From contig JAQWQF010000017.1 in assembly GCA_029244935.1 (NCBI GenBank), positions 1 to 55,739 of the forward strand: a stretch of 55,739 nt of DNA. Reading direction: 5' to 3'. Under the pieces are notes generated by a model that worked only from the letters and a program-made list of their open reading frames with translations, was not told where the DNA came from and ran no database searches. Shown here one piece after another: positions 1 to 55,739 of this stretch. This stretch comes from Methylophilaceae bacterium. Lineage in GTDB: Bacteria > Pseudomonadota > Gammaproteobacteria > Burkholderiales > Methylophilaceae. Made by a program: the position numbers and the translations under genes. Numbering within the stretch: the first letter of the stretch is position 1; the number at the start of each line of letters is the position of its first letter.

Positions 1-101
1 ATATATTATTAAAAAAAAAATAATGAAAAATTTAGTATAACGATAAACTATTTTATTTAGTTAGCCCTTAAATGCCCTATTAAAAAACTACTACTCTTTT
101 A

Positions 102-671
102 ATGAAAAAAATAATTATAATTATAATGCTCATGACAAATCATATACATGCTGATTCAAAAAAAGAAGATTATTTGCAGACAGCTTATTTGGCTGGTGGT
201 TGTTATTGGGGACTTGAGGAACTAATAAGACAAATTCCTGGCGTTTTGTATACTAAGGTCGGTTTTTCTGGTGGCCATATAAAAAATGTATCTTATAAGG
301 AAGTGACTAAGGGAGATACTGGTCATGCAGAAAGCATAGAGGTTAAATTTGATAGTAGAGAGCTCCGGTATGAAGATCTGCTTTATAATTTTTTTAAAAT
401 GCATGATCCCACAACCGTTAATCAGCAGGGTAATGATAAAGGAACTCAATACAGATCCTCTATTTTCTATATAAATGAGCAACAAGAAGATATCGCATTA
501 AAAACGATTGATATTGTTAATAAATCAAACAAATGGGAGAATCTAGTTGTAACTGAGGTTATTGCTTTTACTAATTTTTTTCCTGCTGAAGAATCTCACC
601 AAAAATATATTCTAAAAAATCCAGATGGTTACAGTTGCCACTTTGTAAGAAAATTTGATTTTACAAAGTAG
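102..671 (+). CDS. msrA: Peptide methionine sulfoxide reductase MsrA, probably exported
   Basis: MsrA reduces the S-epimer of methionine sulfoxide in oxidised proteins. The family motif is present as GGCYWG, with the catalytic cysteine at about residue 34, followed by the conserved GFSGG and GHAE blocks. A late cysteine in GYSCHF could be the resolving cysteine. The first 17 residues (MKK, a run of isoleucines, then a polar HIHA end) look like a Sec signal peptide, so the enzyme may work in the periplasm. At 189 residues it has normal MsrA length plus that leader. It converges on kbl with only 5 bases between the stop codons. The family call is sure; the export call is inference from the N-terminus. 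Confidence 0.93.
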   Translation: MKKIIIIIMLMTNHIHADSKKEDYLQTAYLAGGCYWGLEELIRQIPGVLYTKVGFSGGHIKNVSYKEVTKGDTGHAESIEVKFDSRELRYEDLLYNFFKMHDPTTVNQQGNDKGTQYRSSIFYINEQQEDIALKTIDIVNKSNKWENLVVTEVIAFTNFFPAEESHQKYILKNPDGYSCHFVRKFDFTK

Positions 672-676
672 TTGTT

Positions 677-1870
677 TTATTTGCTAATTGAATCTCGTGT
701 CGAGGCAAATATCTTAATCGCTTTATCTAGATCTTCCTTGGTATGTGCTGCTGATATCTGTGTGCGAATCCTCGCTTTTCCCTTAGGGACAACTGGAAAA
801 AAGAAACCAACCGCATAAATTCCCTGTTCAAGTAATTTCTGGCTCATTTCTTGTGCAATATTTGCATCTCCTAACATTACAGGAACAATAGGGTGGTCAC
901 CTTCGTCTACTGCAAATCCAGCTTCTTTCATACCTTTGCGAAAGTAATGAGTGTTTTCTTCGAGTCGATCACGAAGATCGGTCGATTCTGTTAGCATATC
1001 AATAGCCTCAAGCGTTGCTGCACATATACTTGGGGCTAAAGTATTGGAAAAAAGATAAGGTCGTGACCGTTGTCTTAAAAGATCTATGATTTCCTTCCGG
1101 CCTGATGTAAAACCACCTGAAGCTCCACCTAGCGCCTTACCAAAAGTACTTGTAATAATGTCAACTCTATCTACAACATTACAATATTCATGAACACCTC
1201 TACCTGTTTTACCCATGAAACCTGTGGCATGACAGTCATCATGATGTACCATTGCATCATATTCATCTGCTAGGTCACAAATTTTATCAAGTTGGGCAAT
1301 ACTTCCGTCCATAGAAAAGACACCGTCTGTTGTAATTATAATTCTCCTAGCTCCATTTTCTTTTGCTTCGATTAACTTAAGTTTCAAGTCATTCATGTCA
1401 TTGTTCTTATATCGGTAGCGTTGTGCTTTTGATAATCTTATTCCATCAATAATAGATGCATGATTAAGTTCGTCGGAAATTACTGCATCCTCTTTATTGA
1501 GGAGAGTTTCAAAAAGCCCTCCATTTGCATCAAAGCAAGCCGCATAGAGAATCGTATCCTCCATCCCAAGAAATTCACTAACTTTTTTTTCAAGTGTCTT
1601 ATGTATGGTTTGAGTTCCGCAAATGAATCGTACTGAAGCTAGACCAAAGCCCCATTGATCTAAACCTTTTTTAGCGGCATCAATAATACGAGTATTATTT
1701 GCTAATCCAAGATAGTTATTGGCACACATATTAAGTACTTTACGACCATCATTTAGCGTAATTATATTATTTTGGTCTGAATTAATATATCGTTCAGTCT
1801 TCCATAAACCAGACGATTTAATTTCTTCAAGGTCCTCAGTTAAACCTTGTCTTGTTTTCTTTATGCTCAT
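677..1870 (-). CDS. kbl: 2-amino-3-ketobutyrate CoA ligase (glycine C-acetyltransferase)
   Basis: This PLP enzyme cleaves 2-amino-3-ketobutyrate with CoA to glycine and acetyl-CoA, the second step of threonine breakdown. The 397-residue protein shows the alpha-oxoamine synthase pattern: the NNYLGLANN block near the N-terminus, [12 protein letters not shown], and the PLP-lysine region [15 protein letters not shown]. Its length equals that of the E. coli enzyme. It lies 15 bases downstream of tdh on the minus strand, so the two form an operon for the consecutive steps threonine to aminoketobutyrate to glycine. Nothing is odd about it. Confidence 0.96.
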
Positions 1871-1885
1871 TTAATATCCTTAAAT

Positions 1886-2917
1886 TTATATCCAGTTTAG
1901 GATGACTTTGCCTGATTTACCAGATCGCATGATATCAAATCCTTCTTGGAAATCTTGATAGCTGAATCGATGAGTAATCATTTTTTCAAGCGGAAGTCCA
2001 CTTTGTACCATCATAGAACCTTTGTACCAAGTCTCGAAGATTTCACGTCCGTAAATACCTTTTATTGTTAGCCCCTTGAATACAACCATATCCCAGTCAA
2101 TACCTGAGCCTGATGGCATAATTGCTAACATTGCAATTTGTCCACCATTGATCATGTTGTCTAGCATGTCGCTAAATGCTTTGGGAGAACCTGACATCTC
2201 CATGCCAACATCAAATCCCTCATAAATACCTAGTGAATTCATTAGGTCTTTACTTATTGTTTCTTTTGACACATTAATAGTTATAATATTAGGCAGTATT
2301 TTCTTTATCAGATTAAGTCTGTATTCATTAATATCTGTAATTACAATATTTCTAGCCCCGGCATGGTGGGCTACCAAAGCAGCCATCATACCAATAGGGC
2401 CGGCACCTGTAATAAGAACATCCTCTCCGACCATTCTGAATGATAGGGCGGTATGAACAGCATTTCCATAAGGATCAAATATTGAAAGTAGATCAGTTGA
2501 AATAGGCCGACTTGGTTTAAAAATATTTTTAGCTGGGACTGAAAGATATTCTGCAAAAGCTCCAGTACGGTTGACTCCAACACCTATAGTATTTGGACAT
2601 AGATGAATTTTTCCACCTAAGCAATTTCTACATCGACCACATGTTATATGACCTTCACCAGAAACAATATCACCCACCTCAAGATCAGTGACATTAGACC
2701 CTAATTCAATAATTTCTCCTGCATATTCATGACCAGTAATCATTGGTACTGGGATTGTTTTTTGAGCCCATTCGTCCCAGTTATAGATATGAATATCAGT
2801 TCCACATATTGCCGTCTTGTGAATCTTAACCAATACGTCATTATTGCCAACTTCAGGTTCTGGCATATCCTCTAACCATAAACCTTCTTTTGCATGTCTT
2901 TTTACTAATGACTTCAT
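1886..2917 (-). CDS. tdh: L-threonine 3-dehydrogenase
   Basis: A zinc-dependent medium-chain dehydrogenase that oxidises L-threonine to 2-amino-3-ketobutyrate with NAD+. Visible features are the catalytic zinc region (CGTDIHIY, then GHEYAGE), the structural zinc cluster [15 protein letters not shown], and the nucleotide-binding glycines in [12 protein letters not shown]. At 343 residues it has the standard Tdh length. It is the first gene of the tdh-kbl operon and is divergent from a small membrane-protein gene 36 bases away, so the two must share an AT-rich promoter region. Confidence 0.96.
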
Positions 2918-2953
2918 AAATGCCTTTTAAAATATAATTTAATCTATAATTAT
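2918..2953. promoter_or_regulatory. Short divergent promoter region between tdh and a small membrane gene
   Basis: These 36 bases separate two divergent starts. They contain TATAAT at 2934-2939 and at 2945-2950 on the plus strand. TATAAT is also read on the minus strand at 2949-2954. No convincing -35 was found on either strand, so the exact promoters remain unassigned. Confidence 0.4.
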
Positions 2954-3133
2954 ATGATGAATTCCTTATTTAGTATCGTTGGATTGCTAATAGCAGCCAT
3001 TTTTCTTCTTTATTACTATCGTTCGGTGTTTAAAACCGTTAAAAAAGACCCTAAAGGGTCAACAATGATGGCAATTAGTATAATTTTTATGATGATTCTT
3101 TTCTATTATTTTTTTAAAAGCAGAGGTTTTTAA
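2954..3133 (+). CDS. Small two-helix membrane protein, unknown function
   Basis: A 59-residue ORF starting with tandem ATG codons. Residues about 4-22 (NSLFSIVGLLIAAIFLLYYY) form one hydrophobic helix. Residues about 40-55 (MAISIIFMMILFYYFF) form a second. Between them is a basic loop with KTVKKDPKG. That layout is typical of a small inner-membrane protein with two membrane segments. The gene stands alone between tdh (divergent) and the ydcH-like gene. I do not recognise the family. The case for a real gene is the membrane-protein pattern, the clean start/stop and its filling of otherwise empty sequence in a compact genome. A chance ORF in AT-rich DNA is the alternative. Confidence 0.6.
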   Translation: MMNSLFSIVGLLIAAIFLLYYYRSVFKTVKKDPKGSTMMAISIIFMMILFYYFFKSRGF

Positions 3134-3187
3134 ATGGGGCTAGTAATTTTATTTTAAGAGGTATAAAGTGAAATTGTAAACATTAAA

Positions 3188-3240
3188 AAGGAGGTCACCC
3201 GATACAGTTCATTCAATTTAAGACTACAACCATTTATTAA
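3188..3240 (+). other. Perfect Shine-Dalgarno followed by a possible 12-codon AUA-start leader
   Basis: AAGGAGGT at 3188-3195 is a full-length match to the anti-Shine-Dalgarno of 16S rRNA, yet no ATG, GTG or TTG follows at a usable distance. Seven bases after GGAGG is an AUA codon (3202) opening a 12-codon frame that ends with TAA at 3238-3240, just upstream of the ydcH-like gene. AUA initiation is rare, so a leader peptide is only a suggestion. The site might instead be a ribosome standby site or a gene remnant. Confidence 0.25.
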
Positions 3241-3266
3241 CATTAATTATTTTAATAGGGAGCCGT

Positions 3267-3425
3267 ATGGACTTAAAGCAGCTGATCACAAGACACCAAG
3301 AACTTGAAAAAATTATTGATTCTGGTTACAAAAACTATATACCAGATGAGCGCCTTAGGCGATTTAAAAAGGAAAAATTAAGGATAAAACAGATCCTGGA
3401 TAAAGAAGGTGAAACCCACCACTGA
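3267..3425 (+). CDS. YdcH/DUF465 family small protein
   Basis: A 52-residue protein beginning MDLKQLITRHQELEKIID and continuing through RLRRFKKEKLRIKQIL. This is the DUF465/YdcH pattern: an N-terminal helix with a conserved histidine and a second helix rich in K-K-x-K-L-x-x-K. Members are small helical-hairpin proteins of unknown function. It is slightly shorter than the usual 55-75 residues. It is followed 2 bases later by a strong intrinsic terminator, so it ends its transcription unit. The start is preceded by GGGAG at 3258-3262. Confidence 0.8.
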   Translation: MDLKQLITRHQELEKIIDSGYKNYIPDERLRRFKKEKLRIKQILDKEGETHH

Positions 3426-3426
3426 A

Positions 3427-3456
3427 TAAAAAAACCGGCTTAGGCCGGTTTTTTTA
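3427..3456 (+). terminator. Intrinsic terminator after the ydcH-like gene
   Basis: The hairpin is CCGGC (3435-3439), loop TTAG, GCCGG (3444-3448), extended by flanking A and T runs and ending in seven T residues. It directly follows the TGA of the small gene and separates it from the polysaccharide operon. Confidence 0.93.
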
Positions 3457-3460
3457 TTGG

Positions 3461-3482
3461 TTTTAACTGTTATCAGTTAAAA
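3461..3482. repeat. Perfect 9-bp inverted repeat overlapping the island promoter
   Basis: TTTTAACTG (3461-3469) and CAGTTAAAA (3474-3482) are exact reverse complements separated by TTAT. There is no T run, so this is not a terminator. It covers the -35 hexamer of the promoter that reads into the polysaccharide operon, which makes an operator the most natural reading. Confidence 0.65.
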
Positions 3483-3498
3483 TATGTTTTCTTATAAT
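3470..3498 (+). promoter_or_regulatory. Sigma70-type promoter of the polysaccharide operon
   Basis: A perfect -10 TATAAT lies at 3493-3498, and a -35-like TTATCA (4 of 6) at 3470-3475 with a 17-base spacer. Transcription would start near 3505, leaving a leader of only about 13 bases before the ATG at 3518. The -35 lies inside the inverted repeat at 3461-3482. Confidence 0.6.
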
Positions 3499-3517
3499 TA
3501 TCTTCATTAATACTTTT

Positions 3518-3733
3518 ATGATTCGTTTTTTATTAGGTGTACTTCTAGGTGTAATAATTGGAGCTTCAATTGCTGCAAAGCTTCCTAATATTGAATTTGA
3601 CTATTTTGAGCAAAAGGCAGACCAAATAATTGAGGAAAAAATCCAGCAGCAAACTGAAGATATAAAAGATCAGATAAAAAATGAAACAGAAGAATCAAAA
3701 AATACACTCAAAGAATTTTTGGAAAATATTTAA
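3518..3733 (+). CDS. Small membrane-anchored coiled-coil protein, first gene of the polysaccharide operon
   Basis: A 71-residue protein. Residues about 3-20 (RFLLGVLLGVIIGASIAA) are a single glycine-rich hydrophobic segment. The rest is a highly charged helix rich in E, K and Q (from about KADQIIEEKIQQQ), likely a coiled coil. It would be anchored in the inner membrane with a helical tail. I do not recognise a named family. Its stop overlaps the next ATG by one base (TAATG), so it is translationally coupled to the UDP-sugar dehydrogenase gene. That suggests a role tied to the island, perhaps scaffolding or regulation, but no function can be read from sequence. Confidence 0.72.
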   Translation: MIRFLLGVLLGVIIGASIAAKLPNIEFDYFEQKADQIIEEKIQQQTEDIKDQIKNETEESKNTLKEFLENI

Positions 3734-5013
3734 TGAAAAGATCTAAGCTAGATAAGAAAATAGCGATTATTGGCTTAGGTTATGTTGGTCTTCCCTTGGC
3801 TGTTGAGTTTAGTAGGCAAAGAAAGGTTGTTGGTTTTGATATCGACTATAAAAGGATACAAGAGTTACAAAATGCTATTGATAACAGTAAAGAAGTTTCT
3901 ACTCACGAATTAAAAAACTCAAAGAATATCTTATTTTCAAATAATTTAATTGATATTAAGGACTGCACTATTTTTATTGTTACTGTGCAAACTCCAGTCC
4001 ATATTGATAAAGGCCCAAATTTAACCCCATTAATCAATGCAAGTGAGATGTTGGGAGAAATTTTAAAGCCTGGTGATTTAGTGATATATGAATCTACGGT
4101 TTATCCTGGAGCTACTGAGGAGATATGTGTCCCTACCCTAGAAAAATCATCGGGTCTAATTTTTAATAAGGATTTTTACTGCGGATATTCACCGGAGCGA
4201 ATTAATCCTGGTGATAAGGAAAGACATGTTTCAACCATTAAGAAAGTCACTTCAGGGTCTACAGATTATATTGCTAAAGAGGTAGATAATTTATACAAAG
4301 AAATCATTACCGCTGGAACACACTTAGCAGAATCTATTAAGGTAGCTGAAGCATCAAAAGTTATTGAGAATACCCAAAGAGATTTAAATATAGCGCTCAT
4401 TAATGAGCTCTCAATAATCTTTAATAAACTTGATATTGATACACAGTCTGTCTTAAATGCAGCTGAATCTAAATGGAATTTTCTTCCATTTAGACCAGGT
4501 TTAGTCGGCGGACATTGTATTGGTGTCGACCCGTATTATTTGATACATAAATCTAAGGAAGTAGGCTATACCCCAGAGTTAATACTTTCTGGTCGAAAGA
4601 TTAATGAGTATATGGGTCAACACATAACTAACCGGGTTGTTGATTTAATGAATAATAAAGGTATTGCTTTGGTAGGTGCAAATATTTTAATTATGGGGTT
4701 CACCTTTAAAGAAAATTGTCCAGATATAAGAAATACGCGGGTAATAGATGTCTATAAAAATTTTAAGGATTTAGGTTGCGAAGTTGATATATATGACCCT
4801 TGGGTGGATTCTTTAGATGTTAAAAAAGATTACAATATTGATGTATTAAATGATCTAGAAAAAAGTAAATATGATGTCATCATAATGGCTGTTGCCCATG
4901 AAAAATTTAAACAATATTCACTTATAAAACTCAAGGAATTTGCTAAAAAATCTTATATATTATTTGATGTTAAATATTTGTTAGACAAGGATCAAGTTGA
5001 TGGTAGATTATAA
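3733..5013 (+). CDS. tviB: UDP-N-acetylhexosamine 6-dehydrogenase (TviB/WbpO/VipA type)
   Basis: Oxidises C6 of UDP-GlcNAc or UDP-GalNAc to the uronic acid with two NAD+. The 426-residue protein has the Rossmann motif GLGYVGL (residues 14-20) and the strongly conserved YESTVYPG, GYSPERINPGDKE and TAGTH blocks. The catalytic cysteine is C262 in GGHCIGVDPYY. The NPGDKE and KWNFLPFRPGLVGGHC stretches match the Vi-antigen TviB group rather than plain UDP-glucose dehydrogenases. A separate Ugd lies 4 kb downstream. Whether the substrate is the gluco or galacto epimer cannot be decided here. Confidence 0.9.
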   Translation: MKRSKLDKKIAIIGLGYVGLPLAVEFSRQRKVVGFDIDYKRIQELQNAIDNSKEVSTHELKNSKNILFSNNLIDIKDCTIFIVTVQTPVHIDKGPNLTPLINASEMLGEILKPGDLVIYESTVYPGATEEICVPTLEKSSGLIFNKDFYCGYSPERINPGDKERHVSTIKKVTSGSTDYIAKEVDNLYKEIITAGTHLAESIKVAEASKVIENTQRDLNIALINELSIIFNKLDIDTQSVLNAAESKWNFLPFRPGLVGGHCIGVDPYYLIHKSKEVGYTPELILSGRKINEYMGQHITNRVVDLMNNKGIALVGANILIMGFTFKENCPDIRNTRVIDVYKNFKDLGCEVDIYDPWVDSLDVKKDYNIDVLNDLEKSKYDVIIMAVAHEKFKQYSLIKLKEFAKKSYILFDVKYLLDKDQVDGRL

Positions 5014-5593
5014 TAATAATATGAAAGATACTATTAAAAGAAATCTTAATGAACACAAAGAAGTTTTTGATCAATTAGATAGCTTGGAGTCTCAGATCAC
5101 TAATGTAGCCAGTCTATTGATTGAAGCCTTAGATAATGGCAAAACTATTTTTTGGTGCGGTAATGGAGGAAGCGCATCTGACTCTCAGCATCTTGCAGGT
5201 GAGCTCATAGGGCGTTTTAAGGGAAATAGAAAGCCTTTAAAATCTATTGCACTTAATTCTGATTCTGCTGTGATGACTTGTATTGTCAATGATTATGGTT
5301 ATGAAAGCATTTTTTCACGACAGATTGAAGCTCTTGGAGTTGAAGGAGATATTCTTATAGGGATATCAACATCGGGACAAAGTGAGAATGTAAATAATGC
5401 GCTTAGAATTGCTAATAAAAAAAAATTACATACCATAGGTTTTCTTGGTAAAGAAGGGGGCACTGCAATGAAGATAGCAGCGCACACGATACTTGTCCCC
5501 TCAAAATCGACCGCTCGAATTCAAGAAATGCATATCACCATAGGTCATATTCTTTGTGAGTTGATCGAGGAAGGTTTAGGAATTAATTCATGA
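5000..5593 (+). CDS. gmhA: Phosphoheptose isomerase GmhA (SIS domain)
   Basis: Converts sedoheptulose 7-phosphate to D-glycero-D-manno-heptose 7-phosphate. The SIS domain is evident in FWCGNGGSASDSQHLAGELIGRF, in SAVMTCIVNDYG and in GISTSGQSENV, and the C-terminal QEMHITIGHILCELIE helix is typical. Start choice: the ATG at 5000 has AAGGA about eight bases upstream. A later ATG at 5021 and a TTG at 4997 are alternatives. It overlaps the tviB 3' end by 14 bases, and its stop overlaps rfbB by 4. No other heptose gene (gmhB, hldE, hldD) is nearby, so it may supply a heptose unit with partners elsewhere. Confidence 0.9.
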   Translation: MVDYNNNMKDTIKRNLNEHKEVFDQLDSLESQITNVASLLIEALDNGKTIFWCGNGGSASDSQHLAGELIGRFKGNRKPLKSIALNSDSAVMTCIVNDYGYESIFSRQIEALGVEGDILIGISTSGQSENVNNALRIANKKKLHTIGFLGKEGGTAMKIAAHTILVPSKSTARIQEMHITIGHILCELIEEGLGINS

Positions 5594-6648
5594 CAATTTT
5601 AGTTACTGGAGCTGCTGGTTTTATTGGTTCTAATTTTGTACTAGATTGGTTTGAGCAAAATGATGAACATATAGTTTCATTAGATAAATTGACCTATGCT
5701 GGTAACCTTGAAAATTTGCAACCATTGGAAAACAATGAAAACCATATTTTTGTAAGAGGAGATATAGCCGACGAAAAACTAATAACCTCTATTTTAAATG
5801 AATATCAGCCTAGAGCGATAATAAATTTTGCAGCTGAAAGTCACGTAGATAGATCAATTCATGGGCCGAAAGATTTTATTACTACCAATATTGTTGGAAC
5901 CTATACTCTGCTAGAGATGGTCCGAAACTATTGGTATAATTTAGACGGGCAACCCAAAAAAAAATTCAAATTTCTGCATGTGTCAACAGATGAAGTCTAT
6001 GGTTCACTAGATAGTAATGACCCACCATTTTCTGAGACGAACGCATATGCTCCCAGTAGTCCTTATAGTGCATCTAAGGCAGCGAGCGATCATTTAATTA
6101 GAGCTTGGCATGAGACTTACGGGTTACCCGTTATTACTACAAATTGCTCTAATAATTATGGTCCATATCACTTTCCTGAAAAACTAATACCTCTATGTAT
6201 CCTAAATGCCTTAAATGGAGAATTGCTTCCTATTTATGGTGATGGCTTACAGGTGCGCGATTGGTTATATGTTAAGGATCATTGCACTGCGATTCGGCTA
6301 GTATTGGAAGAAGCTCGCATCGGCGAAACTTATAATATTGGAGGCAGGAATGAGAAGGCTAATATCGATGTGGTACGAGCTTTATGCAGTATTTTAGATG
6401 AACTTCAGCCTAAAAAAGATGGATCAAAATACGCCACTCAAATTACATATGTTAAGGATCGCCCTGGCCATGATAAGCGTTATGCAATTGATGCAACTAA
6501 GCTAGAATCAGAACTCGGTTGGATGCCACAAGAGACCTTTGAGTCTGGTATTCGCAAGACGGTAGAGTGGTATCTTAGTCACCAAGACTGGGTAAGTCGT
6601 GTCCAGTCAGGTGAATATCAGCGCTGGATTGATAAGCAGTACCAATGA
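5590..6648 (+). CDS. rfbB: dTDP-glucose 4,6-dehydratase
   Basis: Second step of dTDP-L-rhamnose synthesis: dTDP-glucose to dTDP-4-keto-6-deoxyglucose. An extended short-chain dehydrogenase of 352 residues with the NAD motif GAAGFIGS (residues 7-14), the catalytic TDEVYG, the YSASKAASDH (YxxxK) motif and the nucleotide-binding NNYGPYHFPEKLIP block. It is the first of four overlapping genes rfbB-D-A-C, each junction being a 4-base ATGA-type overlap, so the products are probably made in balanced amounts. Confidence 0.97.
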   Translation: MTILVTGAAGFIGSNFVLDWFEQNDEHIVSLDKLTYAGNLENLQPLENNENHIFVRGDIADEKLITSILNEYQPRAIINFAAESHVDRSIHGPKDFITTNIVGTYTLLEMVRNYWYNLDGQPKKKFKFLHVSTDEVYGSLDSNDPPFSETNAYAPSSPYSASKAASDHLIRAWHETYGLPVITTNCSNNYGPYHFPEKLIPLCILNALNGELLPIYGDGLQVRDWLYVKDHCTAIRLVLEEARIGETYNIGGRNEKANIDVVRALCSILDELQPKKDGSKYATQITYVKDRPGHDKRYAIDATKLESELGWMPQETFESGIRKTVEWYLSHQDWVSRVQSGEYQRWIDKQYQ

Positions 6649-7484
6649 AAATTCTTATTACAGGAACTAATGGTCAGGTTGGACATGCATTGGTTGGTGT
6701 ATTAGGTAAGTACGAAGTAATTTCAGTTAATCGTCAGCAATGCGACCTTATAAATCTTGATCAAATCGAGTACATGATTGACTCTTACCAACCAGATTTA
6801 ATTATTAACCCTGCAGCATATACTAACGTTGACTCTGCTGAAGATGAGGCTGAATTAGCTTTTAGAATTAACGCAGATGCACCAAAACTAATGGCAAAGA
6901 AAGCACGTGAATATAATATTCCATTTATTCATTTTTCCACTGACTTCGTCTTTGATGGTAAAAAAAAAGGTTCTTATAGCGAAGGAGATTTTACTAACCC
7001 ATTAGGAGTTTATGGTGCATCAAAGCTGGCAGGTGAAGAGTTTATTCAGGAAGTAGGAGGGCAAGCTTACATTTTTAGAACGAGCTGGGTATATTCTAAG
7101 ATTGGAAGTAACTTTTACTCAACTATGATGCGTTTGAGTCAGGAAAAAAATGAAATAAAGGTAGTCTCAGATCAAATTGGAGTACCTACATCGTCAGTTT
7201 TTATTGCAGCACAAATACAGAAAATTATCCCTAAATTAAATCAAGCTCAACCAGGTATTTTTCATCTCGTACCAAATGGTAATTGTTCCTGGTATGAGTT
7301 TGCTAAAGAGATTATTGTTAAAACTAATCCAGTGTTCGATATAAATAAAATCTATCCAATTAAAGCAGAACAATATCCTAGTAAAGCCAAGCGACCGCTC
7401 AATAGCATCTTAGAGAACATCCGTATCAAGAAGGCATTCATGCTAGAATTTGAAGATTGGCAATCAGAATTAAAAAAAATATGA
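6645..7484 (+). CDS. rfbD: dTDP-4-dehydrorhamnose reductase
   Basis: Last step of dTDP-L-rhamnose synthesis, reducing dTDP-4-keto-L-rhamnose with NADPH. The 279-residue protein shows [10 protein letters not shown] at the N-terminus, [23 protein letters not shown]-like catalytic strands (here [14 protein letters not shown]), YGASKLAGE as the YxxxK motif, and FRTSWVYS. The C-terminal [10 protein letters not shown] block is the classical RmlD signature. The protein is slightly shorter than the typical 290-300 residues. Confidence 0.95.
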
Positions 7485-8356
7485 AACGCAAAGGCATTAT
7501 TATGGCAGGCGGTTCAGGGACCAGGCTTTACCCTGTAACTAATGTTATTTCTAAACAGTTGCTTCCGGTTTACGATAAACCGATGATTTATTATCCTCTT
7601 ACGACTCTCATGTTAGCGGGTATCCGTGAAATTCTAATTATTTCAACTCCGCAGGATTTGCCTTTATATAAATCTTTACTTGGAGATGGTAATAAGTGGG
7701 GAATAAAACTAAGCTATCAAGAGCAACTGAAGCCTGATGGTTTAGCACAAGCTCTTGTCCTAGGAGAAAAATTCATTGGAGAAGATTTACCTACTTTAAT
7801 TTTAGGCGATAATATTTTTTATGGTCATGATATGGACACACTTCTAAAATCAGCCTCACAAAGAAAGCAAGGTGCGACTATATTTACATATCACGTAAGC
7901 GATCCCGAGCGTTATGGGGTTGCAGAATTTGATGGCAATAATCATGTTAAGTCTTTAGAAGAGAAGCCACATAATCCAAAATCTAACTTTGCCGTCACTG
8001 GACTATACTTTTACGATAATCAAGCGGTAGAATTTGCAAGAAGTTTAAAGCCATCAGAACGTGGTGAATTAGAAATTACTGACCTGAATAAAAAATATTT
8101 AGAACAAGGCAATTTGTATACAGAGCGAATGGATCGTGGTTATGCTTGGCTTGATACAGGTACCCATGAATCCTTACTTGAGGCGGGTCAATTCATTGCT
8201 ACTATTGAAAATCGACAAGGACTTAAAGTAGCATGTCCTGAAGAGATTTCCTTTAGAAAAAAATGGATTACTAGGTCTGATCTTGAAGAATTAGCGAAGC
8301 CATTAATAAAAAACCAGTATGGTAAGTATTTATTAAAACTATTAGAGCAGTTATGA
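7481..8356 (+). CDS. rfbA: Glucose-1-phosphate thymidylyltransferase
   Basis: First step of the dTDP-rhamnose pathway: glucose 1-phosphate plus dTTP to dTDP-glucose. The nucleotidyltransferase signature [16 protein letters not shown] is at the start. It is followed by [27 protein letters not shown] and the conserved [19 protein letters not shown]. The ATG at 7481 (MKRKGII) overlaps the rfbD stop by 4 bases and gives 291 residues, the usual RmlA length; an upstream in-frame start would add an implausible basic extension. Confidence 0.96.
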
Positions 8357-8898
8357 AAGTCACCCCATTAAAAATTCCAGACGTTAAGCTCATAGAGCCG
8401 AACTTATTTGAAGACCAGAGGGGTTCATTTTTTGAATCTTTTAATCAAAAAAAATTTAATGAGTTTGTGGAGGCTGATATTAGTTTTGTGCAAGATAACC
8501 AATCTAAATCTACAGAGGGAGTATTGCGCGGTCTTCATTGTCAGAGGCGCCCATATGCGCAGGGTAAGCTCGTTAGAGTATTGATTGGAGAAATATTCGA
8601 TGTTGCAGTTGACCTTAGAAATCAATCTAAAACCTTTGGTCAATGGTTAGGTTTGGCTCTTAGCGAACAAAATAATAAGCAGTTATGGATTCCTGAAGGA
8701 TTTGCTCATGGATTTATCGTTACTAGCAAGGAAGCTGTCGTATCTTATAAGGTTACCGAATATTACAACAAGGATCACGAAATTGTAATAAATTATAATG
8801 ATAAGGAGTTAGGTATTGATTGGCCGCATACGAAAAAAAAAGAACTTTCTCAAAAAGATAGTGCAGGTCTGTCACTAAATGATTTTAGGAAGTTGTAG
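8353..8898 (+). CDS. rfbC: dTDP-4-dehydrorhamnose 3,5-epimerase
   Basis: Converts dTDP-4-keto-6-deoxyglucose to dTDP-4-keto-L-rhamnose. This 181-residue cupin shows the RmlC landmarks: [21 protein letters not shown], the catalytic histidine in [16 protein letters not shown], and [10 protein letters not shown]. It completes the rhamnose set, so dTDP-L-rhamnose can be made from glucose 1-phosphate by the products of this operon alone. Confidence 0.96.
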
Positions 8899-8925
8899 TT
8901 TTATTATGAAAAGATTAATTAGGAA

Positions 8926-10101
8926 ATGAAAAAATTTAATATTATCGTTGTTGGATTAGGTTATGTGGGTCTAAGCAATGCAGTTCTCTTAGCTCAACAT
9001 AATAATGTGCTTGCAATAGATGTTGATGAAGAGAGACTTCAATTAATAGCTAAAAAAAAGTCACCTATTCATGATGATTTGATATCTGAATATTTAGCTA
9101 CTAAACCGTTATTTATTAATACTGCATTGGCATGCAATACCTCATATAGTGATGCTGATTATGTAATAATTTCAACTCCAACCAATTATGATGAAATAAC
9201 AAATTGTTTTGATACTCAATCAGTTGAAAGTGTAATTAGTAATATTATAAATGATGGTAGTAAAGCTATTATAGTAATAAAGTCGACAGTTCCTGTTGGG
9301 TTTACAGAAAGGATGAAGAAAAAATTTAAATACAAAAATATTATTTTTTCTCCAGAGTTCCTAAGAGAAGGAAGAGCGTTGTATGATAATTTAAATCCAT
9401 CTCGTATCGTGATCGGAGGTAAAAGTCAGGAATGTAAAGTGTTTGCTGATCTATTAAAATTTGGTGCGGTAAAAGATGATATTCCAACTTTTCATATAAG
9501 TTCAACAGAAGCAGAAGCATCAAAGCTTTTTGCAAATGCATATCTAGCAATGAGGGTAGTTTTTTTCAATGAGCTAGATTCATATTCATCAATTCATGAC
9601 CTTGATTCAAAAAGTATTATTGAGTCAATAGGAGCTGACCCTAGAATAGGCAATGATTATAATAATCCATCATTTGGTTATGGAGGCTACTGTCTTCCTA
9701 AAGATGTTAAGCAACTTCGTGCCAATTATAAAGACGTACCTAATGTATTAATAAGCTCACTTGTTGAAGCTAATTCAACCCGAAAAGATTTTATTGCGGA
9801 ATCTATTATTAATAAAAATCCAAAGGTTGTAGGGGTTTATCGTTTAATTATGAAGTCTGGATCAGATAATTTTAGGGAATCTTCTATTCAGGGGATTATG
9901 AAAAGAATAAAATCTAAGGGGATAAAAGTAGTTATCTATGAGCCTTTACTTGATACGTCAGAATTTTTTTATTCAACAGTTATTAAGGACCTTGGGGTAT
10001 TTAAGGGTATGAGTGACATAATAGTGACTAATAGAATGACAAATGAACTTGATGATGTTTCAAGCAAGGTTTTTACTAGAGATATATTTCATGCTGACTA
10101 A
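8926..10101 (+). CDS. ugd: UDP-glucose 6-dehydrogenase (short E. coli Ugd type)
   Basis: Oxidises UDP-glucose to UDP-glucuronate. The Rossmann motif is GLGYVGL (residues 10-16). Conserved blocks are IKSTVPVGFT, FSPEFLREG and AEASKLFANAYLAMR, and the catalytic cysteine is about C256 in GYGGYCLPKD. At 391 residues it belongs to the compact Ugd group. Its product is the substrate of the following epimerase, so the pair should make UDP-galacturonate. A 7-codon frame (8906-8929) overlaps its start by ATGA. Confidence 0.93.
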   Translation: MKKFNIIVVGLGYVGLSNAVLLAQHNNVLAIDVDEERLQLIAKKKSPIHDDLISEYLATKPLFINTALACNTSYSDADYVIISTPTNYDEITNCFDTQSVESVISNIINDGSKAIIVIKSTVPVGFTERMKKKFKYKNIIFSPEFLREGRALYDNLNPSRIVIGGKSQECKVFADLLKFGAVKDDIPTFHISSTEAEASKLFANAYLAMRVVFFNELDSYSSIHDLDSKSIIESIGADPRIGNDYNNPSFGYGGYCLPKDVKQLRANYKDVPNVLISSLVEANSTRKDFIAESIINKNPKVVGVYRLIMKSGSDNFRESSIQGIMKRIKSKGIKVVIYEPLLDTSEFFYSTVIKDLGVFKGMSDIIVTNRMTNELDDVSSKVFTRDIFHAD

Positions 10102-10139
10102 GTTGATTTAATAATTTTTATAAAGAGAGATCAAATTAA

Positions 10140-11147
10140 GTGATAATTTTAGTAACAGGTTCTGCCGGCTTTATAGGTTCTGCTGTATCTATTAAGTTAT
10201 TAGATAGAGGTGATACTGTAATTGGCATTGATAATCATAATAATTACTATGATCCTGCATTAAAGGAGGCACGTCTAAAGCGCCATATCAATCATCCTAA
10301 TTATACTCATATCCGTATGAATTTAGAGAACCGTGATTCAATAGCAAAGCTTTTTAAGGAAAATAATTTCGATGCTGTTATAAATCTTGCAGCTCAGGCG
10401 GGCGTAAGATATTCACTGGAAAACCCAATGTCGTACATAGACTCAAACCTTATTGGCTTTACAAATATTCTAGAGGGCTGCAGGCATTCTGATGTTGGGC
10501 ATCTTGTTTATGCTTCATCTAGCTCTGTTTATGGATTAAATTCTCAACAACCTTTTTCTACTCATAACTCTAGTGATCACCCAATAAGTCTTTATGCGGC
10601 AACAAAAAAAGCAAATGAGTTAATGGCGCATTCATATTCTCATCTTTATAATTTGCCAACAACAGGTTTACGATTTTTTACAGTTTATGGTCCGTATGAT
10701 AGACCTGACATGGCTCTTCAGAAATTTACTAGTGCCATTATGAATAATGAGACGATTAAAATATATAATTACGGAAAACATAGGCGGGACTTTACTTATA
10801 TTGATGACGTTGTAACTGGAGTTATTAAAGTATTAGATCGACCAGCAACATCAAATAAAAATTGGAGTAATAATAATCCAGATCCAGCTACATCATCGGC
10901 TAAATACCGTATATATAATTTAGGTAATAATAGCCCAGTGGAGCTTATGGATTACATCAAAGCATTAGAGTCTTCATTAGGTAAAGTTGCAAAAAAAGAT
11001 CTGCTTCCAATGCAGCCAGGAGATGTTCTTGATACTTTCGCTGACGTTGATGATTTAGTAAAAGATTTTTTCTTTAAGCCTCAGGTTACTATTTCTCAGG
11101 GAATTGAAAATTTTGTAAAATGGTATTCGAATTACTACCATGATTAG
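10140..11147 (+). CDS. UDP-glucuronate 4-epimerase family SDR
   Basis: Interconverts UDP-glucuronate and UDP-galacturonate, judged from the family. The NAD motif is GSAGFIGS. The block [20 protein letters not shown] is diagnostic of UDP-glucuronate epimerases, and the active site has YASSSSVYG and YAATKKANE (YxxxK). The start is GTG at 10140, preceded by a purine-rich AAGAGAGA. It follows ugd by 38 bases and converges on the methyltransferase gene with a 3-base gap between stops. A UDP-GlcNAc/GalNAc 4-epimerase is a less likely alternative. Confidence 0.88.
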
Positions 11148-11150
11148 TCC

Positions 11151-12104
11151 TTACAACATTCCTTTAAATCCTTTTATAAGCTCTCTGTCTATTAATGTTT
11201 TATTAGTTTTTTTTCCAAGAAAATAAAAAGCTGATGCGGCGTCATATGATCCAGGTTTATCAATCAAGTAATAATCAAAGTATTTTAGAAAAAAAGAAGT
11301 TAGGTGAGCAAAAGCTGTAAGAAAAAATACAATTTTTCTTGAGGAAGAAAAACTTTTAATGAAGTGAGTATAGGACCAAGCTAGCACTGTTCCTGGCCCC
11401 ATAAGTGGAGCATGCTCTATTTCTTCAAAATTCCTGAATAATCTGCGGTGACCAAGATGAGTAAATCTTGTGAAGTCGTATTGCTTCATATGTACCTGCT
11501 GCATAAAGGGAGTCTCAGCATATACAATTGCTGATGGTTTAAGTACTCTAAAGATTTCATCAACACAACATTGTGGATCTAATACGTGCTCAAGTACAGC
11601 TTGCACTACGACACAGTCAAAAGTTTCGTCTTCGAATGGAATATTGTGACCGTCAGCAATTATTTTCGTATGTGACCCAAAAGATACATCCATACCGATA
11701 GTTTCAAAAGAGGGGTTGTTATATAGGGCTTCCATACCCTCGCCGGGAATACTTCCACCAACAACTAGGATTTTTGCATTTTTTGGGAGAATAGTAGAAA
11801 TTTTTTGATAATTTTTTTTAGCCTTTATATTTAAACCAATACTAGGGGAAAATTTTTTAATAAAGTTATAAAGTTTATTTGGTTTAAGTTTCCATGTTGT
11901 ATCTAATTTTTTTTGAAAATCTTCAATTGAGAAAATACTCTTATTATTAGAAATTATGATTGGTATTCCATCAACAATGGGATAAAAAATTGATCTGTTA
12001 TCAGCATTATAGAATCCACTTACTTCTTCTAGCAACTTTCCATTAGTTTCAGGGCAAATTAGCTTTTCTTTTATTTCGTTTGATATATGCACTTCTAACC
12101 TCAT
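11151..12104 (-). CDS. SAM-dependent methyltransferase with N-terminal Trm112-like segment
   Basis: A 317-residue class I methyltransferase. The N-terminal 60 residues (EKLICPETNGKLLEE, then FYPIVDGIPIIIS) resemble a Trm112-like domain, with a single cysteine where zinc-binding forms have more. The SAM site is ILVVGGSIPGEGM. The later strand DCVVVQAVLEHVLDP followed by EIFRVLKP is the methyltransferase type 11 signature. It is the only minus-strand gene within the polysaccharide island and is divergent from the MarR-type regulator, so it shares the palindrome-containing intergenic region. It probably methylates a glycan or a lipid intermediate; the substrate cannot be read. Confidence 0.8.
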   Translation of the reverse strand: MRLEVHISNEIKEKLICPETNGKLLEEVSGFYNADNRSIFYPIVDGIPIIISNNKSIFSIEDFQKKLDTTWKLKPNKLYNFIKKFSPSIGLNIKAKKNYQKISTILPKNAKILVVGGSIPGEGMEALYNNPSFETIGMDVSFGSHTKIIADGHNIPFEDETFDCVVVQAVLEHVLDPQCCVDEIFRVLKPSAIVYAETPFMQQVHMKQYDFTRFTHLGHRRLFRNFEEIEHAPLMGPGTVLAWSYTHFIKSFSSSRKIVFFLTAFAHLTSFFLKYFDYYLIDKPGSYDAASAFYFLGKKTNKTLIDRELIKGFKGML

Positions 12105-12149
12105 TTTTTATATTATATCTTCCTCTATTCTACCTTTTTTTGAGTATGC

Positions 12150-12187
12150 GTTCAATAATTGAACAATTATGTGTTCAATTATTGAAC
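12150..12187. promoter_or_regulatory. Two 15-bp palindromes, likely operator of the EPS MarR regulator
   Basis: GTTCAATAATTGAAC (12150-12164) and GTTCAATTATTGAAC (12173-12187) are each a perfect 7-bp inverted repeat around one central base, and each is the reverse complement of the other. Their centres (12157 and 12180) are 23 bp apart, about two helical turns, so two dimers could bind the same DNA face. They lie between the methyltransferase and the MarR-type gene. A -10-like TATACT at 12195-12200 would put its -35 region inside the second palindrome. Confidence 0.75.
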
Positions 12188-12231
12188 AATAATATATACT
12201 AGTTAAATATTAAGTTAGGAATAAAAAAATA

Positions 12232-12561
12232 ATGGTTAAGAATTTATTTCAAATACTAAAAATACTAGAGAAGGATTCTAATTTCACTCAAAGAAAACTA
12301 TCAAGTACATTAGGTATTAGTCTTGGAAAGATTAATTATTGTATGAAGAAGCTTATTGAGAAGGGCCTTATTAAGGCTAATAACTTTAGAAATCATAACA
12401 ATAAAATACAGTATTCCTATCTACTAACACCCAAAGGAATAGAAGAAAAGGCAAGGCTTACCCTAGAATTTATTAAAATTAAGACTGAGGAATACAATGC
12501 TTTAGAAGAAGAGATTAGGACATTAAAAGAAGATGCCATAAATGAGAAAAAGAAGGATTAA
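12232..12561 (+). CDS. EPS-associated MarR-family transcriptional regulator
   Basis: A 109-residue winged-helix protein. Residues about 5-75 form the helix-turn-helix and wing (FTQRKLSSTLGISLGKINYC, then LIEKGLIKAN and YLLTPKGIEEKA). The last 35 residues are a charged helix (TEEYNALEEEIRTLKED), probably for dimerisation. The short size, the LTPKGIEEKA turn and the location in an exopolysaccharide cluster fit the EPS-associated MarR subfamily. The palindromes just upstream suggest that it controls its own operon (manC, gmd, colC-like, colD and onward) and perhaps the divergent methyltransferase. Which ligand or signal it senses is unknown. Confidence 0.85.
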   Translation: MVKNLFQILKILEKDSNFTQRKLSSTLGISLGKINYCMKKLIEKGLIKANNFRNHNNKIQYSYLLTPKGIEEKARLTLEFIKIKTEEYNALEEEIRTLKEDAINEKKKD

Positions 12562-12563
12562 TT

Positions 12564-12641
12564 GTGAAGGATATGATTTTAACTTTTTTATCTTTCTTGC
12601 TGAATATTATGAAAATTCAAAAGGCAATGACAGTTAGATGA
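12564..12641 (+). CDS. Mini-ORF of 25 residues between the MarR regulator and manC
   Basis: A GTG-start frame with AAGGA six bases upstream (12553-12557), beginning two bases after the regulator stop. Its TGA (12639-12641) overlaps the manC ATG as ATGA. The peptide begins MKDMILTFLSFLLNIM and is hydrophobic, with a basic C-terminus. It exactly fills the 76-base gap between the two genes. It could be a coupling leader for manC or a small membrane peptide. A chance frame cannot be excluded at this length. Confidence 0.4.
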   Translation: MKDMILTFLSFLLNIMKIQKAMTVR

Positions 12642-14077
12642 TTAATAGTATCGATTTAAAAATAGTGCCAATTATTCTTTGTGGTGGGCAGGGTAAACGG
12701 CTATGGCCTTTATCAAGACCAGAAAATCCTAAGCAATACCTGCCCCTAATAAGCGAAAATTCTATGTTACAAGAAACAATATTACGCCTAAAAGAGCTTC
12801 CAAATCTTGAGAGTCCAGTTATTGTATGTAATTCTGAACATAGATTTTTGGTGGCGGAGCAGTTTAAGGAAATTAATATAGATGAGCCAGCAATACTTTT
12901 AGAGCCTCTTGGAAGAAATACTGCACCTGCTATATCTGCTGCTGCTTTTCATGTTCTTGATCTCCATACAAATGCATTACTATTAGTTTTACCTGCAGAT
13001 CATTATATTGATGACATAGATAGTTTTTATGAGGCGATAAATATAGCAAAAAATAATGCTTTGAATAATAAATTAGTAACCTTTGGTGTAAAACCAAAGG
13101 ACGCTAATACAGAATACGGTTATATTAAATCTAAGGATCAATTTAATGATGGGGCTTATAGCATTGATAAGTTTACAGAAAAACCAAATCTTAAAACCGC
13201 TCAATCATTTTTAAAGCAAGGAAAGTATTTATGGAATAGTGGAATGTTTATGTTTAAGGCAGATATTCTAATAAATGAACTTACTAAATATTCCTCTATT
13301 ATTACTAGGGCAACAAAAATTTCAGTCGCTAATGCATTAAAAGATCTTGATTTTATAAGGTTAGAAAAAAAAGCATTCTCATCATGCCCTACGGTATCCA
13401 TTGATTACGCTCTTATGGAAAAAAGTAATAATACAGTTGTAGTTCCCTTAGATGCTGGGTGGAATGATATTGGTTCGTGGGAGACATTAAGTAAATTTGG
13501 CAAGAAAGATTCTAATGGAAATATCATTAAAGGTGATGTGATAACCGATAATACTTCTAATACGTATATTAATTCGAGTTCTAATCGTAATAAGGTTGTA
13601 ACAATTGGTATTGATAATTTAGTGATTGTAAATACGCATGATGTAACCTTAATCTCAACAAAAGAAATGTCTGGTGATGTAAAGCTAATTGCTGATAATT
13701 TAGAAAAAGACACTAAAAAGTTCAACAGACATGTAAAGGTTTATCGGCCATGGGGCTGGTTTGAAGTTCTAGAGATAGGTAAATTTTTTCAAATTAAGAA
13801 ACTTCACGTTAAGGCTAAAGAAAAACTTTCATTTCAGTTTCATAATAAAAGAGCAGAGTTTTGGGCTGTTGTTAAAGGGGTTGCATCAATTCGTCAAGAA
13901 GATAAGGAATTAAATTTATCTGTTGGAGATTCAATTCATATAGCTCAGGGAGAGAAACATAGCCTTGCAAATAATACAGATGAAGATTTAGAGGTAATTG
14001 AGGTTCAAAGTGGTAAATATTTTGGGGAAGATGACATAGTTAGACTTGAAGACATTTATGGAAGGATTAAAAAATGA
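12638..14077 (+). CDS. manC: Mannose-1-phosphate guanylyltransferase / mannose-6-phosphate isomerase
   Basis: Bifunctional enzyme that makes GDP-mannose from fructose 6-phosphate-derived mannose phosphates; the phosphomannomutase step is encoded elsewhere. The guanylyltransferase signature is [24 protein letters not shown] near the N-terminus, interrupted by no changes in its G-G-x-G-x-R-L core. The block [14 protein letters not shown] follows in the middle. The C-terminal isomerase cupin carries [10 protein letters not shown] and [11 protein letters not shown], where the usual LQ-HHHR metal region is altered to FQFHNKR. At 479 residues it has full length. Its 3' end overlaps gmd by 4 bases. 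Confidence 0.94.
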
Positions 14078-15189
14078 AAAAAGCATTGATAACTGGAATT
14101 ACAGGACAGGACGGCTCGTATTTGGCAGAATTTTTATTGGAGAAGGGGTATGAGGTTCATGGAATTAAACGACGCGCATCCTCATTTAATACACAGCGGA
14201 TTGATCATATATTTCAGGATCCCCATTCAAAAAATCCAAAACTTTTTTTACATTATGGTGATTTAACCGATAGTACAAATATAACTAGAATTTTAAAAGA
14301 GGTTAAGCCGGATGAAATCTACAATCTTGCTGCCCAATCACATGTTGGTGTAAGTTTCTCTATTCCGGAATACACAGCAGATGTCGTTGCTTTAGGCACC
14401 CTCCGATTATTAGAAGCAATAAGGTTGTTAGGAATGGAGAAAAAAACAAGATTTTATCAAGCTTCAACATCAGAGCTTTATGGAAAAGTAAGAGAGACTC
14501 CCCAAACTGAAACTACTCCATTTCATCCAAGATCCCCCTACGGAGTTGCAAAAATGTATGCTTACTTGATTGTTGTTAACTATCGTGAGTCCTATGATCT
14601 ATTTGCATGTAATGGCATATTATTTAACCACGAGTCACCCAGAAGAGGTGAGACGTTTGTTACAAGAAAAATCACCCGTGCTTTATGTAATATCGCTCAA
14701 GGGTTAGAAAAATGCCTTTATATGGGAAATATAAATGCCTTAAGAGATTGGGGTCACGCAAAAGATTATGTTCGCATGCAATGGATGATGTTACAGCAAA
14801 AGACCCCTGAAGATTTTTGTATTGCAACCGGTGTACAACACTCTATAAGAGATTTTATTCTTTGGTCAGCATCTGAACTTGGAATTAATATTAGATTTGA
14901 AGGGGATGGCTTAGATGAGGTAGGCATAGTTGAATCTATTAACGGTGACGATGCTCCTGGGATTAGAATTGGAGACGTAATTATTAAGATTGATAGTCGT
15001 TATTTTAGACCTGCGGAGGTTGATTCATTACTTGGTAGCCCAAAAAAAGCTAAGGAAAAACTAGGATGGATTCCGGAAATCAATGCAAAAGAAATGTGCA
15101 CTGAAATGATTAATGAGGATCTATTGAGCGCAAAGCGTAATGCTTTTCTTATTAAGAATGGTCATAAACTCACAATCCCTACGGAATAA
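14074..15189 (+). CDS. gmd: GDP-mannose 4,6-dehydratase
   Basis: Converts GDP-D-mannose to GDP-4-keto-6-deoxy-D-mannose. The 371-residue protein has [16 protein letters not shown] at the NADP site. It also has the diagnostic [14 protein letters not shown], the catalytic [16 protein letters not shown] as YxxxK, and [19 protein letters not shown]. These match E. coli-type Gmd closely. The product is the branch point to fucose, colitose, perosamine or rhamnose; the two genes immediately downstream indicate the colitose branch. Confidence 0.96.
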
Positions 15190-15195
15190 TTTCTT

Positions 15196-16119
15196 ATGAA
15201 TATTTTACTTACTGGTTCGACTGGCATGGTGGGAAGAAATATTTTAGAACATCAAAATAGTAGTGCCTATAAAATATTTAATCCCACAAGCTCCGAACTG
15301 AATTTGTTAGATATGGGATCAGTTAATCATTTTTTAAAAAACCACAAGCTCGATTTAATAATACATGCGGCTGGGCATGTAGGTGGAATAGAGGCAAACA
15401 TTTCTAATCCTGCAAAGTTTTTAACTGACAATATGCTTATGGGAATAAATATTATAAATGCATCTAGGTGTGCTGGTATTCAAAAATTTATTAATATTGC
15501 GAGCTCTTGTATGTACCCTGTGAATGCTAAGAATCCATTATCAGAGGAACAAATTTTAGATGGTAAATTGGAACCTACAAATGAAGGGTATGCGCTAGCT
15601 AAAATAGCCGCCACTAAATTATGTGACTATATATCTAAGGAGGATCCTTCTTTAAAGTATAAAACAGTTATACCTTGCAATATGTATGGAAAATACGATA
15701 ATTTTAATCCACAATCATCACATATGATTGCCGCTGTGATAAAAAAGATTCACGATGCAAAATCCCAAAAAAAACAATCAGTTGATATTTGGGGAGACGG
15801 AAAAGCTAGACGAGAATTTATGTATGCCGCTGATTTTGCTGATTTTATTTTTTATTCCATTAAGAACTTTGAAAAAATGCCTAATATCATGAATGTTGGT
15901 ATTGGGCATGATTACTCAGTCGAGGATTATTACATCAGTATTTCAAAAATATTAAATTATGAAGGTAGTTTTAATTATGAAATTAATAAACCTGTCGGTA
16001 TGCCACAAAAGTTATTGGATTCAAATAGGCTTCTTAAATTTGGGTGGACCTATAAAACAGATCTTGATAATGGTATTCGATATACCTACGATCAATTTTT
16101 TAATAAGGGTGATAGATGA
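15196..16119 (+). CDS. colC: GDP-colitose / GDP-fucose synthase family reductase (ColC-like)
   Basis: An SDR of 307 residues related to GDP-fucose synthase. It has GSTGMVG (residues 7-13), the HAAGHVGGIEAN block, SSCMYP, and Y132/K136 in GYALAKIAATKLCDY. Family members epimerise at C5 (and C3 for fucose) and reduce C4. Because it is followed by colD with a 4-base overlap, the likely substrate is GDP-4-keto-3,6-dideoxymannose and the product GDP-L-colitose. If the colD product did not act, it could work as GDP-fucose synthase, so the symbol rests on context and on remembered similarity to ColC. Confidence 0.78.
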   Translation: MNILLTGSTGMVGRNILEHQNSSAYKIFNPTSSELNLLDMGSVNHFLKNHKLDLIIHAAGHVGGIEANISNPAKFLTDNMLMGINIINASRCAGIQKFINIASSCMYPVNAKNPLSEEQILDGKLEPTNEGYALAKIAATKLCDYISKEDPSLKYKTVIPCNMYGKYDNFNPQSSHMIAAVIKKIHDAKSQKKQSVDIWGDGKARREFMYAADFADFIFYSIKNFEKMPNIMNVGIGHDYSVEDYYISISKILNYEGSFNYEINKPVGMPQKLLDSNRLLKFGWTYKTDLDNGIRYTYDQFFNKGDR

Positions 16120-17282
16120 GTAATTATCCATTAGCAACAAGCTCATGGGGTGATGAGGAAATAAAGGCGATTCAAAAAGTCGTTAAAGATGACAGTTACA
16201 CCATGGGTAAAAAGGTTAGAGCTTGCGAGAATGAATTATCATCATTCTTAAATAGAAAGTATTCCGTCATGGTAAATTCAGGCTCAGCTGCAAATTTATT
16301 AGCAATTGCTTCATTATTTTATACAAAAAATCCAATGTTAAGAAAGGGGGATGAAGTTATTGTGCCTGCAGTTTCGTGGTCAACTACATATTTTCCATTA
16401 CAGCAGTTTGGCTTGAAATTAAAATTTGTTGATATTGATCTAAGCACACTAAACTATAATTTAGACGATTTAAAGACAGCAATAAGTAATAAAACAAAGC
16501 TGCTGATGGTAGTAAATCTTTTAGGCAATCCAAATGAATTCAATGTAATTGAAGAAATCATAGATGATAAAGATATTGTTATGGTTGAAGATAATTGCGA
16601 ATCCCTGGGTGCTGAATACCAGGGAAGACAGGCTGGAACCTTTGGACTTCTAGGTACATTTTCGTCTTTCTTCTCTCATCATATATCCACTATGGAAGGA
16701 GGTTTTGTTACTACTGATGACGAAGAGCTCTACCATATACTTATATCATTAAGAGCACATGGCTGGACAAGAGATCTCCCAAAGATAAATATGGTTTCCA
16801 ATAAATCTGATGATTCGTTTGAGGAATCCTTTAGATTTATATTGCCAGGTTTTAATGTGCGCCCTCTTGAGATGAGTGGAGCAATAGGTATCGAACAGAT
16901 TAAAAAACTGAAAAAATTTATAGAGCAAAGAAGAGCTAATGCTAGGTTATTTATAGAGCTATTTACAGATCACCCTAATTTTTTAATACAAAAAGATTCT
17001 TGTGCGAGCTCATGGTTCGGTTTTGCATTGACTATTAAACCAAAATCTAATTTAGATAGAAAAGTGGTATTAAAGAAGTTATTAGATAATTCGATTGAGT
17101 TTAGGCCTATTGTTGGGGGAAACTTTGTAAAAAATGAAGTCATGAAATATATAGATTACGATATACATAAGGAGCTAATAAACGCTGACTATATTGATAA
17201 TAATGGTTTTTTTGTTGGAAATAGTCATATAAATTTATCAAATGAAATCAATAACTTACATAAAGTTCTAGGAGTAAAATAA
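16116..17282 (+). CDS. colD: GDP-4-keto-6-deoxy-D-mannose 3-dehydratase ColD
   Basis: A PLP enzyme of the DegT/DnrJ/EryC1/StrS fold that removes the C3 hydroxyl of GDP-4-keto-6-deoxymannose instead of transaminating C4. The PLP-lysine position is replaced by histidine: SSFFSHHISTMEGG puts H188 where aminotransferases have lysine, as in characterised E. coli ColD. D159 in VEDNCES matches the pyridine-binding aspartate. The 388-residue length and blocks such as VNSGSAANLL, PAVSWSTTYFPLQQ and LRAHGWTRDLP fit ColD very well from memory. It overlaps the colC-like gene by 4 bases. With ManC and Gmd it completes GDP-colitose synthesis. Confidence 0.9.
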   Translation: MSNYPLATSSWGDEEIKAIQKVVKDDSYTMGKKVRACENELSSFLNRKYSVMVNSGSAANLLAIASLFYTKNPMLRKGDEVIVPAVSWSTTYFPLQQFGLKLKFVDIDLSTLNYNLDDLKTAISNKTKLLMVVNLLGNPNEFNVIEEIIDDKDIVMVEDNCESLGAEYQGRQAGTFGLLGTFSSFFSHHISTMEGGFVTTDDEELYHILISLRAHGWTRDLPKINMVSNKSDDSFEESFRFILPGFNVRPLEMSGAIGIEQIKKLKKFIEQRRANARLFIELFTDHPNFLIQKDSCASSWFGFALTIKPKSNLDRKVVLKKLLDNSIEFRPIVGGNFVKNEVMKYIDYDIHKELINADYIDNNGFFVGNSHINLSNEINNLHKVLGVK

Positions 17283-17284
17283 AT

Positions 17285-18364
17285 TTGCCTAGTGATTTTG
17301 GAATTTTACTTGTTACCAAAAATACATACTCAATGGTTGATGAGTGGTTTAGCCTGTCTGATTATTCAAATATTCCTATTTTAAATATTGATTTAAATAG
17401 TGACTATAAGAATAAATCCTATGGAAAGAATTTATGTAAAGAGAAGGGCATTAATTTTCTGGATTGCGACGGAACAGAAATGCAAAAAAATATAAATCAA
17501 GCTGTAGATTTTTTTAAGGAAAAATATGATATTTCCTGGGTTTTGTATATGCATCACGATGCATTTCCAATGCATAAGGACACACTAGATAAATTAAATA
17601 ATTTGCTCAGGAAATCACAGGCACTTACTAATTTTGGTGTTATTGGTTTTAACATATATCACGACAAGTTTGATCTAGATAAATTTGATCCCAATATAAA
17701 GCAGCTGATGACAACAGCAAGAGCTCCACTTGAGCTAGGTAATGGTTACTACAATAGAAGTATTGAATCAAGGGTTGATTATTCGAAATTTAATTTTAAA
17801 CCATATGCTGTCGAATCAGTAATGTGGAGTACAGCAATGATTAACTATCATCAATTTAAAAAGCATATAAAAATTGATGAAAAATTTAATTTTTTCCATT
17901 CGTGGGATGATATAGCTTTTCAATTTTTAGATAATAATATTTATAATGTTGTAATTCCACATATTACTTTTGGGCATGACCAATCACTAAAAATTAAGCA
18001 TAAAATTCCATTTAGCTCTCCCAATAGCAATAAAAATATTGTCTCTAAGCTCTATGGAAGATCTGATCATTTATCAATTTGGAAAGAAAAATGGGGGTTT
18101 ACTTATAGCCTTTCTAAGCAATTACTAGGGGGCGATAGTTTTATTAATAGTAATGGAAATATTAATAAACTTTTAATAATTATTTCAAGATTATTTAATA
18201 TTGATTTTTCTTCATCATTAGAAACTGTAGCTAGAAAAACCTTTAATACATACATCAAAAAAAATCCTTACAGAAAAAAAACATTAATTGATGCATTCAA
18301 AGACCATGATCCCAAAAGTGGCCCCTTAAAATATTTTGATATCGGACTAGATGATGGAATTTAA
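17285..18364 (+). CDS. Putative glycosyltransferase, family not recognised
   Basis: A 359-residue protein starting with TTG at 17285, two bases after colD, behind a GGAG. The N-terminal part has alternating strands (FGILLVTKNTYSMVDEWF, then ISWVLYMHHDAFPMH). The HHDAFP segment is placed like the metal-binding D-x-D of GT-A glycosyltransferases. A later FFHSWDDIAFQF resembles the ED/catalytic-base region of GT2 enzymes. There is no signal peptide or membrane helix. Position between sugar-nucleotide genes and an ABC flippase supports a glycosyltransferase, possibly the colitosyltransferase, but I cannot name the family. Confidence 0.6.
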   Translation: MPSDFGILLVTKNTYSMVDEWFSLSDYSNIPILNIDLNSDYKNKSYGKNLCKEKGINFLDCDGTEMQKNINQAVDFFKEKYDISWVLYMHHDAFPMHKDTLDKLNNLLRKSQALTNFGVIGFNIYHDKFDLDKFDPNIKQLMTTARAPLELGNGYYNRSIESRVDYSKFNFKPYAVESVMWSTAMINYHQFKKHIKIDEKFNFFHSWDDIAFQFLDNNIYNVVIPHITFGHDQSLKIKHKIPFSSPNSNKNIVSKLYGRSDHLSIWKEKWGFTYSLSKQLLGGDSFINSNGNINKLLIIISRLFNIDFSSSLETVARKTFNTYIKKNPYRKKTLIDAFKDHDPKSGPLKYFDIGLDDGI

Positions 18365-20114
18365 ACTTATTAAAGAGCTATGGATCCATATTTCTAATCA
18401 AAGAAAAAAGCAATTCTACTTTTTATTTGTTTTAATTTTTTTGGGTTCGTTATCTGAATTTATTAGTATTGGCTTACTAATTCCTTTTATAACTGCTATA
18501 TCAAACCCAGAAATTATTTTTGATAATAAGTATGCCTATCCACTCATTACATATTTGAACATTACCTCGAATCATGATCTTTTAATTTCAATGGTTGTCT
18601 TATTCGCTTCAGCTGCATTTATATCAGGGATATTAAGAGTTATGTTGATAAGAAATATTTCAAAATTATCATATATGACAGGAGCAGACTTAAATATTAA
18701 TATTTATAAGAGAACATTAAGTCAAAACTATGAGGCACATATTGGCGCAGATAAAAGCGAAGTTATTAACAAGATTATTAACAAGACTAGGCTTATAGTC
18801 ACTGGTGTGATTTACCCATTACTAACAATTCTTTCATCATTTATTATTGGTTCTGTAATACTAGCGTTATTGATATTTGTAAGCCCTGTAACGACTATTT
18901 TAGTTGTATCTTTTATAGGACTCATTTATATATTAATCATCAAATTTACAAGAGTAAATCTTTCACAAAAAAGTGAAGTAATTGCCAAGAATTCTTCGAA
19001 ATTAGTTCTATTCATTCAGGAAAGTTTAGGCAATATAAGAGATATTATAATTGATAATGCACACACTAAATTTTATCAAAAATTTAGTGATATTGATTAT
19101 CCGCTGCAAAAATCTGAAAGCGACATACTTTTTATTGGTCAGAGCCCAAAGTATCTTATGGAATCTGCAGGTATGATTTTGATAGCTATTATTGCATTTT
19201 TCCTAGCCAAAGAGTCACAGAATTTTGATCAAGCCTTACCAGTATTAGCAGTCATGGCATTATCAGCTCAAAAGTTATTACCTCTTGTACAGCAGATTTA
19301 TTATGGGTTTAGTTCAGTAAGGGGGGTAGGCAAATCATTAGAGGATGTCTTGATTATACTGAGGATGCCTATTAATGATTATGGAAAAAAACATAATTTA
19401 AAAAAATTCTTATTCTCAAAAAATATCGAACTTAAAAATATTACATATAGGTACCCTAATGAGTCAGAAGATGCATTATCAAAAATAAACCTAAAAATTA
19501 ACTATGGAGATTGCATTGGGATTATTGGTGATTCTGGATGCGGTAAGAGTACATTATTGGATATTATTATGGGCCTATTAAGTCCATCCTCTGGAGAATT
19601 TTATGTTGATGGTACAAAATTAAACAAACAAACTTTAAAGACTTGGCAAAGTAATATTGCTCATGTCCCTCAGTCGATATTTTTAACTAATGAAAGCATT
19701 GAAAAAAATATAGTATTTTTAGATGAAGAAGTTGATATAGACAATGAGCTACTTAGAAAAGTTATTAATGACTCTCAATTAGGAGAATTTTTATTTAAAT
19801 TATCCTCACAATCAAGAGCCACAATAGGAGATATGGGTGAAAAATTATCAGGAGGACAAAGGCAAAGAGTAGGTCTAGCAAGGGCAATGTACAAGAAACC
19901 AGCTGTATTTATTTTAGATGAAGCAACTAGCGCACTAGATAAAAAGACAGAAGAAAAAATCGTTGAATCAATTTTTAAATCATATAAGGGAAGTACAGTC
20001 ATAATGGTTGCACACAGATTAACCTCCCTTAAAAATTGTAATAAAATATTCAAATTCGAAAATAATAAATTAGTTAACATAGGTTCATACAAAGAGAATT
20101 TCAATGATAACTAG
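18351..20114 (+). CDS. ABC half-transporter, PglK/MsbA-like lipid-linked glycan flippase
   Basis: A 587-residue fused exporter. Residues 1-320 contain about six membrane segments (for example FYFLFVLIFLGSLSEFISIG and PLLTILSSFIIGSVILALLI). The C-terminal ATPase has Walker A GDSGCGKST (residues 393-401), an LSGGQ signature near residue 500 and Walker B VFILDEATS near 521. The N-terminal layout and GLLIPFITAISNP resemble PglK, the ABC flippase of undecaprenyl-diphosphate oligosaccharides. No Wzx, Wzy or Wzm/Wzt is visible in the island, so this is the best candidate for moving the lipid-linked glycan across the inner membrane. MsbA-type lipid A export is the alternative. Confidence 0.83.
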   Translation: MMEFKLIKELWIHISNQRKKQFYFLFVLIFLGSLSEFISIGLLIPFITAISNPEIIFDNKYAYPLITYLNITSNHDLLISMVVLFASAAFISGILRVMLIRNISKLSYMTGADLNINIYKRTLSQNYEAHIGADKSEVINKIINKTRLIVTGVIYPLLTILSSFIIGSVILALLIFVSPVTTILVVSFIGLIYILIIKFTRVNLSQKSEVIAKNSSKLVLFIQESLGNIRDIIIDNAHTKFYQKFSDIDYPLQKSESDILFIGQSPKYLMESAGMILIAIIAFFLAKESQNFDQALPVLAVMALSAQKLLPLVQQIYYGFSSVRGVGKSLEDVLIILRMPINDYGKKHNLKKFLFSKNIELKNITYRYPNESEDALSKINLKINYGDCIGIIGDSGCGKSTLLDIIMGLLSPSSGEFYVDGTKLNKQTLKTWQSNIAHVPQSIFLTNESIEKNIVFLDEEVDIDNELLRKVINDSQLGEFLFKLSSQSRATIGDMGEKLSGGQRQRVGLARAMYKKPAVFILDEATSALDKKTEEKIVESIFKSYKGSTVIMVAHRLTSLKNCNKIFKFENNKLVNIGSYKENFNDN

Positions 20115-21174
20115 TAAAGATAAATATATTAAAACATCTGGTTTAATTATTGATGCTAGATCAATTACTCAATTGATATATATAAATGCTGTTTTTGGAA
20201 AATTATTTTCTAGTAATAACACTTTTTTAATCTGGAAGGGGAGTAAAAATGATTTGAAACTTGCTAGTAAGTTATTTAAAATCCCAAAAAATTTTTATAT
20301 TTTTGATATTAATTCATCTGACAAAAATCTAGCATTTAATTTTAAAAATGTACGACAGATAAAGAATCTATGTAAAAAAATTATTAAAAATAATCGATCG
20401 AATACATTATGCACATGTTTTGCATCAGGATTTTATTTCGATTTTCTTAAGAATTTACTCCAAATTAACGATAATGATGTTATTCAATTTGATGATGGCT
20501 TGATCAATGGATTTGTTCAAAAAAAGAAATACAGGCTATTGAGGTTTCTAGTAAATTTAATACATGGAGTTTACTATTTTCCATCTAAATATGCATTATT
20601 TTCTGACCAAAGATTTAATAAAATATTTACGTCTATTAATCCCAAAAATATTGTTGATATTAAAAATAAAAATATTTTTAATATCACAGAGCTTGTAACA
20701 TCAAGTTTTATTAAATTATCAAACAAATACGTGGATATAAAAATGCCTGGCTCTGCATTAATTATGACAGCTCCAACCATCGAAGGTGGAAGAATGACAA
20801 AAGGTGAGTATAGAAAATTAATACTGCTTGTTTATTCAAAGTTAAAAAATTTTGGAGTTAATGAAATTTATTTATCAAAACATCCCTCAGAAAAAAAAAT
20901 CAGTGATTCACTTTATAAGAAATTAGGTTTTAACTTTAGGTATATTAACTATCCATCTGAATTAATTATGCTAAATAAAAATATTTCATTAATTGTAAAT
21001 CCAATAAATAGTACTATGCTTATGTCTGAATTTTTTGGTTTACTCAAAAATAAAGCTGATGTGATTTCATATGTGCCAAATAAATCGCCGTTCGCAGATA
21101 TCCGTATAGCTAAAATTAATAAAATACTTAAAAATAATAATGTTAATCATCACTTGATTGATCGCAATGAATGA
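20104..21174 (+). CDS. Sialyltransferase-like glycosyltransferase (D-D-G, H-P and S-T motifs)
   Basis: A 356-residue protein that carries, in order, the three short motifs of bacterial sialyltransferases (families such as GT38, GT52, GT80). They are DDG at residues 130-132 (VIQFDDGLINGF), HP at 260-261 (IYLSKHPSEKK) and ST at 303-304 (NPINSTMLMSEF). Spacing and the GT-B-like two-domain layout agree. Overall the sequence is very AT-rich and lysine/asparagine-rich. A CMP-nonulosonate synthase gene lies downstream in the same operon, which gives a plausible donor. The call is motif-based, not family-level. Confidence 0.6.
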   Translation: MITSKDKYIKTSGLIIDARSITQLIYINAVFGKLFSSNNTFLIWKGSKNDLKLASKLFKIPKNFYIFDINSSDKNLAFNFKNVRQIKNLCKKIIKNNRSNTLCTCFASGFYFDFLKNLLQINDNDVIQFDDGLINGFVQKKKYRLLRFLVNLIHGVYYFPSKYALFSDQRFNKIFTSINPKNIVDIKNKNIFNITELVTSSFIKLSNKYVDIKMPGSALIMTAPTIEGGRMTKGEYRKLILLVYSKLKNFGVNEIYLSKHPSEKKISDSLYKKLGFNFRYINYPSELIMLNKNISLIVNPINSTMLMSEFFGLLKNKADVISYVPNKSPFADIRIAKINKILKNNNVNHHLIDRNE

Positions 21175-22228
21175 TTATTTAGCTATTATTTTGCCATCAC
21201 TTAAAATTGGTGGTGGCAACAGAGTTTTATTACAATTTCTTGAGCTAGCTAAAAGAGATAATAAAAAATGTAAATTATTTTATTTGAATAGAAAGGGGGG
21301 TAAATTTTTGATGCCTAGTGTTGAAAATATTTCTCAGTCAGTAATTAACGATAGTTTATTTGCTATTTTATTAGCATCATTAATTTTATCGTTCAGAATT
21401 CGTTTTGATTCTTCAATTAAAACTATAGTTATTTCGGATCCAGTTCTGTCAATTTTTTCATTTATTTATTCTAGAAATAAGGTTGTTAGATTTGTTCAAT
21501 CAAATGATCTCGAGTTATTTAACAAAAATACTAAGGGAGGCGGTTTTGCTAATTTCATTTATAAAATTATATTTAAATTTACTCAGAAATACCGCTATCA
21601 TGCTGTAATATTTAATTCCCAATATAGTCTAGTGGCATATAACAAAACCCTACCAGCTAATAAATTTTTTTCATCCTCCTCTATTGTTAATCCACCGGTA
21701 TTTACTATTAATTATAATAAAAACACTATTAGTCAAATATCGAGTCCTATTAATATATCTATTGTTACTAGCTCTCAGCCGAGAAAAGGGCTTAGTAAAT
21801 TTATTGAGATTGTTAATAAATCAAAGCTAGAAAATATAAATTATTTCGTAATTTCTCAAGATAAATTAAATTTACCGAACAAAAATATTATCTTAAAAAA
21901 CCCTGAATCAGATATGGAGTATGTAGAAATTTTGCAGAAATGTCATTTTGCTCTAAGTACTTCAACTTTTGAAGGCTTTGGATTGCCGCTTATTGAGGCT
22001 ATGGCTTTAGGTATTATCCCTATTGCTATTTATAATAAGGGTATGGATGAATACTACAATAAAAAAAATATTACTATTATTAAATCTGTAGAAGACTTTG
22101 ACATTCAAATAATGAATATTATTACCAATAATGATAAATATATTAAACTGTCTAACGAAGCAATCAACACAGCATCTTTATTCACTGAGCAAAAATTTTA
22201 TTCATCAATCATAAAAAAAATACAATAA
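21167..22228 (+). CDS. Glycosyltransferase family 4 (GT-B)
   Basis: A 353-residue GT-B enzyme. The C-terminal half has the GT4 signature STFEGFGLPLIEAMALGIIPI, with the glutamates that bind the donor phosphate/ribose, and a preceding SQPRKGLSKFIEIVNKS donor-domain start. The N-terminal KIGGGNRVLLQFLELA is the usual glycine-rich acceptor-domain loop. The ATG at 21167 is chosen because it overlaps the previous stop by 8 bases and gives MNDYLAII; the TTG at 21158 is an alternative. Donor and acceptor sugars are unknown. Confidence 0.85.
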   Translation: MNDYLAIILPSLKIGGGNRVLLQFLELAKRDNKKCKLFYLNRKGGKFLMPSVENISQSVINDSLFAILLASLILSFRIRFDSSIKTIVISDPVLSIFSFIYSRNKVVRFVQSNDLELFNKNTKGGGFANFIYKIIFKFTQKYRYHAVIFNSQYSLVAYNKTLPANKFFSSSSIVNPPVFTINYNKNTISQISSPINISIVTSSQPRKGLSKFIEIVNKSKLENINYFVISQDKLNLPNKNIILKNPESDMEYVEILQKCHFALSTSTFEGFGLPLIEAMALGIIPIAIYNKGMDEYYNKKNITIIKSVEDFDIQIMNIITNNDKYIKLSNEAINTASLFTEQKFYSSIIKKIQ

Positions 22229-22233
22229 AAATT

Positions 22234-23271
22234 ATGGAAAACAACTTATTTAAAAGAAACAATGAAAGTAACCAAACCTATGTAATTGCCGAAGCAGGAT
22301 TAAATCACAATGGCTCAATTGATATTGCAAAAAAACTTATAGATCTTGCTGCCAAGGCTGGTGCTGATGCTGTTAAATTTCAAAAAAGAACAGTAGGTAA
22401 ACTTGCTGTAAAAGCTACATTAGATGCTAAAGACGATAGATTTCCAGAGTTTGGAAATACTTATAGAGAAATACGGGAGCATCTTGAATTTAATATGTCT
22501 CAATATAAAGTAATTAAAGATTATGCAGAGGGTTTAGGCTTAGATTTTTTATGTACTGCATTTGATCCTGAGGCAGTTGATTTTTTAGAGAGTCTTGATA
22601 TTAAAATCTATAAATTAGCTAGTCATAGTGCAACCAATATTGAGCTATTAGAGTATATGGCTCAAACAGGTAAGCAGGCAATTTTATCAACTGGTATGGC
22701 AGAGTTGGCTGAAGTGGATACTGCCGTAAAGATATTTAAGGAATTTAATACACCACTATTACTTCTACATTGTGTTTCAGCTTATCCAACACCACTTGAC
22801 GAATGTAATCTAAGGATGATCGATGTTCTTAAGGATAGGTTTGGTCTTCCTGTTGGTTATTCTGGCCACGAGCTGGGCTACCTGCCAACACTAACAGCTG
22901 TTTCTATGGGGGCTGTTGCAATAGAAAGACACTATACACTTGATAATAATATGACAGGATTTGATCATAAAATGTCTCTTAATCCAATAGATTTCATTGC
23001 GATGGTAAAAGGAATTAGGGATATAGAAAGAATTAAAGGGACTGGTGAAAAGAATGTGAGTGAAACTGAATGGATCACTAGAAATAAGTATCACGTATCT
23101 ATTGCCTCGGCTAATAAGATAGTTTCAGGTACTTTATTAACCGACGATATGATTGTTTATCGCAATCCAGGAACTGGGATACCTGCTAAGGATGCTCATC
23201 GTATTCTTGGAAAAAAAGCTTTGCGTGACATTCCTGCTGATGAATTATTAAGATTTGAAATGTTCGAATGA
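22234..23271 (+). CDS. NeuB-family nonulosonic acid synthase
   Basis: Condenses phosphoenolpyruvate with an aldose (ManNAc or a related hexosamine in known members) to a nine-carbon 2-keto-3-deoxy acid. The TIM barrel starts with YVIAEAGLNHNGSIDIA and DAVKFQKR. Conserved LASHSATN and STGMAELAEV strands follow, as does the metal region YSGHELGY. The C-terminal antifreeze-like SAF domain is complete (RNPGTGIPAKDAHRILGKKA). At 345 residues it is normal NeuB length. Whether it makes neuraminate, legionaminate, pseudaminate or something else cannot be told, because no NeuC, LegB/C/G or PseB/C/G/H homologue is in the window. Confidence 0.88.
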   Translation: MENNLFKRNNESNQTYVIAEAGLNHNGSIDIAKKLIDLAAKAGADAVKFQKRTVGKLAVKATLDAKDDRFPEFGNTYREIREHLEFNMSQYKVIKDYAEGLGLDFLCTAFDPEAVDFLESLDIKIYKLASHSATNIELLEYMAQTGKQAILSTGMAELAEVDTAVKIFKEFNTPLLLLHCVSAYPTPLDECNLRMIDVLKDRFGLPVGYSGHELGYLPTLTAVSMGAVAIERHYTLDNNMTGFDHKMSLNPIDFIAMVKGIRDIERIKGTGEKNVSETEWITRNKYHVSIASANKIVSGTLLTDDMIVYRNPGTGIPAKDAHRILGKKALRDIPADELLRFEMFE

Positions 23272-24656
23272 GTATAAAAAAACCAATCGTATCGGTCATT
23301 TTGAGAACGTTTAATGAAGAGCGTTGGATTGCCCATTCTCTAAATGCGATTTTTACTCAAGAATTTGATAATTTTGAAATTATCATCGTTGATAATAATA
23401 GTTCTGATCATACTCTTGAAATTGTAAAAAGATTTCCCATAAAAAAAATAGTTATGATTGATAAATTTCTTCCTGGAAAAGCACTTAATGATGGTATTCG
23501 AGAATCTTCAGGAGAGTTTATTGTATGTATCTCAGCACACTGTATTCCCAAAGATAAATACTGGTTGAAGAACCTTCACAAACATTTTAGTGGAAATAAA
23601 AAATATGCTGGTGTCTACGGGCGACAGTTACCTTTATCTTATACAAGTGACGCTGATAAAAGAGATTTACTAATTACATTTGGCCAAGACCAAAAAATTC
23701 AAGTAAAGGATTATTTTTTTCATAATGCTAACAGTATGATTCCTAGAGATATTTGGGAAAAATTCCCATTCGAGGAAACAGCTACTAATATTGAAGACAG
23801 GATTTGGGGTAAGTCAGTTATTGATGCTGGCTATCAGATCGTTTATGACCCTGAGGCCTCAGTTTATCATTATCATGGACTTCATCAGCATGCACAATCT
23901 TCTCCTAGAGCAAAGGGGATTGCAAAAATTTTAAATAAAATCGATAAGGAGAGTATCGGAGATCTTCCAAAATCCTTAAAGCCGCAGAATGCAAATTTTT
24001 CAGTTGTTTTGCCAGTATTAGGCCAGCATAGTGTTGTTAAAGGAATTGATTTTCTTCAAAGAGCAATAGATAACTTAGGAGAAGTAGAATATATCAATAA
24101 TATATATGTGGTTACTAATGATGAATTAGTAAAAAAAATTGCTAAAAAAAATGATATTCAGGTTATTGATCGTCCAAAATACATGCAGGATCCAAATATT
24201 CGTTTAGAGGAAGTCCTTAAATATGCATTATTACGAATTGAGGAATTCGATGATTTTCCTGAAGCTATTGTTTATATAAATTATTTGTACCCATTTCGAC
24301 CAACTAATTTAATTGATGAGTTAATTGTTGAACTTCAATATAAAGGCTTAGATTCTGTATTTTCAAGTTTTGTGGATTATGGTAACTACTGGGAGGAAGA
24401 TGCTAATGGAGATTTTATTAAGGTTGGCGATATCCTAGAACCAAGAGAAAATAAACATCCTCTTCATCGAGCTCTTTATGGTGTTGGCTGTGTTACGCTC
24501 TCCCATGCAATTCGTAAAGGAAATTTAACTCTAGGAAAAATTGGTATTTTACCTCTAGATAACCTTCTTTACTCCTTAAGGTTGGACAAAGAAACCCCTA
24601 ACGAGATAATTTTGAGTGCTATAAAGACTTTTGAGAAGAATAAAAATAATGTATAA
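23268..24656 (+). CDS. Fusion: GT2 glycosyltransferase plus degenerate NeuA-like cytidylyltransferase domain
   Basis: A 462-residue two-domain protein. Residues 1-235 are a GT2 glycosyltransferase: SVILRTFNEERWI, IIIVDNNSSDHT, CISAHCIP at the usual D-x-D position, NIEDRIWGK and VYHYHGLHQH. Residues 243-455 follow the CMP-sugar synthetase fold order: FSVVLPVLGQH in place of the P-loop-like IPARxGSK, then a YLYPFRPTNLIDELI strand like the TxPLR region, and LDSVFSSFVD. The nucleotide-binding R/K/G signature is lost, so the second domain probably does not transfer CMP. It may instead bind the activated nonulosonate. It sits between the NeuB gene and the enolase-like gene, overlapping both. Confidence 0.75.
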   Translation: MSIKKPIVSVILRTFNEERWIAHSLNAIFTQEFDNFEIIIVDNNSSDHTLEIVKRFPIKKIVMIDKFLPGKALNDGIRESSGEFIVCISAHCIPKDKYWLKNLHKHFSGNKKYAGVYGRQLPLSYTSDADKRDLLITFGQDQKIQVKDYFFHNANSMIPRDIWEKFPFEETATNIEDRIWGKSVIDAGYQIVYDPEASVYHYHGLHQHAQSSPRAKGIAKILNKIDKESIGDLPKSLKPQNANFSVVLPVLGQHSVVKGIDFLQRAIDNLGEVEYINNIYVVTNDELVKKIAKKNDIQVIDRPKYMQDPNIRLEEVLKYALLRIEEFDDFPEAIVYINYLYPFRPTNLIDELIVELQYKGLDSVFSSFVDYGNYWEEDANGDFIKVGDILEPRENKHPLHRALYGVGCVTLSHAIRKGNLTLGKIGILPLDNLLYSLRLDKETPNEIILSAIKTFEKNKNNV

Positions 24657-25800
24657 AAATATTAATGAAAAAATTACTAAAATAGAAGGATTTGCCTTAT
24701 CTTCACCCTATGGAGATGGGAAATCACTCGGCCAGCCCCTAGGTGTTAAGTCTGTTGGCTTTATAAAGATATATAGCGATTCAGATAAATATGGCTTAGG
24801 TGAAACTTATTCAGGAGTTTATGCGCCAGAGTTAATTCAACCAATAGCTTTATTTTTAGAAAAATATTTTTTAGGGAGACACGTGGGAGATGATCTTCCT
24901 TTTGAGGAGATTAAGAATATTCCATTTATTGGAGGTGGGGGAATTATACAAAGTGTTATTAGCGCAATTGAAATAGCTATTTGGGACTTAAGAGGTAAAA
25001 TTTTAGATAAGCCTATATCGCATTTAATAAGTAACAATAGAAGAGATACTAGCCCAGTATATGCTAGTAGCGGTACGGCAGCATTTTCTCCTGATGAAAT
25101 TAAACGTGATGTTGATGACATCACTAAACTTGGATATTCGGCATACAAGATGAGAGTTGGATATCAAGATTGGAATATTGACGTTAAGAGAGTAGAAGCT
25201 GCATGGGAGGCCTTATCAGGTAATGACTTAATGGTCGATGCAATTATGGGAACAATCCGTCCAGCCTGGGACGCTGAAAAAGCCATAAATGCAGCAAAAG
25301 ATCTATCTAAATTCAATTTGAGATGGTTAGAAGAACCAACCCATCCTGATAAAATTAAAGATCTCGCGAGAGTAAAAAGTTGTAATATTATTCCTATTGC
25401 TGCAGGGGAGGCATATACAAGTGAAAGAGATTTCGATTCAATTTTTCATTTCGAGGCAGTAGATATTCTACAATTCGACGCAACACATTCTGGTGGAATT
25501 AATTATTGTATGGATTTAGCAATGCAGGCTAAAGAACGAGGCTTGGGCAGTGCATTACATGTATGGGGGAGTGCAGCGGCAATTGCTGCTAATGCGCAGA
25601 TAGCATTAGCACAGCCAAGTATTGATATACTCGAAATACCTATGGTTAAATTGGAATTAACTGACCGAATGTGGGTAGAAAAACCAATAATAAAGGATGG
25701 GGTATGGCACTCTACAAATACTCCGGGATTAGGAGTTGTTCTCGATGAAGATTTAATAAATGAATATAGCTTTAAAGAGAATAGTGGTTATAGGATTTAG
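24649..25800 (+). CDS. Enolase-superfamily enzyme (mandelate racemase/muconate lactonizing type)
   Basis: A 383-residue (beta/alpha)7-beta barrel enzyme. Counting from the ATG at 24649, the catalytic set is complete: K167-M-R169 on the second strand, metal ligands D197 (MVDAIMG), E228 (WLEEP) and E254 (AAGEAYT), and a D277/H304 dyad (FDATHSGG, LHVWGS). This is the mandelate-racemase subgroup, whose members dehydrate or epimerise acid sugars. The usual asparagine after the first ligand (DAN) is isoleucine here. The gene overlaps the fusion gene by 8 bases and lies between NeuB- and NeuA-family genes, so it probably acts on an acid sugar of that pathway; the substrate is unknown. Confidence 0.85.
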   Translation: MYKNINEKITKIEGFALSSPYGDGKSLGQPLGVKSVGFIKIYSDSDKYGLGETYSGVYAPELIQPIALFLEKYFLGRHVGDDLPFEEIKNIPFIGGGGIIQSVISAIEIAIWDLRGKILDKPISHLISNNRRDTSPVYASSGTAAFSPDEIKRDVDDITKLGYSAYKMRVGYQDWNIDVKRVEAAWEALSGNDLMVDAIMGTIRPAWDAEKAINAAKDLSKFNLRWLEEPTHPDKIKDLARVKSCNIIPIAAGEAYTSERDFDSIFHFEAVDILQFDATHSGGINYCMDLAMQAKERGLGSALHVWGSAAAIAANAQIALAQPSIDILEIPMVKLELTDRMWVEKPIIKDGVWHSTNTPGLGVVLDEDLINEYSFKENSGYRI

Positions 25801-25803
25801 AAA

Positions 25804-26805
25804 TTGAATAACCATAAAAAAACATTGTCAAAAAAAGAAGTTTATGTTGCATGTGACTTTTCTCTGCCTTTACGAATGTTTAATTTGCCTGAAATTTATG
25901 CAAAGAAAATTAAACAAACCTTCCCATATATAAATATTATCTTTATCTCAAAAGACCTAAATAAGTTGAGCTTAGAAGAGCATGAGATGTTAAAAGATGT
26001 CACTATTTACTGGGGTAATTTATTTTCAACAGACATGCTTAAGCTGATGCCAAAATTAGAATGGATTCATTTTGGTTCTGTTGGTGTTGAAAAAGCAAAT
26101 TCAGAAGATGTAAGGAAAAAAAATATTAAAATTACAAATAGTATTAATATTGTAGAAGATGCTATGACTACCTCTGCAATAGCAGCAATGACTAACTTAG
26201 CTAGGGGTATATTTAGAGCTGAAAAATTAAGAACGTTAAAAAAATTGAATCGACAAGGCTGGGATTTATTTGGTGAGCATATCCATGATTTTTTTGGTGG
26301 ACATGCATTGATAGTCGGATATGGTGCTGTAGGGCGTAAATTAGCCAAAATATGTAAGGCATTTGATATGAAAGTTTCTGCAGTAAATCGATCACACGAG
26401 CCTGATAGCAATGTTGATCAATTTTATAAGTTAAACAATGTAACATCAGCTTTAAAGGATGTAGATTTTGTTATTAATTTATTGCCATTAACAAATGAAA
26501 CTGAACAATTTTTCTCAGAAAATTTTTTTAAAAAAATGAAATCAACATCCTTTTTTATAAATATTGGTAGAGGAGAGACTGTTGTTGAAAAGGATTTAAT
26601 AATTGCACTTAATAATAGAACTATTAGCGCTGCTGCATTAGATGTATTTTTTAAAGAACCTTTGTCATTAGATTCGCCACTATGGAATGTTGATAATGCA
26701 ATTATCACTCCACATGTTGCAGGATATACGAATCAATACTGGCCAAAACAAACAGATCTTTTTATAAAATTACTTAGCAATCATCTAGGAAAGCCTATCA
26801 AATGA
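25804..26805 (+). CDS. D-isomer-specific 2-hydroxyacid dehydrogenase
   Basis: A 333-residue NAD-dependent dehydrogenase starting with TTG at 25804, 3 bases after the enolase-like gene. The Rossmann motif is GYGAVGR (in HALIVGYGAVGRKLAK). The catalytic arginine is in INIGRGETVVE, the glutamate in DVFFKEPL and the histidine in TPHVAGYT, so the enzyme should be active. It interconverts a 2-keto acid and a D-2-hydroxy acid. It overlaps neuA by 4 bases. Standing next to an acid-sugar dehydratase-like enzyme, it may reduce or oxidise that product, but the substrate is not identifiable. Confidence 0.87.
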   Translation: MNNHKKTLSKKEVYVACDFSLPLRMFNLPEIYAKKIKQTFPYINIIFISKDLNKLSLEEHEMLKDVTIYWGNLFSTDMLKLMPKLEWIHFGSVGVEKANSEDVRKKNIKITNSINIVEDAMTTSAIAAMTNLARGIFRAEKLRTLKKLNRQGWDLFGEHIHDFFGGHALIVGYGAVGRKLAKICKAFDMKVSAVNRSHEPDSNVDQFYKLNNVTSALKDVDFVINLLPLTNETEQFFSENFFKKMKSTSFFINIGRGETVVEKDLIIALNNRTISAAALDVFFKEPLSLDSPLWNVDNAIITPHVAGYTNQYWPKQTDLFIKLLSNHLGKPIK

Positions 26806-27515
26806 TTAATACTAAAATATTAGGAGTTATTCCAGCAAGAGCTGGATCAAAAGGAATTCCAAATAAAAATATTATAGAAATTGGTGATCAGCCTTTAATA
26901 AAGTATACGATTGATGCAGCATTGGGCTCGACGATGATTACTGACTGTATTGTATCAACAGACAGTAATAATATAGCTAGCCTAGCAGAATCACTCGGGT
27001 CTTCAGCCCCTTTTATTAGACCTAAAAATTTGTCTGATGATAAAGCTCTGTCACTTCCAGTAATTCAGCATGCGGTTAATTTTATGGAAAAAAAACATGT
27101 CATTCGGTATGACGCAGTAATTATGTTACAGCCAACAACACCTTTAAGGACCTCGGAAGATATTGATAAATCCTTATCTACTCTTATGTCTGAAAAATTA
27201 GATTCAGTAATCAGTGTTGTAGAGGTAGAAGGTAATCATCCATTGAGAATGAAAAGGATTGTTAACAATCGTTTAGTAAATTATATTGATCAAGGACATG
27301 AGGATATGAGGCCTAGGCAAGAACTGCCTCAAGTCTATATTAGAAATGGTGCAATTTATGCGACTCTTCGAGATGTATTAATTGATGGTGATAGCTTTGT
27401 AGGAGAGAATTCTTATCCATATGTTATGAGTAAAGAAAAATCTATAAACATAGATACATTAAGTGACCTTTACCTTGCCAAAACATATATAAATAATGCA
27501 AAAAATAAATTATGA
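26802..27515 (+). CDS. neuA: CMP-N-acylneuraminate (nonulosonate) cytidylyltransferase
   Basis: Activates a nonulosonic acid with CTP to the CMP-sugar. The signature VIPARAGSKGIPNKNI is intact at the N-terminus. It is followed by the QPTTPLRTSEDI strand, VISVVEVEGNHP, and RPRQELPQVYIRNGAIYAT, all typical of NeuA-type enzymes. At 237 residues it is a single-domain form. This intact enzyme contrasts with the degenerate copy fused to a GT2 at 23268-24656. Its stop overlaps a mini-ORF start (ATGA). Confidence 0.92.
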   Translation: MINTKILGVIPARAGSKGIPNKNIIEIGDQPLIKYTIDAALGSTMITDCIVSTDSNNIASLAESLGSSAPFIRPKNLSDDKALSLPVIQHAVNFMEKKHVIRYDAVIMLQPTTPLRTSEDIDKSLSTLMSEKLDSVISVVEVEGNHPLRMKRIVNNRLVNYIDQGHEDMRPRQELPQVYIRNGAIYATLRDVLIDGDSFVGENSYPYVMSKEKSINIDTLSDLYLAKTYINNAKNKL

Positions 27516-27592
27516 GTAGTTTGGCGACTACTTTTATAAGAGTTGGTTTTAATATATCACTCAAAAATTTTATTAAATGTTTTAAAAAATAA
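27512..27592 (+). CDS. Mini-ORF of 26 residues between neuA and a GT2 gene
   Basis: The ATG overlaps the neuA stop as ATGA (27512-27515), and its TAA shares the last base with the next ATG (TAATG at 27590-27594). The frame therefore fills the whole 76-base gap. The peptide begins MSSLATTFIRVGFNIS and ends in a basic KCFKK. It may serve translational coupling, or it may be the stump of a lost gene. I recognise no family. Confidence 0.4.
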   Translation: MSSLATTFIRVGFNISLKNFIKCFKK

Positions 27593-28491
27593 TGAAATTA
27601 ATGAATAAGAATATTACTCTTCCGAAAATTGCTGTTTTATTGACTGTATACAATGGCAGAGCATGGATGGAGGATCAAATTGAATCAATTCTTTTGCAGA
27701 AAGTAGTAAATATTGATTTATATATAAGTATCGATCTTTCAACAGATGGCTCGTATGAAAGGTGCTTGGAGTTAGCGAGAAAAAATAATAATATTAAAAT
27801 CTTACCTTATGGAGATAGATTCGGTGGAGCGGCCCTAAACTTTTTTCGTCTAATACGAGATGTTGATTTTACAAATTATGACTTTATTTCATTAGCAGAT
27901 CACGATGATATATGGTTACCAAATAAATTAAATCATGCAGTCAAAACAATTAATAAAAAAAATGTGTGCGCATTATCGAGTGATGTCAGAGCAATTTTTA
28001 ATGATACCAATGAGGCTGTTATAAAAAAATCTTATCCCCAGAAAAAATTTGATTATTATTTTGAGTCGGCGGGACCTGGCTGTACATATGTTATTAAAAC
28101 AAAGCCTATGCTGCAGTTTAAGAAATTTATGATCTTAAATTTTCGGAAGGTAAGAGATATAACATTTCACGATTGGTTAATTTATGCATATTTTCGAGAA
28201 AACTCTATTAGCTGGTACATTGATAGTAAATCATTGATTCGATATCGAAATCATGACTTTAATACCATTGGTGCAAATTTTGGAATTAAAGCCTATTTAA
28301 AAAGATACTCCATGATTAAAAGTGGTTGGTACAGGGAGCAGGTTGAATCCATAATTGCTATAATTTGCCGTGATAAGTTTTCTATTTTAAAATTTAATAG
28401 ATTATCATTAATTAAAAATTTCTGGCACCTGCGCCGTCGCCCTAGAGATGCAATTTTATTCATGCTTATGCTAGTTACATTTATATACTAA
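27592..28491 (+). CDS. Glycosyltransferase family 2, rhamnosyltransferase-like
   Basis: A 299-residue GT-A enzyme. Residues about 9-35 (IAVLLTVYNGRAWMEDQIES) start the nucleotide-binding domain. ISIDLSTDGS is the second strand, and SLADHDDIWLPNKL holds the D-x-D-D metal-binding motif usual in rhamnosyltransferase-like GT2 proteins. The later TFHDWLIYAYF contains the catalytic aspartate region. The organism makes dTDP-rhamnose in the same island, so rhamnose is a reasonable donor, but that is inference. The gene overlaps the next one by one base. Confidence 0.85.
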   Translation: MKLMNKNITLPKIAVLLTVYNGRAWMEDQIESILLQKVVNIDLYISIDLSTDGSYERCLELARKNNNIKILPYGDRFGGAALNFFRLIRDVDFTNYDFISLADHDDIWLPNKLNHAVKTINKKNVCALSSDVRAIFNDTNEAVIKKSYPQKKFDYYFESAGPGCTYVIKTKPMLQFKKFMILNFRKVRDITFHDWLIYAYFRENSISWYIDSKSLIRYRNHDFNTIGANFGIKAYLKRYSMIKSGWYREQVESIIAIICRDKFSILKFNRLSLIKNFWHLRRRPRDAILFMLMLVTFIY

Positions 28492-29051
28492 TGAAGAGAT
28501 TATTTGATATTGCACTTGGTCTATTATTATTACCCATTTCACTTGGGCTGATGATTATTATTGCTGGATTAGTAAGGTTAAGCTCAAAAGGACCTATCAT
28601 TCATTGGTCTGATAGAGTTGGAAAAAGAAATATTATATTTAAAATGCCAAAATTTCGTACTATGCACTCAGAATCACCAAATATTGCTTCAAATCTATTA
28701 AAAAATCCTGAGGACTATGTAACTAGTATTGGTAGTTTTCTTCGTAAATCAAGTTTAGATGAGATTCCACAAATTATTTCTGTTATAAAAGGTGACATGA
28801 GTATTGTCGGACCTAGGCCAGCACTTTTTAATCAATATGATTTAATTAAACTACGAACTGAAAATGGTATTGATCAATTAGCACCTGGAGTTACCGGTTG
28901 GGCGCAAGTCAATGGTAGGGACGAACTTACAACTGTTGAAAAAGTTGCTTTTGATATTGAGTATTTGAATAGAATGTCATTTTTTTTTGATCTTATGGTC
29001 TTATGGAAGTCTTTATCTGTCTTAATTACTCGTAAAAATATTTCACATTAA
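28491..29051 (+). CDS. PglC-like initiating sugar-phosphate transferase (monotopic)
   Basis: Transfers a sugar 1-phosphate from a UDP-sugar to undecaprenyl phosphate, starting repeat-unit assembly at the inner membrane. The 186-residue protein is the minimal catalytic unit without the N-terminal membrane domain of WbaP/WcaJ. It has one hydrophobic re-entrant helix (FDIALGLLLLPISLGLMIII), KFRTMH, the catalytic pair in SSLDEIPQ, GDMSIVGPRPAL and APGVTGWAQVNGR. The following WbpM-type dehydratase suggests the first sugar may be a modified HexNAc. Confidence 0.92.
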   Translation: MKRLFDIALGLLLLPISLGLMIIIAGLVRLSSKGPIIHWSDRVGKRNIIFKMPKFRTMHSESPNIASNLLKNPEDYVTSIGSFLRKSSLDEIPQIISVIKGDMSIVGPRPALFNQYDLIKLRTENGIDQLAPGVTGWAQVNGRDELTTVEKVAFDIEYLNRMSFFFDLMVLWKSLSVLITRKNISH

Positions 29052-29074
29052 ATGCGATACAACTAATAAAATAG

Positions 29075-30919
29075 ATGGATATGAACAAATTTATAAAAAA
29101 TCATAAATTATTAATCGCATACTTGCATGATATTTCAGTTGTTTTTCTTGCATGGGTACTCTCATATTTGCTTCGGTTTAATTTTGATATCCCTGAGATT
29201 CACTACAATCAAATGTGGAAGATTTTTCCTTTTGTAATAATGCCTTTATCTATATTTTTTATATATATAGGTTTATATAGGGGTTTATGGAGGTTTGCCA
29301 GCCTTCATGATCTAAGAAGAATCATTGTAGGAGCAATATTTTCATTTTTCTTGCTTGTGTTAATAAGTTTTGCGATAAGTAAGCAACTGATCATACCTCG
29401 TTCGATTTTAATAATTTTCCCTGTTCTTTTAGTTTTTTTATTAGGAATAAATCGTTTTCTTTATCGATTTTATAAAGAAGGCTTCCTGCTGAGCCGTAAA
29501 AAAGGTGAGCCAATATTAATTATAGGAGCAGGACCGATGGGCATTGCCCTTTCAAAAGAATTGATAACTAATAAAGAGTTTAATGTTATAGGTTTTCTTG
29601 ATGATGATTCATCTCTTCATAATAGAGAAATTAATCATATTAAAATATTAGGAAATATTGATTACTTACAACAGGCTGTTGGACTCCATGGCGTTAAACA
29701 ATTGATTGTTGCTATCCCACCAACTAACAAGTTAGAGAGAAAAAAATCTTTAATTCTAGCTGCTAAGCTTAAAATTAAGACATTAGTTGCACCATCTGTA
29801 GCTGAATTAGTCAGTGGTAAATTAACGTTTTCTCACCTTCGTAATATTGAGGTTGCAGACCTTCTTGGCAGGGAAATAGTAGATCTAAATACTAAGCTCA
29901 TAAGGGAAGAGTTAAAAGGTAAGAAGATATTACTTACAGGTGCAGGTGGCTCTATCGGATCTGAATTATGTAGGCAGATAATTAATTTTAAACCTGAAAT
30001 ATTAATTTGCTTTGATATTTCTGAGTTAGCACTTTATCAATTAGAAGAGTCACTAAAAGTAAAATTTCCAGGAAGAAAATTTATTTTCTTGCTAGGGGAT
30101 ATTAAAAATTCATTACTTTTAGATAAGGTATTAACTCAATATAAGCCTGATATTGTTTTTCATACAGCAGCTTATAAGCATGTACCTTTGGTAGAAAATG
30201 ATAATGTATCCGAGGCGTTTTATAATAATGTGGTTGGGACATACAATTTAGCAAAATCATGTAAAAGTGCTGACGTCAAAAAATTTATTTTGATATCAAC
30301 TGATAAAGCAGTTAATCCAACTAATATCATGGGTGCATCAAAACGTTTAGCGGAAATGGTATGCGAGGGTTTACAAGGTGTAACAGGAACAAAATTTGTT
30401 ATAGTTCGATTTGGTAATGTTCTTGATAGCAGCGGTAGCGTTATACCAAAATTTAGATCTCAGATTTCATCTGGTGGACCTATAACTGTTACTCATCCAG
30501 AAATTACCCGTTTTTTTATGGCAATACCAGAAGCTGCACAACTAGTTATGCAGGCTTCTGTTATGGGCGGTGGTGGTGAAATATTTGTTTTAGATATGGG
30601 CGCACCTGTTCGTATTGTGGACCTCGCAAAAAATATGATTAATCTATCTGGATTAAGTGAAGATCAAATAAAAATTAAATATACAGGTCTCAGACCTGGA
30701 GAAAAGTTATACGAAGAAATACTGATTGATGGCGAAAATATATTACCAACTAGACATAAGAAAATTTTTATTGCAAATACAAAAAACATTTCTTTTAGTT
30801 GGGTTGAGTCATTAATATCTTGGATAAGCACCTTACCAAGGAAAAAAGAAATAATTATTAAGCGTGAATTGAAAAATTGGGTACAGGAGTATGACCAAAA
30901 AAATAAAGGCTCATTATAA
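29075..30919 (+). CDS. Membrane-bound UDP-GlcNAc 4,6-dehydratase (WbpM/CapD/PglF family)
   Basis: A 614-residue enzyme. Residues 1-135 hold about four membrane helices (for example ISVVFLAWVLSYLLRF and IFSFFLLVLISFAIS). A first Rossmann segment (ILIIGAGPMGIALS) is followed by the catalytic SDR domain with TGAGGSIGSELCRQI. The usual SDR tyrosine is methionine in NIMGASKRLAEM, with STDKAVNPTN before it, as in WbpM and PglF. Product: UDP-4-keto-6-deoxyHexNAc, the entry to bacillosamine-, QuiNAc- or FucNAc-type sugars. It overlaps the convergent HAD gene by 6 bases and ends the island. Confidence 0.92.
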   Translation: MDMNKFIKNHKLLIAYLHDISVVFLAWVLSYLLRFNFDIPEIHYNQMWKIFPFVIMPLSIFFIYIGLYRGLWRFASLHDLRRIIVGAIFSFFLLVLISFAISKQLIIPRSILIIFPVLLVFLLGINRFLYRFYKEGFLLSRKKGEPILIIGAGPMGIALSKELITNKEFNVIGFLDDDSSLHNREINHIKILGNIDYLQQAVGLHGVKQLIVAIPPTNKLERKKSLILAAKLKIKTLVAPSVAELVSGKLTFSHLRNIEVADLLGREIVDLNTKLIREELKGKKILLTGAGGSIGSELCRQIINFKPEILICFDISELALYQLEESLKVKFPGRKFIFLLGDIKNSLLLDKVLTQYKPDIVFHTAAYKHVPLVENDNVSEAFYNNVVGTYNLAKSCKSADVKKFILISTDKAVNPTNIMGASKRLAEMVCEGLQGVTGTKFVIVRFGNVLDSSGSVIPKFRSQISSGGPITVTHPEITRFFMAIPEAAQLVMQASVMGGGGEIFVLDMGAPVRIVDLAKNMINLSGLSEDQIKIKYTGLRPGEKLYEEILIDGENILPTRHKKIFIANTKNISFSWVESLISWISTLPRKKEIIIKRELKNWVQEYDQKNKGSL

Positions 30920-31546
30920 TTCTAATATTTCTTCAATCTTTGAGATATCATTATAAATTGACACATTACTCCAGTCCTCTTTCCGACCATATCCGTATGT
31001 TGCCCTTATAAATTTTAGATTATTGTTATTCGCGGTAACTCCATCATTATAAGTATCGCCAACGTAGAAGGATTCTATAAAGCTTTTATGGTTTTTAAGT
31101 AATTCCATGACTATTTCTGATTTATTTTTGTAATGAGGAAATTCATCGCTGCATGCTATCCATTCAAAAAACTTACTCCAGCCGAAGTATTCTATAAGTT
31201 TTTTTGTTGGAGCTGATCTCTTATTTGTTGCAATTGCTATTTTATCACCACGTTCATATAACTTTTTAAGAACAATATCTGTGTTTGGATAAATTAATGT
31301 CTCAAGAATTATCTTGTCGTCATATTCTTTAACAAAACTCTCTTTAAATTCTGAAAGTAAATGTATAAATTTTTTGCCAAGAATTTCAATGCTTGTATCG
31401 TTCAGAGTAGGGCCAATTTGAATATTTTCTGCAACATGTGTCCTGCTTGGAGCTAAGCCCTTAGTTATTTTTACATAACATTCTTTTATTGCTGGCTCTG
31501 AGTCAATTAATGTCCCATCAAAATCAAAAATCCAATACTGACTCAT
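30914..31546 (-). CDS. HAD-superfamily phosphatase (Gph/PpaX-like)
   Basis: A 210-residue haloacid dehalogenase-type hydrolase. Motif I is FDFDGTLIDSEP, with the nucleophile and acid/base aspartates at residues 8 and 10. Motif II is IAIATNKR, and motif III/IV is FYVGDTYNDG. A helical cap domain lies between I and II. The pattern fits phosphoglycolate or pyrophosphate phosphatases, but substrate assignment in this group is unreliable. Lying at the border of a nonulosonate cluster, it might also dephosphorylate a sugar phosphate. It follows the Gfo/Idh/MocA gene with no gap. Confidence 0.8.
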   Translation of the reverse strand: MSQYWIFDFDGTLIDSEPAIKECYVKITKGLAPSRTHVAENIQIGPTLNDTSIEILGKKFIHLLSEFKESFVKEYDDKIILETLIYPNTDIVLKKLYERGDKIAIATNKRSAPTKKLIEYFGWSKFFEWIACSDEFPHYKNKSEIVMELLKNHKSFIESFYVGDTYNDGVTANNNNLKFIRATYGYGRKEDWSNVSIYNDISKIEEILEL

Positions 31547-32551
31547 TTATAATGATACCCATTCATTATTTATAACACTTTTTTGGATGCCTTCTAATGT
31601 TTTTACGTTCCAATGTGCATCATCGGTGGAAAGCTTACATCGTATATTATTTTGAATAACTTCATTAAAGTGCTTTATCTCTAAGTCAAAATGATTAGCC
31701 GTAGGGACTATTTCTTCCTGAAAGCCGGACTTTTCTGTTGAATAAATAATCTTTGCTGGCAGGTTCTCGGGTTGCCAAATAACAGGACATTTCGCTCGCC
31801 CTAGAGGCCCAAAAACTTCAAACTCTGATCTTCTAGTGCATTCAAAGCTAATATCAAATGAAGCTTTTTTATTGTTACCAAAATCTATCATGCCAGTTGT
31901 TGAGATATCAGCCCGTTGATCATTTAGCTTAGATTGTGCATATACTCTTACTGGATTCTCATTGAAACAGTGCCTTAATGTATGAATTGCATATGGACCA
32001 ATATCCCATAGTGCTCCACCGCCATTTTCCATACTTCTATTAATGCGATAGAAACGAGCAGGTTGTATTGGGAATGAAAACATAGAGTAAGCATAATTTA
32101 TGTCTCCTAAAATATTAGATTGAATAATATTCTTTATACGATCAAACTGAGGGTGAAAGGCATACATAAATCCTTCCATTATTTTAGTGTTATGATTTTT
32201 TGCCTCATTGATTAGTATTTCAACATCATTAGCTTTCAGTGCCATTGGCTTTTCTATGAGTACATGTTTTTTTGATCGAATGCATTTTAATGCTGGCGCG
32301 ACATGTTCTTCATTAGCCATAGGAATATATACTGCATCAACTCTATCGTGATTTATAACTGAATCTAGACCATCAAAGCATTGAACCTGATCTTCTAGTT
32401 CTGGCGTATTTTTAATAAGGCATTCTTTTGCAGCACCAGTCCTTCGACTTCCGATAGCTACAAGTTCGCCATTAGTTGAATTTGCAATAGCTGGAAGTAG
32501 CCTTTCATTTACACGTGCTGCTCCTAAAATCCCCCATCTTACTTTAGCCAT
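31547..32551 (-). CDS. Gfo/Idh/MocA-family oxidoreductase
   Basis: A 334-residue NAD(P)-dependent dehydrogenase. The N-terminal Rossmann fold starts VRWGILGAARVNERLLPAI. The family motif HVLIEKPMALKANDVE holds the conserved E-K-P lysine. The C-terminal domain has GGGALWDIGPYAIHTLRH, with the aspartate and histidine of the active site. Members oxidise or reduce sugars, inositols or bile pigments; the substrate is not evident. Its start overlaps the trhO 3' end by 13 bases, so trhO, this gene and the HAD gene form one minus-strand unit beside the island. Confidence 0.88.
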   Translation of the reverse strand: MAKVRWGILGAARVNERLLPAIANSTNGELVAIGSRRTGAAKECLIKNTPELEDQVQCFDGLDSVINHDRVDAVYIPMANEEHVAPALKCIRSKKHVLIEKPMALKANDVEILINEAKNHNTKIMEGFMYAFHPQFDRIKNIIQSNILGDINYAYSMFSFPIQPARFYRINRSMENGGGALWDIGPYAIHTLRHCFNENPVRVYAQSKLNDQRADISTTGMIDFGNNKKASFDISFECTRRSEFEVFGPLGRAKCPVIWQPENLPAKIIYSTEKSGFQEEIVPTANHFDLEIKHFNEVIQNNIRCKLSTDDAHWNVKTLEGIQKSVINNEWVSL

Positions 32552-33504
32552 TCCTTAGCTTCCTTTATTTTATTTTTTGAAAGATTTTTACCGATATGCA
32601 ATTCCCCTCTAGCTTTTGCCAATAAGATTTGTTTTTGACGCTCTATTACACTTGCCTTTTTTTCTTCAGTAATCTTATTGTAACAGTAGGGGCAAGAGAC
32701 TCCGGGGTTATATTCAGGGCTTTTTATTTCATCAGGTGAAAGTGGATGACGACAAGCGAAGCACTGGTCATAATCACCCTCCAGCAAATTATGAGTAACT
32801 GCAACTCTTTGATCAAAAACAAAGCATTCTCCTTCCCACAGACTTTTATCTTCTGGAACTTCCTCAAGATATTTGAGAATACCACCTTGAAGGTGGTATA
32901 CATTGTCAAAACCCTTTTCCAGCATAAGTGAAGTTGCTTTTTCACATCTGATACCACCTGTGCAAAACATAGCAATCTTCTTATTCTTGTTTGGTACTAA
33001 TTTTTTATCTATGTATTCTGGAAACTCACGAAAGGTCTCTGTATTTGGATTTATAGCTCCTTTGAATGAACCAATGTCGATTTCGTATCCATTACGTGTA
33101 TCAATAACGATAGTGTTTGGATCGGAAATAAGTTGATTCCAATCAGATGGCTTCACATATTGCCCAACTTTCTTAATTGGACTTACTCCAGAAACTCCTA
33201 GAGCTACAATTTCTTTCTTGAGTCTTACTTTCATTCTATAGAAAGGATTTTTTGCAGCCCACGAATCTTTATGCACAAGATCCTTAAATTTTGTATTGAA
33301 TAAGGGGTCTGTTTTGATGTATTTATGGAATGCACGAATCACTTCCTCATCTCCAGATAGTGTTCCATTAATTCCCTCGTTTGCAAGTAGAATAGTACCT
33401 TTGATCATTTTTTCGTTACAGAATCTTTGAATAGGAGCCTGAAGGTTTTTGTAATCATTTAATTCTACAAAATGATAAAAAGTGGAAGTTAAATATGTGT
33501 TCAT
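32539..33504 (-). CDS. trhO: tRNA uridine 5-hydroxylation protein TrhO (rhodanese family)
   Basis: Oxygen-dependent hydroxylation of U34 in some tRNAs, known for E. coli YceA/TrhO. The 321-residue protein has an N-terminal acylphosphatase-like domain (ANEGINGTLSG) and a rhodanese domain with the active-site cysteine in FCTGGIRCEKAT. The C-terminal zinc-like cluster CFACRHPLSP...CPYC is characteristic. It is divergent from ndk and is the first gene of the minus-strand unit. Confidence 0.93.
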   Translation of the reverse strand: MNTYLTSTFYHFVELNDYKNLQAPIQRFCNEKMIKGTILLANEGINGTLSGDEEVIRAFHKYIKTDPLFNTKFKDLVHKDSWAAKNPFYRMKVRLKKEIVALGVSGVSPIKKVGQYVKPSDWNQLISDPNTIVIDTRNGYEIDIGSFKGAINPNTETFREFPEYIDKKLVPNKNKKIAMFCTGGIRCEKATSLMLEKGFDNVYHLQGGILKYLEEVPEDKSLWEGECFVFDQRVAVTHNLLEGDYDQCFACRHPLSPDEIKSPEYNPGVSCPYCYNKITEEKKASVIERQKQILLAKARGELHIGKNLSKNKIKEAKEWLK

Positions 33505-33584
33505 CGTTTATTCGTTTATTTTATAGCTTAAAAGTGTTATTTTAACGCTCTTTTATTAATTTTAAATTGTTTCGGAGAATATTA
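33505..33584. promoter_or_regulatory. Divergent trhO/ndk intergenic region with an imperfect hairpin
   Basis: Eighty bases must hold the promoters of both genes. AGTGTTA (33533-33539) and TAACGCT (33543-33549) can pair around TTT with one G-T wobble. CGTTTATT is repeated in tandem next to the trhO start. GGAG at 33573-33576 is the ndk ribosome binding site. No promoter hexamer pair stands out. Confidence 0.35.
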
Positions 33585-33989
33585 ATGGCAATAGAACAAA
33601 CATTATCAATTATTAAGCCAGATGCAGTTGCTAAAAACGTTATTGGAGAAATTTATACTCGATTTGAAAGGGCTAATTTAAAAATTGTACATGCAGTAAT
33701 GATTGACCTAGGAAAGGAAGAGGCAGAAGGTTTCTATGAGGTTCATAAGGATCGACCATTTTTCAATGATTTAGTAGATTTTATGACATCTGGTCCAGTT
33801 ATGATTACTGTATTAGAAGGAGAAAATGCTGTATTAAAAAATCGCGAGCTCATGGGTGCAACAAACCCAAAAGAAGCTGAATCAGGTACTATACGTGCTG
33901 ATTTTGCTGACAGCATTGATGCAAATGCAGTTCATGGGTCTGATTCATTAGAAAATGCTAAAATCGAAATTGATTACTTTTTTGGCTAA
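33585..33989 (+). CDS. ndk: Nucleoside diphosphate kinase
   Basis: Balances nucleoside triphosphate pools by phosphate transfer through a histidine. From the ATG at 33585, chosen because GGAG lies 8 bases upstream, the protein is 134 residues. It has K11 in IIKPDAV, the [13 protein letters not shown] loop, and the phosphorylated H117 in [10 protein letters not shown] slightly short C-terminus is the only difference from the usual 141 residues. It heads the ndk-rlmN-cysC-ispG-hisS run. Confidence 0.96.
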
Positions 33990-33997
33990 ATATCTAA

Positions 33998-35089
33998 TTG
34001 GACAACTTACTTGAGTTTAATCGTCAACAATTAATAGACTATATCCATAAGTTTGGACATAAGCCCTATCGAGCGAAACAGTTATTGAGGTGGATTTACC
34101 GATTTGGGGAAGATCGCTTTGATGAAATGACAGATGTTGCAAAGTCTTTTAGGTTAACCTTAAAAGAATCCGCATCTATTATTCCCCCTGAAATTAGCTT
34201 TGATCATCTTTCAACTGATGGAACTCGTAAATGGTTACTAAATGTTGGAGAGAAAAATGGAATTGAAAGTGTATTTATTCCCGAGGAGGACCGAGGGACT
34301 CTTTGTATTTCATCGCAAGTTGGTTGCGCTCTTGAATGTACCTTTTGCTCCACTGGAAGACAAGGCTTCAACCGGAATTTAACGGCCGGTGAAATTATTG
34401 GACAATTGTGGTTGGCTAATAAAATGTTACGTCATCAGGATGATTATAGTGGTTTAGAACGTGAGGGCCGAATAATAACTAATGTTGTAATGATGGGTAT
34501 GGGAGAACCACTTGCAAATTATAAAAATGTGGTTCAAGCATTAGAAATGATGTTAGATGATCAGATATATGGATTGAGTCGCAGGAGAGTAACTTTATCA
34601 ACCAGCGGTTTAATTCCTGCAATGGATAAATTAAAAGAAGATTGCCCTGTTTCTCTAGCCGTTTCTTTACATGCTCCAGATGATAAGTTAAGAGATCAGA
34701 TTGTTCCTATTAATAAAAAATATCCAATAAAAGATCTAATGGCCGCATGTAAGAGATATATTAATAAAGCCCCGCGTGATTTTATTACCTTTGAATATGT
34801 AATGCTAAAGGGAGTCAATGATTCAATACAGCAAGCTAAGTTATTAATTCAGATTGTTAAAGAGGTTCCTTGTAAATTTAACCTGATTCCTTTTAATCCT
34901 TTTCCAAATAGTGGGTATTTATGTTCTGATAAAAAAACAATCAATGAATTTAAGTCTGTTCTTATGGAGGCTGGAATTATTGCTACTATCAGGAAAACGA
35001 GAGGGGATGATATTGATGCCGCCTGTGGTCAGCTTGCAGGTCAGGTTCAAGATAAAACTAAACGTACCATGAGGATAAAATCGGTATGA
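33998..35089 (+). CDS. rlmN: Dual-specificity 23S rRNA/tRNA adenine C2-methyltransferase RlmN
   Basis: Radical-SAM enzyme that methylates A2503 of 23S rRNA and A37 of some tRNAs. The iron-sulfur cysteines are in [11 protein letters not shown] (CxxxCxxC). The GMGEPLANY and SLHAPDD blocks follow. The C-terminal relay cysteine is in [13 protein letters not shown]. The start is TTG at 33998, 8 bases after ndk, and the 363-residue length is normal. Its stop overlaps cysC by 4 bases. Confidence 0.95.
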
Positions 35090-35670
35090 CTAAGTCAAAT
35101 AAATTTGAACAAGTATATAAAATTACTAAATTGGATAGAAGTTTAAAAAAAAAGCAAAAGCCTTTGTGCATTTGGTTTACAGGACTCTCTGGTTCTGGCA
35201 AATCTACATTAATAGACGCACTAGAAATTTATTTATATAAAAAAAATTTTCATACTTATGTTTTGGATGGAGATAATCTTCGCAATGGATTATGTGGAGA
35301 TCTAGATTTTTCTAATGACAGTCGTGATGAAAATCTTCGTAGAGCTAGTGAAGTGGCAAGATTAATGGTGGATGCTGGGTTAATTGTTTTGGCTGGCTTT
35401 ATTTCACCTTCGCTTAAGCAGCGGGAAAGGATCCGTAGGTTATTTAATAAGAATGAGTTTATTGAGGTTTTTGTGTCAACACCCTTAGATATATGCGAGA
35501 AGAGGGATGTTAAAGGACTTTATGAAAAAGCGAGGATTGGGAAGATAAAAAACTTTACGGGAGTGGATAGTGAGTTTGAAGTTCCAGATAAATCTGAAAT
35601 AACCATAGATACTCAAAGCTCAAGTATAGATCAGTCAATGGTAGAATTAATTGGCCAATTAAAACTATGA
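35086..35670 (+). CDS. cysC: Adenylylsulfate kinase (APS kinase)
   Basis: Phosphorylates APS to PAPS. The 194-residue protein shows Walker [10 protein letters not shown], the [16 protein letters not shown] block (APS and ATP contacts), the [13 protein letters not shown] loop and the [14 protein letters not shown] motif, all standard for CysC. It sits between rlmN and ispG, where related genomes more often carry a TPR pilus-biogenesis gene. No other sulfate-assimilation gene is near, so its PAPS could serve assimilation or glycan sulfation. Confidence 0.93.
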
Positions 35671-35683
35671 TAAAAACAAGAAA

Positions 35684-36898
35684 ATGATCAAAAAAAATAC
35701 AACGCAAGTATCAGTAGGAGGCATTGCAGTTGGGGGCGGAGCTCCTGTTGTAATTCAATCAATGACGAATACTAATACCGCGGACATGAAGGCTACTGTT
35801 AATCAAATTATAGAACTTTGGCAAGCGGGTTCAGAAATTGTAAGGATTACAGTTAACGATGAGGAGTCCGCAGCACAAGTTGCAGATATTAAGCGGACAC
35901 TTCTTGATAATGGGTGCAATGTGCCTATCGTAGGTGATTTTCATTTTAATGGACATAAACTGCTCACTAAATTTCCAGGTTGTGCTTCTGCACTTGATAA
36001 ATATCGAATTAACCCAGGAAACGTTGGTAAGGGGTCTAAGAGAGACGAACAATTCTCAACTATGATTAACCTCGCTATAGATAATGATAAACCAGTGAGA
36101 ATTGGTGTTAACTGGGGTAGTCTAGACCAAGAACTTCTTAAGGTATTGATGGACGAGAATGCCAAATTAAAAGTTCCTTTGCCAGCATCAGCGGTGATGA
36201 AGGAAACCTTAATTCGGTCGGTTATCGACAGCGCTATAACGGCTGAATCAATTGGTCTTACTAAAAATAAAATTATCGTCTCTTGTAAAGTTAGTGATGT
36301 TCAAGATTTGATTGAGATATATACTAAGCTTTCTAAACGATGCAGTTACCCGCTCCATGTTGGTCTAACTGAGGCTGGAATGGGCTCTAAGGGAATAGTT
36401 GCCTCTGCAGCATCTATAGGGTATTTATTGCAACATGGTATTGGCGATACAATTCGTGTGTCCCTAACACCAGAACCTGGAGAATCAAGAACTACCGAGG
36501 TTATTGTTGCTCAGGAACTATTACAAACTATTGGAATTCGTTCGTTTACCCCACTTGTTACCGCATGTCCAGGATGTGGCAGAACTACCTCAACATATTT
36601 TCAAGAGCTAGCTGGGGTCGTACAAAATTTTTTACGCGAATCTATGCCAGAATGGAAAAAATCATATGAAGGAGTGGAGGAGATGACTGTTGCTGTTATG
36701 GGATGTGTCGTAAACGGCCCAGGAGAGTCTAAGATGGCAAATTTAGGTATCAGTTTGCCAGGAACAGGAGAGGTTCCAGTAGCACCTGTTTATGAGGACG
36801 GAGAAAAAACAGTTACTTTAAAAGGTGATAATATTGGTTTAGATTTCACGGGAATTATTACTAAATACATTGAACGAAAATATAAAAAAAGATCATAA
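35684..36898 (+). CDS. ispG: 4-hydroxy-3-methylbut-2-enyl diphosphate synthase IspG
   Basis: Iron-sulfur enzyme of the MEP isoprenoid pathway, converting methylerythritol cyclodiphosphate to HMBPP. The N-terminal barrel has [13 protein letters not shown] and FHFNGH. The iron-sulfur cysteines lie in [11 protein letters not shown] and in [10 protein letters not shown]. At 404 residues it is the ordinary bacterial form. It is 3 bases from hisS. Confidence 0.96.
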
Positions 36899-36901
36899 TT
36901 T

Positions 36902-38167
36902 ATGACAAAAAAATTTCAATCTATAAAAGGATTTTATGATGTCACTCCAGACCGACAGAGGCTCTGGCGTTTTTTTGAAAAAGAAGCACTAAAAGTTCTC
37001 GATCAATACTCTTTTGAGGAGATTGGTTTACCTATTGTCGAGCCAACAGGCCTATTTGTTGAGGGGGTAGGTACTCACACGGATATTGTTGAAAAAGAAA
37101 TGTATAGCTGGGAAGACAAGTTAAATGATGACAAGCTTACCTTAAGACCAGAGGGGACAGCAGGGTGCGTTAGAGCTGTCATTGAGAATAGCCTCACATA
37201 TAACGGTCCAATAAAGCTATTTTATCGGGGTCCAATGTTTCGTCATGAGAATGTTCAGAAGGGTCGACAAAGACAATTTCATCAATTAGGGGTTGAAACA
37301 TTTGGGGTTGAATCCCCTGATGCAGATGCAGAGCAGATTATTCTCTTAAGCCGCTTATTTAAGAATTTAGGGCTATCAAATATCAAATTAGAGTTGAATA
37401 CAATTGGAGATTCTGAGGATAGGAGTCAATTTAGGAAAGCATTAATCAAATATTTTGAGGGTTATAAGAGTGAATTAGATAAGGATAGCCTTAGAAGGTT
37501 ATATGAGAACCCTCTACGTATTCTCGATAGTAAGAACCCAACGATGCAAACATTGCTTGATAAAGCACCAAAATTGGTTAACTACCTCTCTGATGAAGCA
37601 AGAACTCATTTTGATTTACTTTGTCAGAACTTAGATTTGAATAAAATCGACTACGTATTAAACCCGAGGCTAGTAAGGGGACTGGATTACTACAACCGAA
37701 CGGTGTTTGAGTTTGTTACTCAAGAACTTGGTAGCCAGGGAACTTTAGCCGGTGGAGGGCGATATGATTATTTAATTGAAAATTTAGGAGGAAATCATAC
37801 CTACGCATGTGGGTTTGCGATTGGTATTGAGAGAATCGTTTTACTTTTAGAGGGAGATGTTTCACATAAAGGTATATTTAGGCCTGATGTCTATATAGTT
37901 AATGTGGGAAGTAAGGCAAGAAAATTGGTATTTAACATTGCAGAAGAACTTCGAGATTTAAATGTTAATACCTTGCTTAACATAGAAGGGAGCAGTATTA
38001 AATCTCAAATGAAAAAAGCAGATAAAAGTGGAGCAAAAATAGCATTAATTATTGGTGATAACGAGGTTGAAAAGAATGAAGTGCAAATTAAGTTTCTACG
38101 GAGAGATTCGCCACAAGTTACTATTAATTACAACAAAACAAGTTTATACATCAAAGAAAATTTATAA
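36902..38167 (+). CDS. hisS: Histidyl-tRNA synthetase
   Basis: Class II synthetase that charges tRNA-His. The N-terminus has KGFYDVTPDRQRLW, and motif 2 is FRHENVQKGRQRQFHQLG. The histidine-specific LVRGLDYYNRTVFE follows, and motif 3 is GFAIGIERIVLLL, followed by the anticodon-binding domain. The 421-residue length is normal. A separate HisZ paralogue is encoded at 53257-54201. Confidence 0.96.
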   Translation: MTKKFQSIKGFYDVTPDRQRLWRFFEKEALKVLDQYSFEEIGLPIVEPTGLFVEGVGTHTDIVEKEMYSWEDKLNDDKLTLRPEGTAGCVRAVIENSLTYNGPIKLFYRGPMFRHENVQKGRQRQFHQLGVETFGVESPDADAEQIILLSRLFKNLGLSNIKLELNTIGDSEDRSQFRKALIKYFEGYKSELDKDSLRRLYENPLRILDSKNPTMQTLLDKAPKLVNYLSDEARTHFDLLCQNLDLNKIDYVLNPRLVRGLDYYNRTVFEFVTQELGSQGTLAGGGRYDYLIENLGGNHTYACGFAIGIERIVLLLEGDVSHKGIFRPDVYIVNVGSKARKLVFNIAEELRDLNVNTLLNIEGSSIKSQMKKADKSGAKIALIIGDNEVEKNEVQIKFLRRDSPQVTINYNKTSLYIKENL

Positions 38168-38172
38168 AAAAA

Positions 38173-39012
38173 TTGAAAAATAATATATTAGAAATCAGTA
38201 ATTTAGAAGTTTTCTCTAAGATAGATTCTAGGAAAAAACTTGTCAATTCTATCTCTTTTAATGTTCGTCGTGGGAAAACAACATGTATTGTAGGGGAGTC
38301 AGGAAGTGGAAAGAGCCTAACAGCTTTATCTGTTATGCAACTGTTGTCACAACAACTTAACTTAACTGGAAAAATTTTATTTAATGGTTCTAATTTGTGC
38401 GAAATAGATTCTGAATCTATAAGAAAAAAGCGTGGAAATGAGATCGCTATGATTTTTCAGGAGCCAATGACATCACTTAATCCAGTCTTAACAATTGGGT
38501 ACCAGATTGAGGAATCACTAATGGTACATAATGACTTATCTAGAAGCCAACTAAATGTTCGTATTAATGAGCTATTAAGGCTTGTTGCTATTAATCCCGA
38601 TAGAGTGAATAGTTACCCAGATGAACTATCTGGAGGCCAAAGACAAAGAATTATGATTGCGATGGCTATGTCATGTAATCCTGATTTATTAATTGCGGAC
38701 GAACCAACTACAGCCTTAGATGTTACGGTCCAGGCACAGATTCTAGAGTTACTAGATCAATTAAAGAAAAAATTAGATATGTCGATGTTATTTATTACGC
38801 ATGATTTTGGTGTTGTGGCGGATATTGCAGATGATGTAGTAGTAATGTACCAAGGCAAAATTGTTGAGCAAGGTGATGTTGATTCAGTTCTTAACAAGCC
38901 AAGACATCCTTATACTAAAGCTTTATTACAGTGCGTTCCGGATGCTCTTGGAAAAAAAACTTTAAAGCCTATTGATTATATGAAACTTGAGCGTGCGATG
39001 GCTTCTATATGA
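38173..39012 (+). CDS. ABC transporter ATPase, oligopeptide/dipeptide type (DppD/YejF-N-like)
   Basis: A 279-residue ATP-binding subunit with Walker A GESGSGKS, Q-loop FQEPMTSLNPV, signature LSGGQRQR and Walker B LLIADEPTTALD. The C-terminal HPYTKALLQCVPD is the start of the oligopeptide/dipeptide-specific extension. That extension is short and lacks the cysteine cluster seen in many DppD proteins. The start is TTG at 38173. It is paired with a second ATPase (4-base overlap), but no permease or binding protein is in the window. Confidence 0.88.
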   Translation: MKNNILEISNLEVFSKIDSRKKLVNSISFNVRRGKTTCIVGESGSGKSLTALSVMQLLSQQLNLTGKILFNGSNLCEIDSESIRKKRGNEIAMIFQEPMTSLNPVLTIGYQIEESLMVHNDLSRSQLNVRINELLRLVAINPDRVNSYPDELSGGQRQRIMIAMAMSCNPDLLIADEPTTALDVTVQAQILELLDQLKKKLDMSMLFITHDFGVVADIADDVVVMYQGKIVEQGDVDSVLNKPRHPYTKALLQCVPDALGKKTLKPIDYMKLERAMASI

Positions 39013-39806
39013 AATATCTTCTTACTGCAATGAGTCTATCTAAGAAATACGTTCAAACTCAAGGGTTTTTTTCGAGAAGAAAAACTACAATTAATGCACT
39101 TGATAATGTTTCTTTGAATATCAGAAAAGGTATAACTCTTGCAGTTGTTGGGGAGTCAGGAAGTGGAAAATCTACTTTGGCTAGATCAATTATTCGCTTG
39201 GTAGAAATTGATAATGGTGAAATAGCATTTGATGGAAATGATTTTCTAAGTCTTAATTCTTCAGCGTTAAAAAATTCAAGAAAAAATATCCAAATGATTT
39301 TTCAAGACCCTTACGCCTCTCTTAATCCACGTATGAAAATTCAATCTATTATGGAAGAGCCACTATTAATTCATAAAGTAGGTACAAAGCAATTAAGGCA
39401 AAAGAAAATTGAAGCAATGATTAAAAGAGTTGGTTTGGATTTTTATGATTTAGATAAGTATCCACATCAATTTTCAGGTGGACAAAGACAAAGAATTGGT
39501 ATTGCTAGAGCCTTAATACTAGAGCCAAAATTAGTAATATGTGATGAACCAGTTTCAGCTCTTGATGTTTCTGTTCAAGCACAAATTGTTCAGTTATTAA
39601 AGTCACTTCAAAAAGAATTTGGACTAACGTACTTATTTATAACTCACGACCTTAGAATTGTTAGACATATTGCTGATGAAGTTGTTGTTATGAGGCAAGG
39701 AAAGATAGTTGAAACTGGAAAAACTGATATAATTTTTCAAAATCCAAAAACGACATACACAAAGAAATTACTTGCCTCAATACCAGGCATCAAGAAAACT
39801 ACTTAA
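39009..39806 (+). CDS. ABC transporter ATPase, oligopeptide/dipeptide type (DppF/YejF-C-like)
   Basis: A 265-residue partner ATPase with Walker A GESGSGKST, Q-loop FQDPYASLNPRM, signature FSGGQRQR and Walker B LVICDEPVSALD. The FFSRRKTTINALDNVSL start is typical of the second subunit. The two genes may be the split halves of a YejF-like protein. It overlaps or abuts yfgM, so the ATPases sit inside the hisS-yfgM-bamB block as an insertion. Confidence 0.88.
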   Translation: MKYLLTAMSLSKKYVQTQGFFSRRKTTINALDNVSLNIRKGITLAVVGESGSGKSTLARSIIRLVEIDNGEIAFDGNDFLSLNSSALKNSRKNIQMIFQDPYASLNPRMKIQSIMEEPLLIHKVGTKQLRQKKIEAMIKRVGLDFYDLDKYPHQFSGGQRQRIGIARALILEPKLVICDEPVSALDVSVQAQIVQLLKSLQKEFGLTYLFITHDLRIVRHIADEVVVMRQGKIVETGKTDIIFQNPKTTYTKKLLASIPGIKKTT

Positions 39807-39819
39807 AGGAAGAACAGAA

Positions 39820-40455
39820 ATGGCACTTGAACCAAACCAAATTGAAAAAGAAATTCAAATTGATAAATATCAAAATCTTTGGAACACTTATAAGCGATTA
39901 ATTGCAGTCCTTGTTGCAATTATTATTTCTATTTATACTGGATTTCAATTTTATCAGTCTAGTGAAGTAAAAAGTGGCGAGGTAGCTTCCCAAATTTATC
40001 AGGAAATTATCATAGAAAATATTGAAAATACTGACATAATTAAACAAAAAGTCTCAGAATTAAAAAGTAATCATTCTTCCACACCCTATGCATCAAGGGG
40101 TGCTATTTATTTAAGTCGCTCTTTAGTGAACAAGAAAATGAATGATGAGGCTATTGAAGAATTATTATGGGCTTCTAATAATGCAAAAGAAAAATCAATT
40201 GAGTCTTTAGCTCTTTATACCCTCTCTAATCTTTATTTAATTAAAGAAAATCTTGATGATTCATTAGCAACGGCTAATAAAATTTCTTCACCTGGTTATT
40301 TGGGCCTTAAAAATGATCTATTAGGTGATATCTATATTGCAAACAATGATAAAGAAAAGGCTATATTAAGCTATGAAGTTGCGCTGAAATTTTACTTAAA
40401 CAAAAGTGAACTCGCAAAGGTTATTCAAACTAAAATAGATGCAATTGGTCAATGA
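39820..40455 (+). CDS. yfgM: YfgM-family membrane-anchored TPR protein
   Basis: Periplasmic chaperone-network protein anchored in the inner membrane; YfgM of E. coli contacts the SecYEG-PpiD complex. From the ATG at 39820 (AAGGA nine bases upstream) the protein has 211 residues. A short cytoplasmic start is followed by one membrane helix (LIAVLVAIIISIYTGFQF, about 26-44) and TPR-like helices to the end. Its position between hisS and bamB is the conserved one and supports the call. Sequence identity to named members cannot be measured here. Confidence 0.82.
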   Translation: MALEPNQIEKEIQIDKYQNLWNTYKRLIAVLVAIIISIYTGFQFYQSSEVKSGEVASQIYQEIIIENIENTDIIKQKVSELKSNHSSTPYASRGAIYLSRSLVNKKMNDEAIEELLWASNNAKEKSIESLALYTLSNLYLIKENLDDSLATANKISSPGYLGLKNDLLGDIYIANNDKEKAILSYEVALKFYLNKSELAKVIQTKIDAIGQ

Positions 40456-41846
40456 GAAGGTGTTTAATTCCATTTTTTCTTATTTTTTTTATAGTCGGCT
40501 GCTTTTTTGGACCGGTCAAAGAGCTCAAGAATCAAATAGAAGACACCTGGGATGCTGATACTCCAATAGTTCCACCGACTGAACTTATTGATATTTCTAA
40601 TAGTAAAAAATTTTCTCGTTTATGGGCTGCACATTCTGGCACTGAGAGTCTTTGGGAGATTGATGCGAACTCATATGACATCCATACCCTCGGAATGTTT
40701 GTATATGAAGATTTTTTATTTACTCTTAATCATGATGGTCTAATCAAAAAATTCAACCTTAATACTGGCAGCCTTCTATGGGAAAAAGATTTCAATTTCA
40801 AAGTTTCTGCTGGTCTTTCTGGCGATAGCGATGCCCTTTATTTTGCTACTAGCGAAGGGGATCTCTGGAGCCTAGATCATGATGGGAAAAAACTTTGGAA
40901 GACATATGTTGGTGGTCAAGTTCATGTCAAACCCCTACCAAATACTAGCTTTGTTGTAGTAAAGTTAAATTTCAATAAATTTGTTCAAATAAATATTTCT
41001 GATGGTTCAATAAAATGGGATTATCAGGCACCAAATCCCCCATTAACAATAAATTACCAAGGAGATATGATATTTGCTAATGGGGTAATTTATTCTGGTT
41101 TACCTGGAGGTAAATTAATCGCTATTGAGGCGGAAACAGGTTCAATGATATGGGAAGTAAATGTTGCTTCACCAAAAGGACTTACAGAAATAGAGCGCGC
41201 TAATGATGTCACAAGCCAGCCTGTTATTGATGGCTCTATTATCTATTCTGTTTCAAGTAAGGGAAAAATTACTTCTTTTGATCGCCGCACATCACAAAAA
41301 ATTTGGGATAGAACTTTATCTAGTTTTGTTGGATTGAATCTTTATGGGAATAACCTAATTGTTGTTCATGAGAGTGGCTCTATTTACTCATTAAATAATA
41401 AGGTAGGAAAATCAAATTGGAGAAATGCAGATTTGCAGTATAGGAATATTGGTAAAGGTATAATTATTGAAGACCTTCTTTCTGTCGGTGATTTCGATGG
41501 ATACCTCCACCTAATTGATCTATTTAACGGAAAAATAAGCAGTAGAATTAAGCTATCAGGTTCACAAATTCTCGATAACATGATTAGCTTAGGCGATAAC
41601 AAATTAATTGCTATGGATATAGACGGGAATATTTTTTGTATAGAAATAAATGATAATGTTGAAATAAAATCTACTGAAGAAATAAATGAGAATGATATAT
41701 CAAATAATACTGATTTAATTGATAAGGTTGAGACTCGTGGCCATACTCAAGATAAAAATTATGACGAGACTTCAGAGTCATCGTGGTTAGACAAATTAAA
41801 AATCTGGAAGAAAGATAAAGCTTCAGATGATGAAAATTTATTATGA
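40452..41846 (+). CDS. bamB: Outer-membrane assembly lipoprotein BamB with acidic C-terminal tail
   Basis: Lipoprotein subunit of the BAM complex. The signal peptide ends in a lipobox (FFIVGC, cysteine at about residue 17). The body shows repeated beta-propeller strands of the PQQ type (GSLLWEKDF, KKLWKTYVGG, GSIKWDYQAP, GSMIWEVNVA, KIWDRTL). The protein is 464 residues, about 70 more than usual. The extra part after the propeller is acidic and low-complexity (EEINENDISNNTD and on) and ends in a charged helix. The 3' end overlaps der by 4 bases. Confidence 0.9.
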   Translation: MRRCLIPFFLIFFIVGCFFGPVKELKNQIEDTWDADTPIVPPTELIDISNSKKFSRLWAAHSGTESLWEIDANSYDIHTLGMFVYEDFLFTLNHDGLIKKFNLNTGSLLWEKDFNFKVSAGLSGDSDALYFATSEGDLWSLDHDGKKLWKTYVGGQVHVKPLPNTSFVVVKLNFNKFVQINISDGSIKWDYQAPNPPLTINYQGDMIFANGVIYSGLPGGKLIAIEAETGSMIWEVNVASPKGLTEIERANDVTSQPVIDGSIIYSVSSKGKITSFDRRTSQKIWDRTLSSFVGLNLYGNNLIVVHESGSIYSLNNKVGKSNWRNADLQYRNIGKGIIIEDLLSVGDFDGYLHLIDLFNGKISSRIKLSGSQILDNMISLGDNKLIAMDIDGNIFCIEINDNVEIKSTEEINENDISNNTDLIDKVETRGHTQDKNYDETSESSWLDKLKIWKKDKASDDENLL

Positions 41847-43264
41847 AAACAATAGTTATTGTTGGGCGTCCTAATGTAGGAAAATCTAGTCTTTTTAATC
41901 GCCTAACTAAAACTCGTGATGCAATTGTTGCAGATATGCCAGGATTAACTCGCGATAGGCATTATGGAAGATTAAGTATTGAAGAGCATCAATTTTTATT
42001 GGTTGATACTGGTGGCTTTGAGCCAAATAAAAAAGTTGGTATACAGAAAGAAATGGCTTTACAAACTCGCCTTGCGATAGATGAAAGCGATGTCTTATTA
42101 TTTATAGTAGATGTTAGAGAAGGCCTGCATCCAATTGATCAGCATATTGCTGAAGTAATAAGAAAAAATAATAAACCCAAAATACTTTTAATTAATAAGG
42201 CTGAAGGGATGCAGGACGATATTGTTGCTGCAGAATTTTACTCTCTCGGCTTCAAGGAACATTTAGCTATATCCTCGGCACATGGCGATGGTATCTCGCA
42301 ACTAAAAGATTTCTTAGTAAGTAATGATGATTTACCGGAGAAATTTTTGCATAATCAGATGATACCAAAGATTGCTATTGTAGGTCGTCCAAATGTAGGA
42401 AAATCAACATTGATTAACTCATTAATGGGTGAAGAGCGCTTTATTGCTTTTGATAAACCTGGTACCACAAGAGATGCTGTCTCTGTAAATTTTAGTTACC
42501 GTAAAAATACATTTACTCTTACAGACACTGCTGGCATACGTAAAAGAGGAAAAGTTTTTGAATCTGTTGAAAAATTTTCAGTTATTAAAACATTAAACGC
42601 TATTGAAAATTCGAATGTTAGTATTTTAGTTGTAGACTCAAAAGACAGTATCTCTGCTCAAGATATGCATATATTGGCTTATATCCTTGAATCTGGAAAA
42701 TCCTTAGTAATTGCTTTAAATAAATGGGAGGATATTTCCAGCTATGATAAGGATCGAATTAAGGCTGAGATCGATAAAAAATTACCTTTTGTAAGCTTTG
42801 CTGAAAAAGTATTTATTTCTGCAATTAACAAAACTGGTCTACATTCTCTTATGAAGTCAGTAATAAAAGCACATGAATCTGCTTTGGTAAAATTTACAAC
42901 ACCACAGCTTAATGCCATTCTAGAAAATGCCTTAATTGGCCACCCACCAAAAATAATAAAAGGTATCAGACCTAAACTTAAATACGCTCATCAAGGAGGA
43001 ATGAATCCCCCAACAATTGTTGTCCATGGAAACCATTTATCAGAGATTAAAAAGGACTACCTTAGGTATCTTGAATCTTTTTATAGAAAAGCTTTTGACT
43101 TAACAGGAACACCATTAAGAATTGAATTAAAGAATTCGTCTAATCCTTATGATGTTAAAGCTGAGGTAAAATCTAAGAAAACTGGATTAGTGACAAGGCG
43201 AAGAAGGATTGATGAAATTAGAAAAAAAAGAGATGAGAAAAAAAATAAATTATCAAGGCCTTAG
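41843..43264 (+). CDS. der: Ribosome-associated GTPase Der (EngA)
   Basis: Tandem-GTPase needed for 50S assembly. The two G domains begin with GRPNVGKSS (residues 8-16) and GRPNVGKST (near 180). Each has its DTGG/DTAG G3 and NKAE/NKWE G4 motifs, and a KH-like C-terminal domain ends in a basic tail (KKTGLVTRRRRIDEIRKKR). At 473 residues it is normal. It converges on bamD with 7 bases between the stops. Confidence 0.96.
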   Translation: MKTIVIVGRPNVGKSSLFNRLTKTRDAIVADMPGLTRDRHYGRLSIEEHQFLLVDTGGFEPNKKVGIQKEMALQTRLAIDESDVLLFIVDVREGLHPIDQHIAEVIRKNNKPKILLINKAEGMQDDIVAAEFYSLGFKEHLAISSAHGDGISQLKDFLVSNDDLPEKFLHNQMIPKIAIVGRPNVGKSTLINSLMGEERFIAFDKPGTTRDAVSVNFSYRKNTFTLTDTAGIRKRGKVFESVEKFSVIKTLNAIENSNVSILVVDSKDSISAQDMHILAYILESGKSLVIALNKWEDISSYDKDRIKAEIDKKLPFVSFAEKVFISAINKTGLHSLMKSVIKAHESALVKFTTPQLNAILENALIGHPPKIIKGIRPKLKYAHQGGMNPPTIVVHGNHLSEIKKDYLRYLESFYRKAFDLTGTPLRIELKNSSNPYDVKAEVKSKKTGLVTRRRRIDEIRKKRDEKKNKLSRP

Positions 43265-43271
43265 TTTTATA

Positions 43272-44096
43272 TTAATTGTAGAGGCTTTCCCAAAAGCGCC
43301 ACCAATCTTTTTTTGAGCTTGTAAGTTTTTGTTTGTCAAATTTACTATCAGGATAATTTTTTTCTAAAATTCGTTCCGTATCTTTCTTTAGATCCTCAAT
43401 ACCTAGATGTTCATAGGCACTAATTGATATGACCAATGCTTCTTCTTGATGAATTGATTGCCTATAATTCTCTAGGACATATTTGGCCCGATTTAAGGCG
43501 GCTACATAAGCCTTTCTTTTCATGTAATAACGTGCAACATGAAGTTCTCTTTCTGCAATTTTATTCATGAGATAGCTCATGCGTATAATTGAATCTGGAG
43601 TATATTTACTTTCTGGAAATACGAGTGTTAATTCTTTTAATGCTTGGAATGCTAGTTCTAACTGCGTCACGTCACGATCACTGATATCCTGCATGGTAAT
43701 CTTTTTTACGAGCCCACGGTCTCTGAATAACACTACACCCTTAAGGTAGTAAGCATAATCCATAGAAGGGTGATTTGGATAGGTTCTAATAAACTTTTCT
43801 AGCATACCAATTGCTTCGGCCTCTCGAAAACCATTTTTATAGGCATATGCTAAGTTAAGTTTGATTTGAGGCGCTAATTTTGAGTTTGGAAAACGCTTTT
43901 CAGCCTTTTCAAGATAATCAGCTGCTTTAACCCAATCTCTGTTCTCAGCAAAATTTTCTGATTGCTGTAAAATCCACAGGTCACTTCGCCCAGTAGTTTC
44001 ATCGAATTCAGTGGGTTCGCCAAAAATAAAACAACCTGACAGTAATGCTGATAATATTAAACTTAGGAATGATTGATTAATTATTGTTTTATTCAT
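43272..44096 (-). CDS. bamD: Outer-membrane assembly lipoprotein BamD
   Basis: Essential TPR lipoprotein of the BAM complex. The start at 44096 gives a good lipoprotein signal (MNKTIINQSFLSLILSALLSGC); the alternative at 44114 adds six residues. TPR helices follow (WVKAADYLEKAEKRFPNS, then EAEAIGMLEKFIRTYPNHPSMDY-type repeat, split by family-typical spacing), as does the BamD block DYAYYLKGVVLF. It is divergent from rluD with only 1-19 bases between starts, so its promoter must lie inside rluD. Confidence 0.93.
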   Translation of the reverse strand: MNKTIINQSFLSLILSALLSGCFIFGEPTEFDETTGRSDLWILQQSENFAENRDWVKAADYLEKAEKRFPNSKLAPQIKLNLAYAYKNGFREAEAIGMLEKFIRTYPNHPSMDYAYYLKGVVLFRDRGLVKKITMQDISDRDVTQLELAFQALKELTLVFPESKYTPDSIIRMSYLMNKIAERELHVARYYMKRKAYVAALNRAKYVLENYRQSIHQEEALVISISAYEHLGIEDLKKDTERILEKNYPDSKFDKQKLTSSKKDWWRFWESLYN

Positions 44097-44115
44097 TTGA
44101 GAGAAATTATACATT

Positions 44116-45168
44116 ATGGTACCTGAGAAAAAAGAATTTAAAGTACCAATTGAGCTTGGTGGTCATAGAATTGATAGTGTTATCCAATCTCTTTTGCCAG
44201 AATATTCTCGAACTCGTATTCAGAAATGGATAAAAGAAGGTTACGTAAAAGTTGATAGCTTATCTATTAATCCCAAAAAAAAGATTCTTGGAGGGGAATG
44301 GATTGAAATTCAAATTCAACCAGAAGAGCAATCTCAACAATTTGAGCCAGAAAATATTCCTCTTGATATTATCTTTGAGGATGACCATATCTTAGTTATT
44401 AATAAACCATCTGGCCTTGTAGTTCATCCGGCTGCAGGAAATTGGTCAGGGACACTTCTAAATGGCCTTCTCCACTATTTACCTTTTAGCAAAGGGCTCC
44501 CCAGAGCAGGAATTGTTCATCGTCTGGATAAAAATACAACTGGCTTAATGGTTATAGCCAAGGATGAAGTATCACAAAATCATCTTGTCAGGCAGTTACA
44601 GAGTAAAAAGGTGAAGCGTGAGTATAGGGCGATCGTATGGGGCCAGGTATGGAAAAATAAATCTATTAGTCAGCCTATTGGTCGGCATCCTAGAGCAAGG
44701 GTTAAAATGGCAGTTAACAAAATTAATGGCAAAGATTCTATTACACATTATGAAGTCTTAGAACGTTTCGGCATGAATTCTTATCTTCGATGTAATCTTG
44801 AAACTGGGAGAACTCATCAAATTAGAGTGCATATGCAATTCAATGAATCGCCTATTGTAGGTGATCCTGTGTACGGATTAAAAAAAATTATCCCAACTAA
44901 AAGTATGAGTCCTAATCTAAAAAAAGCTACTTTAGAATTTGACCGTCAGGCTTTACATGCAATTGCCCTCGGTCTAATTCATCCTTTTACACACGAACCT
45001 ATGCGATGGGAAGTAGATCTTCCTGCTGATATGAAATCTCTTTTAGACATTATTCGAAAAGAAGCCATACCAGAAAAGGAAGTATTTAAATTTGATAATA
45101 TGTATGTCGAAGATCCAATTAGTGAAGAGCCTGAGGAAGTAGATTTTGATTTCGAAGATGACAACTAG
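44116..45168 (+). CDS. rluD: 23S rRNA pseudouridine synthase RluD
   Basis: Makes pseudouridines 1911, 1915 and 1917 in helix 69 of 23S rRNA. An N-terminal S4 domain (SRTRIQKWIKEGYVKVD) precedes the catalytic domain, where D138 lies in IVHRLDKNTTGLMV. The RTHQIRVHM block is present. The 350-residue length includes an acidic C-terminal tail (about EDPISEEPEEVDFDFEDD). Its end overlaps pgeF. The divergent bamD and following pgeF are the standard neighbours. Confidence 0.95.
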   Translation: MVPEKKEFKVPIELGGHRIDSVIQSLLPEYSRTRIQKWIKEGYVKVDSLSINPKKKILGGEWIEIQIQPEEQSQQFEPENIPLDIIFEDDHILVINKPSGLVVHPAAGNWSGTLLNGLLHYLPFSKGLPRAGIVHRLDKNTTGLMVIAKDEVSQNHLVRQLQSKKVKREYRAIVWGQVWKNKSISQPIGRHPRARVKMAVNKINGKDSITHYEVLERFGMNSYLRCNLETGRTHQIRVHMQFNESPIVGDPVYGLKKIIPTKSMSPNLKKATLEFDRQALHAIALGLIHPFTHEPMRWEVDLPADMKSLLDIIRKEAIPEKEVFKFDNMYVEDPISEEPEEVDFDFEDDN

Positions 45169-45901
45169 TAATTATTTTTATCCTAAATGGAATGTTCCTG
45201 CTAATATAAAATCAATCCAGACTCAACGCCAATCTGGCTCTAGTAATGGTTGCTTTTCCAGTTTTAATTTAAGCTATGATGTTGGTGATGATCCAGAATC
45301 CGTTAGAAGGAATTTATTAACTTTAAATTCTATCCTTCCATCTAATCCTTATTGGCTCAATCAAATTCATGAGAATATTGCTCTCGAATTACCATGCGAT
45401 AAAAATTTATTAAATGCCGATGCCTCATATACAATGCAGAACAAAGTTGTTTGTGCTGTAAGAACCGCAGATTGCTTACCTATTCTTTTAACAAATGTGA
45501 ATGGTGATTTTGTGGCTGCAATCCATGCTGGTTGGCGAAGTTTGGCATCAGGCATTATTGAAAATACATTAAATAAAATTAATTCAAAAAGTGAAATAAT
45601 TGCATGGCTTGGGCCATCTATAGGAGAATATTATTATGAAGTAGGGAAACAAGTATTTGATGTATTTACTCAAAATGATCCTGATAGCAAGTATGGATTT
45701 AAAAAGTTACCCAGTAATAAATACTTATTGAATCTTCCAAAGATAGCTTTAGCTAAGCTAAGAAATAAGGGTATAACTCAATTATTCGGTGCTGGTGTAG
45801 ACGAATTATTCTGTACATACCGTGATAATGATTTGTTTTATTCTCATCGTAAAGAAGGCGTTACAGGCAGAATGGCTTCACTTATATGGATTGATTCCTA
45901 A
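45158..45901 (+). CDS. pgeF: Peptidoglycan editing factor PgeF (YfiH, laccase-domain)
   Basis: Purine nucleoside phosphorylase/polyphenol oxidase fold; in E. coli, PgeF hydrolyses misincorporated UDP-MurNAc-L-Ser. The metal ligands appear in RTADCLPILL and AAIHAGWRS, and the late SHRKEGVTGRMASLIW is characteristic. The ATG at 45158 gives 247 residues and overlaps rluD by 11 bases; a TTG at 45146 is an alternative. Confidence 0.92.
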   Translation: MTTSNYFYPKWNVPANIKSIQTQRQSGSSNGCFSSFNLSYDVGDDPESVRRNLLTLNSILPSNPYWLNQIHENIALELPCDKNLLNADASYTMQNKVVCAVRTADCLPILLTNVNGDFVAAIHAGWRSLASGIIENTLNKINSKSEIIAWLGPSIGEYYYEVGKQVFDVFTQNDPDSKYGFKKLPSNKYLLNLPKIALAKLRNKGITQLFGAGVDELFCTYRDNDLFYSHRKEGVTGRMASLIWIDS

Positions 45902-45926
45902 TATATTCATTTTTATTTAACGAAAT

Positions 45927-45990
45927 TACTTGACAGGGTGTGTAAGATAAAAAAATACTTGATTGAGTGCGTAAGAAAAAAATACTATAT
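45927..45990 (+). promoter_or_regulatory. Two imperfect 29-base repeats with promoter-like elements upstream of the ZIP gene
   Basis: The unit beginning TACTTGA at 45927 recurs at 45956 with the shared pattern TACTTGA...GTG.GTAAGA...AAAAAAA, and a third TACT begins at 45983. The first copy has a perfect -35 TTGACA (45930-45935). An AATACT lies 18 bases further on. The second has TTGATT (45959-45964) with TACTAT 18 bases after it. The 139-base gap otherwise holds nothing visible. Confidence 0.5.
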
Positions 45991-46040
45991 TAACTAGCTC
46001 TATCATCTTCTTGAACTTCAAACTATAATGTGCGCAATTT

Positions 46041-46814
46041 ATGACTAATATAACAACACTTTTTTGGATTATCTCTACCTGTCTTGCAGGTGGATTTTTA
46101 AGTTTATTATTTGCCTTTCTTTTTTTTAAAAAGTCCAACATTAATGTTGTTACAAATATGGTTAGTTTGTCGGTTGGAACTATGCTTGGTGCCGTCTTTC
46201 TTGAAATACTCCCACATGCACTAGAGCAGTCCACTGACTCTCATGACACTATGTTTATAGTATTAATTGGTTTGCTAATCTTTTTTACTTTAGAAAAGTT
46301 ATTGATTTGGCGCCATTGCCACGGAGACCATTGTGAAACTCATTCACATGAAGCACAACTTAAACATAAAAAAGGTGGAAGTCTTCTCCTTATAGGAGAT
46401 CTGTCTCATAACTTTATCGATGGAATACTAATAGCAAGTGCGTTCTTATTTGAAATTCAATTAGGGTTAGTTACTGCTTTAGCGATTTATGCTCATCAAA
46501 TTCCACAGGAGATGGGCAATATATCCATATTTGTCCATAAAGGTCTTAAAAAAAATAAAGCTATTTTATTGAATGTAATTGCTAATATATCAATGACTGC
46601 TGGCGCTATAATTACCTATGTTTTAATTGATTCCGCTGGGAATATACTTCCTGTTTTATTAGCCTTTACAGCATCAAACTTGATTTATGTTGCTGTATCT
46701 GACCTTATTCCAGGACTGCATAAAAAAACTGAAATAAAAGAGTCATCAATGCAAATTGCCATGATTCTTATTGGTGTAATTATTATTTATATTTTCCATC
46801 TCTTCTTACATTAA
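46041..46814 (+). CDS. ZIP-family metal transporter
   Basis: Inner-membrane importer of zinc or iron-type divalent metals. The 257-residue protein has about seven or eight hydrophobic helices. The two metal-binding helices are marked by [15 protein letters not shown] (HNxxD) and [11 protein letters not shown] (HxxPxE). A histidine-rich loop ([15 protein letters not shown]) lies between helices three and four. It resembles the ZupT/GufA-like bacterial group. It is 2 bases from rimO. Confidence 0.92.
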
Positions 46815-46816
46815 AG

Positions 46817-48145
46817 ATGATAACAAAACTCGATTACTATTCACCAAAAATTGGTTTTATATCGCTTGGCTGTCCAAAAGCTGGATCAGATACCGAAAAA
46901 ATGCTAAGCAAGATCAAGGCAGAAGGCTATGAAATAGCAAAAAATTATCAAGATTCAGAGCTTGTTATTGTTAATACATGTGGTTTTATTGATAGTGCAG
47001 TAGAGGATTCTCTTGATGCTATTTCAGAGGCATTGGATGAGAACGGAAAAGTCATAGTGACTGGCTGTCTTGGTGAGAGGAAAAGCGTCATAGAAAAACG
47101 TTTTAATAATCTATTGGCGATCACCGGCTCCGAGGCTTATAAAGAGGTTATGGACGCAGTTCACTTACATGCTCCTAAGCCTATTAACCCTCATATTGAT
47201 CTTATCCCACCTCAAGGTATTCGCTTAACTCCAAAACATTATGCTTATATTAAGATTTCTGAAGGTTGTAATCATAAGTGTACATTTTGTATTATTCCAT
47301 CAATGCGGGGAAAATTAATTAGTCGACCTATAGGCGATATTATGCAAGAAGCTGAGAGCCTTGTTAAATCAGGAGTTTCAGAGTTAATTATTATCTCTCA
47401 AGACACGAGCGCATATGGTGTAGATATTAAATACCGACCCGGTTTTTGGAATGGACGGCCCATAAAAACTGATTTATATAGCCTAGCTAAATGTCTCGGT
47501 GAGCTGGGTGTTTGGGTGCGATTTCATTATGTTTACCCCTATCCTAATGTCGATAGATTAATAGAGTTAATGGCTTCTGGATTAATCCTTCCTTATATAG
47601 ATGTACCATTTCAACATGCTAATCCTCAAATATTAAAGTCTATGAAGCGCCCAGCAAATGCTGAAAATAATCTTGAAAGAATTAATAGTTGGCGTTCAAT
47701 ATGCCCGGATCTAATAATAAGAAGTACATTTATTGTTGGATTTCCTGGAGAAACAGAGGAGCAATTTAATGATCTTCTTGATTTTCTTCGTTTAGCTAAG
47801 ATCGATAGGGTCGGGTGCTTTATTTATTCTGACGTCGATGGAGCAACTGCTAACTCTCTCGAAAATCAGGTACCAGAAAAAGTCAAGCGTGAGAGACATG
47901 ATCGTTTTATGATGGTACAGAATGAAATTAGTAAGAAGAAGTTGTTGGATAAGGTTGGTTCTATACAAACGGTTTTGATAGACCAGGTAGATGAGGAGTT
48001 TGCTAAAGCTAGATCATATGCTAATGCACCAGAAATTGATGGCAATATATTTCTTAAAAATCCAGAAGGCTTAGAGCCGGGGGATATGTTAGATGTTAAA
48101 ATTGAATATTCTGAAGATTATGATTTATATGCGGGGCCTAATTAA
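46817..48145 (+). CDS. rimO: Ribosomal protein S12 methylthiotransferase RimO
   Basis: Radical-SAM enzyme that methylthiolates an aspartate of ribosomal protein S12. The N-terminal MTTase domain has [15 protein letters not shown] and [15 protein letters not shown] (RimO-type, not MiaB). The radical-SAM cysteines are in [12 protein letters not shown], and a TRAM domain closes the 442-residue protein. In the first domain the usual NLVD of RimO reads GSDT here, a modest deviation. Confidence 0.95.
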
Positions 48146-48165
48146 TTAAATAGGATATTGAATAC

Positions 48166-49572
48166 GTGAAAGATGTTATTACTCGATTTGCACCAAGTCC
48201 AACAGGATATCTTCATATAGGAGGTGTAAGGACTGCTTTAATCTCATGGGCATATGCAAAAAAGCATAATGGTCAATTTATTTTGAGAATCGAGGATACA
48301 GATAAAGAAAGATCAACACCTCAGGCTATTGAAGCAATAAAAGATGGTATACAGTGGCTAGAACTAATAAATGACGGCCCTATTTATTTTCAAACTCAAC
48401 GTATTGCTAGGTATTCAGATGTTATCAAAAAAATGCTAGAAGATGGTCATGCTTATTATTGTTATTCCTCAAAAGAGGAATTAGATCAAACAAGAGAAGA
48501 TAATATGAAATTAGGAAAAAAGCCAAAGTATGATGGTAAATGGCGTCCTGAAAATAATAAGACGCTTCCTGATATTCCTGAAGACATTAAACCAGTTATT
48601 CGTTTTAAAAATCCAATACAAGGATCTGTTACGTGGGTAGATTTGGTAAAAGGTAAGATTACCATTAACAATGAGGAGTTAGATGATTTTATTATTGCTC
48701 GCTCTGATGGTTCACCTACATATAATTTTTGTGTTGTTATTGATGACTGGGATATGAAGATAACCCATGTAATTCGTGGGGATGACCATATAAACAATAC
48801 TCCAAGGCAAATAAATCTCCTTGCGGCATTAGAGGCCCCTATACCACACTATGCACACCTTTCAATGATTCTTGGGGAGGACGGTCAAAAGCTATCAAAA
48901 CGGCATGGAGCGGTAAGTGTTATGACATATAAAGACCATGGATATTTGCCAGAGGCACTAAAAAATTATCTTGCTAGACTAGGCTGGAGTCATGGAGATG
49001 ATGAAATATTCGATATGTCAGAACTCTGTGAGTGGTTTGACTTTAAAAATGTTACTTCGTCATCAGCCCAATTTAGCAAAGAGAAGTTGGATTGGATTAA
49101 TAATTATTATATTAAAAATAAAGATACAGATGAATTATCAGCGCTTATTAAGAAAATTTTACTAAAAAATAAGTTTGATAATTTAGATGATAAAAAAATT
49201 ACTGATGCAATTAATTTATTTAAGGAAAGAGCAAACAATTTAAATGAATTAGCACAAAACCTAGCATTCTTTTTTAAACCACCTAAAGCTAGCAAAGAAT
49301 TGATTAAAAAGTATTTTAATCAAAATACTTTAGAACTATTAAGTTTATTTTTTAAAGATTTAGAGGGGCATGGTTTATCTGAAGCTACTATAGACGAGTA
49401 CATAAAAAGCTTCGTTAAATTAAATGAAATTAAATTTCCATCAATTGCTATGCCATTAAGAATAATTATTGTCGGTACAGATCAATCTCCAAGCGTAGGT
49501 AGTATAATTTCAATTTTATCAATAGATGAATCGCTAAGGCGATACAATGAGTTTTTAAAACAATATGACTAA
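48166..49572 (+). CDS. gltX: Glutamyl-tRNA synthetase
   Basis: Class I synthetase charging tRNA-Glu. The HIGH-type motif is in [16 protein letters not shown], and the KMSKS motif reads GQKLSKRHG. The start is GTG at 48166 with AGGA upstream. At 468 residues it is the normal discriminating length. The 3' end overlaps hfq by 8 bases. Confidence 0.96.
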
Positions 49573-49792
49573 TAATATTATGCATTTACAAGATTTATTT
49601 CTAAACCAAGTAATAGAAGAAAAGATTTCTGTTTCAATCTATCTTTTAAATGGTATTAAACTTCAAGGACAGATTGAATCATTTGATCAGCACATAATAG
49701 TATTAAATAGTACGTCACCTCAATTAATATACAAGCATGCTATTTCAACTATATCTCCATCACAAAGTCTTAAACTAAAATATGCCGACTAA
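49565..49792 (+). CDS. hfq: RNA chaperone Hfq
   Basis: Hexameric Sm-fold protein that pairs small RNAs with messages. In 75 residues it has the Sm1 block [23 protein letters not shown]-like strand order, [18 protein letters not shown], and Sm2 [12 protein letters not shown]. Family-typical residues changed here include the usual LQDPFLN, which reads LQDLFLN. There is almost no C-terminal tail. The position before hflX is the conserved one. Confidence 0.95.
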
Positions 49793-49797
49793 AATTA

Positions 49798-50919
49798 ATG
49801 TTTGATCGACCTCAAGTAGGTGATAAAGCAATTATTGTAAGTTTAGATTTTAATGATCTAAATCATCATGAGAGCACTGATGAGATAATTCAACTATCAA
49901 TAAGTGCAGGATTTGAGGTTTCTGATGTTGTTGATAGTAAGAGACAGACGCCCGATGCAAAACTTTTTATAGGGTCAGGAAAGGCTGATGAGTTACTCCT
50001 TATTAAAGATGAAACTGATGCTTCAACAATAATTTTTAATCATGAACTTACGGCCTCTCAGGAACGAAATCTTGAGAAATTGTTGAGTCTACGAGTTTAT
50101 GACAGAACGGCGCTGATCCTTTTTATTTTTGCACAGAGAGCAAAAAGCTACGAAGGAAAGCTCCAGGTTGAATTGGCTCATCTCGCCCATTTATCCTCTA
50201 GATTAACACGAGGCTGGAGTCACCTAGAAAGACAAAAAGGCGGCATTGGGGTCAGAGGAGGTCCTGGTGAAAAGCAAATAGAATTAGATCGCAGAATGAT
50301 TGGTATAAGAATTAAGCAGTTAAAAGAAAAGCTAAGAAAATTAGATAAGCAAAGAGGTATGCAAAGAAGAGCAAGAAAAAGGTCTAATGTTTTGTCTATT
50401 TCAATTGTAGGTTACACAAATGCAGGAAAATCAACGCTCTTTAATTATTTAACTCATGAAAAAATATTAGCCGAAAATAAATTATTTGCTACATTAGATA
50501 CCACATCAAGAAAATTGTTTTTAGAGGAAGGTCACTCTGTAGTGGTCTCTGATACAGTAGGATTTATTAAAAGCTTACCTACAACATTAATTGAAGCATT
50601 CAAATCAACACTTGAAGAAGCAACAGATTCTGACCTATTAATTCATGTAGTCGATATAAGTAACACTAATAAAGCAGAGCAAATAATTCAGGTAGATAAA
50701 ATTTTAAAGGAAATCAAGGCGCACGAGATACCTCAGCTATTAGTTTTAAATCAAATTGATAAAATTGATATCAAATCAGGATATGACCGAGATGAATATG
50801 GTAGTATTAACCGTATTCAACTTTCAGCCAAAACTGGTAATGGAATTGAATTTTTAAAGAAAGCGATAGTCGAATTTAGTCAAAAACAAAAAAATCAAAG
50901 AAATGGACAATATGCATAA
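49798..50919 (+). CDS. hflX: Ribosome-associated GTPase HflX
   Basis: GTPase that splits stalled ribosomes. The 373-residue protein has the N-terminal HflX domain (DAKLFIGSGKADEL, ASQERNLEKLL), the glycine-rich GGIGVRGGPGEKQIELDRR linker and a G domain with GYTNAGKSTLFN, DTVGF and NQID. It starts 5 bases after hfq and overlaps hflK by 17 bases. Confidence 0.96.
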   Translation: MFDRPQVGDKAIIVSLDFNDLNHHESTDEIIQLSISAGFEVSDVVDSKRQTPDAKLFIGSGKADELLLIKDETDASTIIFNHELTASQERNLEKLLSLRVYDRTALILFIFAQRAKSYEGKLQVELAHLAHLSSRLTRGWSHLERQKGGIGVRGGPGEKQIELDRRMIGIRIKQLKEKLRKLDKQRGMQRRARKRSNVLSISIVGYTNAGKSTLFNYLTHEKILAENKLFATLDTTSRKLFLEEGHSVVVSDTVGFIKSLPTTLIEAFKSTLEEATDSDLLIHVVDISNTNKAEQIIQVDKILKEIKAHEIPQLLVLNQIDKIDIKSGYDRDEYGSINRIQLSAKTGNGIEFLKKAIVEFSQKQKNQRNGQYA

Positions 50920-52138
50920 CATGATAAAAAAGATTAAGAACGTATTAGCTGCAGAAGAAGGACCTCCGGATCTAGATGATCTTTTTAAGGACCTGAAAAG
51001 TAAATTAAATAGTTTTTTAGGTGGAAAAAAACGTAACGGGCTAAGAGGCGTTCCCAACGAACCGAATAATACTAACGGCTCAGATAACATTCCTGTAGGC
51101 CCTATTATATTAATTATTTCTCTTATCTGGATGGCAACTGGTTTCTACATCGTAGATCAGGGGTCAAGAGGTATTATATTAAGATTTGGTAAAAATACAG
51201 AAATCACTCAGCCAGGCCCAAGATGGCATATACCTTACCCAATTGAATCAGTTGAAATTGTTAATCAAGAACAAGTCAGAACAATTGAGGTTGGCTATCG
51301 ATCTTCGGGGTCGCTTGGAACAACCTCACAAGAGCTTCGTGAATCATTAATGTTAACTGGCGACGAAAATATTATTGACCTACAATTTGCAGTTCAATAT
51401 AACCTCAAGTCTGTTCAGGATTATCTCTTTAATAATCGTTCTGCAGATGGTTCGGTTAGAGGTGCTGCTGAGACAGCTATTCGTGAGATTGTGGGTAAAA
51501 GTGAAATGGATTTTGTACTGTTTGAAGGTCGTGAGGAAATAGCAATTAAAACTAAAGCTTTGATGCAGGATATCTTAGACCGCTATGTTACTGGCATCAA
51601 TATCAATAGTGTCACAATGCAGAATGTACAACCACCAGAACAGGTCCAAGCTTCCTTTGATGATGCAGTCAAGGCTAAGCAGGATCTTGAGCGACAGAAA
51701 AATGAGGGGCAAGCATATGCAAATGATATTGTTCCTAAAGCAAAAGGTAGTGCTTCAAGACTTATAGCTGAAGCTAATGGGTACAAGGTTTCTGTTGAAA
51801 ATGAAGCAAAAGGTAATGCAAGTAGATTTGACCAAATTTTAACTGAATATAAAAGAGCTCCTGAGGTAACAAGGAAGCGCCTATTTTTAGAGGCTCAAGA
51901 AAAAATTATGTCTGCTATATCTAAGGTAATTGTCGATCAAAAAGAGTCTAACAGCTTACTTTATCTTCCTCTTGATAAAATTATTGGGCAAAAAAGAAAC
52001 CTTAGTTCAGATCAAAGAGACCCAAGTCAGGCTTCTAACCAAGCTCCAAATCGAGGTGATTCTGCCTCTGATGTTATTAATTCAATTACAGAACGCTCTC
52101 GGGGTGCATTTCGGGCCCGCGAAAGGGATTCAAGGTAG
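50903..52138 (+). CDS. hflK: HflK, membrane protease regulator subunit
   Basis: Forms with HflC a large periplasmic-facing complex that modulates FtsH. The N-terminus has the HflK hallmark GPPDLDDLFKDLKSKLNSFLGG, followed by a membrane segment (PIILIISLIWMATGFYIVD) and an SPFH/prohibitin domain. The C-terminal tail is polar (SDQRDPSQASNQAPNRG). Length 411 is typical. hflC starts 7 bases later. Confidence 0.95.
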   Translation: MDNMHNMIKKIKNVLAAEEGPPDLDDLFKDLKSKLNSFLGGKKRNGLRGVPNEPNNTNGSDNIPVGPIILIISLIWMATGFYIVDQGSRGIILRFGKNTEITQPGPRWHIPYPIESVEIVNQEQVRTIEVGYRSSGSLGTTSQELRESLMLTGDENIIDLQFAVQYNLKSVQDYLFNNRSADGSVRGAAETAIREIVGKSEMDFVLFEGREEIAIKTKALMQDILDRYVTGININSVTMQNVQPPEQVQASFDDAVKAKQDLERQKNEGQAYANDIVPKAKGSASRLIAEANGYKVSVENEAKGNASRFDQILTEYKRAPEVTRKRLFLEAQEKIMSAISKVIVDQKESNSLLYLPLDKIIGQKRNLSSDQRDPSQASNQAPNRGDSASDVINSITERSRGAFRARERDSR

Positions 52139-52145
52139 ATAAAAT

Positions 52146-53015
52146 ATGATAAATATATCCAGATTAGCCGTAGTATTTTTTACTTTATTGATCTTACTGT
52201 CACTTTCGACATTTACAGTAGACCAAAGAGAGCATGCCGTAGTATTTAGATTAGGCGAAATTGTCTCTGTCAAGCCAGATCCAGGACTCTATTTTAAAGT
52301 ACCCTTAGTCGAAAATGTTAGGTTCTTTGATAAGAGAATTCTTACGTATGATTCAAATCAGCCAGACAGATTCATAACTAGTGAGAAAAAAAATGTTTTA
52401 GTGGACTCATATATTAAATGGCGTATAACTGATCCTGCCAAGTACTATGTTTCGGTAAATGGGGATGAACGGCAAGCAGAAAGAAGGCTAACTCAAACAG
52501 TGAATGATGGTTTAAGAGCTGAATTTGGTAAAAGAACTATCCAAGAAGTAGTTTCTGGTGAACGCTCTGAAATTATGAATATTATTAAAGAGCGTGCAGA
52601 TAGTGACTCTAGGTCGATAGGTATTGAAATACTTGATGTGCGGATACGAAGAGTTGATCTTCCTAAAGAGGTTAGTGAGTCTGTGTATCAAAGAATGAAT
52701 GCAGAAAGAAAATCCGTTGCAAATGAATTAAGGTCACAAGGTTTTGCTGAATCTGAAACAATAAGGGCTGATGCTGAAAAACAGAGGGATATAATTATCA
52801 CTGACGCGTATCGTGAAGCTCAAATAATTAAAGGGCAGGGCGATGCTAAGGCATCAAGAATTTATGCTGAGACTTTTTCTAAGAATCCAGAATTCTATGA
52901 TTTTTATCGAAGTTTAGAAGCATATAGAAAAAGCTTTGATGGCAAGGATGATATTATGGTCCTTGATGCTAACTCTGACTTTTTCAAGTACCTTCGTGGG
53001 GCTAATAAAAAGTAA
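52146..53015 (+). CDS. hflC: HflC, membrane protease regulator subunit
   Basis: Partner of HflK. One N-terminal membrane helix (LAVVFFTLLILLSLSTFTV) is followed by an SPFH domain with DQREHAVVFRLGEIV and the HflC-typical RSIGIEILDVRIRRVDLP. A coiled region near the C-terminus has GQGDAKASRIYAETF. Length 289 is normal. The stop abuts the next gene. Confidence 0.96.
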   Translation: MINISRLAVVFFTLLILLSLSTFTVDQREHAVVFRLGEIVSVKPDPGLYFKVPLVENVRFFDKRILTYDSNQPDRFITSEKKNVLVDSYIKWRITDPAKYYVSVNGDERQAERRLTQTVNDGLRAEFGKRTIQEVVSGERSEIMNIIKERADSDSRSIGIEILDVRIRRVDLPKEVSESVYQRMNAERKSVANELRSQGFAESETIRADAEKQRDIIITDAYREAQIIKGQGDAKASRIYAETFSKNPEFYDFYRSLEAYRKSFDGKDDIMVLDANSDFFKYLRGANKK

Positions 53016-53252
53016 TTGGCAGAGTTTTTTTTAAAGGTAATTGGAATATTATTTGTGGCTGAAGGTTTGTTTCCTTTTATATTGCCGAATATCTGGAGAG
53101 ATACCTTAAAAAAAATACTATTAAAAAATAGTGATTCACCTCGAGAAATACCATTCCTATCTAAGGTGCTTAGATATAAGGAAGGTCAAATTCGATTTAT
53201 TGGACTTTTTTTAATGCTTTTAGGCATAATAATAATTTTAATGGCAAACTAA
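53016..53252 (+). CDS. DUF2065 (YjeT-like) small membrane protein with an insert
   Basis: A 78-residue two-helix membrane protein starting with TTG immediately after hflC. The ends match DUF2065: KVIGILFVAEGLFPFILPNIWR at one side, less a residue or two, and IRFIGLFLMLLGIIIILM at the other. Usual members have about 60 residues. Here the loop between the helices carries about 18 extra residues (LLKNSDSPREIPFLSKVL). The function of the family is unknown; the hflC-DUF2065-hisZ-purA order is conserved in betaproteobacteria. Confidence 0.85.
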   Translation: MAEFFLKVIGILFVAEGLFPFILPNIWRDTLKKILLKNSDSPREIPFLSKVLRYKEGQIRFIGLFLMLLGIIIILMAN

Positions 53253-53256
53253 CGAT

Positions 53257-54201
53257 ATGTCACAATGGCGCCTTCCTGAAAATCTTAAAGACCTTTTGCC
53301 TCATCAGGCAAAAAAACTAGAACTATACCGTAGGTCTTTACTAGACTTATTTGATTCAAAGGGTTACCAATTAGTAATTCCTTCACTTGTTGAATATATT
53401 GATACGCTAAATGCGCATGGTAAAGATTTAGATTTAGATACATACAAGGTAGTTGATCAACTTACAGGAAAAATGATGGGTGTAAGTTCAGATTTAACAA
53501 CGCAAACTGCTCGAATTGATGCTTACTTATGTAAGAACCAGGCTGTTAATAAGCTTTGTTATGCCGGCCCAGTTTTAAGGACTAAATCTCTTCGAGGCCA
53601 ATCACGAGAGCTCTATCAAATAGGATTGGAGTGTTTTGGTGATACAAGTTTTTCAACTGATATTGACGTACAAAAAACATTAATAGAGTCTCTTAAATTA
53701 TTGAATATAAAAGAAATAGTTTTAGATATCAATCATTTAGATATATATAATTTAATAATTTCTAGATTAGATCTAAACATCCAAGAAAAATCAGAAATAG
53801 CCCAAGCAATGATAATAAAAGATTCAGCTGCTCTAAGAGAATTGCTGATACGATTTAAAAATAATAAAGATGCAAAGACATTAATGAATTTACTAGATAT
53901 GTATGGTGATAAAAAGGTTATTAAGGAGTTACTTTTACTTGATAGCTCAAATCAAGATATTAAAAAAATCATTACTGACCTTGATGTGCTAGTAGAAAGT
54001 TTAGGTGAATTAGATGTGAAGTTAAGCTTTGATTTTTCTGATATACGTGGTTATCAATATCATAATGGACTTATATTTTCAGCATATTCGAAAACATTTA
54101 AATCTGTTGTTGCACAAGGTGGTCGCTATGACAATCTTAATAATAATAGAGCTGCAACAGGGTTTTCTATGGATTTAAGATACATAGTAAGCCATTTGTA
54201 A
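53257..54201 (+). CDS. hisZ: ATP phosphoribosyltransferase regulatory subunit HisZ
   Basis: A histidyl-tRNA synthetase paralogue that activates short-form HisG in histidine synthesis. The class II fold is visible (WRLPENLKDLLPHQAKKLE, LTTQTARID, GPVLRTKSLRGQSRELYQIG, VAQGGRYDNL), with no anticodon-binding domain, and 314 residues are too few for a synthetase. No hisG lies in the window. It follows the DUF2065 gene by 4 bases. Confidence 0.93.
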   Translation: MSQWRLPENLKDLLPHQAKKLELYRRSLLDLFDSKGYQLVIPSLVEYIDTLNAHGKDLDLDTYKVVDQLTGKMMGVSSDLTTQTARIDAYLCKNQAVNKLCYAGPVLRTKSLRGQSRELYQIGLECFGDTSFSTDIDVQKTLIESLKLLNIKEIVLDINHLDIYNLIISRLDLNIQEKSEIAQAMIIKDSAALRELLIRFKNNKDAKTLMNLLDMYGDKKVIKELLLLDSSNQDIKKIITDLDVLVESLGELDVKLSFDFSDIRGYQYHNGLIFSAYSKTFKSVVAQGGRYDNLNNNRAATGFSMDLRYIVSHL

Positions 54202-54217
54202 ATTTTTTTAAAGATAA

Positions 54218-55546
<1,329 letters not shown>

Positions 55547-55573
55547 CTTTGTTTAATTTACAATTATCCATAA

Positions 55574-55739
55574 GTGATTAAAGAAAAAAAAATTGTAGAG
55601 ACAGTAATTTCATCTTCATGGATATTTACTGCTAATGACGACGATAAGTTGCTTAATAATCATTCTGTCGTTATTGACGGTGGCATGATAGTTGATATTA
55701 TAGATTCAGATTCTGTCTTTAATATTTATGATGCCAAAG
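55574..55739 (+). CDS. TRZ/ATZ-family amidohydrolase, N-terminus only (cut by window end)
   Basis: A GTG-start frame remains open to the last base. The 55 visible codons read ETVISSSWIFTANDDDKLL, then NHSVVIDGGMIVDIIDSD. This is the N-terminal beta strand region of cytosine-deaminase-like amidohydrolases of the TRZ/ATZ or MtaD type (5-methylthioadenosine/S-adenosylhomocysteine deaminase). The metal-binding histidines lie beyond the window. The start is provisional. Confidence 0.65.
   Translation, partial: MIKEKKIVETVISSSWIFTANDDDKLLNNHSVVIDGGMIVDIIDSDSVFNIYDAK

Follow-up and report, generated by a model that had tools for sequence, protein, structure and literature searches.

The window analysed here, a stretch of 55,739 nucleotides from a Methylophilaceae bacterium (assembly GCA_029244935.1, contig JAQWQF010000017.1), contains five consecutive genes in which a NeuB-like synthase and a NeuA-like cytidylyltransferase flank a glycosyltransferase, an enolase-superfamily enzyme and a dehydrogenase, and it raises the question of which acid sugar such a combination could make. 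We give an even chance to the reading that the five genes form one horizontally scattered pathway unit within a surface-polysaccharide locus, and that its product is a CMP-activated 3-deoxy-2-ulosonic-type acid without an N-acetyl-hexosamine core.

All five open reading frames were confirmed on the + strand, and their coordinates bear out the original prediction that neighbours overlap or nearly abut. The first gene (22234-23271) encodes a NeuB-family PEP-condensing synthase with a SAF domain (PF03102, 266.6 bits), in which Asn311 occupies the position equivalent to Arg314 of the meningococcal NeuB SAF domain. It is followed by a GT2 glycosyltransferase (PF00535) fused to a cytidylyltransferase-like domain (23268-24656), a mandelate-racemase-type enolase-superfamily enzyme, here called ENO (24649-25800; PF13378, 163.2 bits), a D-2-hydroxyacid dehydrogenase of what we term type A, D2H-A (25804-26805; PF02826, 161.9 bits), and a NeuA-like cytidylyltransferase (26802-27515; PF02348, 84.6 bits). 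For ENO, the in-frame ATG at 24649 was used in the analysis rather than the TTG at 24631, which would give a longer protein. The NeuA loop, ARAGSKGIPNKN, is intact, in line with the original description of an intact NeuA, and with the family match it makes the protein a putative CMP transferase for a 2-keto acid sugar. A possible accessory part, ORF17, lies upstream (17285-18364, + strand); it matches no known family in Pfam or NCBIfam, and relatives scoring above 50 bits occur near NeuA, dehydrogenase and NeuB genes in 37 of 59 viral loci that carry a short NeuB.

The fusion protein had been read as a GT2/cytidylyltransferase-like hybrid, and its GT2 half is matched directly by Pfam, whereas nothing in Pfam matches the C-terminal half separately at E 0.001. 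The cytidylyltransferase kinship of this half is instead drawn from homologues: it resembles an Omnitrophota ORF (L047:12938-13681; 24% over 189 aa, E 8e-15) that itself matches PF02348 weakly (25.7 bits), and a homologue of the whole fusion is found in Chloroflexi (L056; 34% over 431 aa). As judged by eye, the NeuA loop is absent from this half, which is therefore probably inactive. The predicted structure of the fusion was discarded as too poor (mean pLDDT 41.9).

The linkage of ENO and the dehydrogenase to the other genes was followed across genomes. Relatives of ENO were recovered by a scan with active-site stretches of the window protein as query, yielding 11 further distinct loci in alphaproteobacteria, Omnitrophota, Elusimicrobiota, Chloroflexi and viral contigs, with ENO identities to the window protein of 34-55%. 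Scans of viral contigs with single ENO, GT2-fusion and D2H proteins, or by fragment, gave no confirmed relative; an alignment with general enolase relatives retrieved general ones only; and when plasmids and annotated phages were queried by tblastn with ENO, the GT2 fusion and D2H, every record gave matches below 60% identity or none, those inspected being distant. In the 12 distinct loci, chosen by their ENO, NeuA is present in 12, GT2 in 11 and a PEP-condensing synthase in 10, no synthase being found in the available DNA of L045 and L048. The ENO and dehydrogenase genes are thus tied to NeuA, and in most loci to a synthase, across very distant lineages, in line with the linkage that had been proposed.

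The two enzymes themselves appear catalytically equipped and closely associated. A K-x-R/K motif, D-E-E metal ligands and a D-H pair are hallmarks of the mandelate racemase subgroup, and all seven residues named for ENO in the original prediction (K167, R169, D197, E228, E254, D277 and H304) fit this pattern and are invariant among 11 aligned cassette ENOs. The predicted Arg-Glu-His set of the dehydrogenase is likewise in place (R256, E285 and H304, with the PF02826 NAD-binding domain), and E285 is retained in nine of 10 type A rows. The cassette ENOs (support 100/99) and D2H-A (10 rows, support 99/99) each form a single clade. The D2H-A gene lies directly 3' of ENO in all 11 loci where the DNA continues, with a gap of -4 bp in eight of the 10 spacings measured, and by comparison a D2H-like ORF was found near only four of 20 other ENO genes. 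Distance correlations were 0.879, 0.859 and 0.848, and no value of that size arose in 2000 permutations for any of the three, although simple inheritance of whole loci together would also produce such correlations.

A second sample, 59 viral loci chosen by their short NeuB, changes the place of ENO within the system. Among them, 54 carry a different dehydrogenase, type B, four carry ENO with type A, none carries both and one carries neither; the four ENO-bearing loci are contigs that were already known. We therefore regard ENO as a variant part and not as the system's core, which speaks against the weight that the original prediction gave it. ENO together with D2H-A seems to substitute for the type B dehydrogenase. 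The two types are not strictly exclusive, since L050 and L051 have both, with type B fused to NeuA. When the viral loci were merged into 39 clusters, the dehydrogenase lay no more than 50 bp from NeuB in just nine, and dehydrogenase, NeuA and GT2 were present together in 26. A Thalassovita plasmid locus (L027), in which GT2, NeuA-like and dehydrogenase genes lie beside kdsA and a KdsB-type gene, was considered as a further member and rejected: its dehydrogenase groups with neither type A nor type B but clusters with other relatives in the tree.

The synthase slot is also variable, being filled by a long NeuB or by a short NeuB that lacks the SAF domain. In L050 and L051 it holds a DAHP-synthase relative whose KPRT motif has become KPCT or KPAT; the genomes of these two loci also carry another, type II, DAHP synthase. 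The SAF arginine is replaced by Asn in all three long cassette NeuBs and the SAF domain is missing from all five short ones, while the arginine is kept in eight of eight annotated NeuB/PseI references that have the SAF region. Arg314 is described as required for activity (PMC6795526), and its replacement by Asn argues against an N-acetyl-hexosamine substrate. The loss of the arginine is not peculiar to the cassette, since the SAF region is likewise missing from two other annotated NeuB-family proteins (L077 and L078), and a second NeuB of the same assembly, on contig C28, has Ile at this position. In the tree, the window NeuB forms its own clade with those of L047 and L049 (support 100/99).

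These features suggest a pathway in which the NeuB-like synthase would join PEP to a non-N-acylated aldehyde, as suggested by the replaced SAF arginine, by the synthases that lack the SAF domain altogether and by the DAHP-synthase relative. Given the chemistry of the two families, their adjacent genes and their parallel distances, ENO may dehydrate an alpha,beta-dihydroxy acid to an alpha-keto acid that D2H-A would then reduce, with the net effect of removing one hydroxyl beside the acid group. The simplest target would be a distal carboxylate, borne either by the aldehyde substrate or by the product of its condensation, giving a diacid; we found nothing that would supply a free aldehydic acid. 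Judging by their families, NeuA would use CTP to activate the 2-keto end, and GT2 would transfer the sugar. We rejected a reverse reaction, in which ENO would act as a hydratase and yield a 3-hydroxy acid, as thermodynamically unfavourable.

An alternative that we hold unlikely is that the core is a plain, KDN-like non-N-acylated ulosonate, with ENO and D2H making a separate small hydroxy-acid substituent of lactyl or glyceryl type. D-2-hydroxyacid dehydrogenases frequently produce small hydroxy acids, and hydroxy-acid substituents do occur on ulosonate-type sugars; against this, inspection by eye of the loci listed recognised no ligase or acyltransferase as a constant part, and the fusion of the type B dehydrogenase to NeuA in L050 and L051 points to a dehydrogenase role on the sugar itself.

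The order of the two steps could also be reversed, with the dehydrogenase reducing a 2-keto-3-hydroxy acid and ENO dehydrating the product to a 3-deoxy-2-keto acid for NeuA, while NeuB makes something else. Both steps would be downhill, and a related ENO-D2H pair in Paenibacillus pectinilyticus (L053) adjoins NanA-like lyase genes, for which a 3-deoxy-2-keto acid would be a substrate. That pair is adjacent as in the cassette, and with midpoint rooting both its members are sisters of the cassette forms, but it differs in standing beside NanA-like, NanQ-like and BNR (sialidase-like) genes, in a D2H without D18 and H89, and in a locus where no NeuB or NeuA was matched. NeuB-type enzymes themselves yield a 3-deoxy-2-keto acid, and 10 of the 12 loci have a synthase together with the pair, so that we regard the reversed order as improbable.

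We see very little prospect that the product is an ordinary sialic, legionaminic or pseudaminic acid with precursors encoded elsewhere and the extra genes incidental. The cassette shares with the NeuC-NeuB-NeuA route a PEP-condensing NeuB with its barrel residues kept and a NeuA-family CMP transferase, the same families serve as PseI/LegI and PseF/LegF, and the assembly, which is 95% complete, has one Epimerase_2 gene, on C28. However, the window ORFs include no NeuC-type gene, as had been stated, and no hexosamine precursor genes, and ENO, D2H and GT2 are constant partners; in the phylogeny that had been proposed as a check, the window NeuB belongs neither to the PseI nor to the NeuC-linked reference clade; and the protein lacks the SAF arginine and falls below the cut-offs of both TIGR03569 and TIGR03586, reaching 324.1 bits against 399.65 for the curated N-acetylneuraminate synthase model and, for PseI, 247 against 340.25. 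PseF scored 158.5 against 205.7 bits, and the best PseG match in the assembly was 21.5 bits against 153.55. Kdo and DAHP synthesis are similar in their SAF-less PEP-condensing barrels and in the DAHP-synthase relative noted above, but they differ from the cassette in its KPCT/KPAT motif, its NeuA-type rather than KdsB-type transferase and its ENO and D2H; KdsB models gave at most 55.6 bits, against cut-offs of at least 155.2, and the window synthase is of the NeuB family. The Neu, Pse and Kdo assignments thus fail in the features tested, and the legionaminic one is covered in part, by the Epimerase_2 search of the assembly. With the ENO-D2H linkage kept over several phyla, NeuB outside the reference clades, no NeuC-like gene beyond C28 and no PseG above cut-off, neither of the findings that the original prediction had named as speaking against it (complete precursor genes with NeuB in the matching clade, and loss of linkage in relatives) was therefore made, the legionaminic side covering Epimerase_2 alone.

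ENO shares its fold and catalytic residue pattern with 3,6-anhydro-D-galactonate cycloisomerase (5olc, its best match by both sequence and fold) and other mandelate-racemase-type sugar-acid enzymes, but it is only about 26% identical to the cycloisomerase, forms its own clade and lies in a biosynthetic locus. Although its nearest named relatives are sugar-acid dehydratases and cycloisomerases, and relatives also occur in sugar-acid loci on haloarchaeal plasmids, a chance landing of catabolic genes is highly improbable for a pair that still adjoins NeuA genes in several phyla and in viral contigs where ENO identity has fallen to 34-55%.

Returning to the CMP-activated acid without an N-acetyl-hexosamine core, we advance more tentatively the idea that it represents a new class, probably a CMP-activated 3-deoxy-ulosaric (di-acid) sugar without N-acyl groups, which would be made by a PEP-condensing synthase of interchangeable family, a dehydrogenase (either type B, or type A plus ENO), a NeuA relative and a GT2 that uses a CMP donor, with the genes circulating between phages and bacterial surface-sugar islands. 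A literature search, with most subscription papers outside its reach, found no description of the five-gene set, which is weak evidence of novelty. If the proposal is true, some genes of environmental bacteria and phages are misleadingly annotated as making sialic acid, their product being of another chemical type. The swap of NeuB for a DAHP-synthase relative gives directly testable substrate predictions, as does the replacement of one dehydrogenase type by ENO and another dehydrogenase, and in phages the pathway may serve to modify the glycans of the host or of the virion.

The five cassette genes of the window, encoding a NeuB-family synthase, a GT2 fusion, a mandelate-racemase-type enolase-superfamily protein (ENO), a D-2-hydroxyacid dehydrogenase (D2H) and NeuA, were confirmed as real genes on a single strand at 22234-27515, as in the original prediction. 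Neighboring genes overlap by 4 to 8 bp (ENO counted from its ATG) or are separated by a 3-bp gap. Pfam and NCBIfam assigned the products to NeuB plus SAF, GT2, the mandelate-racemase-type enolase superfamily, D2H and NeuA-like cytidylyltransferases. None of the five proteins reached an NCBIfam cut-off: the window NeuB scored 324.1 bits versus 399.65 for the sialic acid model and 247 versus 340.25 for the pseudaminic acid model, and NeuA scored 158.5 versus 205.7 for the PseF model. The cassette lies within a polysaccharide locus that also contains rml, gmd, fcl, DegT and transferase genes, most of these names being assigned by eye, in an assembly of 1.25 Mb that is 95.25% complete and has 32 contigs.

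At E 1e-40, the window's own genome was the only one with ENO, both among 170 family genomes and among 398 sampled from the phylum. At E 1e-30, 21 of 399 genomes of the order sample matched, the best of them besides the window genome at E 4.3e-39 and 33% identity. Around the other carrier genomes, which are counted in these tallies, carriers numbered 2/297 in the order of G767, 1/285 in the phylum of G764, 1/136 in the order of G765, and 1/294 in the phylum of G766.

A viral search guided by the ENO active-site stretches gave five contigs, of which L042 and L043 have an identical ORF list across the cassette, leaving four distinct viral loci. The scan of species genomes with the ENO alignment, which relies on two short peptide patterns and yields a lower bound, gave at least 10 loci; the cassette is present in six (L047 from Omnitrophota, L048 from SAR116, L049 from Elusimicrobiota, L050 from Pelagibacteraceae, L051 from an alphaproteobacterium, and L056 from Chloroflexi) and absent from four (L052 to L055). 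With one extra locus from the order of G767 (L069), the window, the four viral loci and the six scan loci make 12 distinct cassette loci, all picked via ENO, so that the linkage evidence concerns the neighbors of ENO. ENO is accompanied by D2H in 11/11 loci, NeuA in 12/12, GT2 in 11/12 and a synthase in 10/12. D2H lies directly downstream of ENO in all 11 loci with continuing DNA, L056 stopping inside ENO. The ENO-D2H spacing is -4 bp in 8 of 10 cases, 3 bp in the window and 12 bp in L048 (L042 and L043 are each included; ambiguous ORF starts kept L047 and L049 out of the count). As a control, a D2H-like ORF was seen beside 4 of 20 other ENO genes, in flanks of up to ~1.5 kb. In L069 NeuA lies at a distance of ~3 kb, and in L045 two ORFs intervene. 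L049 and L050 carry GT2 on the other strand, and no GT2 was seen in the 7.9-kb sequence of L048. The cassette is a conserved, scattered gene set.

Several neighboring genes were observed in these and related loci. The SAR116 locus carries a fumarylacetoacetase-family gene (PF01557, 123.6 bits) between D2H and NeuA (L048:1986-2810); some members of this family act on 2-keto-3-deoxy acids. A single ORF with cytidylyltransferase and aldo-keto reductase domains adjoins NeuA in L069 (5538-7103). On a Thalassovita gelatinovora plasmid (L027, 1-10544), GT2, NeuA-like and phosphoglycerate-dehydrogenase-like genes lie close to kdsA and a KdsB-type gene, together with SDR and gluconolactonase-like genes.

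In a small, similarity-selected ENO tree, 11 cassette ENOs formed one clade (support 100/99) apart from 18 enolase relatives from the window's order (20 less L007 and L013) and two from plasmids; under midpoint rooting, L052 to L055 were its sister group. Pairwise distances over 10 loci, omitting L043, L049 and L056, correlated at 0.879 for ENO-D2H, 0.859 for ENO-NeuA and 0.848 for D2H-NeuA, and for each pair 0 of 2000 permutations were as high as observed. The same correlations would be expected if whole loci were inherited together.

Using the short NeuB, which is devoid of the SAF domain, as query, we found 59 viral loci in 39 clusters at 95% identity. By best match, 54 loci have another dehydrogenase type (type B), four have ENO with its accompanying type A (the already-found L042, L043, L044 and L046), none has both, and one, on a 5.7-kb contig, has neither. 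Type B forms a clade (100/99) of 14 of the viral loci and the NeuA-fused forms of L050 and L051, two loci that carry both types; in the other 40 viral loci the type B call is by best match only. A dehydrogenase is present in 38 of the 39 clusters, a NeuA-like gene in 33, GT2 in 31, all three together in 26 and ENO in 3; in 9 clusters no more than 50 bp separate the dehydrogenase from NeuB. The commonest order is dehydrogenase, NeuA, NeuB, GT2 (28/59 loci); extra genes interrupt this order in several inspected loci, and the NeuA-like ORF is in some cases a short form of ~180 residues. Ten viral loci retrieved because of their general enolase genes (L032 to L041) contained none of the other cassette genes looked for. 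Since type B occurs in 54 of the 59 short-NeuB viral loci and ENO in few, the core is made up of four parts, a synthase, a dehydrogenase, NeuA and GT2, and the combination of ENO and type A represents a variant. Contig size is 100 to 548 kb in 14 of the 59; clamp-loader, HNH or endolysin families favor a phage origin of L044, L042 and L046, and no such hallmark family was found in viral locus L045. We would guess that the cassette-bearing phages are marine.

Side features of the window were also recorded. ORF17 (17285-18364) has no match in Pfam or NCBIfam and has relatives above 50 bits in 37 of the 59 short-NeuB viral loci. DegT genes with His at the usual PLP-lysine position, as in ColD-type dehydratases, occur in the window (16116-17282) and at L042:6311-7453, L044:7273-8448 and L045:2041-3192, adjoining fcl-like and partly gmd-like genes; the cassette may there be accompanied by a colitose-like route. 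Three further NeuB-family matches lie on contigs C28, C14 and C18 of the window assembly, with 29% identity to the window NeuB for C28 and 37% over 134 residues for C14. C28 (L029, L030) matches window 2402-31932 in six stretches at 66-76% identity and ends in a tdh-like gene on one side and HAD and Gfo/Idh-like genes on the other; it appears to be another version of this surface-sugar locus, and may be co-binned from a relative. The unfamiliar NeuB locus on C14 (L031, 8796-13480) encodes a NeuB-domain protein with a C-terminal part that is cupin-like by eye, flanked by an RfbH-like aminotransferase and a thiamine-diphosphate-type enzyme.

The synthase is of three kinds: a long NeuB with the SAF domain (window, L047, and L049 on the opposite strand), the short NeuB (L042, L044, L046, L056, L069), and a DAHP-synthase relative in the same slot (L050, L051); none was seen in the sequence of L045 or L048. 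Long (100/99) and short (100/100) cassette NeuBs formed two clades, both placed outside the four PseI and the clade holding three NeuC-linked NeuBs, in a tree with several unresolved deep branches and flagged long branches. Over 12 barrel positions of meningococcal NeuB, whose numbering we partly assume and which exclude Asn74, Thr110, Phe112, Glu234 and Phe288, all eight cassette NeuBs match at 11; the twelfth, Asn184, is Ser in these and in 7 of 8 references. PMC6795526 describes Arg314 as the sole SAF-domain residue in the NeuB active site, contacting ManNAc, and the R314A mutant as inactive. This arginine is replaced by Asn in the three long cassette NeuBs and has disappeared along with the SAF domain from the short five; it is kept in eight annotated references, four NeuB and four PseI, and, read by eye, in alignments of the solved NmNeuB, PseI and SpsE. 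Two observations argue against a unique meaning of its loss: the annotated NeuB-family proteins L077 and L078 likewise have no SAF region, and Ile occupies this position in the NeuB of C28. On the Methylomagnum plasmid (L078:1862-7474), the SAF-less gene has another unfamiliar NeuB context, its neighbors being a HAD phosphatase, transketolase-type halves, a class III aminotransferase and an SDR gene. The L050 and L051 proteins are type I-beta relatives scoring 261.1 and 246 bits versus the TIGR01361 cut-off of 267.75, and type II DAHP synthases are encoded elsewhere in their genomes (677 and 705 bits). The KPRTS motif, which binds erythrose 4-phosphate, is present in the ordinary enzymes of G764 and G766 and replaced by KPCT or KPAT in these relatives.

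Enolase-superfamily dehydratases act on an alpha,beta-dihydroxy acid and yield a beta-deoxy alpha-keto acid, the kind of compound that D-2-hydroxyacid dehydrogenases reduce; ENO followed by D2H would thus remove, in net, one hydroxyl next to a carboxylate. Since the substrate of NeuB must be an aldehyde and that of NeuA must have a 2-keto end, the target would most simply be a second carboxylate at the far end. Action of ENO and D2H at such a carboxylate is inferred and rather doubtful; the likelihoods we attach to the best reading, its rivals and the novel case are judgements, not measurements. No source of an aldehydic acid with a far-end carboxylate was identified. The best ENO match by sequence and by fold, the latter using a predicted model of mean pLDDT 77.4, is 3,6-anhydro-D-galactonate cycloisomerase (5olc), whose product is a 2-keto-3-deoxy acid.

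Related genes occur in a catabolic setting, with model scores mostly below cut-off. In Paenibacillus pectinilyticus (L053), adjacent ENO and D2H genes, both sister to the cassette forms in trees, adjoin a NanA-like lyase (278.3 versus 281 bits), a YhcH/NanQ-like gene (93.3 versus 160 bits, anomerase model) and a BNR, sialidase-like gene; the D2H there lacks D18 and H89, both common to all ten type A rows. In a Chloroflexi locus (L052), ENO occurs with a NanA-like gene (176.5 versus 281) and NanE (287 versus 189), and no D2H was matched. These contexts hint that the ENO-D2H pair may serve ulosonic acid metabolism in both directions, a hint tempered by the two residues missing from the Paenibacillus D2H and by the mostly sub-threshold model scores. 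Judged by the features tested, which cover those of the legionaminic acid pathway in part, the cassette pathway is not that of sialic acid, pseudaminic acid or Kdo.
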